Shown: positions 1 through 64,000 of the stretch, piece after piece
Position numbering within the stretch: position 1 is the stretch's first letter
Layout: every line of letters begins with the position of its first letter
Assembly (NCBI GenBank): GCA_944393605.1
Contig: CALYAO010000004.1
Span: forward strand, 62,001 to 126,000
Source: an uncultured Clostridia bacterium
GTDB lineage: Bacteria; Bacillota; Clostridia; UBA1381; UBA9506
DNA length: 64,000 nucleotides
Reading direction: 5' to 3'
Notes under the pieces: generated by a model
Database searches by the model: none
What the model was told of the DNA's origin: nothing
What the model saw: only the letters and a program-made list of their open reading frames with translations
Translations under genes and position numbers: made by a program

Positions 1-1001
1 CGCTTGCCGTGCAGCACCTGCCGCACCAGGCTCTCGCCGCTGGAGAGGTTGCAGTCCGCCTCCACCCACATGGCGCCTTCCACTTCCCACCGGCCCGCCT
101 TCACCATCTGCTTGATCTCCTCAAACAGCGCGGGGTCCTCCTCCTTGACATACTGATACAGCTGCGCCTGGGAGGACATGAACTTGTACTCCGGATACTG
201 CTTCATGAGCTTGATGACAGTCGCAAAGGAGCGCTGCGCCTTTTCTCTGGTCTGCGCCAGTGTCCACAGCCATGCGACGTCGATGTGCGTATGTCCGATG
301 CCGATGGTGGTGGCCTCCTGGGGGCCGCAGAACTTGCCGTAAAACTCCCGGTCCAAGTAGTCCGCCGCCTCGCTCAGCGATGCACGGAATGCGGGCGACC
401 CGGGGACGCGCAGGTCAATCCGGTTGACCGCCTCCCACAAGTAGTGCGCAATGTCCGCATAGGTCTTGCTGTCCGGCTCGGTAAAAGCCAGCACGTCCAG
501 CGGCACCTTGAGGTGGTAGTACAGCTTCTCACACACCGGGTCGGGCGTACTGAGCGACGGGATAAATTCGAGGTACCCGCCCTGCATGCCCGCATAGCCA
601 TATAAATACAGGTCGAAGCTGTCCTTCCCTTCCAAACGGACGCTGGTGTGGTTGACATCTAACCCCTGCTCCAGCTTTCCGTCCACATACACGCCGATCT
701 GCGGGTTGATGGCATCCCACTCCCCTTCCCGCCCCGTCCGGACGCAAAGGTCCACCGTCTTGCCCCGCATGCTGTCGGGCAGGTCGATGTGTTTATAGAA
801 CCAACGGTGTGCATCGGGTGTCTCCCCCCAGCGGTCCCCTTTGTGGAACACCTGCCAGCTGTCATCCACCGCCGGCATCTCGCTGCCCGATTTGTAGCCG
901 CAGTCCTTCCAGACGAAGCCGTCCAGCTCCACCTTGTCAAAATACAAATATTCTTCCAGTTTTTTCAAGATCACATGGATTCGTTCCTGTTCAAACGCCA
1001 T
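1..1001 (-). CDS. Alpha-mannosidase, GH38 family (3' end cut by window edge)
   Basis: This is the N-terminal 333 residues of a glycoside hydrolase family 38 alpha-mannosidase; the rest lies left of the window. Residues 1-220 form the beta-rich N-terminal region of bacterial GH38 enzymes. From about residue 232 the catalytic domain begins with GIGHTHIDVAWLWT, in which H237, H239 and D241 lie in the family's zinc-binding segment; the downstream text (REKAQRSFATVIKLM, then KFMSSQAQLY) is also typical. No signal peptide is visible, so a cytoplasmic enzyme trimming imported manno-oligosaccharides is likely. The ATG at 1001 follows an AAAGGGGG ribosome site at good spacing. The catalytic nucleophile lies outside the window. 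The family call is strong; the substrate linkage is not determined. Confidence 0.93.
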   Translation of the reverse strand, partial: MAFEQERIHVILKKLEEYLYFDKVELDGFVWKDCGYKSGSEMPAVDDSWQVFHKGDRWGETPDAHRWFYKHIDLPDSMRGKTVDLCVRTGREGEWDAINPQIGVYVDGKLEQGLDVNHTSVRLEGKDSFDLYLYGYAGMQGGYLEFIPSLSTPDPVCEKLYYHLKVPLDVLAFTEPDSKTYADIAHYLWEAVNRIDLRVPGSPAFRASLSEAADYLDREFYGKFCGPQEATTIGIGHTHIDVAWLWTLAQTREKAQRSFATVIKLMKQYPEYKFMSSQAQLYQYVKEEDPALFEEIKQMVKAGRWEVEGAMWVEADCNLSSGESLVRQVLHGK

Positions 1002-1033
1002 GTTTTTGCCCCCTTTCCATTTCCTGTTCGGTC

Positions 1034-1062
1034 ATTGTATCATATCGGGCGGCCCGTTGCAA
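1034..1062 (-). promoter_or_regulatory. Sigma-A promoter of the GH38 gene with palindromic spacer
   Basis: On the minus strand TTGCAA (1062-1057) is followed after exactly 17 bases by TACAAT (1039-1034). The spacer holds the palindrome CGGGCGGCCCG (plus-strand reading), a plausible operator, although no regulator is identified. Confidence 0.65.
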
Positions 1063-1118
1063 TGGACATTTGTCATTTTTTTGCATATTTTTCGTATGGT
1101 AAAATCAGGGAATTTGAC

Positions 1119-1147
1119 TGGACATTTCTGGCATGTCGTGTTATACT
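1119..1147 (+). promoter_or_regulatory. Sigma-A promoter of the flavin-reductase-like gene
   Basis: TGGACA (1119-1124), 17 bases, then TATACT (1142-1147). It lies 53 bases before the start codon at 1201 and diverges from the GH38 promoter. Confidence 0.6.
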
Positions 1148-1200
1148 AAACAAGCGGGAGCAAATCCCGCAAAATTGACCACAGAAGGGAGCGAATCCCC

Positions 1201-1707
1201 ATGGCATGGAAAGAGATTGGGGCAAAGGAACTGACAAACAATGCATTTACCATGATTGGCAGCGATTGGATGCTGGTCACAGCGGAAGCGGACGGCAAGG
1301 CCAATACCATGACGGCTTCCTGGGGCGGCATGGGCGTGATGTGGGGCAAGGACGTGGCATTTGTCGTGCTGCGCCCGCAGCGGTATACCAAGGAGTTTGT
1401 GGATGCCACAGACCGCCTGTCCCTCACCTTTTTTGATGCGTCTCACCGCAAAACCTTAAGCTATCTGGGCTCGGTCTCGGGCCGCGACGAGGATAAACTC
1501 AAACGATCAGGCCTCACACTGGCCCACGACGGAGCGGTCCCCTATTTCGAAGAGGCCAACACGGTCCTCCTGTGCCGCAAGTTATACGCGCAGGAGTTCC
1601 AGCCGGGATGCTTTCTGGATCCCGCGCTCATCCAGCAGTGGTATCCCGACCAGGATTTCCACACGCTGTATATTGTCGAGGTAGAAAAGGTGCTGGTCGC
1701 GGAGTAA
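1201..1707 (+). CDS. Flavin reductase-like domain protein
   Basis: A 168-aa protein of the flavin reductase-like, FMN-binding split-barrel family. The N-terminal stretch (NAFTMIGSDWMLVTAEADGK, then the NTMTASWGGMGVMW segment) and the following VAFVVLRPQRYTKEFVD match the FMN-binding face of this family. These are soluble NAD(P)H:flavin oxidoreductases or FMN-binding proteins. The substrate cannot be told from sequence. An AAGGGAG ribosome site precedes the ATG. It appears monocistronic, with its own promoter divergent from GH38. Confidence 0.85.
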   Translation: MAWKEIGAKELTNNAFTMIGSDWMLVTAEADGKANTMTASWGGMGVMWGKDVAFVVLRPQRYTKEFVDATDRLSLTFFDASHRKTLSYLGSVSGRDEDKLKRSGLTLAHDGAVPYFEEANTVLLCRKLYAQEFQPGCFLDPALIQQWYPDQDFHTLYIVEVEKVLVAE

Positions 1708-2262
1708 CGGACATCAAAAAACACCGATGCCCATCCGTGGCAAAACCGCAGCGTTTCGTTTTTTTTTGAAACGGCATAGTTTTCTATGCCGTTTCTTCAT
1801 TTCGCTTGAACAACGACTTTGGCAATATCCCCACCAGGTCATAGCAAATAGCAATTTCCTGTGCCCCTTTCCCATCAACCGTTTGCGGCACGGGAACATA
1901 CTCCCGTTTTTCCATATTGTTTCCAATTTCCAGCGTTCATTCCTGCCAATCAAAAGATTGAGGTTCCCTTGTAATGAACCGTTCCGGATGACCGGATTTC
2001 AGCAGTTGGTCTTTCCGTTGTACCTGCAATGTTTCCCGCTCTTTTTCGCAGCTGTCAGACAGCAGTTGGACGCGGGATGGAGGATCATGCCCTTTTGTTT
2101 TATCTTCGGACATACACGTAAACGCCTGTCCCCTTCGTTGATACGGTTTTCTGCTTTGGCAAGGAGGTTCTTTTTTTACCGACGACTCTTGCTTCACATC
2201 GGGTTCGTGTTTTGCAGCCATTGCTGCCCCGAATTGTTGTTTAAAACCTGCAATATAGCCAT
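1708..2262. other. Decayed intergenic DNA without an intact gene
   Basis: No frame here gives a recognisable protein. The longest open stretches (plus 1727-2434; minus 1937-2221) have odd composition and no plausible start site. The stretch continues the decayed recombinase remnant to its right, so it probably belongs to the same degraded mobile element. Confidence 0.5.
1768..1795. repeat. Perfect 12-bp inverted repeat (hairpin)
   Basis: GAAACGGCATAG (1768-1779), loop TTTT, CTATGCCGTTTC (1784-1795). A T-run lies before the hairpin rather than after it, so it is not a canonical terminator on either strand. It may still end the transcript of the gene at 1201 or mark the edge of the degraded element. 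Confidence 0.6.
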
Positions 2263-2580
2263 TTACACAGCTCCTAGTACGTCTTTTTCACGCAGCAATG
2301 CAATCTGTGCAGGCCCATACCCTTGCGGGCAAAGCCGGAAGATCCATTTTACAACTTCCGCTTCCGGTTCGCCCGCAATCCATTGCCTTTTCTCCTCTGA
2401 AATTTTCATATCGCCGAAGGGCGATATCGTCTAACGATTTGCCTGATTCGCCCTCTGCTGGCAGCATACCGCTGGTGTCCCTTATACAATTCGTTCGTTC
2501 TGTTCGCCGCTCCTCTGTTGCCTATTTGGCTATTTCCATACTTTTGTTGCAGGTTTCCCGCCCTCATATAAGGCGTGCAA
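2263..2580 (-). pseudogene. Remnant of a large serine recombinase (transposon/ICE type)
   Basis: On the minus strand, from about 2421 to 2263, one frame reads SPFGDMKISEEKRQW, then EPEAEVVKWIFRLCPQGYGP and AQIALLREKDVL. This closely follows the recombinase-domain segment of large serine recombinases (PYGY..DPEDK..WI.DEEAAEVV.RIF.L...G.GP.QIA..L..E.V). Just upstream, in another frame, AEGESGKSL matches the preceding family segment, so at least one frameshift is present. The catalytic resolvase domain and the C-terminal coiled region are not recognisable. It is a dead fragment of an integrated mobile element. Confidence 0.55.
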
Positions 2581-2742
2581 AAAAAGCGGTTTTGGCAACC
2601 GCTGTAAATCAAACAAAGACAAATGATCAATCTTGACGCAAGCGAAAGTTTGTGAGCTTGCTGGCAGCCCGCGCAATTTCAAAAGGCGCAGCGGCATGGC
2701 TTTAGCATGTTATTTTATATGGAGATGGCGTATATTTGCAGG

Positions 2743-2771
2743 TTGAAATTTCTCTTGTTGTCTTGTATAAT
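2743..2771 (+). promoter_or_regulatory. Sigma-A promoter of the LuxR-type regulator and probably its operon
   Basis: TTGAAA (2743-2748), 17 bases, TATAAT (2766-2771). It is followed by a roughly 105-base leader before the start codon at 2884. Confidence 0.75.
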
Positions 2772-2776
2772 AAAAG

Positions 2777-2794
2777 TGTTCGACATAACGAACA
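2777..2794. promoter_or_regulatory. Candidate operator, palindrome at the transcription start
   Basis: TGTTCG, six bases, CGAACA: a perfect 6-bp inverted repeat starting six bases after the -10 box, at the expected start of transcription. The placement suits a repressor or autoregulator. The half-site order is opposite to a Gram-positive LexA box (CGAAC...GTTCG). Confidence 0.5.
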
Positions 2795-2883
2795 AAAACA
2801 TTTTAACAAGAATAGATAAAAAAGTATACGGGCTTGCGAACAGTTGATAGCTGTGAAAAAACAGTCTGAGAAAGGGGTACTTG

Positions 2884-4083
2884 ATGGAATACATAACCGT
2901 GCGCGATGCGGCGCAAAAATGGAATATATCAGAGCGGTTGGTGCAGAAATACTGTGCGACGGGGCGCATTGCAGGCGCAAAAAAATTTGGGACTTCCTGG
3001 GTGATTCCCGCCGGGGCGGTAAAACCCAAAGACCCGCGCAAAGCGCAAAGGGCTCCCGCAATGCGACGGGAAAGGCGTCAGAGCGTTTCTTATCCGGGCC
3101 TGATGCCGCTGATGAATACCGCGTTTGAACCGGGCAGATGCCTGGAATTCATTCATGATATGGCAGACGACCCGCAAAAGCAGATTGCGCTGGCGGAATA
3201 TTATTATTTCAGCGGCCAGCCCGAAAAAGCGGTGCGCGAAACAGAGCTTTTTCTTACCGGCGCGGACAGGGACATCCAGCTTTCCGCCTGCTTGATCTAT
3301 GCATATGCAAATCTTTCCGTCGGCAAGATTCAACGGGCCAGATACGCGCTGACGGCGGTGCAGGAAATGCTTGCCTCTGTGTCGGAAAAGCAGCCCGAAA
3401 TGCGTGCGGCGCTGTCCTTTGTTTCATCGGCTGCAGCGGTGCTTCTGCACCTCCCTTTGCCGGAGAGATTGCCGCCTATGCAGGAATTCCTTCCCATGCT
3501 TCCCATGGGAATCCGAATGTTTGCATTGTATGTTAACGCACACTATACCTATCTGCAAAAGGAGTACCAAAAGAGCCTTGGCATTGTGGAGACGACCCTC
3601 GGTATGCAGACGGAAGAATACCCAATTCCTTCCATTTATCTGCATTTGGTTGCGGTTATGGATTATATGAGCTTGAAACAAAGGGACAAAGCAAAGCAGC
3701 ATCTGCTTGCGGCGTGGGAACTTGCCAAACCCGATGATCTCATAGAAGGATTCGGCGAACACCACGGGCTTTTGGGCGGAATGCTGGAGGCGGTTATCAA
3801 GCCGGAATATCCCGAGGATTTCAAACGGATCATCGCCATCACCTACCGGTTTTCCGCAGGGTGGCGCAGGATACATAATCCCGATACCGGGCATGACGTA
3901 GCGGATAACCTGACGACAACGGAGTTTGCCGCGTGTATGCTGGCTGCCCGCGGATGGACCAATCAGGAGATTGGCGATCATATGAACATCTCTGTGAATA
4001 CGGTAAAATGGCATATCACCAACGCCATGCAAAAACTGGGTATCGGAAGCAGGCAGGATTTAAAAAACTATATGCTGCTGTAA
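2884..4083 (+). CDS. LuxR-type regulator with an added N-terminal HTH
   Basis: A 399-aa transcription regulator. Residues 1-45 (EYITVRDAAQKWNISERLVQ, then KYCATGRIAGAKKFGTSW) form an excisionase/MerR-like winged helix-turn-helix. The middle, about 75-325, is helical and repetitive like tetratricopeptide repeats. The last 60 residues are a LuxR/GerE HTH (LTTTEFAACMLAARGWTNQE, then IGDHMNISVNTVKWHI). No receiver domain is present, so it is not a classical response regulator. The ATG at 2884 sits six bases after AAGGGG and is preferred to the TTG at 2881. It heads the surface-protein locus in the same direction and is the obvious candidate for its control. Its signal is unknown. Confidence 0.85.
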   Translation: MEYITVRDAAQKWNISERLVQKYCATGRIAGAKKFGTSWVIPAGAVKPKDPRKAQRAPAMRRERRQSVSYPGLMPLMNTAFEPGRCLEFIHDMADDPQKQIALAEYYYFSGQPEKAVRETELFLTGADRDIQLSACLIYAYANLSVGKIQRARYALTAVQEMLASVSEKQPEMRAALSFVSSAAAVLLHLPLPERLPPMQEFLPMLPMGIRMFALYVNAHYTYLQKEYQKSLGIVETTLGMQTEEYPIPSIYLHLVAVMDYMSLKQRDKAKQHLLAAWELAKPDDLIEGFGEHHGLLGGMLEAVIKPEYPEDFKRIIAITYRFSAGWRRIHNPDTGHDVADNLTTTEFAACMLAARGWTNQEIGDHMNISVNTVKWHITNAMQKLGIGSRQDLKNYMLL

Positions 4084-4085
4084 AG

Positions 4086-4122
4086 AAAAAGGATTCGGTT
4101 ATTCGGCCGGGTCCTTTTTTTA
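4086..4122 (+). terminator. Possible weak or attenuating terminator
   Basis: AAAGGA..CGG and CCGGGTCCTTT form an imperfect stem followed by a T-run, just after the stop of the regulator gene. It may reduce read-through into the next gene rather than block it. Confidence 0.45.
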
Positions 4123-4222
4123 TTACCCACCCATTTTTCCCCCTCGGGCGGGTGGTCTCAAACAGATGATTCCATGGTATGATAAAACAAATGATGAGCG
4201 AAACGGAAAGGAAGATGTGCGC

Positions 4223-4519
4223 ATGGAAAAGACAAAAAAGTATCATGTCGAAGGCGCAACGCTAACGATCCCGCTTCGGTATGATGAAACATCCGGCAGA
4301 TATATGGAAGTATACCCTGACTTCATTGAAAATCCGATATATACGCCGGAGGGTCACCCGATTATGCTGACGCTGGAAGATGCCTGTGCTTTCGGCGAAA
4401 AGAAGGACGCAAATGAAGGGCTGGTCGATTGCGGCTCCTGCCGGTTTTACCGGCAAGTGCAGAACACGTTGATCGGCGTGTGTGGGTGCGAAAAGAAACG
4501 AATAAATATCGTTGAATAA
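4223..4519 (+). CDS. Small cysteine-rich protein, function unknown
   Basis: A 98-aa soluble protein with no signal peptide. The N-terminal half includes LTIPLRYDETSGRYMEVYPD, and the C-terminal half has a cysteine set: one Cys in DACAFG, then CGSC, then CGC about 14 residues later. This resembles a small metal site or redox-active cysteines. I recognise no named family. The ATG at 4223 is preferred to one at 4166 because AAAGGAAG lies eight bases before it. It sits between the LuxR-type regulator and the giant exported proteins, 14 bases before the latter, so it is probably co-transcribed. A role in sensing or in folding/export of the surface proteins would be a guess. Confidence 0.7.
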   Translation: MEKTKKYHVEGATLTIPLRYDETSGRYMEVYPDFIENPIYTPEGHPIMLTLEDACAFGEKKDANEGLVDCGSCRFYRQVQNTLIGVCGCEKKRINIVE

Positions 4520-4533
4520 GGAGGAGAGAAAAC

Positions 4534-7500
4534 ATGAAAAGGCGCATTTTAACGTTGGTGCTGTGTGCTTGTATGGCATTTCAGCTAATGCCCGCTGTCG
4601 GCACAGTATATGCAGCGGGCGGGTATAACCCGAAACGCAATGATGATTTTGTGATTCCGGCGGCTCTCAGGAGCAACAGGGATTTTATGCTGGGTTCGAC
4701 GCTCAGAGGTACGCAGGCGAATTTCATTAACAAAATGGGCTTAAACGGCAACAGTATGTATAAGGATTTTGGTACAGACAAAAAAATAGAAATAAGCGAG
4801 GTGTCGAAGGAACTGAAAAATGCCGGTCAGCTCACATTTACCTTCGGCGCAAGAGTGCAAGACAGCTATGGCAACCTCTTTGCCGGCGATGTGGTAACAG
4901 ACGTATCCATCAACAACATACGTTGTTATCCAAAATACCGCGGTCTTAACGATTACGGAATGTATGCAGATGCAAACACCACATACTATATGGGGCGCGA
5001 TACGTTCCGGTTATATGCGGTGACATCGTCAAACGCAGATTGGCATACAAAGGCCACGCAGACAAAGGATCTGGCGATCTATCTGCTGGACGAAAAAGCG
5101 CCGACGGTCGAAAGCTGCGAAATTACGCAAAACGGCGAGAAAACGTCGGTTGTACAGCTCGGCTCCACCATTCAGTTTACGCTCAATTTCTCGGAATATA
5201 TCCGGTTTGCCGACGACTCGGCTTCCCATGAGCCAGGGCTGGAGTTTGAGATTTTGCCTTACGGCGAGATCGTAAGCGACCCCATCCGATTGAAAGCGGA
5301 TTTTGTGGAACTGTATGAGAACAAAATGGTGTTTGAATACACGTTTTTAGATGAATACAGCGGTCATGAGGGGATAAAGGAGTTCTATATTTCAAGGATC
5401 GAAAAGATAACGCAGCAGGAAGACTTTGACGCAAAATATAATCTTGCCATGGTGCCCAAAGAGATCGCCGACGCAGCAAAGGTTCCGGCTGTTACCGTCA
5501 ACAACCTTATCACAGACCTTGCGGGAAACGCTGCGGAAGAAATTTTGGCAACGAATGAGAGCGGCGTTTTAGGTGAGATGGAGGTTCCTTTCAACAGCGT
5601 TAAGATCGACTCCAAAATGCCGTCTGTCCAAGGCGTCGGCATAGAAAAAATGCGAATGTGGACTGTTGCGGATGAGGATGCTGGCCTGTACGCAAAAGTG
5701 GGCGACAAGATGAAGCTGAGCGTTTCCTTTGACGAGCCTGTGTATGCAGACGCGGGAAGCGTAACACTGACCCTTAACATAAAGGACAGTTCGGGTAAAG
5801 CGGTCACTGTAAAGAATGATTCGGATATTTCAAATGAGACAATCATGAGTTTTGAAGAGGTCGAGATAACGGAAGGCATGACATATACGGGCGATGCTGC
5901 TGCAGAGGGAAAGATAACGCCAGTTTCTATTGACGCATCCGAGGCTTTGGATTCCGCAAAAAACCCGTGCGGAGTACATAATTTGAAAGATGAAGGGATA
6001 TTTGCCAATCAGGATTTTGCGTTGGATACATTGGGACCCGCGATCGATCTCGGCAGTGAAGAGTTCGTTACGCCGATCCAACCTTTTGATGACAATGCTA
6101 TTTTCTGTGTGCCGCTGAATATTTATGATGATCAAAGCGATCCAAGCGTGGCCGACAGCGGCATTGATACCATGAGAGGCTATTTTTACCTGACAGGCTT
6201 TCCGATCAAGTATTCATATATATCGGGCCGAGGTGATGAAACGTTTTATGAAAAACAGCTCTTTTCGTATTATATATCGAATACCGTTATGACGGAGGAA
6301 GAGCTCAAAGACAAGTGGACCGAGGCGACCGTTCAATTTAATACAAGCGCACCGGACGACAGCGCATACTATTTTGATTTATTCAGCGGCGGCGACGGGC
6401 AGTACAACACTTACATATACATAAAAATAGGTGATGTTGAGATCACAAATCCCACCATACACCTGATGGCAGAGGATGTTGCCGGAAATAAAAATATTGT
6501 GTATAAGCAGGTTGATTTTACCTATGATACGACAAAACCCACATTTGACGGCGTAAGCGAAATAAGCGTATCGGCGAATGCCAACACCCCAGATACCTAT
6601 GATGTATCGTGCACGATAACGTGCAGCGACGAAAACGGGATCAATCCCGACACATTTAAAGTAACCGCTGACGGATTATTTGAAGATTACGGATTGGGTT
6701 CCCACGAAGATGTGAAAGTGGATATCACAAGTGATGGAGGTACAGAGGGTGGAAAAACGTATACGTTCACACTGGTGATGAGGGAGATTGGAAGAGACAC
6801 AGCAGCGGAATATAACATCACATATACGGTGCAGGACAATCATGAAAATGAAAATCAGATCACACAGCCGTTTTCGTATAACCTCACAAGCTTTCATCTG
6901 CTGAAATTTTCGACGGTCAAAAACGAGTACGGATATGTTCCATATATCAGTTTCCAAAAGATAACGGATGACCCGGGTTTTTCAGATAACGCAAAGACGA
7001 TACTTATGATAAAAGATCCGTATTCGACGGATAACGGGTATGCCGTAACGATAGTAGATAAGGATCTTTTGGCTTCGAATAATATTCTTGAGGATTCTTC
7101 GCTTGAGTGGGCTTATTATAAACGGAGCGACAATCCCAATACGGAAAAGGAAATACTCCTCGAGCCGGCTGCAGGCAGCACTGCTTTTATATCGGATCTG
7201 CTGTCGTCAGGGCTGGGATCATACTTCGGGGACGTATCCTATGCGCTGATCTCCGGAGACGGCATTGTGATCGAAGATTTTACAAACAGCGATCCGCTGC
7301 CGGTGCCTATCTCCATAGCGGAAGAGACCTTAAGGCTCGGCGGCCTGACAGACACCGTACAGGGTATATCGCTCGTCCCGGGCTTTGACCTTGAACCGGT
7401 CGATTGGGAATTTCACCCTATCGATGGCTGGGTGATGCCCGAAAGCGGCGAAGAGGGCCTGAAAACGTATAACATAGGTCTGGCGGGGAAATCAATCAGG

Positions 7501-10500
7501 GTAAAGCTTTCCTTGCCCGAAATAGACGGCCTTTCGTGGTCGGATTACGATACGGCATTGCTGAAACTGCGGTATCCCGTAGAAGGGGGCAATATCGCGT
7601 ATTATGATGACCCGCTTTGGCAAATACCGCTATCGCTAACGAGCGAGGAACAGATCATTGTCCTCCCCGAAACCCTTGACGAGGACTTCTTCAATGAAAG
7701 AAATGCTTTAAGATTTTATATCCAGGTGTTCATGAAGTCCGGAACGAACTTGACTTACGGGCTTTATGCAGAAGACGACGAAACCTTTGGCTGCTATAAT
7801 ACGCATGACGAAGGATATCTCAAAGCGGTTACACAAAATACAAACATAGAGGTAAAGGCGGGTGACGGCACTTCGCAATGGGTATCCCTGCCGCATACGC
7901 AGGAATTTACAAGCGCTAAGGAAACATCTCAGAATTACGGTGTGGCAAAGGCGATCCCCGTAACGCGCGGAACGCGCATTACGCTGGACTTTGAGCTTGA
8001 AGCGCAGACCGAATGGGTACGCGTATGGAATGAACAGAACGGCGAGACAAAGGACGAGGCGATCTGGACATACAATATATACGACTTTGAAGACCATCTT
8101 ACGGATGAGGCAGTTAATGTTGTCTATTATCAGACCTTCAGCAACCGTAACGGCCTCGGCGAGGTTCATACGCTGATCTTTAACGTCTATGACGAAGTGC
8201 CTACGCTTTCCGTAGGATTTACGCCGAGCGCGGACGAGGGCTATGCGGCAGAACGCAGATTGATTATCAGCGGAATGAGCGGCGGGGCCGGCGAGGAGCT
8301 CCCCATCAAGATGATCGATTCTGACGGGAATATCGTCGATTTCTCGCAGGACGAAGATGCGATCATACGGGATGAAAAATACAGGACATTCTATACGGTA
8401 AACAGCGCCGGCGGCGTTGCATACACCTCCGTAAAAGCCGAAAAGATAGACGCCGAAGCCCCTGTTGTCACCATTGACAGCCAGGACGGTTCTTCCCTTG
8501 GCATATCCGTAACGGATGACGTATTTGAGGAAGACCTGTCGAATATGGAGCTGTATCTCAGGTACGACGATGAGACCTACAGGGCGGCCCTGGAAGAATA
8601 TGGGCTTTTGACCGATGAAGAAGGGTTCTTTAAGGTCGAAGAGTTTTCACAGTCAGCGTTCGGTGTGCGTCCGGAAAATACCGCTATGGGCATATTGGAA
8701 TTCAGCGGTTCTATTTTTCCGGTAGAGGAACAGATCAATACATACTTGGCATTTACAGCTCCCACGGGGAGCGGCGGATACACAGGCGCAATATCCATGT
8801 ATGTTGTGGACCGTGTCGGACATCGGTCGGATACCGTCAAAACTGCACCGATGGATATTCCGGAAATCAAATTTACAGAGAATCGATTTATATACAACAG
8901 AGACAATACGCCGTTCGGAGAAGAGGGCAATATTATCATGCCTTATTATTCCGTTGATATGGAGAATCCGGCTGAAGTTACAGAACCGAGGCTCACGGAC
9001 AGGGGCATCAGAGGCGAAATCCATACGGATAATGTGTTCAGTTCGCTCTATGAGGCAGTGCCTGTCTATAAAGACGGCGAATACGCTCTTACGGTAAAAG
9101 ACCATTTCGGCGATGAACATGAGGTCACATATACCGTGCCGCCCGAAGCCTTCAGCGGCGACAGGCTGGATATATACGCTGTGAATGCCAAGGATGGAGA
9201 TAACGATATCGTCAATTTAAGTATCAAATCCATAGACGGCAATCGCTTTAAAGTGGAACTGCCCAGTGAAGCTGACTATAGTTATGAGGCAATGCAGGGA
9301 GCGATTATTGATCCTTCGATGAAGGCGGGTGAAGCGACCGTATGGCAGAGCGACGGCAGCGCCGGGGCTTTCGGCGAATTTTATACGGACGTAACGCTCA
9401 AAGTGACCAAAAACGGAACATTCAAGGTTCTTGTGCAAAACAACGATGGGCTGCTCACCGAATACTTGGTCAATGTTTACATCAACAGGGAGATTGCGGA
9501 GCTTGAAATGGAATGGAGCTTCCCCAACGGAGCATTCACGGACGAGAATGGTGAAACTTACACATATGACTATGCGACATTGGTTGTCAATACCGTTGAC
9601 CCCGCAAGGTCGTTGCTGGGAGAAAGCAGTTTCAACTTCACATACCATGATCCCATCGGAACAACAAAAACATTTACGGTGACAGATGACTACGGTTTCG
9701 TTCAGGAATGCATGGCCACACTCGATTTTGAGATACGGCAGTCCGAGCAGGAATACCTGACGCCTCCCGATATGACAGTATCGCTTTACGCGAATCGGAA
9801 TAACACATCGCAACTGATCGGAAGCATCAGCGAAAACGGAAGGTATCAGGACCTGGTGGATATGTACGGCGGCGCGATGCAGTACAGTATCACAACGTCA
9901 ACGCTTTCGCCGAACCGCGTAAAGACGGTGCTTCTGCCTTACGGCGAGGATACGTCGGGGATTACCTACGATACTGCGCAGAACGCGGTGATAGACGGCG
10001 TTGAGGTGGTCGGGGATATCTTCTGGATCAATAAGTCGGATGCCAGATTCTCGCTCGTCATGGTGGATGAAAAGAATCTCTTAAGTGAAAGGTTTGACTT
10101 TGACGGCGGATTTACCATAGACATAACGCCGCCGGTCATCGGTAATGTGAAGAAAACGGTAAAAGGATACAGTGTCCAGCTTGAGATACCCGTAACCGAT
10201 GATGTGAGCACCTTTGATGAGTTGACCGTCCTGAGTCCCGGCGGCGTCACAAGAGGGGACGACACATTCCTGTACACCGTTGGTCAGAACGGAAGCGTTG
10301 TATTTACGGTAAGTGACAAGTGCGGCAACTTCACGACACGGTCGATCTCCGTAGAGGAAATTGACGATACCAAGCCGGTGGCAAGACTTGTTGCGTATTC
10401 GCCGTCCTCCGATACCTCACAGGTTGTATTGCCCGAAATTGCAAATAGGGACATCGAAGCGTTCATTACGTTTAATAAAAATATCATGGATTTGTCGCTA

Positions 10501-11778
10501 GAGATTTTAAAAGACGGCGCATACACAGCTGTGACAGATGCCGATGGCGTTCGTATATCGAAAAACACCGAAAGCTCTGCCATTGTTACGTTCGCACAGG
10601 GTGCATCCGTAAGGGTGCAATACAAATCGCTGAACGGTCAAAGCGGAACGCCGCTTGAGATCAATATTCCAGACGGCATCATAGATAAGAGTGTGCCGCA
10701 TATTGTAACCGACGTGATATACAACCAGCGCGACGGAGCGAGCAAGCCGACCAGCGCAACGATCCGGGCATATGCCGATAATAAGACCATATTCTACGGC
10801 AGAGGCGCATATACAGAGGCAGAGCCGTTTGAGGAAACCGTATATGAAAATAATATTTACGAGTATGCATTCACGGATCATGTCGGAAACGTTGTGGAGG
10901 CAAAGGTCGATGTCAATGGGATCGATACCAAAAAGCTGGAGGTTTATGCGTATGATATACCGGAGCAGATCACGCCTTCGGGAGCGGCGTTCAAGCTTTC
11001 GGTCAACAAGCCCGCAGCCATCACTTTGCAAGAAGGGCTTACAACCAGCGACAGCCTTACCATAACAGAGACGGAAGGTGCCGTTCTGACGCTGACAGCG
11101 CAAAGCGCCGGATTCTATACAATAACAGTGACAGATGAAGCCGGAAACAGGGTGAACTGTTTCGTGTCAATCGCGGTCGGCGATTCCATGCCGCCTGTAA
11201 TCATGTCCGATTCAGACTATGTATATATACGCCAAGGCAGCGATATTGCAGGCGTTGATGACAGCATGCTCACAAGCGGCCTGCTTGTAACCGATGATCA
11301 ATCTGACGCGGAACACATCACGCTTATCGTTGACAGATCGAGCTTGCCGACAGATCTAGGCGCTATAGGCAACTACGCATATACGGTAACGGCAACTGAC
11401 GAAGCCGGAAATACGGCCGACATAAGGCGGTATCTGAGTGTTTACGCAAAGAATGCCACAGCGGTAGAAGTAGACGGTATCTTTACCAAGCACACGGGTG
11501 TTGTAACAACATCAAAGGGCGAACATACAATCAGCGTAAGTTTGCCAAACGACTCTGTTTTAGGGACAGCTTTTGAGCCGTATCAGGTATACTGCACAAA
11601 GGGTTTCTATACATTCGGTCAGATGAAGCCGTGGATGCTGCCTATGACGGCTGCCGGTGTAAAGGACGGCGTAAATGACGAATATAAGTACAACTTTGAG
11701 CAGGAAGGCTGGTATACGGTTTATGTACTGCGTCAGAACAGAGAGGCATTCTTGGTGCATGTACTGATTCAGGAATGA
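4534..11778 (+). CDS. Giant exported multi-domain (Ig-like/cadherin-like) surface protein
   Basis: A 2414-aa protein with a clear signal peptide (residues 1-27, cleavage after VYA). The rest is beta-rich and built from irregular Ig-like or bacterial-cadherin-like units, marked by recurring phrases such as DLAGNAAEE, DVAGNKNIV, DEAGNR and TVTATDEAGNTADI, and by inter-unit joints of the type D.TKP.. or DITPPVI. Acidic D/N pairs at the joints suggest calcium binding. No catalytic domain, SLH repeats, LPXTG motif or transmembrane tail is visible, so attachment must be indirect or the protein is released. AAGGAGGAG precedes the ATG. A 2183-aa SLH protein follows 31 bases after its stop. Base use appears A+T-richer than in the glycan locus. 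Likely roles are adhesion, surface layer or matrix; the sequence does not decide. Confidence 0.85.
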   Translation: MKRRILTLVLCACMAFQLMPAVGTVYAAGGYNPKRNDDFVIPAALRSNRDFMLGSTLRGTQANFINKMGLNGNSMYKDFGTDKKIEISEVSKELKNAGQLTFTFGARVQDSYGNLFAGDVVTDVSINNIRCYPKYRGLNDYGMYADANTTYYMGRDTFRLYAVTSSNADWHTKATQTKDLAIYLLDEKAPTVESCEITQNGEKTSVVQLGSTIQFTLNFSEYIRFADDSASHEPGLEFEILPYGEIVSDPIRLKADFVELYENKMVFEYTFLDEYSGHEGIKEFYISRIEKITQQEDFDAKYNLAMVPKEIADAAKVPAVTVNNLITDLAGNAAEEILATNESGVLGEMEVPFNSVKIDSKMPSVQGVGIEKMRMWTVADEDAGLYAKVGDKMKLSVSFDEPVYADAGSVTLTLNIKDSSGKAVTVKNDSDISNETIMSFEEVEITEGMTYTGDAAAEGKITPVSIDASEALDSAKNPCGVHNLKDEGIFANQDFALDTLGPAIDLGSEEFVTPIQPFDDNAIFCVPLNIYDDQSDPSVADSGIDTMRGYFYLTGFPIKYSYISGRGDETFYEKQLFSYYISNTVMTEEELKDKWTEATVQFNTSAPDDSAYYFDLFSGGDGQYNTYIYIKIGDVEITNPTIHLMAEDVAGNKNIVYKQVDFTYDTTKPTFDGVSEISVSANANTPDTYDVSCTITCSDENGINPDTFKVTADGLFEDYGLGSHEDVKVDITSDGGTEGGKTYTFTLVMREIGRDTAAEYNITYTVQDNHENENQITQPFSYNLTSFHLLKFSTVKNEYGYVPYISFQKITDDPGFSDNAKTILMIKDPYSTDNGYAVTIVDKDLLASNNILEDSSLEWAYYKRSDNPNTEKEILLEPAAGSTAFISDLLSSGLGSYFGDVSYALISGDGIVIEDFTNSDPLPVPISIAEETLRLGGLTDTVQGISLVPGFDLEPVDWEFHPIDGWVMPESGEEGLKTYNIGLAGKSIRVKLSLPEIDGLSWSDYDTALLKLRYPVEGGNIAYYDDPLWQIPLSLTSEEQIIVLPETLDEDFFNERNALRFYIQVFMKSGTNLTYGLYAEDDETFGCYNTHDEGYLKAVTQNTNIEVKAGDGTSQWVSLPHTQEFTSAKETSQNYGVAKAIPVTRGTRITLDFELEAQTEWVRVWNEQNGETKDEAIWTYNIYDFEDHLTDEAVNVVYYQTFSNRNGLGEVHTLIFNVYDEVPTLSVGFTPSADEGYAAERRLIISGMSGGAGEELPIKMIDSDGNIVDFSQDEDAIIRDEKYRTFYTVNSAGGVAYTSVKAEKIDAEAPVVTIDSQDGSSLGISVTDDVFEEDLSNMELYLRYDDETYRAALEEYGLLTDEEGFFKVEEFSQSAFGVRPENTAMGILEFSGSIFPVEEQINTYLAFTAPTGSGGYTGAISMYVVDRVGHRSDTVKTAPMDIPEIKFTENRFIYNRDNTPFGEEGNIIMPYYSVDMENPAEVTEPRLTDRGIRGEIHTDNVFSSLYEAVPVYKDGEYALTVKDHFGDEHEVTYTVPPEAFSGDRLDIYAVNAKDGDNDIVNLSIKSIDGNRFKVELPSEADYSYEAMQGAIIDPSMKAGEATVWQSDGSAGAFGEFYTDVTLKVTKNGTFKVLVQNNDGLLTEYLVNVYINREIAELEMEWSFPNGAFTDENGETYTYDYATLVVNTVDPARSLLGESSFNFTYHDPIGTTKTFTVTDDYGFVQECMATLDFEIRQSEQEYLTPPDMTVSLYANRNNTSQLIGSISENGRYQDLVDMYGGAMQYSITTSTLSPNRVKTVLLPYGEDTSGITYDTAQNAVIDGVEVVGDIFWINKSDARFSLVMVDEKNLLSERFDFDGGFTIDITPPVIGNVKKTVKGYSVQLEIPVTDDVSTFDELTVLSPGGVTRGDDTFLYTVGQNGSVVFTVSDKCGNFTTRSISVEEIDDTKPVARLVAYSPSSDTSQVVLPEIANRDIEAFITFNKNIMDLSLEILKDGAYTAVTDADGVRISKNTESSAIVTFAQGASVRVQYKSLNGQSGTPLEINIPDGIIDKSVPHIVTDVIYNQRDGASKPTSATIRAYADNKTIFYGRGAYTEAEPFEETVYENNIYEYAFTDHVGNVVEAKVDVNGIDTKKLEVYAYDIPEQITPSGAAFKLSVNKPAAITLQEGLTTSDSLTITETEGAVLTLTAQSAGFYTITVTDEAGNRVNCFVSIAVGDSMPPVIMSDSDYVYIRQGSDIAGVDDSMLTSGLLVTDDQSDAEHITLIVDRSSLPTDLGAIGNYAYTVTATDEAGNTADIRRYLSVYAKNATAVEVDGIFTKHTGVVTTSKGEHTISVSLPNDSVLGTAFEPYQVYCTKGFYTFGQMKPWMLPMTAAGVKDGVNDEYKYNFEQEGWYTVYVLRQNREAFLVHVLIQE

Positions 11779-11809
11779 AAAACTGTCCATACGGAGAGGA
11801 GGAGTAAAT

Positions 11810-14800
11810 ATGAAGAAATGTATATCGCTGATACTGTGCTTGCATCTAATGATGGGCATGATCATTCCTCTGACTGCATATGCAGACGGAGAAAGTGAAT
11901 ACAGCTTGATCAATGAAAATATTGAAGTCTACGTGTCTGCAGAAAACGGCGGTTTTGCAATCAAAACCGCCGAAGGCGACAAACTCAAAAAATCAGATAA
12001 TAATAAAGATTTATTGTATCATAATGGGGAATACGATACTTCCTTTACATCGTTTGAAGTGGAACGCGACGGAGAAAAGCGGGAGTATATATTCGGCGGG
12101 AGCTACGGTTTTTTGGGGTCTAGCAGTTCAGATGTGACGGTAACACAGCTTGCAGACAGCATACAAGCCGTTTGGAGCGTTGACGGTATTACATTCACGC
12201 AGACGATAGAAATACCGAATACGGCGAGCAATCAGCACGGCATGGTGGCGATTTCATATAAGGCTGAAGTGAAATCGGGAAGCCCTGCGAAAATCAAATC
12301 AAGAATTTTGTTCGATACATCACTTGGGAATCAGGATTATGCGTTTTATAACGCAAACGATAATCTTGGTTACGCTGTCACATATGAACGGGAAACGGAG
12401 CTTCTGGGCAGCGATTATTCTTCCGGCTATATTCCGGAGAGTATTTATGCGTCGGATAATGATGGCCTTTCGGGGACCGCGGCATATTCAATCAATACAT
12501 CGGCGTATAAAGCGGTTTTTGCCCATTGGAACAATCTCGCATCGACGGTATTTGAATACACACCCAATCCGGCGATGACATTTACAAATGCGAACAACAT
12601 TGAATATCAGACCGCAGACAGTGCTTATGCGATCTACAACGATTTGGGTGAAATCGCATTAAATGCAAGCGGAAGCGTAAGCTGCTACTACGGTGTGTAT
12701 TCCAACTACAATGTGGATGCTTCGGAGAGTGTGGCACTGAATGTCATCACGCCCAATTCGCTTGAACTTTCAGCGGATAGAAAAAGCTATCTCCCGGCAA
12801 GCGGCGCTGTTGGAAATGCGACATTCCCGGTCAATATCAATATGACGAACTTTTCATCCAATGATCTGCCCAAAATTGCAATTGCCGCATACACGACAAA
12901 CGGGATCACGCCGCTTGATATGGACGGAAATGAATTGGATTTTGAACCAAACAGTATGAATCCGTATTACGTGACATATGAAGGGTTTCAATCGGGCGAT
13001 GTCCTTGATTATATCTTCCAATTTAAGGCATCTGTCGGCGAATCCGCGACATACAGAAGAGTGGAACTCAGGGTTTACGATATCTCTGACGGGACGATGA
13101 CCTTCTCAAACGGAAACATGATTGGAAGCAAAAGTTTTAACATATTGTGTCCCGGCGGAGACGGCAACCTGCCTCAGGTGACATTTACGGGAGCAGACCC
13201 GGAAGTTCTGTATCACAAAGGCGGGAACCGATACATCATTACCGGAACGAATTTTTCCATGCTGACCAACCCGGCGCATTATTCTATTGTACTTGAGTCG
13301 GATGACGGACTGAGCAGCTATACCGTTGATCCGAATGATATTGTGATTGATGCAGAGGTCGGAACCATGACGCTGATTCTGCCGGAAGAATATGTGCCCG
13401 GCACGTATCACGTATATATCAACTGGAGGCAGTCGGCCTATGACAATGGGATCATAGATCCAAGCACGCCTTCTTCCTATACCTCCGAAGCACTCCGTCT
13501 TATCTTTTCCGAGGATCCGAAATACAAAAATAACGTATACGGGGTCGTTGCGGTTGTACAGGATAAGTCGTCTGCGCCAAATCAGGTGTATACCATCTTG
13601 AGCTTTAAAGATGAGGAAGCGTTTAACACATACAAACAGACAGATCAAACTTACAGTGAGATCCTTTTGGAGGTAAGAGGGGAATTTGAGGCTGTAACAG
13701 ACGGGCACGGGAACATGGTGCATCTTACTGGGACCTCGCAGTCTGGTTCTAGCGATGTGTATACCATCAACCAGTGTCTGGATTTTCAGGATGGGATCAT
13801 AGAGATCTATTATGAAAATGATGATATCAATGCAGCGAACAGAAAGATCAACGTTGACTTTGACGGGAAACTATATACGTCGGGCGAACGGACACATATC
13901 GCATCTGTGCCGGCTGCGCTGACCAGTATTGAAAACGGACAGGAATACGGCCTTTTGGAATACAACCTGCATGGCGAGAGAAAAAATGAGATGAATGTCA
14001 ACTATATTTCCCTGGTATGGGGCCATACGGGGCTGGATCTCGCACAGCAGATAGCAGGGTCGGTATTCCAGCTCGGGTTTGGGATCCTCGGCGTCATAAA
14101 GGACGACAACGGCAAAGCCGTCGGCAAAACCGTTTCGTTCACAGCGTCCTTTGACATCGGGTTTTTGATCCCGAACGGGCAGAAGTACAAGGACAACATG
14201 AAGTATGACGATGTATTTGACCGAATTTTAACGGCGTTTGATTTTAACGATTACTACCATCCGCGGGATCTGCGCGATCGCGCAAACGTCCTTTTCGGGA
14301 AGAACAACGACCTCACGGACGAGGATCGGTATATACAGTCGCAGCAGGCCGCGACAATGAATATTCTGGTGCGGGACGTTCTGTTTGCGTCTGTTCCGGC
14401 ACAAAGCGAAGGCGAAGAAGATTTGTGCGGATTCTATGGATTCCGTGCCGGCGCGGATATTGTGCTTCCGTCTTATACGGAAGCGATGCCGCAAATAAAG
14501 GCGCGCCTTGAAGTGAACACCATCAGAAATTACAGCTTCACGGTTGAAGGCGGATTGAAATTTGCAAACCTGGATTTCGGCGCTTCCCTTGAAGTGCTGA
14601 GCGTGGAGAATGAAATACCCGTCCCGAACAAATTGTTTGTCTATTGCAACCTTCCGGCAGGGGCACTGGGCTTTTTCCTGGATCCGGCAGGGGCTGTGAT
14701 CATAACAGGCGGTGGCGGCGGATTTGACAACCTGTATGAAACCATTATGGTGCGCGATAAGCTCCCGACATTGCAGCTTATGCTCCGGCTTTACATCAAG

Positions 14801-17800
14801 GTGATCCAGGTATTGTCATGCCAGGCGGACGGAATGTTTAGCCTGCAGGGGGTAAGCCTCTCCATGTCAGACCTGCGGCTTGACTCTGTCCCCAACTCGC
14901 CGCCCGTTATTCCATATGCGGGGCTGAAGCTTCAGTGGCTGCCGACCTGGTATTTCCACGTCGCCATCAACGTAGACCTGTTCCAGATCCTGACAGGCGG
15001 AGGCTATATCGTTGTTGATCAAAAGGAGAACGACGATGTATTCTTTGAAGCGTTCGCAAAAGTCATGGTAAGGATCCCGGACTATGTGGGGCTTATCGGC
15101 GGAATTGACATTGCGGGTGCTTCGGTAGGAATTAGTACCGATAAGGTATGGGGCAGTGTGGAAGTCATAGGCGTAGGTCTTGGCATTGTCTATTATTGGG
15201 GAGATGAAGACAGCTTTGACTTCGGCATTGGCGTCGGCAGTGCGGAACCGACGTATCCGGAATTGGTCCCGTCACTTGCAGGGCTCGAACCCGTGCTTTT
15301 AGGATATGATGAAAAAGCGGGCAAGAATGTCTACATGAAGATTGGTACGAATATTCGGCCCGGAGCACAAGCTGAGCTTGTTTCAGATTTGAATGCGGCG
15401 CCTGTTCTTTTAGGCGAATCCTCCGTTCAGTCCCTTGACACAAGAATGCAGCACAAGGTGACAATCGGCGGAGATTCAGATGAAATCATGACGTTTGTTT
15501 ATCCGGCACAGAGCCTGGAGCATGCGCAGGAGCTGTATTCACAGATGAGCGGCCTCCCGGCCATCAAGATGTACCCTGATGCGGATGCAAATGCAAACCT
15601 CACATTCAATGAGGAAACGGGGATGGCAACACTGGCTGTCACATCAAGCGAGGGCACAAATGCAACATACAATATCACGACGCCTGTTGCGACAGATATC
15701 ACCATCTTGAGCGTTGCGCCTATACCCGAGGTAAGTACGGTTACGGCGTCAAGCAGTGATGGCAAGATCAATGTGTCATACAGTGGCACAAACGTAAGCG
15801 CGCTTGATAAGATCAGTTTTTATCTGGCAAAAGAGCAGACGGTATCCGAAAACAGCACGGACAGCGATATGCTGTTGGGCGTGTATACGGATCCTTCGGA
15901 GATTTCTTCGGGAACGGCATCGTTTGATATCCCGAAAGGGCTGCAAAGCGGAGATTATTATGTGAGAGCCGTATATTCGCAGGAAAATGTCGTAAGCAAT
16001 GATATTGCTACAACCAATACGCTTTCATATGTCAATCCGAATGAGCCGCAGGCCGCTGATATCCTATCCTATGAAAACGCAGGGGATTATTGCCTGGCGG
16101 CGGTTCTGGGCGATATGCCTGACGAGGTGTCGGGATATATTGTAAATGTATACAACGAAGATGGAAGCATAACGGATTTTGTGGGCGTGGAAATTCCAAA
16201 GGCAAGCATAGAGGACAACAAACTGATCGTAGGCGGAAGATTTGATACGCCCGTTTATGACGAAGAAGGAAATGTTGTGGAAGGTGAGACTGCCCAGGTT
16301 GGCTTGGAGCCTGGCAAAAGATATCAAATCGGCGTAAGCCCATACTATGAAGAGGCCGCAGATGCCGGTTCGTACCGTGTGATTGGAAAAGAAGTCATAG
16401 GCGATGCGGTTACGCTGAACGCCCCTACCCCAGCAAACATATCCGTATCATCCGACAAAGGCGGAACGCTTTTGAACGATGGAACTGTCACATTTACAGT
16501 CTCAGCGGATGAAAAGCTTACGGGTGTCTGGAGCATAGCCAATGGATACGAAGAAGGCAGAGAAGGTTATTATGGCGAATTTACAGATGCCGACACCATA
16601 ACGATTCCGCTGACGGATCTTCCGGACAACGATTATGTGCTTGAAATATGGGGCAGCGACGAAACAAATGATTCGTTCTCGCACAATCATACGTTCACGG
16701 TCGATACAACCGAACCGCGCCTCATTGTAAGCTCGCCCATCAACGGTTCCCTGTTCGGCGAAGACGGAAAGCTTACTGTAACCGGTATCACGGATCTTGA
16801 CACATATATCACGGTCGAAATAGACGGCACCGTTACAGCGGATCATGTGCCGTTCAGCGACTTCCATGCAGATATGGATGAGAATGGCTGCTTCCGTTTT
16901 GATTTAATGATCGACCAGAGCGTTTCGACCCATGACATAAAAATAACGTCAACGGACGCGGCCGGAAACGCTTCTGTGCATGAGGCAAAGGTAAACCATG
17001 CGGGCCTCAGCAAGGTGAATCATGTTGACGTTTATTATAACGGCGTGCTGTATTCAAACAAGAACATCAGTACATTGGGCGATACGAATGAAGGTCAGCT
17101 CAGCCTCGTGGCCGAAACGCCCACAGGAAGCTTTACCATTAACGACGATATTGTTCATTGGTCCGTAAATCCTGTAACAGGAAATGCGACGGTTGATGAA
17201 AACGGAAAGATCACATTGGATCAGCAAAGCGAAGGTTATGTAGTGGGCCAATTCCAGGTTACAAGCGTTGCACCGATGACAGCGAGCGCAACATTCGGAG
17301 CGCTTGAAAACACATCGGGCAATATTGTGGTAGTGGGTTCGACCGTCGGCGGGACGGCGACGGGCGCAGGCGAGTATGCGCCGGGCGATACGGTTACATT
17401 AACCGCACAAGCCGAAAACGGATATCAATTCTCCCATTGGGAACTGGACGGTGTGACCGTGGAAGATACGTCAAGTGCCACCATTGAATTTATCATGCCG
17501 AATGCCATCGTGCATGCAACCGCGCACTTTAAGACGAGCAACAGCGGCCGTCCGAGCGGCGGCTCAGGCGGCGGCCGCCCGGTGATCACCATAACAGATG
17601 CTATCGCAACGATCCATGCAGAGGAAGGCGAACACGTTGAATATCAGCTGACAGAACCCATTGACCATGAAAATCATATCGTTGCACAATACAGCACAGA
17701 TGGTGGAACCACATACATAACCGTTGCCAAGTCTGCTGTCATAGACGGCGTGTTTCAGTTCATTGCCCCTGTCAGCGCACAGTACAGGATCGTCACTGTC

Positions 17801-18361
17801 GACGGGACCGGGTTTTATGATGTGACGGAATCAAGTTGGGCATATGACTATGTGGATTTCGCATCCATCAGGGAGATTGTACTCGGCGTGGGAGATAATC
17901 TGTTTGAACCGGATGGCAGTCTTACAAGAGCAATGTTTGTCACGATGCTCGGCAGGATGCATGGCAATTTGGGCGCCTATGACAAGCACAGCTTTACTGA
18001 CGTTGCGGCGGGCTCATGGTATGAGGAATATGTCTCGTGGGCATTACACAATGGTATTGTCGAAGGATATGATGCGGAGCATTTTGCGCCCGACGATCAG
18101 ATCACCCGGGAACAGATTTGCGCAATGATAGACCGTTATATGAAGTATGAAGGGTATCATGCAGCGGCTGAAACTGTGGACACATTCACGGATGATGCAT
18201 TGATAAGTGATTGGGCCTATGACGCTGTAGCGGCTGCTCAAACCCTTGGAATCGTAGTCGGATATGCGGATGGAAGTTTCAGGCCGCAGGGTTTTGCGAC
18301 ACGCGCGGAGGCCGCGACAATGTTTACAAGATTGATCTACACGTTGTTGACGAATCGATAA
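11810..18361 (+). CDS. Giant SLH-anchored surface protein
   Basis: A 2183-aa exported protein. A signal peptide covers residues 1-25 (cleavage near TAYA). The first 800 residues are beta-rich; residues about 900-1200 form a glycine- and hydrophobic-rich region I cannot assign; Ig-like units follow (for example the segment beginning VDTTEPRLIVSSPING). Near 1837-1912 is an InlB-type repeat with GEYAPGDTVTLTAQAENGY and FSHWELDG. A Gly/Ser-rich linker around 1913 leads to three SLH repeats (about 2004-2183), the usual non-covalent anchor to pyruvylated wall polymers. GGAGGAG precedes the ATG. It lies between the 2414-aa protein and an SLH protease and probably shares their mRNA. The exact function is unknown. 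Confidence 0.87.
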   Translation: MKKCISLILCLHLMMGMIIPLTAYADGESEYSLINENIEVYVSAENGGFAIKTAEGDKLKKSDNNKDLLYHNGEYDTSFTSFEVERDGEKREYIFGGSYGFLGSSSSDVTVTQLADSIQAVWSVDGITFTQTIEIPNTASNQHGMVAISYKAEVKSGSPAKIKSRILFDTSLGNQDYAFYNANDNLGYAVTYERETELLGSDYSSGYIPESIYASDNDGLSGTAAYSINTSAYKAVFAHWNNLASTVFEYTPNPAMTFTNANNIEYQTADSAYAIYNDLGEIALNASGSVSCYYGVYSNYNVDASESVALNVITPNSLELSADRKSYLPASGAVGNATFPVNINMTNFSSNDLPKIAIAAYTTNGITPLDMDGNELDFEPNSMNPYYVTYEGFQSGDVLDYIFQFKASVGESATYRRVELRVYDISDGTMTFSNGNMIGSKSFNILCPGGDGNLPQVTFTGADPEVLYHKGGNRYIITGTNFSMLTNPAHYSIVLESDDGLSSYTVDPNDIVIDAEVGTMTLILPEEYVPGTYHVYINWRQSAYDNGIIDPSTPSSYTSEALRLIFSEDPKYKNNVYGVVAVVQDKSSAPNQVYTILSFKDEEAFNTYKQTDQTYSEILLEVRGEFEAVTDGHGNMVHLTGTSQSGSSDVYTINQCLDFQDGIIEIYYENDDINAANRKINVDFDGKLYTSGERTHIASVPAALTSIENGQEYGLLEYNLHGERKNEMNVNYISLVWGHTGLDLAQQIAGSVFQLGFGILGVIKDDNGKAVGKTVSFTASFDIGFLIPNGQKYKDNMKYDDVFDRILTAFDFNDYYHPRDLRDRANVLFGKNNDLTDEDRYIQSQQAATMNILVRDVLFASVPAQSEGEEDLCGFYGFRAGADIVLPSYTEAMPQIKARLEVNTIRNYSFTVEGGLKFANLDFGASLEVLSVENEIPVPNKLFVYCNLPAGALGFFLDPAGAVIITGGGGGFDNLYETIMVRDKLPTLQLMLRLYIKVIQVLSCQADGMFSLQGVSLSMSDLRLDSVPNSPPVIPYAGLKLQWLPTWYFHVAINVDLFQILTGGGYIVVDQKENDDVFFEAFAKVMVRIPDYVGLIGGIDIAGASVGISTDKVWGSVEVIGVGLGIVYYWGDEDSFDFGIGVGSAEPTYPELVPSLAGLEPVLLGYDEKAGKNVYMKIGTNIRPGAQAELVSDLNAAPVLLGESSVQSLDTRMQHKVTIGGDSDEIMTFVYPAQSLEHAQELYSQMSGLPAIKMYPDADANANLTFNEETGMATLAVTSSEGTNATYNITTPVATDITILSVAPIPEVSTVTASSSDGKINVSYSGTNVSALDKISFYLAKEQTVSENSTDSDMLLGVYTDPSEISSGTASFDIPKGLQSGDYYVRAVYSQENVVSNDIATTNTLSYVNPNEPQAADILSYENAGDYCLAAVLGDMPDEVSGYIVNVYNEDGSITDFVGVEIPKASIEDNKLIVGGRFDTPVYDEEGNVVEGETAQVGLEPGKRYQIGVSPYYEEAADAGSYRVIGKEVIGDAVTLNAPTPANISVSSDKGGTLLNDGTVTFTVSADEKLTGVWSIANGYEEGREGYYGEFTDADTITIPLTDLPDNDYVLEIWGSDETNDSFSHNHTFTVDTTEPRLIVSSPINGSLFGEDGKLTVTGITDLDTYITVEIDGTVTADHVPFSDFHADMDENGCFRFDLMIDQSVSTHDIKITSTDAAGNASVHEAKVNHAGLSKVNHVDVYYNGVLYSNKNISTLGDTNEGQLSLVAETPTGSFTINDDIVHWSVNPVTGNATVDENGKITLDQQSEGYVVGQFQVTSVAPMTASATFGALENTSGNIVVVGSTVGGTATGAGEYAPGDTVTLTAQAENGYQFSHWELDGVTVEDTSSATIEFIMPNAIVHATAHFKTSNSGRPSGGSGGGRPVITITDAIATIHAEEGEHVEYQLTEPIDHENHIVAQYSTDGGTTYITVAKSAVIDGVFQFIAPVSAQYRIVTVDGTGFYDVTESSWAYDYVDFASIREIVLGVGDNLFEPDGSLTRAMFVTMLGRMHGNLGAYDKHSFTDVAAGSWYEEYVSWALHNGIVEGYDAEHFAPDDQITREQICAMIDRYMKYEGYHAAAETVDTFTDDALISDWAYDAVAAAQTLGIVVGYADGSFRPQGFATRAEAATMFTRLIYTLLTNR

Positions 18362-18365
18362 GGAT

Positions 18366-19778
18366 ATGAAAAAAATAATCGTCATCATATCGTTGATATT
18401 TGTTTTCTTTACAGAGGCGGCATATGCCGCTTCTGTAAAGATCGGCGTGATTGATACCGGTGTAAAAGAAAAGGAAGGCATTTTAGACAGTGAAAAAATA
18501 CGCAGCGGCAAAAATTATGTTTTGGACAGCAGTGACACCGATGACGAGGTCGGACATGGAACGAGGGTGGCGAGCCTTATTACCGGCACAGTGGACGGCA
18601 GCATTGTCTCACCGTGCAGCGAAAGTGTGATCGTGCCACTTGTATATTATACAAAGCTGGCCTCGGGCGTTGCCCTGAACGGAGGGATTGAATCCATCTG
18701 TAATGCGATATACGATGCGGTGGATAGATACGATTGCCAAATTATCAATATAAGCAGCGGAATAACGGCAAGTGATGAGCGCTTGAAAAAAGCTGTGGAT
18801 TACGCGGAGGAACAAGGCGTATTGGTCGTGTCGGCCTGCGGCAACAGCGGTGATGCGGTGTATTATCCTGCCGCGTATGATACGGTGATCGGGGTGGGGA
18901 GCCACAACAAGGAATTTGAGCCGTCAGACTTCTCCTGCCAAGGGAGCGGACTGGATATGCTTATGTACGGCGAAGACCTGAAAGTGGTCTCCATAAAAAA
19001 CGCTGCCGATTACGAACGGATAAGCGGGACCTCCTATTCAACAGCTTTGATCACTGCTCATGCGGCAGCGGCGCTTGAACAATACCCGCATCTTACGCCG
19101 TCTCAAATCAGATATCTTATGAGAGTCAGCTGTGACGATATCTGTGCGGCCGGATATGATGAAAAAAGCGGATATGGTGTGTTTAATGCCGACCGGTTTT
19201 ATGAGAATCTCAGGCTGTTTGATCATGGTGAAATCCTTTGCTTTTATGATGTCAGAGATGGCGACTGGTATTATGACAGCGTGCGGAAAGCATACCATCA
19301 AGGGTGGATGAACGGTACAGGCGATGGGATATTCGACCCGGACGGCGATATGACACGCGGGATGTTTGTCACCATACTTTACAGAGCCGAAGGACAGCCG
19401 CAGATAAACCATGTATTGCCATTTGATGATGTGGATGAAAACGCGTATTATGCTGAGGCTGTCAGCTGGGCATCGGAGCATGGAATCATTGCAGGGTATT
19501 CCGATACGGCATTTTTGCCGGAGCAGAATATCACCCGTGAGGAAATGGCGGCAGTCATGAGCCGCTATGCGGACTCCAAGGGCATCAACACTGACAGCCA
19601 AGGGGACCTGACAGCATTTGCCGATGCAAACGCTGTTGCCGGCTGGGCAAGGGAAACGATGAGCTGGGCAGTTGGAGCCGGACTGATTTCCGGCAAAGGC
19701 GATGGTATACTCGATCCCTTGGGCAGCACTACCCGTGCCGAGGCCGCGGAGATTTTGCACAGATTTTTAGAAAACTAA
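18366..19778 (+). CDS. S8 subtilisin-like serine protease with three SLH repeats
   Basis: A 470-aa exported peptidase. After a signal peptide (1-21) the catalytic domain starts almost at once: D30 in IGVIDTG, H64 in GHGTRVA, oxyanion N160 in SACGNSGD and nucleophile S223 in SGTSYST. All four key residues are present, so it should be active. Residues about 295-470 are three SLH repeats anchoring it to the wall. Unusually, no I9-type propeptide lies between the signal peptide and the catalytic Asp. The start is four bases after the preceding stop with only AAGG two bases upstream, suggesting translational coupling. Co-expression with two giant surface proteins makes them candidate substrates for maturation or shedding. 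Confidence 0.92.
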   Translation: MKKIIVIISLIFVFFTEAAYAASVKIGVIDTGVKEKEGILDSEKIRSGKNYVLDSSDTDDEVGHGTRVASLITGTVDGSIVSPCSESVIVPLVYYTKLASGVALNGGIESICNAIYDAVDRYDCQIINISSGITASDERLKKAVDYAEEQGVLVVSACGNSGDAVYYPAAYDTVIGVGSHNKEFEPSDFSCQGSGLDMLMYGEDLKVVSIKNAADYERISGTSYSTALITAHAAAALEQYPHLTPSQIRYLMRVSCDDICAAGYDEKSGYGVFNADRFYENLRLFDHGEILCFYDVRDGDWYYDSVRKAYHQGWMNGTGDGIFDPDGDMTRGMFVTILYRAEGQPQINHVLPFDDVDENAYYAEAVSWASEHGIIAGYSDTAFLPEQNITREEMAAVMSRYADSKGINTDSQGDLTAFADANAVAGWARETMSWAVGAGLISGKGDGILDPLGSTTRAEAAEILHRFLEN

Positions 19779-19813
19779 TATGTTTTCCCAAAGGAAAGCA
19801 AGTATGTACGGCA

Positions 19814-19857
19814 GCTGCCCGGTGAAGGGGATATCCTTTTCGCCGGGCGGCTTTTTT
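19814..19857 (+). terminator. Rho-independent terminator of the surface-protein operon
   Basis: GCTGCCCGG pairs with CCGGGCGGC and is followed by six T, 36 bases after the protease stop. It marks the end of the locus. Confidence 0.85.
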
Positions 19858-20540
19858 AGCATGAAGTCGTAGGATGCCCTTCCCTATTTTTCCTTTCAAT
19901 GTCGCTGGTTTTGCAGGCATCGCAAGACTCTTCCATTTGGGTGAAGAAACGTAAGAAAATTAGAAAGCAATGTTTAACGGTTGGAATACATACATTACCA
20001 TGCGGGGTTTGGCCTTTGAAACCCGCATACAATAAGGGTTTGCATTCCTCTCAATGGTCACGATATCTCCCTTAAAAATTTGTAAATGAAATATCGTTTT
20101 CAAACAAAGAAATAAGCATACCACTTCACAAAGCAGGATGCGTATTTCTTTGCACCAACCGCTTTGACAGCCTGTTTCAACCTTACGGCTGTTGCCCAGG
20201 GCTGTCTATTGTGGCGTTTTTTTGCAACCAAGCCGACTCCCGGCGATGCTTCCCAGGTGCTCCCTCTCTCGCCCAGAAGGTTGCCGCACGCCCTGTCCCT
20301 CCTGCGAAGCATGTGCCCACGGAAGCAGCAAAAGGCCTGCTGCGGGACAGCCAAAGCCCGCGATGTCACCAACCGTATCACACAGATCCAGCAAGCTTGT
20401 ATATCTCGGCCGCTGCGCATCGCGTCTGCCGGGACCATCCTTGCTTGATCGCCGCATGAACGCCATAACACCTTACGCCAGGGCACCATTGCCGAAAATT
20501 GTAAATTTTTGGGATCTGCGCACTGCCCCGTTTTGGGCCA
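19858..20540. other. Gene-poor stretch with structured-looking GC-rich core
   Basis: No convincing protein gene. Positions 19999-20027 hold a hairpin (ATGCGGG...CCCGCAT). From 20160 to 20470 the DNA is GC-rich with local inverted repeats (for example GACAGCC/GGGCTGTC and CCCGCAGCA/TGCTGC). I checked by eye for SRP RNA, RNase P RNA, tmRNA and 6S RNA signatures; none of the first three is present and I could not place 6S. The open frames here (minus 20100-20489, minus 20206-20466) lack a start context and any family resemblance. Confidence 0.4.
20105..20152. repeat. 48-base inverted repeat with perfect 10-bp ends
   Basis: CAAAGAAATA (20105-20114) and TATTTCTTTG (20143-20152) pair perfectly; after one mismatch GCAT/ATGC extends the stem. 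No T-run follows. It borders the unassigned GC-rich stretch. Confidence 0.6.
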
Positions 20541-21920
20541 TCACTCCTGTGCGGTCACCGCATCCGATTCCCGCGTGAGGCGCCGGATCCACCCAAACCG
20601 ATTCACCTTCACCACCGCGACAAAACACTTTAAGATCTGGTCGCTTTTGAGACACAGAAACACCCACACGGGCGGGAGCTTGAGCCAAAATGCCGCCGCC
20701 AATGAGGACGGAATCACGATGACCCAGATAAAAATGAGGTCGTTTAGCAGGACAAATGTGGTATCCCCGCCGCCCCGCACAATGCCCGTCAGCGCACCCA
20801 CCTCATACGCGGTGCCGCAGATGGTGACAGACAGCACGGCCATCAACTGGGAGGCAAGGGCCTTGGTTTCGGGGGAGATGGCATACAGCCGCAAAATCCC
20901 ATCCCGGACGCAAAACAACGCCAGGCCCGTTACAACCCCAATCCCCAAAAAAAGCACCTGCATGGTGACCGCATATTGCTTGACCTCTTCGACGCGGCCC
21001 TCGCCCACGGTTTTGCCCGTGATGACCGCCGCGGCGCTGGCCATCCCATACGAGACGACCGACAGCACCTGGAACACGATGGTCGCGATGCTGTTTGCCG
21101 CAATCACATCGCCCCCCAGATGGCCCAAAATCCCCGTCTGCACCGCCATCCCAATGCCCCACATCGCATTGGCCAGGATGACAGGCATCCCAACGCGGAG
21201 GAAATCCCTGAACAGCCCCCGGTCCCACTGCAGAAAACTGCGGAAGGACAGGTGCAGCTTCTTTTCAAAAAAGGCGAGGTAGCACACCACAACCACCAGC
21301 TCCACCACCCGCGCGGTAAGCGTCGCGATGGCCGCTCCTTTCGCACCCAGCCGGGGTGCGCCCAAGTTGCCGTAAATCAGCACATAGTTGAGACACACAT
21401 TGATGACCAAAGTGACCAGGGGCACCACAAACCCGATGCGGACGGTCTCCACGCTGCGCAGCGAGTTGACAAGGCAGGTGGTCGCGGAGAAAAAGAGATA
21501 GGAAAAGCAGATGACGCGCAGATAGCGGACGCCTTCTGCAATCACGGCTGTCTCATCGGTAAACAAGCCCAGGCACTCCGCCGGGAAGCAAAATACCACC
21601 CCAAACAGCAGGCCGCCCGCCACCAGCGCCACCCGCAGGCCGATGGACAGGATGCGCCGCACCGCCGCAACATCCCCCTTGCCCCAATACTGGGACGCGA
21701 TGACCACCACCGCCTCCGCGACGCCCGTAATGAGCATCTGGAGCAAAAACTGAATCTGGTTGCACAGCGCAACGCCCGACAGCGCCTCCTCGCTGTATGC
21801 ACCCAACATGACGTTGTCCGCCAGCCCCACCGAAAAGATGATCACGTTTTGCAGCGCAATGGACAGCGCCAACCGCAAAAACTGCCGGTAAAACCCCCGG
21901 TCCCGTACCAATAGCCGCAT
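20541..21920 (-). CDS. MATE family multidrug/metabolite efflux transporter
   Basis: A 459-aa integral membrane protein with about 12 hydrophobic segments in two similar halves, the normal size and plan of MATE cation-coupled antiporters. Marker segments are SVGLADNVMLG in helix 1-2, ASQYWGKGD after helix 3, and in the second half VLSVVSYGMASAAAVITGKT. I start at the ATG at 21920 (MRLLVRDRGFYRQF), preceded by GGGGAG, rather than at an upstream start that would add a cysteine- and arginine-rich leader. It stands alone. The substrate is unknown. Confidence 0.9.
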   Translation of the reverse strand: MRLLVRDRGFYRQFLRLALSIALQNVIIFSVGLADNVMLGAYSEEALSGVALCNQIQFLLQMLITGVAEAVVVIASQYWGKGDVAAVRRILSIGLRVALVAGGLLFGVVFCFPAECLGLFTDETAVIAEGVRYLRVICFSYLFFSATTCLVNSLRSVETVRIGFVVPLVTLVINVCLNYVLIYGNLGAPRLGAKGAAIATLTARVVELVVVVCYLAFFEKKLHLSFRSFLQWDRGLFRDFLRVGMPVILANAMWGIGMAVQTGILGHLGGDVIAANSIATIVFQVLSVVSYGMASAAAVITGKTVGEGRVEEVKQYAVTMQVLFLGIGVVTGLALFCVRDGILRLYAISPETKALASQLMAVLSVTICGTAYEVGALTGIVRGGGDTTFVLLNDLIFIWVIVIPSSLAAAFWLKLPPVWVFLCLKSDQILKCFVAVVKVNRFGWIRRLTRESDAVTAQE

Positions 21921-22020
21921 AATAGCCCGCTCTCCCCATGTCTGTTTTTCCGCCCCGCACCACCGGGCGCAGCGCTTTGCCATTATATCACAAAACGGGC
22001 CGCGCCGCAATGCATCCATA

Positions 22021-22052
22021 AAAAAACCGGCGGGGCCTTCCCTGCCGGTTTC
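22021..22052 (-). terminator. Terminator of the DUF1540 gene
   Basis: On the minus strand AACCGGC pairs with GCCGGTT, with an inner GGG/CCC pair, and a run of T follows. It begins just after the DUF1540 stop. Confidence 0.8.
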
Positions 22053-22057
22053 ATGCG

Positions 22058-22225
22058 TTACATCTTCAGTTTAAAAGACTGACAGTCGGTACATTCCACC
22101 ACCGTCGGGTTTTGCTCATGGGTACCGACGTTGATCTTGTCCAGCGTGCAGTAGTTGCTCTGCCCGCTGTGGTACTGACATTGCTGCACGGTGCAGCCGA
22201 TGGATTGGTTCTCTGTTCCTGACAT
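22058..22225 (-). CDS. DUF1540 domain protein (55 aa)
   Basis: A very short gene. It encodes a 55-aa protein starting MSGTENQSIGCTVQQCQYHS and ending ECTDCQSFKLKM. Its cysteine pattern (CTV..C.YH....YC, then C.DC.SF) is that of DUF1540 proteins, small cysteine-rich proteins common in spore-forming Firmicutes, with a probable metal-binding core and no proven role. The ATG at 22225 follows a near-perfect AAGGAGGTCC. A terminator follows. It diverges from the XRE-cupin gene. Confidence 0.88.
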   Translation of the reverse strand: MSGTENQSIGCTVQQCQYHSGQSNYCTLDKINVGTHEQNPTVVECTDCQSFKLKM

Positions 22226-22343
22226 GTTTGTGGGACCTCCTTCGTCGCAATTAGAAATTTGGTACGTCCTTTAGTTTGTCCCACCTGAACAAAAATATGA
22301 GGCCAAAGCGCTGAAATTTTGGCGGCAATCCGAGAAATCCCTG

Positions 22344-22372
22344 TTGTTTTTTGAAAAAAACGGGTGTATAAT
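22344..22372 (+). promoter_or_regulatory. Sigma-A promoter of the XRE-cupin/acyl-CoA synthetase pair
   Basis: TTGTTT (22344-22349), 17 bases, TATAAT (22367-22372), 44 bases before the start codon at 22416. Confidence 0.7.
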
Positions 22373-22415
22373 AAAAAAATAACACATTATAACCGCAACC
22401 GGAGGAGGGAGTCAT

Positions 22416-22967
22416 ATGAACCGGGAAATCAACGAAATCGCGCACCGGATCAAAGAGCTGCGGGAGGTATGCGGCTGCACCCAGGAGGAGCTGGCCCGCG
22501 ATCTTGGCATCGAGCTGTCCGTCTATCAGGATTACGAAGAAAATGGCCTCAATATCCCCATCAGTGTCATTTATGAAATCGCAAACAAGTTTGGCGTCGA
22601 TTTTACCGAGGTGCTGACGGGCGTGGCCGCGAAGCTGGACACCTACCACATCGTAAAACGCGGGGACGGCAAGAGCGTCAGCCGCTACCCCGGATATCGG
22701 TATGAGGACCTCGCATTCCGGTACAGCCGCAAGGTCATGCAGCCTCTTTTGGTCACGCTGGACCCGACCGATGAGCCCGCCGAGCTGGTGGCGCATGCGG
22801 GGCAGGAGTTTAATATGGTGTTAGAGGGAGCGGTCGCCGTCACCTTTGACGACAAGGAATTCATCCTCACCGCCGGAGATACCATCTACTTTAACGCCAC
22901 CCATCCGCATGGGCAGCGGTGCGCCGGGGATACCAAGGCCCGGTTTTTGACCGTCATTGCAGAGTAA
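22416..22967 (+). CDS. XRE-family regulator with C-terminal cupin sensor
   Basis: A 183-aa two-domain regulator. Residues 6-62 are a Cro/C1-type HTH (IKELREVCGCTQEELARDLG, then YQDYEENGLNIP). Residues about 105-183 are a cupin barrel with the pattern HAGQEFNMVLEGAVAVTFD and GDTIYFNATHPHGQR, whose His/Glu residues fit the usual cupin ligand-binding site. In this architecture the cupin senses a small molecule. It lies 24 bases before an acyl-CoA synthetase under one promoter, so it probably responds to that enzyme's substrate or product. GGAGGAGGGAG precedes the ATG. Confidence 0.9.
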   Translation: MNREINEIAHRIKELREVCGCTQEELARDLGIELSVYQDYEENGLNIPISVIYEIANKFGVDFTEVLTGVAAKLDTYHIVKRGDGKSVSRYPGYRYEDLAFRYSRKVMQPLLVTLDPTDEPAELVAHAGQEFNMVLEGAVAVTFDDKEFILTAGDTIYFNATHPHGQRCAGDTKARFLTVIAE

Positions 22968-22991
22968 CACACAAGAAGGGAGCTTTCCAGC

Positions 22992-24662
22992 ATGTTGTTA
23001 GACCGTTTTTTGCCACGGATTGAATTTGATTCATACGAAGATTTTAAAAAGAACTACAAGGTAAACGTCCCCGAGGACTTTAACTTTGGGTTTGACATTG
23101 TGGACGCATGGGCGGAGCAGGAGCCCGATAAGCGGGCGCTGGTCTGGTGCAATGACCACGACGAGGAGCGCACCTTTACCTTCACGGACATCAGCCGCCT
23201 GTCCAATCAGGCCGCGCATTTCTTCTCCTCCCTGGGCATCCGCAAGGGGGATGTCGTCATGCTCATCCTGCGCCGCCGGTGGGAATACTGGGTATGTGCC
23301 ACCGCGCTGCACAAGCTGGGTGCCATCCTCATCCCGGGGTCGCTCCAGCTCACCAAAAAGGACATTGTATACCGGGCCAACGCCGCGAAGATTTCCGCCA
23401 TTGTGTGCGTCAACGACCCGTTTGTGTATGAGCAGGTGGAGACCTCTCTCCCCGAATCCCCTTCCATCCGGCATTGCATCAGCGTTGCGGAAAAGCGGGA
23501 CGGCTGGCTTTTCTTCGAGGAAGAAATCGCAAAATTCCCCACCGAGTTTCCCCGCCCCACCGGCGCGGATGCGACCCGTTGGGACGACATCATGCTGGTC
23601 TACTTCACCTCGGGCACCACGGGCATGCCCAAGATGGTGCAGCACAATTTCTCCTACCCGCTGGGGCACATCGTGACTGCCAAATACTGGCAGCAGGTGC
23701 AGGAAAATAAGCTACATATGAGCGTGTCCGACTCGGGCTGGGCAAAGTTCGGTTGGGGCAAGATCTATGGCCAATGGATCTGCGGCGCGGTGGTCTTTGC
23801 CTATGACATGGACAAGTTCATCCCCCTAAAACTGCTCGAAAAGATCACGCACTACGGCGTCACCACCTTCTGTGCGCCGCCCACCATGTTCCGCTTCATG
23901 CTGCAGGAGGACGTGACCAAGTTTGACCTGTCCTGCATCAAGCACTGCTGCATCGCGGGCGAACCGCTGAACCCCGAGGTGTTCAAGCGGTGGTATGACC
24001 TGACGGGGCTCAAGCTGTGCGAAGGGTTCGGACAGAGCGAATCCTCCGTCATGCTGGCCAACTTCCAGTGGTTCGACCCCATCCCCGGTTCCACCGGGAA
24101 GCCGTCGCCGCTGTACAACATCGCGCTGGTGGATGCGGAGGATAACCTCTGTGAGGATGGCGACGAAGGCCGCATCGTGGTGATGGACGTGGCCAAGCAC
24201 AGCCCAACCGGCCTGTTTACGGGCTACTACGGCGACCCCGAGCTCACCCGGGCCAACCTGGGCGGCGCCTACTATGACACGGGCGACATGGCCTGGCGGG
24301 ACAGCGACGGGTATTACTGGTTCATCGGCAGGAGCGACGACATCATCAAATGTTCGGGCTACCGCATTGGGCCGTTTGAGGTGGAGAGCGCGCTGCTGAC
24401 CCACCCGGCCGTGGTGGAATGTGCCATCACGGCGGCGCCCGACCCCATCCGCGGCCAAGTGGTAAAGGCCACCGTCGTGCTGGCTGCGGGATATGAGGCG
24501 AGCGACGCGCTCACCAAGGAGCTGCAGAACCACGTCAAGCACGTCACCGCGCCCTATAAATACCCCCGTATCGTGGAGTACGTGGACGAACTGCCCAAGA
24601 CGCTGGGCGGCAAGATCAAGCGGGCTCAGATTCGGCATCATGATACCCAGAAGCACCAATAA
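22992..24662 (+). CDS. AMP-forming acyl-CoA synthetase (AMP-binding family)
   Basis: A 556-aa adenylate-forming enzyme that activates a carboxylic acid to acyl-AMP and then acyl-CoA. The P-loop YFTSGTTGMPKM is near residue 207, the A5-type segment GFGQSES near 345, and the Asp and hinge region YYDTGDMAWRDSDGYYWFIG then RSDDIIKCSGYRIGPFEVES near 425-460. The C-terminal catalytic lysine lies in LGGKIKR. It resembles medium-chain acyl-CoA synthetases of Clostridia, but the chain length of the substrate cannot be read from sequence. It is soluble and paired with the upstream cupin regulator. Confidence 0.92.
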   Translation: MLLDRFLPRIEFDSYEDFKKNYKVNVPEDFNFGFDIVDAWAEQEPDKRALVWCNDHDEERTFTFTDISRLSNQAAHFFSSLGIRKGDVVMLILRRRWEYWVCATALHKLGAILIPGSLQLTKKDIVYRANAAKISAIVCVNDPFVYEQVETSLPESPSIRHCISVAEKRDGWLFFEEEIAKFPTEFPRPTGADATRWDDIMLVYFTSGTTGMPKMVQHNFSYPLGHIVTAKYWQQVQENKLHMSVSDSGWAKFGWGKIYGQWICGAVVFAYDMDKFIPLKLLEKITHYGVTTFCAPPTMFRFMLQEDVTKFDLSCIKHCCIAGEPLNPEVFKRWYDLTGLKLCEGFGQSESSVMLANFQWFDPIPGSTGKPSPLYNIALVDAEDNLCEDGDEGRIVVMDVAKHSPTGLFTGYYGDPELTRANLGGAYYDTGDMAWRDSDGYYWFIGRSDDIIKCSGYRIGPFEVESALLTHPAVVECAITAAPDPIRGQVVKATVVLAAGYEASDALTKELQNHVKHVTAPYKYPRIVEYVDELPKTLGGKIKRAQIRHHDTQKHQ

Positions 24663-24669
24663 GCATCTG

Positions 24670-24704
24670 AAAGACACCGGCAAGTGAAAGCCGGTGTCTT
24701 TTTT
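24670..24704 (+). terminator. Terminator after the acyl-CoA synthetase
   Basis: AAGACACCGG and CCGGTGTCTT form a 10-bp perfect stem followed by T residues, eight bases after the stop codon. Confidence 0.9.
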
Positions 24705-24720
24705 GATATGCCCAACCATA

Positions 24721-24867
24721 CAGTGCAAGTCAAGACCACCAGTAAACTGGTGGCTTGCACTGCCCCTATAAGGGGCTATTACCGGCTTAACCCCTGAAAA
24801 GGGGTACTGAATGATAGTATCGCATCACATGCACTGCCACCCGTAAACGGGTAAAAACCCGCTATTT
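24721..24867. repeat. Cluster of short hairpins, IS200/IS605-like non-coding element
   Basis: Consecutive hairpins: CAGTGCAAG...CTTGCACTG (24721-24762) enclosing CCACCAG/CTGGTGG; GCCCC/GGGGC (24762-24776); ACCCC/GGGGT (24790-24805); ACCCG/CGGGT (24839-24852), overlapping CGGGT/ACCCG (24848-24861), then a T-run. The word TGCACTG recurs. Such hairpin trains with AAA-type loops resemble the non-coding end of IS200/IS605 (TnpB-type) elements, but no transposase gene is present here. It may be a solo end or a non-autonomous derivative. Confidence 0.5.
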
Positions 24868-25009
24868 TTTACTTTGAAATAAATTTTCAAACCGTTTCTT
24901 ACATTTTGCGGCTTGCATGAAGCTCGCTGCTTTTTATTGCAGCTCCGCTCTTTTTTCTTTCCCCAGTAGAACTGAGGGATTATTTTCACATCTGAAGACA
25001 CCATATCAA

Positions 25010-25038
25010 CAAAGCGCTGGCAACTTGCCAGCGCTTTG
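25010..25038. terminator. Bidirectional terminator-like hairpin
   Basis: CAAAGCGCTGGCA and TGCCAGCGCTTTG form a 13-bp perfect stem with loop ACT. It lies nine bases beyond the stop of the minus-strand AraC-type gene. T-runs are short on both sides. Confidence 0.7.
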
Positions 25039-25046
25039 TTTGCTGA

Positions 25047-25925
25047 TCACTTGACACCCTGCATGCGAAACGCGCGCGGGGACATGCCACACAGCCGGTG
25101 AAAGACATTGGAAAAATAATTGGCATCCGAAAATCCCACCATATAGGCCACCTCACTTACCGAAATCCGGGTCTGGGCAAGCAGGTTCTGCGCCTCTTTG
25201 ATGCGAAGCCGGTTCTGGTATTCGCGCAGCGTCAGACCGCTGCGGGTGCGGAACAGATGGCTCACATAGGATTTGCTGCAATGACACCGTTCGCTGAGCT
25301 CCGAAAGGGGCACCTTGCGCGCAAAGTTGCGATGTAAATAGCTGCATATATGGCTATACACATGGTCCGCATTGGTCTGTGCTACCAGGGGCGCCTCTCC
25401 GCCCAGCCGAACCGTCTCCTCATACAGCCGCACCAGCATATGCACCGCCGGCATGACCGCCCCCCGCACCCACGCGGGGTCGGGCATATCCTCCTTCAAG
25501 CCTTCCTGATAGGCCCGCCAGGTGGGGCCGGGCGGCAGCCCAAATTTTTCAATGCCATGCGCCAGTTTGCACGCATCCACGCGGGACGCGCGCCGGTACC
25601 CGCTCACGCTCAAAAAGCCCAGCGCGGTATCTTGTGCGAAAACGGGCAGAACATACTCTGCCACCCCCAGATGGCATACCCCAAAACAGACCGCATCGGT
25701 ACACTGCGACAGCACCTTGTCCTGCCGGCGGATGCAGGCATCCCACACCGCCTTTTCGGATTTCACATAGAGACAAAAGGCGTTCTCATGCACGTTGTAG
25801 GGGGCCAAACGGGACATATAAGGCTGCAAAAACCCATGTTTGTCATGCACGGTGATGGAAAGGCCATGCTCCTCCTTTAAAAAGGCAAGATATGCAACAA
25901 AATCCGTCAGCAGCGCCTCAATCAC
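25047..25925 (-). CDS. AraC-family regulator with PocR-like sensory domain
   Basis: A 292-aa regulator. The first 165 residues look like the PocR sensory domain: a conserved HENAFCLYVKSE, then VWDACIRRQDKVLSQC and GVCHLGVAEYVLPVF, rich in spaced cysteines. Residues about 195-290 are the double-helix AraC DNA-binding domain (LSERCHCSKSYVSHLFRTRS and VSEVAYMVGFSDANYFSNVF). The GTG at 25925 is chosen because AAGGAGGG stands six bases before it; the longer frame to 26012 has no ribosome site. It diverges from an FAD-dependent oxidoreductase across 183 bases, its likely target. Confidence 0.85.
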   Translation of the reverse strand: MIEALLTDFVAYLAFLKEEHGLSITVHDKHGFLQPYMSRLAPYNVHENAFCLYVKSEKAVWDACIRRQDKVLSQCTDAVCFGVCHLGVAEYVLPVFAQDTALGFLSVSGYRRASRVDACKLAHGIEKFGLPPGPTWRAYQEGLKEDMPDPAWVRGAVMPAVHMLVRLYEETVRLGGEAPLVAQTNADHVYSHICSYLHRNFARKVPLSELSERCHCSKSYVSHLFRTRSGLTLREYQNRLRIKEAQNLLAQTRISVSEVAYMVGFSDANYFSNVFHRLCGMSPRAFRMQGVK

Positions 25926-26064
25926 GCCATTCCCTCCTTCACTTTCCCTTCTTCGTTCCATGATACCCCGTTTCCTGCAAAAATGCAATGCTTTGGCATT
26001 CTCATCGTGCATTTTTTTCTAGATTTTTTGCAGTCCCCCACAAGTAATGTCTGTTTATTCGTAG

Positions 26065-26070
26065 TATAAT
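26065..26070 (+). promoter_or_regulatory. -10 box before the FAD oxidoreductase, no -35
   Basis: A perfect TATAAT lies 38 bases before the start codon, but the -35 position reads AAGTAA, not a sigma-A box. This is the usual picture for an activator-dependent promoter and fits control by the divergent AraC-type protein. Confidence 0.45.
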
Positions 26071-26108
26071 GCCCATAGAATCGCCACAGATGAAAGGAGT
26101 CAATTTCC

Positions 26109-27377
26109 ATGACGTATTATGAAGAACCCGCAAAACGCATCCCAATCCGCTACGAGACGGATGTTTTGGTGGCGGGCGGCGGCCCCGCAGGTGTTGCGGC
26201 GGCCATCGCAGCGGCAAGGGCCGGCGCGAAGGTGGTTCTGGTGGAGCAATGCGGCGCAGTTGGCGGCATCGCAACCTCGGGCCTGATGAGTCACTGGGCG
26301 GGTCGGTGCGGCAGCAACCTATATGCCGAGATCCTCCGCCGGAGCGCCGCACAAAACGGCCAGAGCGAACCCAGCCCCACCATCCACCCTGCCCATCTCA
26401 AGGCGCTTTTGCTCACCATGCTGGAAGAAGCGGGTGTCACGGTGCTTTTGTATACCTTTGTGAGTGGGGTCATCATGGAGGGCAACACCCTCGTGGGCAT
26501 CATCACCGAGAGCAAGTCGGGCCGGGCCGCTCTGCGGGCCAAGGTGGTGGTGGACGGCACAGGGGACGGCGACGTAGCCGCAAAAGCGGGCGCCGCATAC
26601 CATAAGGGCCGCGAGACAGACGGCAAGATGCAGCCCGCCACCCTCATGTTCAAGGTGGGGGGCGTGGACATGACGCGCGCCGTGCTGCCCGGTTCCTTTG
26701 AGACCACCGTCTCCACCAACAAAGGGGAATTGCAGGCACTGGCACGGGAACACCTGCCCCACCCCGCCGGCCATGTGCTGCTATATCGGTCCACCCTGCC
26801 CGGCGTGGTCACCTGCAACATGACCAACTGCATAGACATTGACGGCACCCGCGCGGAGGACCTCACCCGCGCAGAGCGCGTTTGCCGCAGCCAGATCGAC
26901 CCCATCATCCGCTTCCTGCGGGCGTATGCGCCGGGCTATGAGGCCTGCTATCTCTTGGAAACCGCCTCCCTCATCGGCATCCGGGAAACACGGCATTTCC
27001 GGGGATGCTACACCATAACCGGCGAAGACATCCTTGCGGCGCGCCAGTTTCCCGACTGGGTCGTGCGGGACGCACACTTCAACTTTGACGTGCACAACCT
27101 AACCGGCGCGGGATTGGACAAAACAGGCATGCAGCACGGTTTTCCCCAGCAAACAGGGTACACCATCCCCTATGGGTGCCTCGTGCCCGAATCGGTGGAC
27201 GGTCTGCTGCTGTCGGGCCGCAACATCTCAGGTACCCACCAGGCACACTCCAACTTCCGTGTCATGCCCATCTGTGTGGGAATTGGAGAAGCAGGCGGAG
27301 TGGCCGCCGCATTATGCTGTAAACACAACGTGCAGCCCCGGCAGCTCCGCGCAGCACAGATACAGGCGCTGCTTTAG
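26109..27377 (+). CDS. FAD-dependent oxidoreductase (FAD_oxidored family)
   Basis: A 422-aa flavoprotein. The dinucleotide-binding motif VLVAGGGPAGVAAAIAAARA at about residues 19-38 is followed by KVVLVEQCGAVGGIATSG. A second FAD contact region, VVVDGTGDGDVAAKAGA, is near 155. The C-terminal LLLSGRNISGTHQAHSNFR and the GIGEAGGVAAAL segment close the FAD domain. Many members oxidise small polar or sugar-derived substrates; the substrate here is unknown. AAAGGAG precedes the ATG. A bidirectional terminator follows, so the gene stands alone. Confidence 0.88.
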   Translation: MTYYEEPAKRIPIRYETDVLVAGGGPAGVAAAIAAARAGAKVVLVEQCGAVGGIATSGLMSHWAGRCGSNLYAEILRRSAAQNGQSEPSPTIHPAHLKALLLTMLEEAGVTVLLYTFVSGVIMEGNTLVGIITESKSGRAALRAKVVVDGTGDGDVAAKAGAAYHKGRETDGKMQPATLMFKVGGVDMTRAVLPGSFETTVSTNKGELQALAREHLPHPAGHVLLYRSTLPGVVTCNMTNCIDIDGTRAEDLTRAERVCRSQIDPIIRFLRAYAPGYEACYLLETASLIGIRETRHFRGCYTITGEDILAARQFPDWVVRDAHFNFDVHNLTGAGLDKTGMQHGFPQQTGYTIPYGCLVPESVDGLLLSGRNISGTHQAHSNFRVMPICVGIGEAGGVAAALCCKHNVQPRQLRAAQIQALL

Positions 27378-27378
27378 C

Positions 27379-27416
27379 AAAAAAGGACACGGCAAATCTT
27401 GCCGTGTCCTTTTTTT
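27379..27416. terminator. Bidirectional terminator
   Basis: AAAAAAGGACACGGCAA, loop ATC, and its exact complement ending in T6. It serves both the plus-strand oxidoreductase and the convergent minus-strand glycan operon. Confidence 0.92.
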
Positions 27417-28434
27417 ATAGCTTCGCCATCTGCACAAACGCCGCAATACCCAGCGCCTGTCCATACAGCGTCGGCTCGATGGGGACGGTTTTATATGCCT
27501 GTGCATCGGGCAGAATGGGAGTCCCGGAGGAGACGCCCGTCAGCTCGCCCGCATCGTTGATGGCTGACCCCACCGCCGCCAGGCCTCGCTCACACGCCTC
27601 CCGGTATGTGCTGTCCAGCACGCCGGTGCGCATGCCATAGGCCAGCCCCGCTACGATGCCCGCTGTGGCGGACAGTTCACTGTATGCATCCGCATCATTT
27701 AAGATGGTGCCAAACGTGCCGTCTGCGCGCTGTACCCCGGCCAATGCGGCGGCGTGTTGCCGCAGTTTCTCTACCATGGCATCCCGGCCGTCAAATGCGC
27801 CCAGCGTATCCAAAATCGCCATGCCGCTGTATAACACCCACGCATTGGCTCGGCCCCATTTGATGCCGCTTAAATGGCTTTGTGCCGCCTGGCTCCAGCC
27901 GTGATAATACAGATGGTCCTGTTTGTCCTCCAGATAGTTCAGATGGATCGCAAGCTGCTGCCGCGCGAACGCGGCATAGTTCGGATCGGAAACGCATCCC
28001 AGCTTGGCCAAAAAAATACACACCATAAACAATGTATCCGCCCAAATCTGCTCCCGGAATCCCGCAACCGCTTCGGTCACTGTATGCTCGAGGCCACCGT
28101 TGGCGGTACGCGGCGCATCCGTTACGATGTATTGCGCGATGTCCTCGCACACCCGCAGATAGTCTGCCTTTTTCGTCTTGCCCCAAATGTCCAGCACCGT
28201 CATGAGCGGCGCCGTGGAGTTTACGGTGAGCTTCTCGTGCGCCTGGGACAGATAGGTCTCTATCCAATCGACCAGATAGTTTCGATACCGCTCGTCCCCC
28301 GTCGCCTCATATGCCAGGTAGATGCCATGCAGCCCGACGCCCGGCACCCAATCAAAACTGCCTAGCCCCATGGCCCACGAGGTGTCCTTTCCCAGTACCA
28401 TACGGTCTGCCAACTTGCGAATCTCTGTTTCCAT
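27415..28434 (-). CDS. GH105 unsaturated glucuronyl/galacturonyl hydrolase
   Basis: A 339-aa alpha/alpha-barrel enzyme of the GH88/GH105 group, which removes the unsaturated uronic acid left at the end of lyase-cut oligosaccharides. Marker segments are WADTLFMVCIFLAKLG (D133 matches the catalytic Asp region), YYHGWSQ, KWGRANAWVLYSGM and SELSATAGIVAGLAYGMR. No signal peptide, so it acts in the cytoplasm on imported product. Its ribosome site GGGAGG lies inside the end of the upstream 560-aa gene, indicating tight coupling. It is the last gene of the minus-strand run. Confidence 0.88.
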   Translation of the reverse strand: METEIRKLADRMVLGKDTSWAMGLGSFDWVPGVGLHGIYLAYEATGDERYRNYLVDWIETYLSQAHEKLTVNSTAPLMTVLDIWGKTKKADYLRVCEDIAQYIVTDAPRTANGGLEHTVTEAVAGFREQIWADTLFMVCIFLAKLGCVSDPNYAAFARQQLAIHLNYLEDKQDHLYYHGWSQAAQSHLSGIKWGRANAWVLYSGMAILDTLGAFDGRDAMVEKLRQHAAALAGVQRADGTFGTILNDADAYSELSATAGIVAGLAYGMRTGVLDSTYREACERGLAAVGSAINDAGELTGVSSGTPILPDAQAYKTVPIEPTLYGQALGIAAFVQMAKL

Positions 28435-28437
28435 CTG

Positions 28438-30120
28438 TTAATCCTCCCATGTTTCATATTGTTTTCCTGCCCGCATACCGGTTGATGCCTCCCGGATACG
28501 GGAAAGCGGAACGGGACAGCTGGTGGTCTCCACGGCAAGCGCTTTCCAAGCTGCACGGACGGTCCCTCCATCCTGCTCCACGTCCACAGGAACCATCTCC
28601 CCTTCTGCAGAAAAGGCCAGCACCACATATGCCTGCGCCAGTTCCGACAAACAAATCAGCGTCTCAGGCCCATGGTACAGCACCACGTCCAGACAAGTGA
28701 CCGCCCCCTCCCGCCGCACCAAAAGGGCAGGCGTATACGGCCCGAAAACCGCCTGCGCAATCTGCACACGGAAGGTTAGGCCCTCACTGTGCCAGGTAAT
28801 GCCGCCATTCTCCCATCCTGCCGTTTGAACCTCCCCTGCGATCTCAAAGGAAAGGCGGATGTCCGATGCCTTGATGGTCGCATCCCGTACCATATCCAGA
28901 TTTGGATGGGTATCACCGCCATCGGTGGCAAAATTCACGATGGCAAGCACGTCGCCGCAATCCTGCACACCCTGGAACTTTGCGGAGCAAAAATCATAGC
29001 CGTCATGCAGGCACCGCAGCCACAGGGAGCACGGCCGCTCCATCGTGCCCCAATGTACCACAAAATCCTTGGCCTGGTTCCACATACTATTAGAAAAAAA
29101 CGTACCCACCGCATACCGTGCACCCAGGAAGGTGTTGGCCACCAACGCAGGCGCATCCCGGTTGTCCCGTCCAAACCGAAACAGCACCTCCCGTGTTTCC
29201 GCTTTTTGGAAATAGGGCAGGTATTCTGCTGGGCACACCAGATTCGTTCGATACACCTGGAGGTCTGCCTCATAGGGCAGCCCAACCGCGCGGCAGATAT
29301 AGGGCGCGACCTCTTCATCCATGCAGGTGCCGTATGCCCGCGCATGGGGCCCTGCCCACTGGCCCGAAGGCGCAAAAAAGTGCTCAGCCGCACAGCGCCA
29401 TGCCGCATCCGCAATGGCTGCAAAAGCCGTACGGCAGGCCCTATCGCGCACAGACCGCAGCGCCGTACTGGTATCTTTGAGCACCACCGTCGTATAGGTC
29501 GGGCTGTTGTATTCTGTCAGGCCATGCGCAGCGATGTGCTCCGATACGCGCCGCACCTTGTCCCGCGCAAATATCAGCAGCTTCTGATCCCCCAGCCATT
29601 CTCCCGCCATTGCTGTCACCAGGCAATCCATCACCGCAATATTGGTATAAGAGATGGGCGCGTCCCGCTTTACAATGGAATCACACGCGCACCGAACCGC
29701 ATGCTCCATCCGCGCCACGCGCGGCTGTCCCAGCACCGAATTATAGTCACACAACAGCTCCAGGAGCGTCTTGCCCAGAAAATCCGCCCAGTTCCAGTCG
29801 GGCGGTGCCATCTCGGCGAGCGGTTCTTCATAAAACCACGACCAGATGCCGTATGTGTGAGAGGCGGGGTCCGTGTCCTGCAGAGAGAGCACCTGATCAA
29901 TGATGGACATTGCCCGCTCTCGATAACTTGGGGCTTCGCTGTCCAGCAGCGCCAGCGCATACACCAGAGATTCCCGTGTCCGATGCACGGTGCCTCCCGT
30001 CAAACGGGTATGATACCCCGGGGAGGAGAAGGGCTCCGCCAGCATATGTACTGTCTCATCATAGCATGGATCCAGCGCTTCCAGCACCGACCGGAAGCGG
30101 ACCATTTCCTGTTCTGTCAT
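28438..30120 (-). CDS. Unidentified 560-aa protein of a glycan locus
   Basis: I do not recognise the family. The N-terminal 330 residues are mostly helical with repeated aromatic-rich turns (YGIWSWFYEE, NWADFLGKTLLELL, LTEYNSPTYTTVVLKDTS), suggesting an alpha/alpha toroid as in heparinase-like lyases and uronyl hydrolases. The C-terminal 200 residues are beta-rich, which also fits a lyase-type plan. No signal peptide. The ATG at 30120 follows AAGGAG; an upstream start at 30144 would add eight residues without a better ribosome site. It sits between GH130 and GH105, so a cytoplasmic carbohydrate-active role is likely. Confidence 0.7.
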   Translation of the reverse strand: MTEQEMVRFRSVLEALDPCYDETVHMLAEPFSSPGYHTRLTGGTVHRTRESLVYALALLDSEAPSYRERAMSIIDQVLSLQDTDPASHTYGIWSWFYEEPLAEMAPPDWNWADFLGKTLLELLCDYNSVLGQPRVARMEHAVRCACDSIVKRDAPISYTNIAVMDCLVTAMAGEWLGDQKLLIFARDKVRRVSEHIAAHGLTEYNSPTYTTVVLKDTSTALRSVRDRACRTAFAAIADAAWRCAAEHFFAPSGQWAGPHARAYGTCMDEEVAPYICRAVGLPYEADLQVYRTNLVCPAEYLPYFQKAETREVLFRFGRDNRDAPALVANTFLGARYAVGTFFSNSMWNQAKDFVVHWGTMERPCSLWLRCLHDGYDFCSAKFQGVQDCGDVLAIVNFATDGGDTHPNLDMVRDATIKASDIRLSFEIAGEVQTAGWENGGITWHSEGLTFRVQIAQAVFGPYTPALLVRREGAVTCLDVVLYHGPETLICLSELAQAYVVLAFSAEGEMVPVDVEQDGGTVRAAWKALAVETTSCPVPLSRIREASTGMRAGKQYETWED

Positions 30121-30140
30121 CTGATTGTCTCCTTCCGGCC

Positions 30141-31091
30141 TCACATGGCGTTCTCTTTGACAAATGCAATCAGCTCATCCAGGTAGGTATATGCCAGACA
30201 CACCACGGTATCCGCCGCACCGTAGTAGATGGCGATGCGCCCCGTCTCCCGGTCACACAGCGCAGCACAGGGAAATACCACATTCGGCACATCCCCCACA
30301 CACTCATACAGCTCCTGCGGCGCCAGAATATACGGTTCGGTCCGATATCGAACCTCCCAGGGCTTCTCCAAATCCAACAGCGCCGCACCAGCGCTGTACG
30401 TATATCCATTGCAGGAAAGCAAAACGCCATGGTAGATCATCAGCCAGCCTTCATCGGTCTCAATGGGAACAGGGCCCGCCCCCACCTTCAGCTCTTGCCA
30501 GCCGCCCGCCGTCCCCATCACATGCCTGTGACAGCCCCAGTGGACCATATCTGGGCTTTCGCTGTAATAGATATCCCCAAAGGCCGTATGCCCATTGTCA
30601 CTGGGGCGGCTCAGCATTGCATACTTGCCCCCAATCTTACGCGGAAACAGCACGCCATTGCGGTTAAAGGGCAAAAATGCATTGCCCACATCATAAAAGT
30701 CCTGAAAATCAAAGGTATAAGCCACCGCAACCGTGGGCCCATCCTCGCAGTTGCAGTATACGATATAATACCGGTCCTCTAAAAACAGCACTCGCGGATC
30801 ATAGCCGCGGACAAGATGCCGCGACCCGTCCGCCCGGATGAGGGATAATGGCTCCTCTGACAGTTCCCATGTAAATCCATCGGCGCTTTTTCCGCTGTGC
30901 AGCCGGAGCTGGCGCGCCTTATTGTCCACGCGAAACACCCCTGCAAACCCGTCCCCAAACGGCACTACCGCACTGTTCAATACACTGTTGGCACACGGGA
31001 CAACCTCCCGCGTGATAATGGGATTCTTTGCAGAACGCCATACGATCTCCCGGTTACCTGCCGGACGTTCCTCCCAAGGTATCTGTATCAT
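30141..31091 (-). CDS. GH130 glycosidase/phosphorylase
   Basis: A 316-aa five-bladed beta-propeller of family GH130, which cleaves or phosphorolyses beta-mannosides. Typical segments occur in order: HLVRGYDPRVLFLEDRYYIV, RNGVLFPRKIGGKYAMLSRP, GDIYYSESPDMVHWG, GWQELKVGAGPVPIETDEGW, LMIYHGV, then ILAPQELYECVGDVPNVVFP and IYYGAADTVVCLAYT. No signal peptide. Whether it uses phosphate or water cannot be settled by eye. It follows the AraC regulator by 18 bases. Confidence 0.92.
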   Translation of the reverse strand: MIQIPWEERPAGNREIVWRSAKNPIITREVVPCANSVLNSAVVPFGDGFAGVFRVDNKARQLRLHSGKSADGFTWELSEEPLSLIRADGSRHLVRGYDPRVLFLEDRYYIVYCNCEDGPTVAVAYTFDFQDFYDVGNAFLPFNRNGVLFPRKIGGKYAMLSRPSDNGHTAFGDIYYSESPDMVHWGCHRHVMGTAGGWQELKVGAGPVPIETDEGWLMIYHGVLLSCNGYTYSAGAALLDLEKPWEVRYRTEPYILAPQELYECVGDVPNVVFPCAALCDRETGRIAIYYGAADTVVCLAYTYLDELIAFVKENAM

Positions 31092-31109
31092 TTGTCATCT
31101 GCCTTTCTG

Positions 31110-33458
31110 TCACTCCCGCATTTCGGCATCCCCATGTGTCCGCCGGTATTCGCTGGGGGTTTGATCGGTATATTTTTTAAAGATGCGGATAAAACTGGGC
31201 ATATTTTGATACCCCACACTTTCTGCAATCTGGCTGATCTTTTTATCACTGCCAGCCAACAGAACTTTGGCACGTTCCAGCCGTGTCACAATCAGGTAAT
31301 CAATAAAATTCATTTCCAGTTTCTCTTTGAATAACTTGCTGAGATAAGACACGCTGATATGGAATTTGTCCGCCAGCATGCCGAGGGACAGGTCGTCTCG
31401 CCCATAGTTCGCCTGGATGTATGCAACCACCTGCCCGATGAGTTCATTGTTTCGGGTATCCGCATTTTTCTCCCGGTTGCGCGCCTCCAAAAGCGCTGCA
31501 AAACGCAGGAAGATGGTGATCACACACTCCTTCAGCTCAGACATGGTCTCGCAGCCCGTCACCTCTTCATAGAATCCGCCGCCCTCTGTCAATTCCTCCT
31601 CCAGCTCCACTCCACGCTCTTGGAGCATACGAATGCCCTGCAGGATGAAATATACACTGAGCTGATTCATCATCTCAGGTGTAAAGCCTTTTTTATACGC
31701 ATCGGCAAAAATCTCCGTCAGCATCTGAGTCACGCTGTCCGTATCCCCGTTTTTCAAAAAATTGACCAAATTATTGGACAGAGAAGCCGCATGGTAAAAT
31801 CCTTTTTCATCGGGCGTCCGGATATCCTCGGCAGTAATAACTGCGTTGCTGCCCACCATGGCCTTATAATCCAGCGCTTCCTCCGCATCCATATAGGACC
31901 GCGTGATATCCGACAAGGTGTCTGCAATGCTGCCCACCCCAATATAAAACTGGAGGCCCTGATAGCCCTTTAAAAAGGATTCCACCATCTCCACGATAGA
32001 TAGGCCCACCACCATGTTTTGCTTGCCATTGGTATCCTCAAAGCTGAGCAATATGGCAACCTTGCTGTGGTAAAGCTGGACGGCAACGCCGCAGCCCTCC
32101 TCATTGACCCACCGCTCTGCCTCGTTTACCGTCTCAGCCAAAACCGCAGAGAGTTCTTTCCCTCCCGATACAAACAACGCACTTCGCTCACTGATCGCAA
32201 TGACAAAAACCAGGTAGCTCCCCCGGTACAAGCGGCACCCCAAAAGTGCCAGTTTTTCAGCCGTATCCTCGTAGTCATCACAGCTGCCCATCAGCAGATT
32301 CATAACCAACCGCCATTTTACCACCGGCACATAGGACTGAATCTGCTCTTGCATCTTTTCATTGTTGGTCACAATGTCGCCAAATGCACTCTCCAGCGCA
32401 CCGATTTCTTCCATGTCTCCCCAGCTGTTTGCAGCCGGGCTGTTTTCAATGGTGCGCGCCACGGAACTAAAGAACTGATCCAGCGGATAATAGCTTTTCT
32501 TGAGCATATAAATCAAAAAAGCAATGGCAATCAGGCTCATAACGCCTGTCGCGACGAAAAGCATGGTGCGCAGTGTTTGAAAGGACTGCCCCATCTCCGC
32601 CATGGGGACAATGCTGACATATTTCCAGCCCGTATAACTTGAAGTGGTATGAAACACATAACAGTTGCAACCGTCCACCCGTGTTGAAATATAGCCCTCC
32701 CCTTCACCGTTAAACACCTCTCGCAGGGCCTCTTCCTCTCGCATGCTTTTACCCAGCTTGCTCTTATCACCGTGAGAAATCACCTGTCCGGCAGCATCCA
32801 AAATAAAAACAGTGCCGGTATGTTCATTCTGATTTTTTGAAATGATTTTATAGAGCACCATCTCATCCACATTGGCCACGACCGCACCCCGCACCTGGGC
32901 TTTGTAATTGGTGATGGGGTAGGCCCGCAGGAGGGAAATCACATTGCGGCTGCCCACCGTTTGCGTACCTGCCTGCTGCAGCTCACGCGGCCCGATGTAG
33001 GCATACATCTCCTGCATCGTTTGCAGGGCATCCAACCATCCCATATCCGAAAAATTCTGAATGGGCGTATAAAGCCCCTCCGAGACCAGGCGCCCCTCCT
33101 GGGAAGCATAGGTATAGACCGAATCAATGCTGGAATTGACGTACTTTAAGACGCTCATGCTGCTCTGCAGTTCCTGCAGAATTTCCTGTTTGTCCGCCCG
33201 CGCCAGGAATCCATTTTCCATAAACCGCCCCACTGCCGGCGTATGCATGTAGTTTAAGATTTCACTGTCGATGGAGCGAAGCACTTGGTCCACGCTCTCC
33301 CCCGTCTGGCGCAGAAGCGCGATGTTTGCCGTGGTAGATTCTGCGCGCAATTGCCGCTTCACCCCAATATAGCTAACCATCGCGGTCGCCAGAATCATAA
33401 GCAGCAAAATCGCGGCATAGAGTATTATGTTACGTTGCAGGAGCTTTGTAATTCTCAC
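31110..33458 (-). CDS. Membrane-bound AraC-family regulator with extracellular sensor
   Basis: A 782-aa regulator of the kind found beside carbohydrate ABC systems. A transmembrane helix at about 10-30, an extracellular Cache-like sensor (about 35-285), and a second helix near 295-318 precede a cytoplasmic region. The C-terminal 100 residues are an AraC HTH (LGMLADKFHISVSYLSKLFK and IAESVGYQNMPSFIRIFKKY). I prefer the GTG at 33458, seven bases after AGAGGG; the ATG at 33464 is only one base after it. A promoter lies upstream, so it can be made independently of the operon. It probably senses an external sugar and activates the locus. Confidence 0.9.
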   Translation of the reverse strand: MRITKLLQRNIILYAAILLLMILATAMVSYIGVKRQLRAESTTANIALLRQTGESVDQVLRSIDSEILNYMHTPAVGRFMENGFLARADKQEILQELQSSMSVLKYVNSSIDSVYTYASQEGRLVSEGLYTPIQNFSDMGWLDALQTMQEMYAYIGPRELQQAGTQTVGSRNVISLLRAYPITNYKAQVRGAVVANVDEMVLYKIISKNQNEHTGTVFILDAAGQVISHGDKSKLGKSMREEEALREVFNGEGEGYISTRVDGCNCYVFHTTSSYTGWKYVSIVPMAEMGQSFQTLRTMLFVATGVMSLIAIAFLIYMLKKSYYPLDQFFSSVARTIENSPAANSWGDMEEIGALESAFGDIVTNNEKMQEQIQSYVPVVKWRLVMNLLMGSCDDYEDTAEKLALLGCRLYRGSYLVFVIAISERSALFVSGGKELSAVLAETVNEAERWVNEEGCGVAVQLYHSKVAILLSFEDTNGKQNMVVGLSIVEMVESFLKGYQGLQFYIGVGSIADTLSDITRSYMDAEEALDYKAMVGSNAVITAEDIRTPDEKGFYHAASLSNNLVNFLKNGDTDSVTQMLTEIFADAYKKGFTPEMMNQLSVYFILQGIRMLQERGVELEEELTEGGGFYEEVTGCETMSELKECVITIFLRFAALLEARNREKNADTRNNELIGQVVAYIQANYGRDDLSLGMLADKFHISVSYLSKLFKEKLEMNFIDYLIVTRLERAKVLLAGSDKKISQIAESVGYQNMPSFIRIFKKYTDQTPSEYRRTHGDAEMRE

Positions 33459-33585
33459 GCCCATACCCTCTTTAGGTTAGAATTCTATATACAGACAAGC
33501 GGGCTCAGGCGACCGCTATGCACCAAACTAGAATCCGGTTTGAAAGCACCTTGCCCAACATCCGATGCATTTTTTCTTATGTTTC

Positions 33586-33614
33586 ATTATACTCATTGCG
33601 AAGACAAAAAGCAA
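33586..33614 (-). promoter_or_regulatory. Internal sigma-A promoter before the AraC regulator
   Basis: On the minus strand TTGCTT (33614-33609), 17 bases, TATAAT (33591-33586). It lies eight bases beyond the stop of the preceding gene and gives a leader of about 120 bases. Confidence 0.75.
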
Positions 33615-33621
33615 GGGATAT

Positions 33622-34737
33622 TTAAGCTTCCGCACAGATGAACACCAGTTCCCCGAACAGGTCGGTGTTTTTGGAGGAGCCGATGCCGCTCATAAATTCC
33701 ATCCAACCTCTGCGCCCCGAGCCATCGCTGTCATTCACCAACATGGAGAAGCCAAGAGAACTGCCGACCGTCGGCGCCTTGCCATCCGCTGTCAGCTCGG
33801 TCCATGGGATGGAAAGTTCATAGGTGATTCCATCCGCCGTTCTGACTGCCTGTGCCTCTGCGGCATCCAGACGCCCCGTTGCCAGGCCGTTTGCTGCTGT
33901 CCACCGCCAAACCGACATACCGCTGTCTGTCAAGGCAAAGCCCATTTCATGATAATTTGCGCTGCCCTTGCCATCCTTTCGGCTCATATCCAGACCAAAC
34001 TGCACACTGTCCCCGTTCCATATCTGGTCGTCTACATACCGCTGATCCCAGGTGTTGTCCCGAACCTCCGACAGCATATACAGCCTGTTTTCATCCCATT
34101 TGAAGCGCGTGACTGCAGAGAGGTCCTCCACCCCCGCCCAACCTGACAGCTTGGTGGCTTGGTCGGACCATTTGAGGTTGATGGGCGGCGCATCGTCCCA
34201 CTCGCCGGGGGAAGCCACCCCATCCACAATGGGCACATCATCGTCTTGCACCGAAACGCTCAAATCAAGAGAAATGTTCTCGGTCTTTTGATATCCGTCT
34301 GAGAGCCCGACCGTGACCAACACTTCCGCTTTGTTGCGCCACATGACCTGCGCCATCGGAAGCAGCACCGTGCCGCTTTCACCCGGTGCAAGTTCCGCAA
34401 AAGGCACGGGCTCCTCCGCCCCCGCCTTGCAATATACACCTGCTTTCGCATTCGCCTGTCCGCTGATGGGCCGCTCAGACTGGTTGGTCAATGTGACCGC
34501 CAGCTGCCATCCGTCTTTGTTCGAAAGGTATGGAGAAGCGGCAATCCCGACGGTATCCTTGACCACAACAGGCAAATGCAGTGTCGTAAGAACGCGTCCA
34601 CTTTCATACACAGGAAGCAACAGCTCCTGCTCCCCCTCCGCCGCATCCTGTGGAATGGAGACTATGAGTGTGGTTTTTGCACGGTCAGCTGCCAAATGGT
34701 TCTCGCCCGTAAAATTCCAATTTTTGGGGAGTTCCGC
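33622..34737 (-). pseudogene. C-terminal part of the clan-A glycosidase, cut off by in-frame TGA
   Basis: This 371-codon stretch continues the frame of the upstream glycosidase gene directly after a TGA at 34740-34738. It starts AELPKNWNFTGENHLAADRA and contains a NEW3-like beta domain and then a CBM9/DOMON-like module (VDGVASPGEWDDAPPI, then NGDSVQFGLDMSRKDG). No ribosome site lies near a plausible start, so without read-through it is probably untranslated. The reading frame after the stop is intact to 33622, so the stop is recent or is bypassed. Confidence 0.75.
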
Positions 34738-37236
34738 TCAAAGCCTCACCTCCCCGCGTCCCAACGCCGCACGCTGGATGGTAACGGAAAGCGTCTCCCC
34801 CCGGAAAGCCTCCGTCCGATCGGCCGACAAGGTAAACGCATCTCCCACACGGCTTACCTGCACCGGCGTATCGGTGTAGACCAGCACCGGCGTCGGTCCG
34901 ATGCCAATCAATGCTTTATCGTTCTCCACCGGCACCCTCTGCGCACTTCCGTCTATGTTATACAACCGCACTTCGTTTCCCACATCTGTCAACTCCACAG
35001 CCCGTTCCTGCACATCCGCCGTCCACAGTGCTGTGACATACTGATTCTTGGTTTCATCCCAGAACTGATACCCATAGTTGGGATTCTCCATCCCCACCAC
35101 ATCCTGCACATATACTGCATGTTTCATGAGGCCGGAGAGGTTGTAGTGCCCGTAGTAGCTTGTTTTTGGCACTCCAAAATAGTCAATCAAGCCAAAACCA
35201 TGCTCGTTGTAGTTCATGTCCATGCCGTCATCCTGAAAATCGTACCACATGACCTGTTTGATATCCCGTGCCGCGCTGATGAGATAGACACGAGCCAGAT
35301 AATCCCGCTGTGTGTCCCGCGTCACAAACACACCAGTGTTGCCGTTATAGGAGGTGGTCCACCCGATCTCCGTGAACATGATTGGCTTATCCGCATCCCC
35401 AAACTTTGCCATGGTTGCGCGTAGATCATCAATCTTACTCAAAATCATCTCAGGGGATCCAATGGGCACGCCGCCAGGCATGGGTTGGTCCGTCAGGCGA
35501 ACGTATGGGTGAACATCCATGACGTCAAAGCTGTCCTTCATGATGGCGCCGCCTGCGCCATCCGCCCGGTACAGCGCCTCAATGTACTCCAGCCGACCCG
35601 CATCCACGCCCGCCATAGCCGGTTCGACCAAAAGACTCTTGGGGCTGGCGGGCTTGAGCGTTGCATAGTTATTCATAATCATAGGTGCCAGGGTGGTTGC
35701 GGGCATGGTTCCTTTGTTTTCGGGTTCGTTCACCGACGAAAACGTCCAAACGCCATGAGAGTTATCCAGCGGCAGATTGTCAGGACCATGGTAATACAGA
35801 TGGTAGGTCATGCCGTAATCCGCAAACTGCTCATACACCGCTTCTTCATGGTTCCACCAACGATTCCGCACAATGCCGCCATTCTCCCGAACCAGCTCCA
35901 ATACGGTCTGCAGATTCTGCTCCAGGTATTCCCCGTGCCCTACCTGGAAGCCGCCGCCTTCGTCAGGGTTGTAGTTCATGCCAAAGATGTCTCCCATTTC
36001 GCCCGTTCCCAGGACGGGACCCGTTGTCAGGCGAACGGCAGTGACATCTTTGCGCTCCCCTGTTTTGCCAAAGGGCGTCACCGCAAAATAATACGTCTCT
36101 TCAGGTTCCAGGCCCAGATAGGACGCAAAACCGCTTTCAAACTCCAGCGAATCTTGATCCCATGTCGCCTTTGGAACCAGACCCGAAACGCTTTCAAAAG
36201 GCGCCGTCTCAATGTACAGCGCATAGGCCTCCACGCCGTTGCCGGCTGCATCGTAGCCCGACCAATCAATATGCGCCAAGCTAAACTGCCGCAGCGTCAC
36301 GCGCGGCACCACCCGTTCGGGCTGCGCTCCCGCAGATGTCCCGCCATGCAGCGGCCAACCCGTGAGCGCCACCTCAGACAGCGCCATCTCATCCGCGCCA
36401 CAATGGGCCAGCACCTTGACATACCGGGCATGTACCCCGGGAAGCCCCGATGCGGAAATGCCCGACACGTTTTCCTGACTGCTCGCCCCAATGGCACGGC
36501 CGCAGGAGGTGTAATTCTTACCATCCACACTGACCTTGAGCTCTACGGTGTCCACCCCGCGGCCCCAAAGCGTCAGGGTGTCCAGCTGATATGTATCGCC
36601 CAGATCAAACAGCAGCGCACCATAGGACCCCGCCGCACCCGTACCGCTTTCACACAAGCCCTCCCGGTCTCCGTCCGTCAGCCGGGTGCACGCCGGATCA
36701 GCCTGCACCATCTGCGCCGGTGTGACAAACGGCTGCTTTGTCACCCAGCTATAGGATGCCGCCTGCGCGCTGCCCGCTTCTCCAAGTAGCGTCACGGACT
36801 CCGTCGCCGCCTGCGTGGTTACCAGCCATTCACAAGTGCCAGCCGGCTTTGCCGGATCCGCACGGTGCAGCACTGCTTTGACCACCCGTGCATACACAGC
36901 GGGAGCCACCGCATTTTCCAACATGCCGTCCGTCCCCTGCGCCGTATTTTCCGCATATGCCACCTGATGATACGTTTCGCCGTCCAAACTCGCATAGACA
37001 TCGAAGGCCGCAATATTGGCATCCGCCGCAGGCATCAGGCGCACCGCCGTGACCCTATGGACGCCGCCCAGCTCCCGTATGACCGACTCGGGCTCCACAA
37101 ACGTCGCGGACTTCCGCGGCTGTGCAGATGTCGCCGCCTCTTCTGCCTCGATACACGGCGCGACCGACAACAGCAGCAACGCCGGCAGCAGCAACATCAG
37201 CAGCCGCGCGGATAACGCACTTCGTATTTGTCTCAT
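34738..37236 (-). CDS. Exported clan-A glycoside hydrolase with discoidin-like domain (C-terminus lost at TGA)
   Basis: An 832-aa exported enzyme as encoded. After a signal peptide come a discoidin (F5/8C)-like domain up to about 300 and a fibronectin-like domain near 320-410. A TIM-barrel follows with acid/base E504 in SSVNEPEN and nucleophile E623 in FTEIGWTT, the clan A arrangement seen in GH39 and GH5. A beta domain then ends abruptly at GRGEVRL followed by TGA in the middle of a NEW3-like domain. The ATG at 37236 is chosen because GGAGG lies seven bases upstream; another ATG six bases earlier is too close. The catalytic domain is complete, so activity may survive without the binding modules. 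The exact GH family is uncertain. Confidence 0.8.
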   Translation of the reverse strand: MRQIRSALSARLLMLLLPALLLLSVAPCIEAEEAATSAQPRKSATFVEPESVIRELGGVHRVTAVRLMPAADANIAAFDVYASLDGETYHQVAYAENTAQGTDGMLENAVAPAVYARVVKAVLHRADPAKPAGTCEWLVTTQAATESVTLLGEAGSAQAASYSWVTKQPFVTPAQMVQADPACTRLTDGDREGLCESGTGAAGSYGALLFDLGDTYQLDTLTLWGRGVDTVELKVSVDGKNYTSCGRAIGASSQENVSGISASGLPGVHARYVKVLAHCGADEMALSEVALTGWPLHGGTSAGAQPERVVPRVTLRQFSLAHIDWSGYDAAGNGVEAYALYIETAPFESVSGLVPKATWDQDSLEFESGFASYLGLEPEETYYFAVTPFGKTGERKDVTAVRLTTGPVLGTGEMGDIFGMNYNPDEGGGFQVGHGEYLEQNLQTVLELVRENGGIVRNRWWNHEEAVYEQFADYGMTYHLYYHGPDNLPLDNSHGVWTFSSVNEPENKGTMPATTLAPMIMNNYATLKPASPKSLLVEPAMAGVDAGRLEYIEALYRADGAGGAIMKDSFDVMDVHPYVRLTDQPMPGGVPIGSPEMILSKIDDLRATMAKFGDADKPIMFTEIGWTTSYNGNTGVFVTRDTQRDYLARVYLISAARDIKQVMWYDFQDDGMDMNYNEHGFGLIDYFGVPKTSYYGHYNLSGLMKHAVYVQDVVGMENPNYGYQFWDETKNQYVTALWTADVQERAVELTDVGNEVRLYNIDGSAQRVPVENDKALIGIGPTPVLVYTDTPVQVSRVGDAFTLSADRTEAFRGETLSVTIQRAALGRGEVRL

Positions 37237-37266
37237 CTTCATTCCTCCATTTACCGTCCAAGCGGA

Positions 37267-38112
37267 TCAGCCACCATACACTTCCCACTCCAAAATGGCG
37301 TTCCAATCTGAATCCTCGCTGCCTGACCCGGTATACCGAATATACCTGGCACGCACACCCGAAATCGGGAAGCTCTCAAAGCCAGCACCCGCTCTCCCGC
37401 TGGACAACGCTTGGGGTTCCGACCAGTTTTTTCCATCCTCCGAATAGGATAGTGTAAATCGGTAGCTCCGCCCCTCTGCCTGCACCCATGCAATATTGAC
37501 TGCGGAAATGGTCTTGACCGCCCCCAGGTCGTAGGTCAGCCAAGCCGGGCCCTTCGCCGCCCACCGGGTGGTGAGGTCTCCGTCACACGCATGCTCCTTC
37601 GCGCCAAACTCCCAATCCTCCGCGCTGGCCGTCACATTAATCGGACGCAGATATGCCCCCAGGCTGGCATCCCCCAGCTGTACGGTTGTGAGATAAGCAA
37701 TACCCTCCTTCTCATCCCAAACCACTTTGGCGCCCAGCGCCTCCGCCACAAACCGCAGCGGCACCATGGGGGTATCTTCATTCAGATAAGGCGTCGCTTG
37801 CAGCAGGGTATAGGTGCCTTCCACCACAGCCGCCGGTACACCCAGCCGCAAAAAGAGAATGGTCTCATTGCGTGTAAATTTCACAAAATCACTGTCCGTG
37901 AGATGGTCTGCGCGGGCGTCCAGCCAGTCTGCCAATCCATCTGCCGGCACCATCAAACTGCCATCTACCAGCACAGCCGTATCGGACGCTAGCTGCTCTC
38001 CGTTAACCACTACGCGCGGCACAGGCTCCTTTGCATATCCGTAGCCCCCGGCCATACTACATGCGACCAGCATGGCGGCCGTCAAACGACGCCAGGCCAT
38101 TCGTCTTCTCAT
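37267..38112 (-). CDS. Exported stalk-domain (copper amine oxidase N-like) and discoidin protein
   Basis: A 281-aa exported protein. The signal peptide covers residues 1-27 (ending GYGYA). Residues 30-145 match the copper amine oxidase N-terminal 'stalk' domain of Clostridia (VVVNGEQL, DGSLMVPADGLADWL, TPMVPLRFVAEALGAKVVWD). Residues 150-281 form a discoidin-like carbohydrate-binding domain (ACDGDLTTRWAAKGPAWLTY, then DLGAVKTISAVNIAW). No catalytic site. It probably helps hold glycan at the wall. It sits between an SLH protein and the glycosidase. Confidence 0.85.
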   Translation of the reverse strand: MRRRMAWRRLTAAMLVACSMAGGYGYAKEPVPRVVVNGEQLASDTAVLVDGSLMVPADGLADWLDARADHLTDSDFVKFTRNETILFLRLGVPAAVVEGTYTLLQATPYLNEDTPMVPLRFVAEALGAKVVWDEKEGIAYLTTVQLGDASLGAYLRPINVTASAEDWEFGAKEHACDGDLTTRWAAKGPAWLTYDLGAVKTISAVNIAWVQAEGRSYRFTLSYSEDGKNWSEPQALSSGRAGAGFESFPISGVRARYIRYTGSGSEDSDWNAILEWEVYGG

Positions 38113-38127
38113 TGCAATCCCTCCCCA

Positions 38128-40863
38128 TTACTTGTACACAACGATCGTGCGCGGATCGCCATAGTATGTATACAAGATGATCTGTGAATAGTTGTCAGGC
38201 GCATCCTGGTATCCAACCAAACTCTCAAAAGATATCTGTGTCACCGCATTGTCCCGCGTCAGGTCCACCTGATAGATATAGGACGCTTTGTCTGCAGATA
38301 CCAATTCCAGGTCCGCCGCCGTTTGCACGTCTGCCGGATCTTTGGTCGTGATGCGCATGGTACCATTGTCCACCGAATACACATTGGCACGCTGGAACCG
38401 CTTGCCCGCGTAATAATCCGATGTGGTCGGATTGGCTAACACAGGCTGCTTGTCAGTACCCGTATAAAAACGCTGTTCACTGCAGTCATAATTGAGTTCG
38501 ATAGAAACAATCTGGTTTTTGCCATCCAAAGCAAACCGGATGATGTCCCCGCGTTCAACGCCCATCTCGGTCGCCAGCATGGGATCCTCCGTATTGTAGG
38601 ATACACGGCTCCCACTCTTTACGCCCGTGATGCGCTGTACCTCGTTCCCGCTGCTGTCAATCGCCTCCGAGATGGTCTCCACCACCATAGCATGCTCCCG
38701 GACATCAATGCTGCCCGTCCCCGCACCATAGTTGCCCCGCATGAGCAGCACGTCTGAATAGGGCGCATCCTTCTCATAGCTATACGCCGTCAAACGGCTG
38801 TAGCTGTTGTCATTTACAAAGTAGGACAACCGCTTGATGGTATATGCCCTTTCATTCAATACGTCGTCAGGCACACAGAAAACAATAAGGCCGCTCGACA
38901 CCCTGACCTTCCCGCCAAACATCTGCGGCCCGCTCTTATATTTATAACTGCTCTCTGGCGGGCAATCCATCCGCAGCTCATTTTGCATCCGTGCATCCAG
39001 TGCATCGCTATACGGCCTGGGGGTTTCAATGCTGATGAGGGAACCGGCAGAATTGATGGTGTACAAAACCATTTGGCTCACGCCCGTACCCGCACCTGAA
39101 TACAAAAGAGACAAGATCTTGTCGCGGCCTGTTCCCTGCTGGATCGTGCCCGTTTCGGGGTCCTGCCAGGACACGTTTTCTGTATTTGTTATGGTTTCCC
39201 CATTGACCTTGATTTTTTTTGCACCCTCAAAAATGGCAAACTGATTGCCGTCTGTGAAAATTTTAAAGAGCAGTGTTCCATCCAATCCCTGCTGCGGTAC
39301 AGCGTCCACCAAAAATCCGTACTGTCTGTCCCCCTGCCCGGTACGTTCCACTGCCGCAATCCTGCCCTCTGCATCCAGCCGCAACAACAAGTGTTCCCCC
39401 GCCTGTACCTGGCCCTCGTTGCGCGAACACAGGCTATTGAGGGTTTCATAGCTCTGTCCGTTCACCACGGCCTTCCACAGGGTGTCGTTGTTCATATAGA
39501 CCTCCTCGACAACCCCTTCCACAGTCTCCCGCGAGACTGTCACCTCGGTCTGTTTCTGATCCTGGCTGCGTGCTATCGTCAGCACATCGCCCCGCAGGAT
39601 ATCTGCCACCGTCAGCACATCACCGACGCCCATTTTTATGGTGATGCTCTCGTCCTTTCCGTCAGCTTCCAGATCCAAGCGGTTGCCGTTTTGGTACTTG
39701 TCGTAAACCGCTTCCTCAGCCGCATCCACGTAGCCCGCCACCAGCACGGTATACGAACGGATAAACAACACATCATATGCGCCGTCGCCTGTGTTGTCAA
39801 GCAGGGTCACGCTCCCATTTTCAGGAAAATACTGGTCAAAAGGCCGCGTGACATACCGGCCGTTGAAGAGCACCATGGCACTCTTTGGGACATCTACATA
39901 GGTCTCTCGGACCGACTCCTCCGTCTCATAATACGCATACCGCCCATCCTCAAATTGGTTGATCTGCTTGGCCTGAATGGTGAGTGTCACATTGCGCCGC
40001 GTGGGCTGCAGATAAATTAGCTCATGCGGATCTTGGTTGTCATCCATGCGGTAGTAGTACTGCACGGAATAGCCCAGCCACCTATCCGCCTCCAGCGCCC
40101 CTGTACCAAACCGTTCGGAGCCAATCATCACCTGACCTGCCGGCAGCGTGCTGCGTCCTGTGAGCAGGGTGTCATGGGTCCCCCGCAGGATACCTTCCCC
40201 TTCCGCGATGCGATGCACTTCCGAGAGCAACGTCTTATCGGGGGTGGTCGTCCACTCCTGCTGCGCTCCGAACATGGTCTGTACCGCCACACAGGCGTGC
40301 AGCGTCTGATATGCGAGAAGCACCGCATTGGGCAGTGTCAGCGGCGCGTCGCCCGCTGCCTGTATGCCCTTTGTCACCTCTTGGGATGCCGCAACAGCCA
40401 GGTATCCGGTCGGATACCCGCCGCGCAGCTCCGCCTGTGCCCCAAATCCAAGCACACAAACCAACACCTTGACTGCTTCGTTATAGGTGATGGGATCATT
40501 GGGCCGGAAAAAGCCATTCGACCCGCGCAAATACCCCATATTCTGCAAGGTATAGATCGCATACGCATTGGGCGTATGCGACCCCACATCCGCAAACAGG
40601 AGCGCGCCACGATAGGGATCCTCAGGCGGTACACCCAATAGGCGGCAGGCAATGTCCGCAAACGCACCGCGCGTTATCGTTTCCGAATGGCTGAGCTCAT
40701 CGGGCTGCCGGTCTATGATGTCCAGCACCCGCAAAAGTCGCAGCGCATCTTCCTGTGACTGGGTCACAACCGTTGCTCCATCGTCCGCCGCCAACACTGA
40801 TATGCCGCTGATCAGGATGGCGCATGCGGTCATCCATGCAATGATACGTCTTATGCCCGTCAT
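38128..40863 (-). CDS. Large exported protein with N-terminal SLH repeats
   Basis: A 911-aa exported protein with a signal peptide (1-25, ending SVLAA). Residues about 40-190 contain two to three divergent SLH repeats (ETITRGAFADIACRLLGVPP, then GFFRPNDPITYNEAVKVLVC). The remaining 700 residues are beta-rich with no recognisable catalytic motif. The N-terminal anchor would leave the large C-terminal part outward. GGAGGG precedes the ATG. It is followed after 16 bases by the stalk-domain gene. A surface scaffold or glycan-binding role is inferred from position. Confidence 0.83.
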   Translation of the reverse strand: MTGIRRIIAWMTACAILISGISVLAADDGATVVTQSQEDALRLLRVLDIIDRQPDELSHSETITRGAFADIACRLLGVPPEDPYRGALLFADVGSHTPNAYAIYTLQNMGYLRGSNGFFRPNDPITYNEAVKVLVCVLGFGAQAELRGGYPTGYLAVAASQEVTKGIQAAGDAPLTLPNAVLLAYQTLHACVAVQTMFGAQQEWTTTPDKTLLSEVHRIAEGEGILRGTHDTLLTGRSTLPAGQVMIGSERFGTGALEADRWLGYSVQYYYRMDDNQDPHELIYLQPTRRNVTLTIQAKQINQFEDGRYAYYETEESVRETYVDVPKSAMVLFNGRYVTRPFDQYFPENGSVTLLDNTGDGAYDVLFIRSYTVLVAGYVDAAEEAVYDKYQNGNRLDLEADGKDESITIKMGVGDVLTVADILRGDVLTIARSQDQKQTEVTVSRETVEGVVEEVYMNNDTLWKAVVNGQSYETLNSLCSRNEGQVQAGEHLLLRLDAEGRIAAVERTGQGDRQYGFLVDAVPQQGLDGTLLFKIFTDGNQFAIFEGAKKIKVNGETITNTENVSWQDPETGTIQQGTGRDKILSLLYSGAGTGVSQMVLYTINSAGSLISIETPRPYSDALDARMQNELRMDCPPESSYKYKSGPQMFGGKVRVSSGLIVFCVPDDVLNERAYTIKRLSYFVNDNSYSRLTAYSYEKDAPYSDVLLMRGNYGAGTGSIDVREHAMVVETISEAIDSSGNEVQRITGVKSGSRVSYNTEDPMLATEMGVERGDIIRFALDGKNQIVSIELNYDCSEQRFYTGTDKQPVLANPTTSDYYAGKRFQRANVYSVDNGTMRITTKDPADVQTAADLELVSADKASYIYQVDLTRDNAVTQISFESLVGYQDAPDNYSQIILYTYYGDPRTIVVYK

Positions 40864-40878
40864 ACTTCCATCCCTCCT

Positions 40879-42627
40879 TTACGCCGCTTCAGTGGCCCAT
40901 GACAGCAGGCCATACAAAATCTTCGCTGCCTCCGCACGGGTCGCGTTACCACGGGCATCAAACCGATTGTCTCCCACACCTTGGATGATTCCGGCGTCCT
41001 TCATCCAATAGACCGCTTCCCGCGCATAATCGCTGATCTCATCATCGTCCGTAAACACAAGACCATCGACCGCCACCATCGCTTCCTGGGCTCTGTCGCC
41101 CAAAGCACGGTATGCGAGAACCGCCATGTCCTCTCGTGTCACGCGTTCACCAATGCCAAAGGCTCCGTCTGTGCGCCCCTGCGCGATGCCAGTCTGTGCC
41201 GCACTCGCCACATAGGACGTGTACCATGCATCCTGCGGCACATCGATAAACGAACAGACGGCCGATTCATCATGCAACCCAAAAGAGAGAACCAGGATTT
41301 TAACAAATTCTTCCCGCGTAATGGGATCATCGGGGCAGAATTTGCCCGGCTCTTTTCCATTTACAAAACCAAAAGCCGAAAGCCGCTCAATACTCTCCAC
41401 CGCCCAAGGAACGGTATCCAAATCGGCAAATTGAGCCTGAGCCGCAGGGGAGGGGGATGCAACCGCCGGCGTATTCACACCAAAGGAGCCTGTGTTGCCA
41501 CCGCCGCTACCGCGATTTCCGCCCGAACCGCCACCTCCATTTCCGCCCATGTTGCCTGTGCCGCCCTGCCCCCGCTGGGACAACACGTCTTCTACTGCAC
41601 GGTTAAAAACGTCCCGCAGCTGACTCACCGATGTGATGGTCTCACCCGCAACCGCCGCATCCACCGCCGGTTTCTCCTCTTCGTCCTCCAAGGTGTCATA
41701 GGAGGCAAACGCAAAGCCGGTCAGATACGTCCGATTATCCGTCAGGATGGGGCGGACATCCATCCAGTTCTTCGCATGCGAAAGCGCCGTCACAATGGTG
41801 CTGTCACAAAATGTTGTACAAAACGCAGATAAGTCGGCATACGACCCTGTCAGCAGGTCCTTTGCAACCTGCTCCCGTCCTGCATCCGTGAGCGTTTCGC
41901 AGTAAGTCTTCCCATAGGCGGGCAAACTCCCCAGCCCCAGCACGTCCACGTATTGTGTCAGAAGTGCCATGGCCGCATCTGCATCTGCTGCGCGTTTGAT
42001 GTGCTGAACCGCGAGTTCCCCCTGAAAAGCCGCCTGATAGGCAGCCAGATCAGCATAAGGCCGTCCTGCCGCCAGCGCGGCATATACCTCTGTCAGGTAA
42101 GTTTGCGCCGGGTCCAGCGCATCCAGCGCCGCCTTGATGGGGCCGTTTACCTGCAGCGCACCGTTGTTTTCCACCATATCTCGGACGGCATCTCCACTCG
42201 TTCCTTGCTGGTTGAGTGCATCAACCGCACTCTCTGCTCCCTGCTGGGTGACAAAATAGTATCGCCCTTGCTGGGTGCCACTTGGGAACCGAATCAGGAT
42301 ATCATGCCATCCCTCCATGCCCTGCGCCACGTAGGACAGTGCATAGGTGCCATCTGCGCCCACGGTCAGCTCCCCCGCATACTGCAACACGTCTAGCAGC
42401 GTCTCCGGCGTGACATCCGCAAGCGCATCGGGTGCTTTGCCAGGCCGGAACACCCGGACCACGCCCGTTTCTCCTGGCGTCGCAGTTCCGGAAATCGTCA
42501 GCTGCCCGTTTGCCACATCAAACGACGTCCATACCGTACCATCCGCCCATACGGGCTGGGTGCCGGCTGCCCATACGATTCCCAATATGAGCAGAAGCGC
42601 ACCCAACCGTTTCCTCGTGTTTTTCAC
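40879..42627 (-). CDS. Exported protein with C-terminal SLH repeats
   Basis: A 582-aa exported protein. The GTG at 42627 (VKNTRKRLGALLLIL) is chosen because AAAGGGGG is seven bases upstream; it starts directly with the signal peptide (about 1-28, ending PVWA). Residues 30-380 are a beta domain followed by a helical region rich in repeated alanines (DALDPAQTYLTEVYAALAAG). A glycine-rich linker (about 395-425) joins three SLH repeats (about 435-582). No catalytic motif. It starts 14 bases after the stop of the discoidin protein. Confidence 0.85.
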   Translation of the reverse strand: MKNTRKRLGALLLILGIVWAAGTQPVWADGTVWTSFDVANGQLTISGTATPGETGVVRVFRPGKAPDALADVTPETLLDVLQYAGELTVGADGTYALSYVAQGMEGWHDILIRFPSGTQQGRYYFVTQQGAESAVDALNQQGTSGDAVRDMVENNGALQVNGPIKAALDALDPAQTYLTEVYAALAAGRPYADLAAYQAAFQGELAVQHIKRAADADAAMALLTQYVDVLGLGSLPAYGKTYCETLTDAGREQVAKDLLTGSYADLSAFCTTFCDSTIVTALSHAKNWMDVRPILTDNRTYLTGFAFASYDTLEDEEEKPAVDAAVAGETITSVSQLRDVFNRAVEDVLSQRGQGGTGNMGGNGGGGSGGNRGSGGGNTGSFGVNTPAVASPSPAAQAQFADLDTVPWAVESIERLSAFGFVNGKEPGKFCPDDPITREEFVKILVLSFGLHDESAVCSFIDVPQDAWYTSYVASAAQTGIAQGRTDGAFGIGERVTREDMAVLAYRALGDRAQEAMVAVDGLVFTDDDEISDYAREAVYWMKDAGIIQGVGDNRFDARGNATRAEAAKILYGLLSWATEAA

Positions 42628-42640
42628 TATGTATCCCCCT

Positions 42641-45097
42641 TTAATCCAGTTCATAGCCCCACAGCGCAATCTCTCCAACCTGCAGCTGCACGGAATCGGG
42701 ATCGTTGTGCAGAATCAGCTTCACATACTGTGCCTCTACGCCTTCTGCATCCGTCCACTGAGTGTTGACCATCCGGTTTTCCGAGAAGGGTAAATCATTT
42801 GTGACAGAGATGGGGTCGCTATAGTGGATACCATCGCTGCTGAACTGCACCAGGTAGTCCGCCATGCGGCGTTTGTTGGTGTCCGGATTGGTGTCGTTAC
42901 ACATCGCCCAAACGTCAATCTGGCTGATCTTGTAGGGCTTTTTCAGATCAAAGATGACCGGCGCATATTTGCCGTAGGCATTGGCCTTCCAGCCCATGGC
43001 GTAATAAAACTCCGGCTTGAAGCTTCGCTCATTGCCATTGAAGATGTTTGCCTCCTTGTCCGCCGAGGATCTGCCCTCCGTGATGACATCATATCCGGCC
43101 TCCTCCAGCGGCCAACTGAATGTCACACCCGTATCCAAAACAGGCTGTGTGGACAGATAAGCCGAAGGCGGATTGATGGGCGACTCAAAGGTATCACCGC
43201 CCTTATTGGGGGTCAAACGATAGAGGGTGCCCTTGGTTGTAAAAGTCACTGTCTGGCCAAGCGCCGACTCACCGCCGCGGCCAACCGCAATCACGGCCGC
43301 ATAGTATGTCGTATTGCCCGTCAGGCCCGTCACCACATAGGACCGCTCCGTGGCATCCGCAGTCACATATACCGGCGTGAGGGCCGAGACGTCCGTGATC
43401 TCCTCCTGAGACACATATACCTTGTACTGCGTGACGCCGCTTTCACCGCCGTCATAGTCTGACCAGGACAGTTGTGCGCTATTCCCGCTCACCTCCGAAA
43501 CCGAAACACGAACGGGATCGGGCTCGGGATAGTAAACCGGTCTACTCTCATCCGCCTTCCAGCCCCAGATGGCCACTTCTCCAACAATCAGCTGGACGGA
43601 ATTTGCCGTATTGTGCATCCGTATTTTCACATATCGCGCCGCCATACCGGGTGCGCCACATCCCACCGTCTCAGAGCAACCTGTCGTGCTGTTGCTGTTG
43701 GTGTTGTTCCCGCGGCCGGCAGGCGTATAGTTAACACCGTCCGCACTGAGCAGAATATCAAAGTAATCCATGCACTTCCACTGATTGCCCGCAGAGGGGT
43801 CATCGTTATGGAACGACCAAACGTCCACCTGACCGATGTGGTAAAGTGCCTGGAGATCAAATACCACCACGCCGTATCGGTCATACGCGGGATGCGGATT
43901 GCCCGCCGAGCCCGTTTTCCAGCCGCCTTGACAGGTATATGCCTTGTCTATGCTGGTCTCATTGCCGTCTGTCAGGTTGTCATTGGGCGCAGCGTTGGGC
44001 TGCGGCACCTCTGCCCCCTCTTCCTTTTCGCCATCCGTGTCCGCCATTCCGGTAATAACCTGAATGCCAGGGTCTTCCGTCTTCCACAGATAGGTTGCGC
44101 CCGTCTCAATCTTGGGTACGCCGTCATAGGAAGATCCCGCGGTCCCGGCGTTGTCCGTAAGGAGGCTCATCTCTGCCGCCGCGTCTCCAAAAATGGCACT
44201 TTCTGCCAGCTGCATACTCGCCGCACCTTCGGCCTTGCGCAACACCAGCTTCACATATCGTGCATAGGCCGCCGCAGCGGGCGCATACGTCACGCGTGCA
44301 ATGACGTCTTCCGAATTGGGATTTTCCACCTGCTCCAGTTTGTGATACATCGTACCATCCAGGCTGGCATATACTTCCATGGTCTCCATACCGGCATCCG
44401 CCCAAACCATGGCACCCATCACCTTCTGTACGGTTCCCAGATCGTACAGCAAAGTCGCAAAAACGTCCCCCGTCCCGGTGGTCGCGGTCGCAGCCTCCGC
44501 TCCGTCCACCATGAAGTCAGCGCCTGCAGCCATCAGGGCTGCATCGGTGGGAAAATCGCCGTCCGCGACCCACGACACCGACACGTCGGTCTCCGCCGCA
44601 GTTGTGCTGCTCGCAAGCAGGCCGCCCAACGTATTGCCGCTGAGCAGCTTTTGGGACTGAAATGCCTCAGACTTCGCCAACGGACAAACGTCCACCAGAT
44701 TGTCCCACAAAAACAGCTTCAGCGTATACCCGTTGTCCGTTCCTGCCGGCAGAGCGAAGCCCACTGTTTCCTCCTGTGTTTTTCCAACCGGTACCTGCAT
44801 CTCTTGAAAATCTACGCAAACCAACGCCCCCGTCTCATCATACAGTGCCGCAATGAGGGTGGCCTGTGGATCGGCTGCCGCTATGTTTGTCACGTTTGCC
44901 GTTACATACAGCTCCTCGCTGTTTGCCAAATCCAGCTGGTCCTGTCTGCCCGATGCATCGGTATACCGGAGACCCGTGATCAGAAACTGCCCATCTTCCG
45001 CAGCCGCCGGTATCTCCCATAGGCACGATACCGACACAACAACCATCAGCAGCATCCCGCATAGCACACGCCGCATCCCACAACGTATCATCTTCAT
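42641..45097 (-). CDS. Exported multi-discoidin / fibronectin III protein
   Basis: An 818-aa exported protein. The signal peptide ends near IPAAA. Discoidin (F5/8C)-like domains appear near 195-305, 335-525 and 630-818, recognisable by repeated endings such as AESAIFGD, VGEVAIWGWK and VGEIALWGYELD and by TVQKVMGAMVWAD-type starts. A fibronectin type III domain lies near 535-620 (VSGNSAQLSWSDYDGGESG, then NTTYYAAVIAVGRGGES). It should bind glycans outside the cell. It directly follows the solute-binding protein gene. The start at 45097 lies four bases after AAGGA; 45091 is an alternative. Confidence 0.85.
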   Translation of the reverse strand: MKMIRCGMRRVLCGMLLMVVVSVSCLWEIPAAAEDGQFLITGLRYTDASGRQDQLDLANSEELYVTANVTNIAAADPQATLIAALYDETGALVCVDFQEMQVPVGKTQEETVGFALPAGTDNGYTLKLFLWDNLVDVCPLAKSEAFQSQKLLSGNTLGGLLASSTTAAETDVSVSWVADGDFPTDAALMAAGADFMVDGAEAATATTGTGDVFATLLYDLGTVQKVMGAMVWADAGMETMEVYASLDGTMYHKLEQVENPNSEDVIARVTYAPAAAAYARYVKLVLRKAEGAASMQLAESAIFGDAAAEMSLLTDNAGTAGSSYDGVPKIETGATYLWKTEDPGIQVITGMADTDGEKEEGAEVPQPNAAPNDNLTDGNETSIDKAYTCQGGWKTGSAGNPHPAYDRYGVVVFDLQALYHIGQVDVWSFHNDDPSAGNQWKCMDYFDILLSADGVNYTPAGRGNNTNSNSTTGCSETVGCGAPGMAARYVKIRMHNTANSVQLIVGEVAIWGWKADESRPVYYPEPDPVRVSVSEVSGNSAQLSWSDYDGGESGVTQYKVYVSQEEITDVSALTPVYVTADATERSYVVTGLTGNTTYYAAVIAVGRGGESALGQTVTFTTKGTLYRLTPNKGGDTFESPINPPSAYLSTQPVLDTGVTFSWPLEEAGYDVITEGRSSADKEANIFNGNERSFKPEFYYAMGWKANAYGKYAPVIFDLKKPYKISQIDVWAMCNDTNPDTNKRRMADYLVQFSSDGIHYSDPISVTNDLPFSENRMVNTQWTDAEGVEAQYVKLILHNDPDSVQLQVGEIALWGYELD

Positions 45098-45129
45098 CCC
45101 ATCCTTTCTCTTCGTATCCATGGCACTTC

Positions 45130-46668
45130 TTATTCCACGGCAAACGATGCCTTATTCGCTTGGTACCATTCATTGACCTGCTTTTCCACCTCTTCGCCGC
45201 CCAGGCGTTTCCATTCTTCCCGCAGCTCTGCAAGGCCCCACTCGGGCGTCTTTTCGGGCCCGCCCGTAATGACGTTCATGCGAATGGAATCCCGTTTGGG
45301 AGAAAATTCACTGGTTATCCGCACAAATTCAGCAACGGGCGGATTATAGGGCAAATCCCGACGGAAGGGCGTTTTGAGTGCCGTTTCCAGGCTGGTTTGC
45401 CGCTGGAGTGCCAACTCCTGGGACAGCGCATCCTGGGATGCCATGACAGGGATCCACTCGGGCTTGAGCTCCCATTGGTTCAGCACCGCATAGTCCACGT
45501 TATAGCTCAGCTCTGTCTTGTTTTTCTCTGCATCAATGGCCTGCGGAACACCATCCACCATCCGGTGATGGACGCCTTCTTCCCCAAACATCAGGGTAAA
45601 CCAACCCTCGTCGATCATCCAATCGAGGAACCGAACGCCCGCTTCGGGATTTTCCATCTTGCTGTTGAACACCACATAGCGTTGTGCTGCCGTCTCCTGC
45701 CACAGACCATTTTTCCCATATTTGGTGGTCAGCGCCTCCATCTGGACCGGTTTTGCATTGGCATCGTTCTGCATGAGCTCCCGGTTTAAGTCCTCCGTCC
45801 AGCTGTTGGTCAGGATGCCCGCCTTGCCGTTTACCCAAAGCTGCTTTTGCACGGTGGACTGCTTGTCTGTGATAAATTCCTGGTCAATGAGCTTTTCATC
45901 ATACAGCGTCTTCATGAGCGCCAACGCATCCGCAAATCGGTCGGTGAGCGGACCATACACCAATGTGCCCCCCTCATCATACCAGAGAGAAGACGCAAAA
46001 TACATGGCTTGGGTGATCTCCTGCCACTGCATAAGCGCCAGCCCCAACGTATCATCCACGCCGTTTTTATCGGGGTCATCATATGTAAAGGCACGCGCAA
46101 CTTGCAGCAGTTCCTCATCGGTCGTGGGCATGGAAAGCCCCAGGTTGTCCAGCCAGTCCTGCCGAATCCAAATCCCGTGGTTGGCAATGGAATCCTCTGA
46201 CCGCCGGTTGGTAAATGCATACATCTTGCCGTTGTAGGTCACAAACGGTTTCAGATCCTCGTTTTGTTCCAGGTATTCCTTATAGCTGGTGCTATACTGC
46301 TCAATGTAGTCATCGAGCGGCTGTGCCACGCCTTGGTTGACCAGGTTTGCAATATAGGTCTGGTCATACTCCACAATAAGGTCAGGCGCTTCTCCCGTTG
46401 CAATGAGCATATTGAGTTTCTGCTGCGCCTCGTTGCGGTTGACAGGCACCCAATTGACCGTGAGCCCCGTCTGTTCGTTGATCCACCTTGTCCAACGGTT
46501 CTCTTCGTAGTTGCCCTCTGAAGCCGGTACCGAGCCACGGTCAAACACCGAGACCGAAATGGTTGCCGCCTCCTCGCCCGTGGCCGCTTTGTCCGTCTCC
46601 CCGCAGCCACTCACCATGGGCGCGAGCAGCGCCACAGCCACCACTGCTGAAATCCACCTGTTTTTCAT
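45130..46668 (-). CDS. Extracellular solute-binding lipoprotein of a carbohydrate ABC transporter
   Basis: A 512-aa lipoprotein with the lipobox VSGC, so Cys22 is the acylated residue. The body is a family 1 solute-binding protein of the large LplA type that works with LplB/LplC permeases: a start such as NWVPVNRNEAQQKLNMLIAT, the GEAPDLI segment, and YAFTNRRSEDSIANHGIWIR. It should capture oligosaccharides at the outer face of the membrane. The ATG at 46668 follows AAAGGGGAG; the frame upstream to 46767 is not used. It lies 33 bases after the second permease gene. Confidence 0.93.
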   Translation of the reverse strand: MKNRWISAVVAVALLAPMVSGCGETDKAATGEEAATISVSVFDRGSVPASEGNYEENRWTRWINEQTGLTVNWVPVNRNEAQQKLNMLIATGEAPDLIVEYDQTYIANLVNQGVAQPLDDYIEQYSTSYKEYLEQNEDLKPFVTYNGKMYAFTNRRSEDSIANHGIWIRQDWLDNLGLSMPTTDEELLQVARAFTYDDPDKNGVDDTLGLALMQWQEITQAMYFASSLWYDEGGTLVYGPLTDRFADALALMKTLYDEKLIDQEFITDKQSTVQKQLWVNGKAGILTNSWTEDLNRELMQNDANAKPVQMEALTTKYGKNGLWQETAAQRYVVFNSKMENPEAGVRFLDWMIDEGWFTLMFGEEGVHHRMVDGVPQAIDAEKNKTELSYNVDYAVLNQWELKPEWIPVMASQDALSQELALQRQTSLETALKTPFRRDLPYNPPVAEFVRITSEFSPKRDSIRMNVITGGPEKTPEWGLAELREEWKRLGGEEVEKQVNEWYQANKASFAVE

Positions 46669-46700
46669 GTTCTTCTCCCCTTTATAATGTGATTTTATTT

Positions 46701-47582
46701 TCATCCCTTTAATGAGCCAATCATAACGCCTTTGACAAAGTACTTTTGCAAAAATGGATAGACGCATAAAATGGGGACTGTGGACACCACAATGGCCGCC
46801 GCCTTGATGCCCTCGGGCACCATCTTTTCCTGCGCCTGTACCCCTTCCCCGCTGTTTAGCATAGTATCGCTGATGGTATTGATCATCTGCATGAGCTTGA
46901 CGGTCATGGAGACCTTGTCACTGGACGTGATATAAATCATCACATTGAAATAGTTGTTCCACCACCCCACCGCATAAAAGAGGGTAAGCGTTGCTATGAC
47001 CGGCATGGAGAGCGGCAGAATGAGTTTGACGAGGATATAAATCTCGTTCGCCCCGTCAATCTGCGCCGCTTCTTCCAGTGAATCTGGAATTCCGCGAAAA
47101 AAATTCAGCATGATGGTCATATTGTAGACGCTCACAATGGCAGGGAACCACAGTGCACCATAGGTATTCATGAGTCCTAGCATCTTGACCAAGATAAAAT
47201 TTGGGATAAGGCCGCCGTTAAACAACATGGTAAATACAATAAATTTTGTGATGATACTCCGCCCCCGCAGCCGCTTTTTGGACAGTGGATATGCAATCAT
47301 GATGGTACCCACCATGTTGATGGCCGTTCCCACCACTGTGATGATGACAGAGTTTTTCAGCGCCACAAACATCTGTCCGTCTTGCCAGAGCGTACGATAT
47401 GAGCTCAAATTCCATTCCACCGGCCAGAGGAACACCTCCCCCGACATGATGGCACGTCCGCTGGATAAGGAGGTCGCCAGGATATTGATAAAAGGAAAGA
47501 TGGTCACAACCGCGCAGAGTGCCAAAAAGAGATAGTTGACCACATAAAAGACCCGTTCCGACATCGATTGCTTGATATGCAT
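46701..47582 (-). CDS. ABC transporter permease, LplC/YtcP type
   Basis: A 293-aa membrane protein with six helices and the inner-membrane permease loop EEAAQIDGANEIYILVKLIL that contacts the ATPase. It ends with KYFVKGVMIGSLKG, a typical C-terminus of LplC/YtcP-type sugar permeases. AAGGAGG lies six bases before the ATG at 47582. It partners the LplB-type permease encoded 12 bases upstream. No ATPase gene is present in the window; such systems often share one encoded elsewhere. Confidence 0.93.
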   Translation of the reverse strand: MHIKQSMSERVFYVVNYLFLALCAVVTIFPFINILATSLSSGRAIMSGEVFLWPVEWNLSSYRTLWQDGQMFVALKNSVIITVVGTAINMVGTIMIAYPLSKKRLRGRSIITKFIVFTMLFNGGLIPNFILVKMLGLMNTYGALWFPAIVSVYNMTIMLNFFRGIPDSLEEAAQIDGANEIYILVKLILPLSMPVIATLTLFYAVGWWNNYFNVMIYITSSDKVSMTVKLMQMINTISDTMLNSGEGVQAQEKMVPEGIKAAAIVVSTVPILCVYPFLQKYFVKGVMIGSLKG

Positions 47583-47593
47583 ATGTTGCCTCC

Positions 47594-48577
47594 TTACCAC
47601 AAACCATCTTCGCCCAACAGGTTGACCACCTTATTGGTAGAAGTGATGAGAATCAATCCGATGACGCTTTTAAAGAGGCCCAGCGCCGTGGTGTAGCTAT
47701 ACTGTGCACCGGCTAGACCAATGCGGTATTCGTAGGTGCTGATGACCTCTGAAACGCTGTGCACCGCATCGTTTTGCAGCATGTATACCTGCTCAAAACC
47801 GACGTCCAGCATCTGTCCCATGCGAAGAATCAACATGATTGCAATGGTGCTGCGGATACCGGGAAGCGTAATGTGCCAAACCTGCTGCCATTTGTTTGCA
47901 CCATCAATCAATGCTGCCTCATACTGCTCCGCATCAATGCCCGTGATGGCAGCCATATAGATAATGGTGCCCCAGCCTGCGGACTGCCAAATACTGGATA
48001 ATACATACACCACCGGCCACCAAAATGTGCTTTTCATAAAATAGATGGGTTCGATATGAAACAGCTTTAAAATCGCATTCACCACGCCAGTGCTGGGGGA
48101 TAATAATGAAATGATAATTCCGCCAAGCACGACCCATGAGATAAAATAAGGAATATACAAAATACTTTGTACGGTTTTTTTGAACACTCGGTTTTTGACC
48201 TCATTGAGGAGCAAGGATAGAATGATGGGAACTGGGAAATAAAACAAAATGCTGTATACGTTCAGCAATAGTGTATTTCGCAAAATCTGATAAAAATCCG
48301 GGCTGGAAAACAATCGCTCAAAATGCTTTAGCCCCACCCACGGGCTGTCTATGATGCCCATGGTGAGATTAAAATCTTTAAATGCCATCACCAGTCCCAG
48401 CATGGGCAGATATTTGAAGATTACAAAATAGAACAAAATAGGAAGCATCAATAGGTACAAATACCGATCGTATATGAGAGACCGCACGAGGGAACGCCGC
48501 CTCGTAAGACGCGCCGGTTTGCGCAGCGATACCGCATTCGGCTGCCCGGCTCCCATTTGTTTCATCGTCGCTGACAT
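47594..48577 (-). CDS. ABC transporter permease, LplB type
   Basis: A 327-aa permease of the polysaccharide/oligosaccharide uptake group. Marker segments: DRYLYLLMLPILFYFVIFKY, PMLGLVMAFKDFN, and the ATPase-contact loop QYEAALIDGANKWQQVWHIT. The ATG at 48577 is eight bases after AAAGGG; earlier alternating ATG/GTG codons are too close. It is the first gene of the minus-strand glycan operon and is preceded by a good promoter. Confidence 0.93.
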   Translation of the reverse strand: MSATMKQMGAGQPNAVSLRKPARLTRRRSLVRSLIYDRYLYLLMLPILFYFVIFKYLPMLGLVMAFKDFNLTMGIIDSPWVGLKHFERLFSSPDFYQILRNTLLLNVYSILFYFPVPIILSLLLNEVKNRVFKKTVQSILYIPYFISWVVLGGIIISLLSPSTGVVNAILKLFHIEPIYFMKSTFWWPVVYVLSSIWQSAGWGTIIYMAAITGIDAEQYEAALIDGANKWQQVWHITLPGIRSTIAIMLILRMGQMLDVGFEQVYMLQNDAVHSVSEVISTYEYRIGLAGAQYSYTTALGLFKSVIGLILITSTNKVVNLLGEDGLW

Positions 48578-48609
48578 CACCATCACCCTTTACGTAAGTT
48601 TGTATGCTC

Positions 48610-48638
48610 AGTATATAGAAAGCCGTTCGGAAGCGCAA
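48610..48638 (-). promoter_or_regulatory. Sigma-A promoter of the glycan-utilisation operon
   Basis: On the minus strand TTGCGC (48638-48633), 17 bases, TATACT (48615-48610), about 33 bases before the first permease start. The region between this and spoIIID is otherwise A+T-rich with no further gene. Confidence 0.7.
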
Positions 48639-48827
48639 TGCACCTTTTTTCATTTTGTTTACTCTATTCATTTTTCAGGTTATCCTTTTTTGCAAATCTT
48701 CTCTTTTTTTTCTTTGCAATGCACAAACCTTGCAATATAACCCACTTCTGTCAATGCAGTACCGAGCAAGCAGCTATACTCCGCACAAAATATTCTTGGT
48801 GTTTCGTACTATATTCCCGTCCGCTGA

Positions 48828-48842
48828 CATACAGTATACTGT
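48828..48842 (+). promoter_or_regulatory. Sigma-E-like -10 element with overlapping palindrome before spoIIID
   Basis: CATACAGT (48828-48835) matches the sporulation sigma-E -10 consensus at seven of eight positions. An ATATT lies only 12 bases upstream, shorter than usual, so the -35 is uncertain. The perfect palindrome ACAGTATACTGT (48831-48842) overlaps the box and could be an operator. Confidence 0.4.
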
Positions 48843-48897
48843 GCGGCGGGGATCCCCCGTACGCAAAATATGAAATGGAATTTTGTAAGAGGGGGCC

Positions 48898-49161
48898 ATG
48901 GCTTTGAAAGAAGCAATCGAAGAACGTGCAGTGTCTTTAGCCAATTATATTCTAAAGACAAAGTGTACCGTAAGAGAAGCCGCCAAATATTTTGGTATTT
49001 CAAAATCTACAGTCCATAAGGACGTGACCGAACGGTTATATTATATCAACCAAAACCTTGCCAAAGAGACCAAAAAAGTTCTGGCCGAAAACAAAGCCAC
49101 CCGCCACATCCGAGGTGGCATGGCGACCAAAAACAAGTACAACAGCTTAAAAATCAGCTAA
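48898..49161 (+). CDS. spoIIID: Sporulation transcription regulator SpoIIID
   Basis: An 87-aa DNA-binding protein that in the mother cell of sporulating Firmicutes turns genes on and off after sigma-E becomes active. Residues 18-45 hold the HTH (CTVREAAKYFGISKSTVHKD), and the basic C-terminal tail ending RHIRGGMATKNKYNSLK is characteristic of the family. Full length. A GAGGGGG ribosome site precedes the ATG. Its neighbours are unrelated to sporulation. Confidence 0.95.
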   Translation: MALKEAIEERAVSLANYILKTKCTVREAAKYFGISKSTVHKDVTERLYYINQNLAKETKKVLAENKATRHIRGGMATKNKYNSLKIS

Positions 49162-49602
49162 AACAGGACAAACCAAGGGTGTCACAAAACGTCATAAGCA
49201 AGATAAAAAACTCTATGTGAATGGAAAACAACCATTTGCATGGGGTTTTTCTTTTGCCTGTTTGCAGAGAGCGCCTGCGTGCGGCGATGCCACTCGTTTT
49301 AGTGTCCCGCAAACAGAGAGGAAACGGCCGCTTGCTTTTTGCAGCATGGAAAGCATGCATTTTAGACATATCTCGCGATGTCATACAAGTATTAGACAGA
49401 ACAAACTTTTAGAGGTATGATATAGATATACAAAAAAATGCATCGTTTTCTATCGCACGAACAAGATATCATACATCACAACAAATGCGAAGCATGCATC
49501 CGTTTTCGCATTCCCTGTCAAGCTTACCAGAATGTGGAATTGGATGCCTGCGTCGCTGATCAAGAGGATGGGTAACATTGGATCAAAAAGGAGGAAGACA
49601 AA
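49162..49602. other. Intergenic stretch before the flavodoxin gene
   Basis: Apart from the promoter at 49393-49421 I see no gene. Small open frames on either strand lack ribosome sites, and no strong hairpin terminator for spoIIID is evident. The leader from the promoter to the flavodoxin start is about 175 bases, long enough for an untranslated regulatory element, but I recognise none. Confidence 0.4.
49393..49421 (+). promoter_or_regulatory. Sigma-A promoter of the flavodoxin cluster
   Basis: TAGACA (49393-49398), 17 bases, TATGAT (49416-49421). Confidence 0.55.
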
Positions 49603-50088
49603 ATGAGTAAAACACTGGTAGCCTATTTTTCTGCGAGCGGGGTCACAAAGGACGTGGCACAGCGGCTGGCGCAAGTTGCCGGCGCAGACCTGTTTGAGAT
49701 CAAGCCGCTCGTGCCGTACACGCGCGAAGATCTTGACTGGACCAATCCCAAGAGCCGGAGTTCCATCGAGATGAAGGACCCCGCGTCCCGGCCGCCCATT
49801 GCGGAACAACTCCCAACGCTGGACACATATGACACAATATTCATCGGTTTTCCCATTTGGTGGTATGTTGCCCCGACCATCATTGACACATTTCTGGAAA
49901 GCTATGACTTTTCAAACAAGACCATCATCCCCTTTGCCACCTCAGGCAGCAGCGGACTGGGAAAAACGGTTGAGGTGCTAAAGCCGCTCTGCTCCAAGGA
50001 TGCGACATGGCTGCCCGGGAAGCTGCTCAATCATGCTTCGGACGACATGCTGCGCGATTGGGTGAAAGACCTGGGAGGCCGCGTATGA
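49603..50088 (+). CDS. Flavodoxin
   Basis: A 161-aa single-domain flavodoxin of the long-chain NAD(P)H-type family. The FMN phosphate loop is near the start (VAYFSASGVTKDVAQRLAQV) and the isoalloxazine-contact segment is IGFPIWWYVAPTIIDTFLES. Then comes the SGSSGLGKTV segment. It is a soluble electron carrier or FMN reductase. AGGAGGAAG precedes the ATG. Its stop overlaps the start of an aldo-keto reductase by four bases, so the two are translationally coupled. Confidence 0.92.
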   Translation: MSKTLVAYFSASGVTKDVAQRLAQVAGADLFEIKPLVPYTREDLDWTNPKSRSSIEMKDPASRPPIAEQLPTLDTYDTIFIGFPIWWYVAPTIIDTFLESYDFSNKTIIPFATSGSSGLGKTVEVLKPLCSKDATWLPGKLLNHASDDMLRDWVKDLGGRV

Positions 50089-51122
50089 AATACACCAAAT
50101 TGGGGCATTCTGATCTGACGGTGTCCCGCATCTGCATGGGATGTATGGGGTTTGGAGACGCGTCAAACGGCCAGCACACCTGGACCGTGGATGAAGCGCA
50201 GTCCCGCGATATCATCCAGCGGGGGCTGGAGCTGGGGATCAATTTTTTTGACACCGCACCGGCCTATCAGAGCGGCACGAGCGAGCAGTATCTCGGGCGC
50301 GCGCTCTGGGACTTTGCCAAACGGGACGAGGTGGTGGTTGCCACCAAATTCTTGCCCCGTACGCAAAAAGAAATCGACGCGGGCGTCACGGGGCAGCAAC
50401 ACATCGAGCACATGCTCAACCTCAGCCTCTCCAATCTCGGGATGGATTACGTGGACCTCTATATCTACCATATGTGGGATTATCAGACGCCGCTGTATGA
50501 GATCATGGAGGGACTTGACCGCGTGGTGAAGGCCGGGAAAGTTCGATATATTGGCATCTCAAACTGCTTTGCCTGGCAGCTGGCAAAGGCAAATGCGCTG
50601 GCGGAAGCGGAAGGGTTTGCAACGTTCATCTCCATCCAGGGGCACTACAACCTGATTTTCCGCGAGGAGGAGCGAGAGATGGCGCCATTCTGCGCGGAGG
50701 AGCACATCGCCATGACGCCATACAGCGCGCTGGCGGGCGGCCGGCTCGCCAAGCACCCCGGCGAAACCTCCAAGCGGCTTCAGGAAGACAGCTACGCCAA
50801 ACTCAAATATGATGCCACCGCACAGCAGGACCAGGTCATTATCCGCCGGGTGGCCGAGCTGGCCGAGAGACATGGCGTTTCCATGACAGAGGTTGCGCTG
50901 GCATGGCTGCTCACAAAGACGGCTGCTCCGGTGGTCGGCGCGACCAAACTCTCCCATATAGAAGGTGCCGCAAAGGCGGTGGACCTCTCGCTGAGCCAGG
51001 AAGAGGTGGCCTACCTCGAGGAGCCCTATGTGCCGCATAAGCTCGTCGGCGTGATGGCGCAAAATACCCCGGCATCCGCCAAAGAGAGCCATGTCTGGTC
51101 CATCGGGGACCAGGAGATGTAA
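50085..51122 (+). CDS. Aldo/keto reductase
   Basis: A 345-aa NADPH-dependent reductase. The barrel shows the usual segments GLELGINFFDTAPAYQSGTS, EQYLGRAL, VVATKFLP (catalytic Lys) and DLYIYHMWD (catalytic His), then KVRYIGISN and a C-terminal NADPH-binding PVVGATKLSHIEGAAKAV. The true start is the ATG at 50085 (MKYTKLGHSDLTVSRICMG), which overlaps the flavodoxin stop; the frame upstream is a shadow. The substrate is unknown; with the neighbouring flavodoxin it may belong to a small aldehyde/quinone detoxification unit. Confidence 0.93.
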   Translation: MKYTKLGHSDLTVSRICMGCMGFGDASNGQHTWTVDEAQSRDIIQRGLELGINFFDTAPAYQSGTSEQYLGRALWDFAKRDEVVVATKFLPRTQKEIDAGVTGQQHIEHMLNLSLSNLGMDYVDLYIYHMWDYQTPLYEIMEGLDRVVKAGKVRYIGISNCFAWQLAKANALAEAEGFATFISIQGHYNLIFREEEREMAPFCAEEHIAMTPYSALAGGRLAKHPGETSKRLQEDSYAKLKYDATAQQDQVIIRRVAELAERHGVSMTEVALAWLLTKTAAPVVGATKLSHIEGAAKAVDLSLSQEEVAYLEEPYVPHKLVGVMAQNTPASAKESHVWSIGDQEM

Positions 51123-51294
51123 AATCATCATCCAAAAAGGCCGAGACAAAAACACATGCCCAAGACAGCTACCTCCATCACCAGAGAAAGTTTCTGATGG
51201 ATGGAAGCGACGGCCAGCTATTTTTATGGGCCGCTCAAGCCGAAGGCCGAATCATAAACTTGTTAACCAAACAGAAGCAACGGAGGGATTTTCC

Positions 51295-52044
51295 ATGAAA
51301 CGTATAGAAGCAGCAAACAGCAATCAGCCCGATTGGTGGCAGCCTGTGGCTGATAACACCGACCCCGAATTGGAGGAAATTGCCCGCAATTTCCTCTGCG
51401 GCGACGTCCTGGCCCACGGGAGCCTATCCAGTCCGCAGCGGGCGCTCCTCATTCTGGCCGCGCTGACGGCCTGCCAGACATGGGAGGCCCTTCCCCGCTA
51501 TACGCAGGCCGCATTAAACGTCGGCGCCAGTCCTGAGGAGATCAAAGAGACGCTGTATCAGTGTGCCCCATACATTGGATTGGAAAACGTGCGGTGTGCC
51601 CTTGGGGCCGTCAATGCGGTGTTTCAAGAGGCGGGCATCACAAGCCCCCTCGCCAGCCAATCCACCGTGACCGAAGAGACCCGTTTTGAGAAGGGGCTGG
51701 CCGTCCAGCAGAAGATTTTTGGGGCAGACAATATCAATGCCATGCGCGAGGCGGCCCCGCCAGAGCTCATGCACATACAGGATTACCTCTCCGCCTATTG
51801 TTTTGGCGATTTTTATACCCGGGGCACCTTGGACCTGCCCATGCGGGAGCTCATCGTCTTTTGCGCCATTTGTGCGCTTGGCGGATGTGAACCACAGGCA
51901 AAAGCCCATGCGGGCGCAAACCTCAGCGTTGGCAACACCCGGGAGACGCTCATTGAGGCCATCACCCAGTGCCTGCCTTTCATTGGCTTCCCGCGCACCT
52001 TAAACGCGATTGCATGCATCGATGCGGTGACCAAAGACCAGTAA
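51295..52044 (+). CDS. Carboxymuconolactone decarboxylase-family protein, two-domain
   Basis: A 249-aa protein with two copies of the CMD/AhpD-like helical domain. The first (about 40-115) includes SSPQRALLILAALTACQTWE and ASPEEIKETLYQCAPYIGLE. The second (about 155-245) includes MRELIVFCAICALGGCEPQA and NTRETLIEAITQCLPFIGFP. The expected CxxC pair of AhpD is absent, so peroxidase-reductant activity is doubtful. The ATG at 51295 follows CGGAGGG; the long frame to 51091 overlaps the previous gene and is not used. It is commonly clustered with flavodoxins and aldo-keto reductases in Clostridia. Confidence 0.9.
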   Translation: MKRIEAANSNQPDWWQPVADNTDPELEEIARNFLCGDVLAHGSLSSPQRALLILAALTACQTWEALPRYTQAALNVGASPEEIKETLYQCAPYIGLENVRCALGAVNAVFQEAGITSPLASQSTVTEETRFEKGLAVQQKIFGADNINAMREAAPPELMHIQDYLSAYCFGDFYTRGTLDLPMRELIVFCAICALGGCEPQAKAHAGANLSVGNTRETLIEAITQCLPFIGFPRTLNAIACIDAVTKDQ

Positions 52045-52256
52045 GAATCGCTCGGTCTGTCCCGCCCATGGGATTGCATGCTGGGTTACATTGGCGTTTG
52101 ATAGCCGCCTGGCGAAAAGCCGCTTTCTGCAGACTTTCTGAGCAGAAAACGGCGCTTAACCCCGCAATAGCCAAGGGGCAAACATGTCATCGATCAATGC
52201 GACAATTCGTTAGACCACCATTGCGGCCCCAGCAATGCTTAAGCAGGGGCTGTACC

Positions 52257-52294
52257 AAAAAAGAACCCGTTCTTTGCAGAACGGGTTCTTTTTT
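52257..52294. terminator. Bidirectional terminator
   Basis: A 17-bp perfect inverted repeat (AAAAAAGAACCCGTTCT, loop TTGC) with A- and T-runs at its ends. It serves the plus-strand CMD gene and the convergent minus-strand beta-galactosidase gene. Confidence 0.92.
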
Positions 52295-52306
52295 GGTTTT
52301 GGATAA

Positions 52307-56312
<4,006 letters not shown>

Positions 56313-56352
56313 CGGTATCCCCCTTTATCAAGAACAATCCATTGCTACCCCT

Positions 56353-56381
56353 ATTGTACCCAATCCCCTGCCATTACGCAA
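56353..56381 (-). promoter_or_regulatory. Sigma-A promoter of the aldo-keto reductase/beta-galactosidase operon
   Basis: On the minus strand TTGCGT (56381-56376), 17 bases, TACAAT (56358-56353), 41 bases before the start codon. Confidence 0.7.
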
Positions 56382-56516
56382 GCCCTTTTTTCACATTTTC
56401 TATCGGATTTCCGCCCAACCCTTCCGCCCCTGCAATCCGCTCGCGGCATGCGCCCGCCCTTCTTTTGCCGGTATGTTACCAAAGCATGAACTTTTTATGA
56501 TTTTTTTGAAATTGCC

Positions 56517-56545
56517 TTGCATTTGACACGGCAATCCTGTATACT
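56517..56545 (+). promoter_or_regulatory. Sigma-A promoter of the ireB-like gene
   Basis: TTGCAT (56517-56522), 17 bases, TATACT (56540-56545). A TTGACA at 56523 is only 11 bases from the -10 box and is not used. Confidence 0.65.
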
Positions 56546-56573
56546 GAAATTATCAAGAAGGAAGGTGTCACTC

Positions 56574-56819
56574 ATGAATATCAACGAAACACAAAAATTC
56601 CAGTTTGGTATGAACCGCGACGACCAAATCCACTCCATTTTGACCGCCGTCTATGCGGCGCTGGAAGAAAAGGGGTATAACCCGGTCAGTCAGATGGTCG
56701 GATATCTCCTGTCGGGTGACCCCACATACATCACGAGCCACAACAATGCCCGCGCGCTCATCACCAAGGTGGAGCGGGACGAGCTGCTGGAAGTGCTGGT
56801 AAAAAGCTATGTCAAATAG
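56574..56819 (+). CDS. ireB: IreB-family regulatory phosphoprotein
   Basis: An 81-aa protein of the IreB (DUF965/UPF0297) family. In enterococci IreB is phosphorylated by the Ser/Thr kinase IreK and tunes cell-wall stress responses. The family signature is visible along its whole length: [52 protein letters not shown]. The ATG at 56574 follows AAGGAAGG. In many Firmicutes it precedes ruvX/yqgF; here it stands alone, followed by a convergent XRE gene. Confidence 0.92.
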
Positions 56820-56927
56820 CGCAGGCGGGCAGCATCTATCCGGATAAAACCAAATAAAAAAGGGCGGCCCGATTGCCGTCCTTTTTGTTGGCCCCATCGG
56901 CATCCGCACAATCGTGCGGATGCCTGT

Positions 56928-57140
56928 TTAGTTTCGCTCATCCTTTAAGCCAAGCAAATAATCGGTGGAAACGCCATACAGCTTGGCATATTTAATCAAG
57001 GTTTCCTGTTTGACGCCTTTTCTGTCCGCCTCATGGCTGATGATGCTGGCTGTCTGCAGCCCCAAATATTCCGCAACCTGCTTTTGCGTCATACCCTTTT
57101 CGCGCCGCAGAGCCCGAATCCGTTCAGAGAAAATACTCAT
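56928..57140 (-). CDS. Small XRE-family transcription regulator
   Basis: A 70-aa Cro/C1-type HTH protein: IRALRREKGMTQKQVAEYLG and QTASIISHEADRKGVKQETL, ending YGVSTDYLLGLKD, the usual tail of phage- or plasmid-like repressors. The ATG at 57140 follows GGGGAGGTA. It faces away from a perfect sigma-A promoter whose -10 box is flanked by an inverted repeat, a likely target. Its own promoter was not clear. Confidence 0.88.
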   Translation of the reverse strand: MSIFSERIRALRREKGMTQKQVAEYLGLQTASIISHEADRKGVKQETLIKYAKLYGVSTDYLLGLKDERN

Positions 57141-57177
57141 GCCCAATACCTCCCCGCAAATTTTTCCAAAAAAGTGC

Positions 57178-57206
57178 TTGACATCAACTACTGGGTAAGG
57201 TATAAT
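57178..57206 (+). promoter_or_regulatory. Perfect-consensus sigma-A promoter with flanking inverted repeat
   Basis: TTGACA (57178-57183), 17 bases, TATAAT (57201-57206): an exact consensus match. GGGTAAGG just before and CCTTATCC (57216-57223) just after the -10 box form a near-perfect inverted repeat, a probable operator for the adjacent XRE protein. No gene follows within 390 bases on this strand. Confidence 0.75.
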
Positions 57207-57263
57207 GGAATAAACCTTATCCGGTAGGTAATGTTCCGGTACCTATTGTGTTGTAACGACGAC

Positions 57264-57371
57264 TACAAAAAGAAGGGGCGCAACGCCCCGCAACCCATGT
57301 TGTCACCAAAACGGCCATGCGACCAACATCGCCGTTTTTGCCACCGCAGAATCCCCCATGATTGATACGTT
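57264..57371 (-). ncRNA. Candidate small RNA of about 108 nt
   Basis: A minus-strand promoter (TTGCAA 57406-57401, 17 bases, TATACT 57383-57378) points to a start near 57371. The predicted transcript forms a stem AAAACGGC/GCCGTTTT and ends in a GGGGCG/CGCCCC hairpin followed by a T-rich tract (about 57274-57263). Only very short open frames (18 and 11 codons) lie within. It overlaps any transcript from the opposed perfect promoter. It resembles no named RNA that I know. Confidence 0.4.
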
Positions 57372-57377
57372 GGCACC

Positions 57378-57406
57378 AGTATACCACAATCCCCCGCGGA
57401 TTGCAA
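57378..57406 (-). promoter_or_regulatory. Sigma-A promoter of the candidate small RNA
   Basis: TTGCAA, 17 bases, TATACT on the minus strand. No other gene lies downstream before the XRE gene. Confidence 0.6.
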
Positions 57407-57491
57407 GCGTTTTTTGTCGTCACAAAATGCATCGGGCCATTGCCAAAGGTAAGGTGGTTGCTGTTCCCACCTCCCCTGCCATGGGGAGGGG

Positions 57492-57525
57492 CACGGGCTT
57501 TGCTGGGCCCGTGCCTTTTTTTGTA
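57492..57525 (+). terminator. Terminator upstream of yqfC
   Basis: GGCACGGGC and GCCCGTGCC form a strong stem followed by seven T. It would stop transcription coming from the 57178 promoter before yqfC, leaving an untranslated RNA of about 310 nt. Confidence 0.8.
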
Positions 57526-57556
57526 TCCGCCCCGGCCGCAGATGGGCCGCGCTGCC

Positions 57557-57585
57557 GCATATTCCCCGTTTGCGCCGCATATAGA
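57557..57585 (+). promoter_or_regulatory. Sigma-E-type sporulation promoter of yqfC-yqfD
   Basis: GCATATT (57557-57563), 14 bases, CATATAGA (57578-57585). The -35 and spacing fit the sigma-E consensus (KMATATT, 14-15, CATACAMT) exactly; the -10 matches at five of eight positions. In Bacillus yqfC and yqfD are sigma-E genes. Confidence 0.6.
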
Positions 57586-57607
57586 TAACCCAGAAGGAGT
57601 GTGGCGC

Positions 57608-57898
57608 ATGCGAAAAAAAGACAAAACCCAAAAGCCCACCATGAAACAAAAGCTGGGGGATCTGCTGGAGCTTCCTGCGGACCTGCTTGCCGACGTGCCG
57701 CATATGACCTTAAACGATAACCAGGAGATATACATCGAGAATTACAAAGGGATCATCGAATACGACGAACATATGGTCCGCTTAAACAGCAAGGGGTATA
57801 CCATCCGCATCACCGGGCGGGGCCTTGCCATCTACAGCATCACGGATGAGGAGATCGGCATCCGGGGCACCATTTTATGTATCGAGTTTGTCGCGTAA
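57608..57898 (+). CDS. yqfC: Sporulation protein YqfC
   Basis: A 96-aa YabP/YqfC-family protein made in the mother cell. The conserved part is MTLNDNQEIYIENYKGIIEY, then VRLNSKGYTIRITGRGLAIY and GTILCIEF. In the paralogue YabP this fold is involved in coat/cortex formation; the exact role of YqfC is unknown. AAGGAG lies ten bases before the ATG. It is followed after 13 bases by yqfD. Confidence 0.93.
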   Translation: MRKKDKTQKPTMKQKLGDLLELPADLLADVPHMTLNDNQEIYIENYKGIIEYDEHMVRLNSKGYTIRITGRGLAIYSITDEEIGIRGTILCIEFVA

Positions 57899-57911
57899 AG
57901 GGGCGTTTGCC

Positions 57912-59117
57912 ATGGGACTGAACAAAACGCTGCACGCGGTGGGCGGATACGTGGTCATCCGGGTGCAGGGGCGGTTTTTGGAACGGTTTTTGAACGTGTG
58001 CACCAAGCGCAACATCTACCTCTGGGACATCACACGGCTGGGGGAGGACGCGCTGCGGTGCAAAGTGAGCCTCAAGGGCTTCCGGATACTGCCGGTGGTG
58101 GCGCGCAAGACCCACTGCCGTGTCCGGATCGTTGCCAAATGCGGGCTGCCCATCGCGGTGCACAAATACAAAAAACGCAAGTGGTTTTTGGCGGGCATCG
58201 GCGTATTTTTGCTGCTCATGCTGTCACTGAACCTCTATGTGTGGAAGATTGACGTCGTGGGGAACGAAAAGATTCCAACCGACATCCTGCTGGCGGAGCT
58301 GGATAAGAGCGGCGTCCGCGTGGGGCAATTCCGCTTCCGGCTGGACGAAAAGTCCCTCCAGAACGAAATCATCGCGCGGGTGCCCCAGCTGTCCTGGCTG
58401 TGGATCAACAAGCAGGGCTCCCGCGTTGTGGTCCAGGTCAAGGAGCGGGAGATGCCGCCCGAGGTGATTGATCCGTCCCAGACCTGTGACCTCGTGGCCA
58501 AAAAGGCCGGCGTGATCCACAATCTGAATGTCAGGGCGGGGCAGAATCTGGTCGCCGCGGGAGATACCGTCCAGGAAGGGGCCGTCCTGGTGAGCGGCAC
58601 CATTGAGACGGAGGGCGTCGGTGTCCGCACCGTACACGCGGACGGCGAGGTGCTGGCGCGGACATGGTATGAAAAAACCCAGGCATTCTCGCTGGTGCAC
58701 CGGGAACAGGTGCCCACGGGGAACACCAAAACCCAATGGGGTGTGAGCTTCTTTGGGCACCCCTTCTGGTTCGGCAAGGGGGACCCCTTTGCACAATCTC
58801 AAGTCACCAAACAAGACATGGACTGGGCCATCGGCAACACCTACCTGGGCGTGACCATCCACAAGAACGTATACCACGAGGTCACCACCGAGGAAACCCC
58901 CATGGCGCTGGACGACGTGGTGGCACAGGGGGCGGATCAGATACAAAAAGAATTTGCGCGGGAGGCCGACTCCCAGGCCAAGTTCGTCAAAGCGGACGTC
59001 ACCCACCAGCAGATCGACGAAGAGACGGTGGAAGTGACTGTGATCGCGGAATACATCGAGAATATCGCCAAAAAGGTACGGATAGACAGCGGCACCGCAG
59101 AAGGGGCGGACGGCTAA
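57912..59117 (+). CDS. yqfD: Sporulation protein YqfD
   Basis: A 401-aa membrane protein required for efficient sporulation. An N-terminal cytoplasmic part (about 1-95) leads to one transmembrane helix near 96-115 (AGIGVFLLLMLSLNLYVW). A large extracytoplasmic region follows (WKIDVVGNEKIPTDILLAEL and LSWLWINKQGSRVVVQVKER). The ATG at 57912 follows AAAGGGG. It forms a two-gene operon with yqfC. Full length compared with the Bacillus protein. Confidence 0.94.
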   Translation: MGLNKTLHAVGGYVVIRVQGRFLERFLNVCTKRNIYLWDITRLGEDALRCKVSLKGFRILPVVARKTHCRVRIVAKCGLPIAVHKYKKRKWFLAGIGVFLLLMLSLNLYVWKIDVVGNEKIPTDILLAELDKSGVRVGQFRFRLDEKSLQNEIIARVPQLSWLWINKQGSRVVVQVKEREMPPEVIDPSQTCDLVAKKAGVIHNLNVRAGQNLVAAGDTVQEGAVLVSGTIETEGVGVRTVHADGEVLARTWYEKTQAFSLVHREQVPTGNTKTQWGVSFFGHPFWFGKGDPFAQSQVTKQDMDWAIGNTYLGVTIHKNVYHEVTTEETPMALDDVVAQGADQIQKEFAREADSQAKFVKADVTHQQIDEETVEVTVIAEYIENIAKKVRIDSGTAEGADG

Positions 59118-59120
59118 TGC

Positions 59121-59156
59121 ACAAGGAGCCCGGGGACCATTCCCCGGGCTCCTTGT
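59121..59156. terminator. Bidirectional terminator
   Basis: A 16-bp perfect inverted repeat (ACAAGGAGCCCGGGGA, loop CCAT) between yqfD and the convergent GNAT gene. Confidence 0.88.
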
Positions 59157-59162
59157 TTGCTG

Positions 59163-60239
59163 CTAAATATAATCCAGGCCATCTGTGAGCGGCAGCTCCA
59201 GCGGGAACACGTCCGCAAGGCCCAGCGGCGCATCCGCCCCGTCGGTCAGCAGCATGCGGTAAAACGCGGCGCCATCCATCTTGGCCGTCTGCCCGCCCGA
59301 TGACAGCACGTACCCCTCGCCGCAGGCCTCCGCCGTCACCGGCCCTTTGCCGCACCGCATCAAGCGAGGCGCCAGCTGCTCCATCAGCAGACCCGGGTGG
59401 GTAATGCGGAAGGTGCCGTCATAGGGCAGCGTCTCGACAATCGGAAGGTGCGACGCGAGCGCGGGCTCATGCCACGGCACATAGCCCGTAACGGCCTTGC
59501 CCGTGACCGCGGCAATATGCCCCAAGAGGGCCGCCACCGCCGCAGGCTCCCCTGCCTGCTCCACCACCCGCAGCACAGGCGCATCGGGCTCCGCGAGGTT
59601 TCGCCACACCAGCGCATACGCACGGTCCGAGCCATACAGCTCCCCGACACAATGATGGTGCGCATAGCCTTGTGCCGCCAGCAGCGCCGCCGTGTGCGCA
59701 TATCCACGCAGGACGCGGTTGCGGCTGGCGCTGTGCAGCGCGTATACCTGCGGCACGCCATCGGTGAGGCGGTCCGCCGTCAGGCAGTAGGCTCCCTCCA
59801 TGGGAGAACCGGCCTCCACGTGATACCGCAGCCGTTTGCCCGCCTCGTGCGCGCCGTTGCGCCGATAGAGCCCCCGGCCGCCCGAGATGAGGCACAACGC
59901 CACCCCTTCGGCCGCCATCTGCGCAAAGGTGTACTTCACCAGGGCGTCCGCATAGCCCCGCCCCCGCACGGCGGGGTCACTACACACCGAACCGATGCTC
60001 CCCGCCGTGAGCACACACTCCCCCACCTTGATCTGGATGGGGTACCAGTTGACCGCTGTGACGGGCGTATCCCCCTCGCAGATGAGGTTGATGTGCGCCC
60101 GGTTGTCCCAGCCCAGCAGCGCCGGATACCGCTCCGCCATGTGCTCCTGCGGTTTGTCCGCAAGAAACACCCGGTCCGCCAGCGCACATACCTGCGCAAG
60201 CTGTGCCAAGTCCTTGGGATGTGTGATGCGCTCCTGCAT
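59163..60239 (-). CDS. GNAT-family N-acetyltransferase
   Basis: A 358-aa protein with a GNAT acetyl-CoA-binding domain in the first 160 residues (LTAGSIGSVCSDPAVRGRGY, the pyrophosphate-binding motif A), followed by 200 residues without a clear family. The length and plan resemble Eis-type double-domain acetyltransferases. No signal peptide. The substrate is unknown. GGAGGG precedes the ATG at 60239. It lies 66 bases downstream of purC, separated by a terminator. Confidence 0.85.
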   Translation of the reverse strand: MQERITHPKDLAQLAQVCALADRVFLADKPQEHMAERYPALLGWDNRAHINLICEGDTPVTAVNWYPIQIKVGECVLTAGSIGSVCSDPAVRGRGYADALVKYTFAQMAAEGVALCLISGGRGLYRRNGAHEAGKRLRYHVEAGSPMEGAYCLTADRLTDGVPQVYALHSASRNRVLRGYAHTAALLAAQGYAHHHCVGELYGSDRAYALVWRNLAEPDAPVLRVVEQAGEPAAVAALLGHIAAVTGKAVTGYVPWHEPALASHLPIVETLPYDGTFRITHPGLLMEQLAPRLMRCGKGPVTAEACGEGYVLSSGGQTAKMDGAAFYRMLLTDGADAPLGLADVFPLELPLTDGLDYI

Positions 60240-60260
60240 GGAAAACCCTCCTTGTTTTAC

Positions 60261-60291
60261 AAAAAACGGGCAGGAATTTGCCTGCCCGTTT
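60261..60291 (-). terminator. Terminator after purE-purC
   Basis: AAACGGGCAGG and CCTGCCCGTTT form an 11-bp stem; on the minus strand a run of T follows. Confidence 0.85.
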
Positions 60292-60305
60292 GATCGTTGC
60301 CTTTT

Positions 60306-61013
60306 TTACTCGCCCAACAGCCGCCGGAGCACCTCCTGGTATGCGTCCTCCACGCCGCCCATGTCGCGGCGGAAACGGTCCTTATCCAGCTTTTCGCCCG
60401 TCTTGGAATCCCAGAACCGGCAGGTATCGGGCGAAATCTCGTCCGCCAAAATGATATCCCCATGGTACCGGCCAAACTCCAGCTTGAAGTCGATGAGCTC
60501 AATGCCCAGATCCTTTAAGTAATCAGACAGGATCTCGTTGATCCGAAACGACATGTCCGCAATCTTCTTGAGCTCCTCGGGGGTCGCCAGCTCCATGGCG
60601 AACACGTGGTAGTCATTGATCATGGGGTCGCCCAGCGCGTCGTCCTTATAGGAGTACTCCAGCACCGTCTTGGCCAGCTTCGTCCCCTCGGGCAGGCCCA
60701 AGCGCTTGGACAGGCTGCCCGCCGCGATGTTGCGCACGATGACCTCCAGCGGCACGATGGTGACCTTTTTGACCACCGTCTCCCGGTCGTTGATCTCCTC
60801 CACCAGATGGGTCGGAATGCCCTTGCTCTCCAGCAGCTTCATCAGATGGTTGGAAACCCGGTTGTTTACGATGCCCTTCTGTTCGATGGTGCCCTTTTTC
60901 TCGCCGTTAAACGCAGTTGCATCGTCCTTATACGACACGATATAGCAATCGTCATCGTCCGTTTTATACACCTTTTTTGCCTTGCCTTCATACAGCATGT
61001 CCAGCTTTTTCAT
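60306..61013 (-). CDS. purC: Phosphoribosylaminoimidazole-succinocarboxamide synthase
   Basis: A 235-aa SAICAR synthetase, step 8 of the purine pathway, joining aspartate to CAIR with ATP. Segments: [58 protein letters not shown]-type [18 protein letters not shown], and the C-terminal [14 protein letters not shown]. Full length for the short bacterial form. Its start overlaps the purE stop by four bases (ATGA), so translation is coupled. Confidence 0.97.
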
Positions 61014-61516
61014 ATGCTCTCTGCCTCCTTTTTGATCGCCTCGTTCTTCTTTGCCACTTCATCCGCCATGTCCTGCTTGAACTGACGAAGAAGCGGACGA
61101 ATCTCCTCGTATTTGATGGACAGGATCTGCGCCGCCAAAATCCCCGCATTGTCCGCACCATCCACCGCCACCGTCGCCACGGGGATGCCCTTTGGCATCT
61201 GCACGACGGACAGGAGGCTGTCCAACCCGTCCAGCGTGGAGGATTTCATGGGGATGCCAATGACAGGCAGCGTCGTGCTGGCCGCCAAGACGCCCGCCAG
61301 ATGCGCCGCCTTGCCCGCCGCCGCAATGATGACGCCAAACCCGCGCTCCTCCGCCGTCTTTGCAAACTGCTCCGCCGCATCGGGGGTACGGTGTGCCGAG
61401 ATCACGTTCACATCCGCCTCAATCCCAAATTTCTTGAGCATTTTCACACAGTTTTTCACCACGGGAAAATCCGAATCGCTGCCCATCACGACGGCAGCCT
61501 TTGGTTTTGTATCCAC
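61010..61516 (-). CDS. purE: N5-carboxyaminoimidazole ribonucleotide mutase
   Basis: A 168-aa class I PurE, which moves the carboxyl group of N5-CAIR to give CAIR. Motifs: [44 protein letters not shown], and [20 protein letters not shown]. The start codon is GTG at 61516, six bases after GGAGGC. It heads a two-gene purE-purC unit. No purine riboswitch was recognised upstream. Confidence 0.97.
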
Positions 61517-61535
61517 AAAACCGCCTCCTTCTTCA

Positions 61536-61556
61536 ATAGAACAAACTAATAGAACC
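61536..61556. promoter_or_regulatory. Direct repeat in the purE leader
   Basis: AATAGAAC occurs at 61536-61543 and 61549-61556, 13 bases apart, just upstream of the purE ribosome site. The spacing is near one helical turn, so it could bind a regulator; it does not match the Bacillus PurR box. Confidence 0.35.
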
Positions 61557-61635
61557 AGCTATATTTTTGTTATTATTTGGAAAATATGCAAGGGTTACAT
61601 TGCATGGCAATCGACCTGCCAACCCTGCAGCCCCA

Positions 61636-62571
61636 CTAAAACCAAAGCGTAAACAAATAGTAACACAGCGGCAGCGTTGCCAGACTTGCGATGGTCGTCA
61701 CAAACATAAACTCCGCTGCATACTGGGTATCCGAATGGTATTCATGCGCCAGGATGGACACCATGGTCGGCGCCGGCATCGCAAGCTCCAGCACGATCAC
61801 CGCGGCAGCCGTCTCATCCAGCCCCGTCAATCCCAGCAGCAAAATCAGCCCAATGGGCGCCAGCAGCATCTTGATCGCCACCGAAACATAGATGCCATAT
61901 TTCCGGTAGATGTTCCGAAGGGGGATGGTCGCCAGCGTCATGCCGATGAACAGCATGGACAGGTACGTGGTAAGGTCGCCGATGCCCTGCAGCGTTTCAT
62001 GGATCACAGGCGGGAACCGCAGACGAAGCACCAGCATGAGGATGGCCAGTGCAAAGCTCACGGTGCTGGGGTTGATGAGGTTTTTGAGCGCCTTTTTCCC
62101 CCGCATGCCGCTGTCCCGGCTCAGCACAAACACCCCAAACGTCCACAGCAGCGTATCATTCGCAAACGTGAACACCACGCCGTAAAACAGCCCCGTCTCC
62201 CCAAACAGCGCGAGCAGCAGGGGATATCCCAAAAAGGACACATTGCCAAACGAGCTTGCCAGCGCATGGATGGTGTGGGTCGGGCCCACAAGGCCCAGCA
62301 GCTTGCCCACCGCATAGTTGATCCCATACAAAAGCGCCATGCCCGCAAGCGCAACGCCATATACAATCAAAGCATTCTGGAGAAGCTGGGCACTCAGCTC
62401 CGTCCCCGTCAGGGACGCAACGATGAGACACGGCAGCGTGATACGTACGATCACCCGCGACAGCGCGCTCCGGATGTCCGCCTCCAGGTAGCGCGTTTTC
62501 ACCGCCGCAAACCCCACCGCAATGGCAATGGCGAGCATCACAATCTGCCTGACAATCACATCAAATCCCAC
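61636..62571 (-). CDS. AEC-family (auxin efflux carrier-like) transporter
   Basis: A 311-aa membrane protein with about ten helices in two inverted halves, as in AEC permeases that export or import small organic acids. Segments: VRITLPCLIVASLTGTELSA in the first half, ASSFGNVSFLGYPLLLALFG, and VIVLELAMPAPTMVSILAHE in the second half. The GTG at 62571 is chosen because GGAAGGG lies five bases before it; the frame upstream to 62613 is not hydrophobic. The substrate is unknown. Confidence 0.9.
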   Translation of the reverse strand: MGFDVIVRQIVMLAIAIAVGFAAVKTRYLEADIRSALSRVIVRITLPCLIVASLTGTELSAQLLQNALIVYGVALAGMALLYGINYAVGKLLGLVGPTHTIHALASSFGNVSFLGYPLLLALFGETGLFYGVVFTFANDTLLWTFGVFVLSRDSGMRGKKALKNLINPSTVSFALAILMLVLRLRFPPVIHETLQGIGDLTTYLSMLFIGMTLATIPLRNIYRKYGIYVSVAIKMLLAPIGLILLLGLTGLDETAAAVIVLELAMPAPTMVSILAHEYHSDTQYAAEFMFVTTIASLATLPLCYYLFTLWF

Positions 62572-62736
62572 AGAATCCCTTCCAACGTCTGTAAAATGCG
62601 GCCATACTGCCATTTATATTCCCATAGAACTGTATTACTATATCACGTTTTGCGGCGCTGGTCAATATGGTTTTTGCACAAAAAAGCGGCTTCCCTGTCG
62701 GTTTTTTGCATAAAAAAGCGGCAGGCCGCCCCGCCG

Positions 62737-63138
62737 CTATCCATCCAGCCGCTTGGTGATCTCCGCCAGCCGCACAAACCGCTTATCCACCTGCCGGAGC
62801 AGCAAAAACCCGGCCACCAGCCCCAAGATGGCCGATGCCGCCGACACCGCTGCAGACCCAAACAATGCCTCCGCCGCGCCATAGCACACGAACAGCAAAA
62901 GCAGCGGCAGGATATACACCAAAAAGGCGCTCTTTAGCACCACGCCGTCCGGCATGTCCACCCGCACCATATCCCCGGGGCGGACACCGATGCGGTCATA
63001 TACCACCGCGGTGTGCTGCGTGGGTGCGCATCCGCCTTTGCACATGGCGCAGTTTTCCCCGCACGCGGAGGCGCGCGCAAGCTGGATCACTGCCCGCCCG
63101 CCGGGCAGCAGCTTTGTCACTTTTCCTACGTTTGTCAT
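62737..63138 (-). CDS. RseC/MucC-family (SoxR-reducing system) membrane protein
   Basis: A 133-aa protein. The N-terminal 70 residues hold a cysteine cluster CGENCAMCKGGC, as in RseC/RsxC-associated proteins. Residues about 72-115 form two transmembrane helices (SAFLVYILPLLLLFVCYGAA and AASAILGLVAGFLLL). In proteobacteria RseC acts with the Rnf-like electron transport complex; in Clostridia the role is unknown. Its start overlaps the whiA stop by four bases (ATGA), so the two are coupled. Confidence 0.88.
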   Translation of the reverse strand: MTNVGKVTKLLPGGRAVIQLARASACGENCAMCKGGCAPTQHTAVVYDRIGVRPGDMVRVDMPDGVVLKSAFLVYILPLLLLFVCYGAAEALFGSAAVSAASAILGLVAGFLLLRQVDKRFVRLAEITKRLDG

Positions 63139-64000
63139 ATCAGATTCTCCGCCAATTGTTGAATTTTTTTGAGCCGGTGGTTGACGCCCGATTTGCCCAG
63201 CGGCGGCGTAAGCATGGCGCCCAGTTCGGACAGGGATGCCTCGGGGTTTTCCAGCCGGAGCCGCGCAATCTCTTTGAGGCCATCGGGCAGGCTCTCCAGC
63301 CCCCTCCGCTTGTCCAGCTTCTCAATCGCCTGCATCTGCCTGACCGCCGCATCCACCGTCTTGGTCACATTGGCGGTCTCACAGTTCACAATGCGATTCA
63401 CATTGTTGCGCATATCCTTCATAATTTTGATGTTGTACAGTTCCATCACCGCAGAAGAGGCACCCATAAACGCCAGCAGGTCACAGATGGTTTCACTGTC
63501 CTTCACATAGGTCACATAGTTGGACTTGCGCAGAATGGTTCGCAGCTCAAAGCCGCAATCCGAGAGCAGCTGCGACAGGTCACCCGACAGCGTCTTATAG
63601 TGGGTCACCACCTCCCAGTGGTACCCCTTTTCGGGGTCGCTCACCGAGCCGCCCCCCAAAAACGCGCCCCGCACAAAGGAACGCACACAGCAGTCATCCT
63701 GCACCAAAAAGGGGTCCACCGCGAATTTGACCATGCCATCCCGCAGGAGCCCCAGCTGCTGCAAAAACACATCCAGCGCGGCAGACTGAGGCACGCTCAC
63801 CGCGTGCAGCCCCGGACTCTCTGTGCGCCGGATCTCAAACTTGGTGTGAAACAGCGACCGCGCCAGCCCATACATCCGCCGCGCGACATGCGGGTTTTCA
63901 GTACGCAGGCGCAGACATGCGCCGCCCTCCTCCTGCACCATGGCGCCGCAAAAGGCCACCAGGCCGGCCAGCTCCGCCTTCTTACAGCAGCTTTTGAGCT
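63135..64000 (-). CDS. whiA: DNA-binding protein WhiA (5' end cut by window edge)
   Basis: The C-terminal 287 residues of WhiA, a conserved Gram-positive protein with a LAGLIDADG-like N-terminal fold and a C-terminal HTH. The frame is open to the right edge (CCKKAELAGLVAFCGAMV), so the ATG lies outside. Segments: CCVRSFVRGAFLGGGSVSDP, HYKTLSGDLSQLLSDCGFEL, YNIKIMKDMRNNVNRIVNCE, TANVTKTVDAAVRQMQAI, and the terminal HTH beginning LREI-like LKEIARLRLENPEASLSELG. In Firmicutes it affects cell division and is usually beside yvcJ/yvcK; here the next gene downstream is rseC-like. Confidence 0.94.
   Translation of the reverse strand, partial: LKSCCKKAELAGLVAFCGAMVQEEGGACLRLRTENPHVARRMYGLARSLFHTKFEIRRTESPGLHAVSVPQSAALDVFLQQLGLLRDGMVKFAVDPFLVQDDCCVRSFVRGAFLGGGSVSDPEKGYHWEVVTHYKTLSGDLSQLLSDCGFELRTILRKSNYVTYVKDSETICDLLAFMGASSAVMELYNIKIMKDMRNNVNRIVNCETANVTKTVDAAVRQMQAIEKLDKRRGLESLPDGLKEIARLRLENPEASLSELGAMLTPPLGKSGVNHRLKKIQQLAENLI

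Follow-up and report, generated by a model that had tools for sequence, protein, structure and literature searches.

A pair of giant exported proteins, G1 and G2, was found to recur across the Bacillota, and sequence comparison indicated that this pair is the core of a module in which a regulator (R), a small cysteine-rich protein (C) and a subtilisin are optional. The G1-G2 two-giant family is a class defined in this analysis by a G2 core and an adjacent upstream G1 with a GQMK...GWYT C-terminus, and the pair in the window has both features. The window is a stretch of 64,000 nucleotides from a Clostridia genome (2.5 Mb in 97 contigs) and contains a five-gene form of the module, a cassette in which the order is R, C, G1, G2 and a subtilase with SLH repeats (S8-SLH). 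On balance, we consider it probable that this cassette is a transferred surface-display module in which R activates C-G1-G2-S8, the two giants form an assembly and an interchangeable accessory protease acts on that assembly. R, produced from its own transcript, would switch on a second promoter that serves the other four genes. G1, which consists of Ig-like domains and has no anchor, would be co-secreted with G2, which has SLH anchors and a supersandwich head of a glycan-binding-like type. The two would form one surface assembly, in which G2 probably holds G1 through the conserved C-terminal GQMK/GWYT domain. Placed in the same wall layer by its SLH anchor, the subtilase would then mature or release the assembly, a role that in other lineages may be filled by C11 or S1 peptidases. 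Gene content, conserved order and pairing, the signals of the second unit, transfer of the cassette and the recurrence of peptidase neighbours were computed; the physical association of G1 with G2, activation by R and cleavage of G1 or G2 are inferred.

The five genes lie on one strand with intergenic gaps of 139, 14, 31 and 4 bases, and the open reading frame coordinates agreed with those in the first-pass annotation. Its proposal that these genes form a real conserved unit was borne out, since the five-gene order is repeated in three other loci (L004, L005 and L008) and the same genes, minus parts lost at contig ends, are present in L003, L006 and L007. A profile of the G2 core was used to search 391 Clostridia genomes, 95 genomes of the order and 151 genomes of a Paenibacillaceae-like family with genomes of 5 to 8 Mb, which is probably the Paenibacillaceae. 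G2 proteins were detected in 30, 17 and 36 of these genomes, respectively. G1 was located directly upstream of G2 in nearly all of the Bacillota loci examined in which the upstream side was present, including those of the Paenibacillaceae-like family, with a spacing that ranged from an overlap of a few bases to ~113 bp. Locus L221, considered as another type of pair with an S8 gene between the giants, was rejected, as its upstream giant belongs to the LRR_5 proteins and is not G1; it is the exception in the locus set to the order of G1 before G2.

The genes accompanying the pair were variable. An R-C-G1-G2 arrangement lacking S8 was present in L215 and L216, R-G1-G2-S8 in L213 and G1-G2-S8 in L214, where the R side lies beyond the contig. 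The gene 3' of G2 encodes S8-SLH in L213 and L214, as it does in the cassette, and S8 alone in L069. TetR-like genes preceded G1 in L071 (a near-cut-off Pfam TetR match) and in L072, L220 and L225 (sequence resemblance), and response regulators were found in L068 (confirmed by Pfam) and in L212 and L078 (sequence resemblance). In L064, a clostripain (C11) gene ends 8 bp before G1, and C11 was also detected in L196 and L226, with SLH in the latter. A Trypsin_2 (S1) gene preceded G1 in L198, L223, L229 to L232, L234 and L242. S1 was also located before G1 in L079, from a Clostridia genome, with one gene between. A sortase beside L066 was not counted, as its score of 19.9 bits fell short of the cut-off (26.6). 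No recognised neighbouring protease was found for the pairs in L065, L071 to L075, L212, L215, L216 and L220. The number of such pairs indicated that a dedicated neighbour is not required, and a distant protease could serve in its place.

These data bore in two ways on the earlier suggestion that the protease acts on the giants. The idea of the subtilisin as a universal or essential partner was rejected, given the many protease-free pairs and the R-C-G1-G2 loci that lack S8. The link itself was strengthened by the presence of S8, C11 and S1 beside the pair in separate lineages, as the recruitment of unrelated peptidases to the same pair provides independent support for a protease serving the giants. 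For ~30 loci with four slots each and ~2,400 genes per genome, ~0.4 adjacent peptidases would be expected by chance and about five lineages with one were observed, a rough, indicative comparison in which C11 and S1 were assumed to be about as numerous as S8. Even so, the recurrence backs the earlier suggestion more strongly than one locus by itself. A different reading is that the giants form an assembly and the protease is only co-regulated, its job being the digestion of proteins from the diet, the host or competitors, or general surface turnover. Subtilisins are usually degradative enzymes, some genomes have up to seven of them (49 to 50 S8 matches in 22 genomes, ~2 per genome) and pairs exist without S8, as in L215 and L216, all of which speak for a separate job. 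We nevertheless regard this as rather unlikely because separate lineages have non-homologous peptidases next to this pair and because the SLH anchors put S8-SLH into the same layer as the giants' assembly. A protease acting on the two-giant assembly, as an exchangeable accessory, remained our preferred reading. An extension of it, in which the pair would be a hitherto undescribed, phylum-wide two-protein surface machine of the Bacillota with assembly or release triggered by a dedicated but exchangeable endopeptidase (subtilisin, clostripain or trypsin-like), a subtilisin version spreading as a cassette among gut families and exchangeable recognition segments in G1, is put forward tentatively and falls somewhat short of probable. 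Paired surface proteins of >2,000 aa across the Bacillota, with varied recruited protease families, point to a common surface machine that is unstudied.

The protease (positions 18366 to 19778; all features of the cassette are on the + strand) has 470 aa and three C-terminal SLH repeats. A Pfam match of 121 bits to PF00082 identified it as a subtilase (MEROPS S8), and the catalytic D, H and S triad and the oxyanion N were intact in 8/8 aligned copies of S8-SLH. It is the sole S8 protein in the window genome. An inhibitory propeptide of the I9 type is typical of subtilases, although not universal. No N-terminal I9-type propeptide was detected in S8-SLH, whose S8 domain begins at residue 20 to 23, right after the signal peptide, so that activity is not certain. 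Among NCBIfam models, the S8 domain best matched that of the type VII secretion mycosins (TIGR03921), with a score of 149.8 bits that is below the equivalog cut-off of 278.75. Mycosins are likewise not known to have a classical inhibitory propeptide. They differ in having a membrane anchor where S8-SLH has SLH repeats, and there are no ESX genes in the locus. The match to dentilisin PrtP (NF033595) was 56 bits, far below the equivalog cut-off of 300.

A literature search detected no named system composed of these genes, a result that is not proof of absence, and the two-giant module is apparently undescribed as well as widespread. It is of a kind that is already known, that of protease-associated surface filaments. 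In Tetrabrachion of the Staphylothermus marinus S-layer, the precursor of the filament is the proposed substrate of the subtilisin-family protease STABLE (PMC5744192). Compared by description, both systems combine a large beta-rich surface filament with a subtilisin-family protease, but Tetrabrachion is archaeal with a coiled-coil stalk and a stalk-bound protease, whereas the cassette encodes two giants and a protease anchored through SLH repeats of its own. The dentilisin operon of Treponema denticola, prcB-prcA-prtP, likewise combines surface proteins with an S8 protease, and PrtP-dependent cleavage of PrcA has been documented (PMC8167434). Dentilisin differs in consisting of outer-membrane lipoproteins with a 70-kDa partner and a PrtP prepropeptide, as opposed to two proteins of >2,000 aa, SLH repeats and no propeptide. 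An SLH-bearing subtilase is in itself a known architecture, an example being NP_624131.1 of Thermoanaerobacter tengcongensis (PMC2605481); that protein also has Big_2, and the passage on it mentions no two-giant locus.

G1 (positions 4534 to 11778) is an exported protein of 2,414 aa that was characterised by alignment and AlphaFold2 modelling as a string of Ig-like domains without an anchor, and no SLH repeats were detected in it by Pfam. The C-terminal domain with the GQMK...GWYT signature is common to G1 and its relatives in alignments. A model of the final 568 residues consisted of a chain of Ig-like domains (pLDDT of 84) and matched titin, cadherins and the S-layer proteins SbsB and EA1. 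The central part of G1 (about residues 500 to 1300) is allelic. The G1 of the window had 50 to 60% identity to other copies over much of residues 700 to 1300, while its ends mostly retained ~75 to 95%, and the other copies had mostly 80 to 95% identity to each other along their length. This pattern is consistent with an exposed segment that has been exchanged or has changed rapidly in the G1 of the window.

G2 (positions 11810 to 18361) is an exported protein of 2,183 aa with Flg_new_2, three SLH repeats and a conserved core. AlphaFold2 model matches suggested a supersandwich-like domain at the N-terminus. The model of the core was poor (mean pLDDT of 63.5), and its best matches were to sugar-mutarotase-like supersandwich domains of GH94 enzymes, aldose epimerases and YidC; binding of a glycan by this head is a lead from modelling and not proof. 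The core had no match in a PDB sequence search, and Foldseek of the model against viral proteins gave no usable match. Many of the weak phylum-wide matches to G2 involved the N-terminal 300 aa alone. This segment of ~300 aa is common to separate secreted proteins of ~680 aa in L118, L120, L122, L124 and ~90 other genomes, some of which by eye have a cohesin-like C-terminus, and it is also present in an Rhs-like protein (L136). The three SLH repeats in each of G2 and S8-SLH scored above the Pfam cut-off, and this homology predicts wall anchoring for both. The window genome itself is rich in SLH, with an unusually high number (~77) of distinct open frames carrying the repeat, so the adjacency of another SLH enzyme is by itself weak evidence. 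In the Paenibacillaceae-like C11-type locus L226, a further SLH protein (17831 to 19444) has a 4-bp overlap with the end of G2.

C (positions 4223 to 4519) is a non-exported, Cys-rich protein of 98 aa with a CxxC...CxC pattern, and its family had no match in Pfam, NCBIfam or PHROGs. Homologues of C are situated before G1 in L215 and L216 (46%) and in L074 (43%). An alternative open reading frame of 117 aa from position 4166 was disfavoured because its start would fall upstream of a conserved -10 element described below.

R (positions 2884 to 4083) is a two-headed regulator of 399 aa in which Pfam detected, above the cut-off, an N-terminal HTH_17 domain and a C-terminal GerE/LuxR HTH, with a TPR-like middle. 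The latter HTH had a score of 49.2 bits against a cut-off of 23.5 for PF00196, which places R among the LuxR/GerE proteins. Pfam detected no autoinducer-binding or receiver domain, so by domain content R is not a quorum-sensing LuxR. The start was set at the ATG at 2884, as a TTG at 2881 is not conserved. Resemblance of the N-terminal HTH to excisionases (PHROGs) is consistent with HTH_17 and was discounted as evidence of mobility. The identity of R to its homologues was 88 to 90% in L004, L005 and L008, 79% in L213 and 53% in L215, and was 63% over the C-terminal part in L066.

The promoter of R (TTGAAA-17-TATAAT; 2743 to 2771) matches the consensus at 11/12 positions and is kept in L004, L005 and L008. 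Just 3' of the -10 lies an inverted repeat, TGTTCG-N6-CGAACA (2777 to 2794), whose TTCG...CGAA bases are retained in L004 and L005 with one half changed in L008; it is a possible autoregulatory operator of R. A strong intrinsic terminator with a 17-bp hairpin and a U tract separates R from the rest of the cassette (4084 to 4121; -20.6 kcal/mol, z of -4.4, 0/200 shuffles). Pairing is largely kept in L004, L005 and L008 through compensating or wobble changes, and an unrelated hairpin with a T tract is found at the same place in L213 and L066. A simple terminator scanner did not list this hairpin, probably because its T tract is taken up into the stem. Downstream of the hairpin comes a dyad, CCACCC-N17-GGGTGG (4127 to 4155), which is kept in L004, L005, L008 and L213 and has an altered form in L215 and L216. 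The dyad occurs once in the 2.5-Mb genome, in comparison to no occurrences of a reversed control pattern. Next is an extended -10, TGGTATGAT (4175 to 4183; consensus TGnTATRAT), which has no good -35 and is conserved in four cassettes and L213, the relatives having TGnTATAAT; these features suggest an activator-type promoter for C-G1-G2-S8. This unit ends at a terminator with an 18-bp stem and a T tract (19813 to 19858; z of -4.6). An Rfam search of the window gave no match.

Conservation of a terminator, a dyad and an extended -10 between R and C pointed to R being a separate transcription unit, most likely transcribed apart from C-G1-G2-S8. The first-pass annotation had proposed a lone promoter ahead of the genes, a lone terminator behind them and a single transcript; the front promoter and the end terminator do exist, but they are not the sole such signals and the single transcript was not upheld. 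A single operon from 2778 to 19857, in which R is co-transcribed and the protease is indispensable as the fifth member, would account for the common strand, the fixed order in all cassette copies and the strong signals at both ends. We regard it as very improbable in view of the conserved signals between R and C and the absence of S8 from L215 and L216. Control of the locus by the LuxR-type protein, also suggested earlier, gained support from conservation of the dyad and promoter beside the R gene, and the R homologues in L213 and L215 are accompanied by the CCACCC-N17-GGGTGG dyad or a variant of it. We propose this dyad as an operator to which R would bind, with R probably activating the second promoter.

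Close copies of the cassette were found in records of uncultured Clostridia and of Candidatus Ornithomonoglobus, a genus name that appears in a chicken-gut metagenome study (PMC8035907). G2 had 84 to 91% amino acid identity between hosts with RpoB identities of 69 to 73%, and at fourfold-degenerate sites the same pairs had 59 to 69% identity for G2 versus 25 to 32% for rpoB. Within Ornithomonoglobus (L006 and L007), the corresponding values were 65% and 52%. Flanking genes were non-homologous in every cassette copy but L007 and L008. The G2 tree, in which the window and L003 were nested among copies from another family, conflicts with RpoB, and the GC3 was 0.53 versus 0.77 for rpoB in the window genome. 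No close copy was found in 19 other genomes of the window's GTDB family. Overall, these comparisons indicated that the five-gene cassette has moved horizontally between distantly related gut bacteria. L213 and L214, the nearest outgroup compared, have the same S8-SLH and come from one family (f2), which is therefore the likely donor lineage; two f2 genera contain both types, with different species having either the cassette type (L004 and L005) or the L213/L214 type (41% identical). The cassette shows that large surface assemblies can pass between distant gut Clostridia, and a near-identical 17-kb module in hosts of different families is a natural experiment in which one can test directly what the module does, how it is anchored and what the protease contributes.

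The carriers of the cassette are metagenome-assembled genomes. Misbinning is unlikely for L003, since its contig carries metG, the genome's only strong MetRS match, along with a gene for a class I tRNA synthetase and genes that resemble pst, rnf and prmC in sequence. A chance neighbourhood of surface genes, with the apparent transfer due to misbinned contigs, could draw on the ~77 SLH frames and on the nature of the carriers but is scarcely credible given the same order across genera with unrelated flanks, the G1-G2 pairing across the Bacillota, which already contradicts it, the housekeeping genes on the L003 contig and the seven separate assemblies.

Among the five genes, Pfam detected no recombinase, and there was no convincing terminal repeat or target duplication at the cassette ends. 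Searches of plasmids (DNA, near mode) and of viral contigs gave no match, so carriage by a plasmid or phage was not supported. A 9-mer, TTTAGCATG, at 2701 and 19855 was rejected as a target-site duplication; it is within chance (~0.25 expected), and its right copy falls inside DNA homologous to L003. Homology to the other copies starts at ~2730 to 2740, near the R promoter, and stops at the final terminator in comparison with L008 but runs on to ~19976 with L003. To the left of the cassette, a frame-broken stretch on the minus strand (1795 to 2434) resembles by eye the C-terminal part of a large serine recombinase; a recombinase relic was discounted, as the piece tested had no recombinase match in Pfam. 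A DDE transposase remnant lies just right of the cassette in L003 (13999 to 14592, minus strand), and no similar sequence was detected to the right of the cassette in the window. Two related genomes have in common a 41-bp element that lies on one side of the cassette in L007 (5120 to 5160) and, inverted, on the other side in L008 (1455 to 1495).
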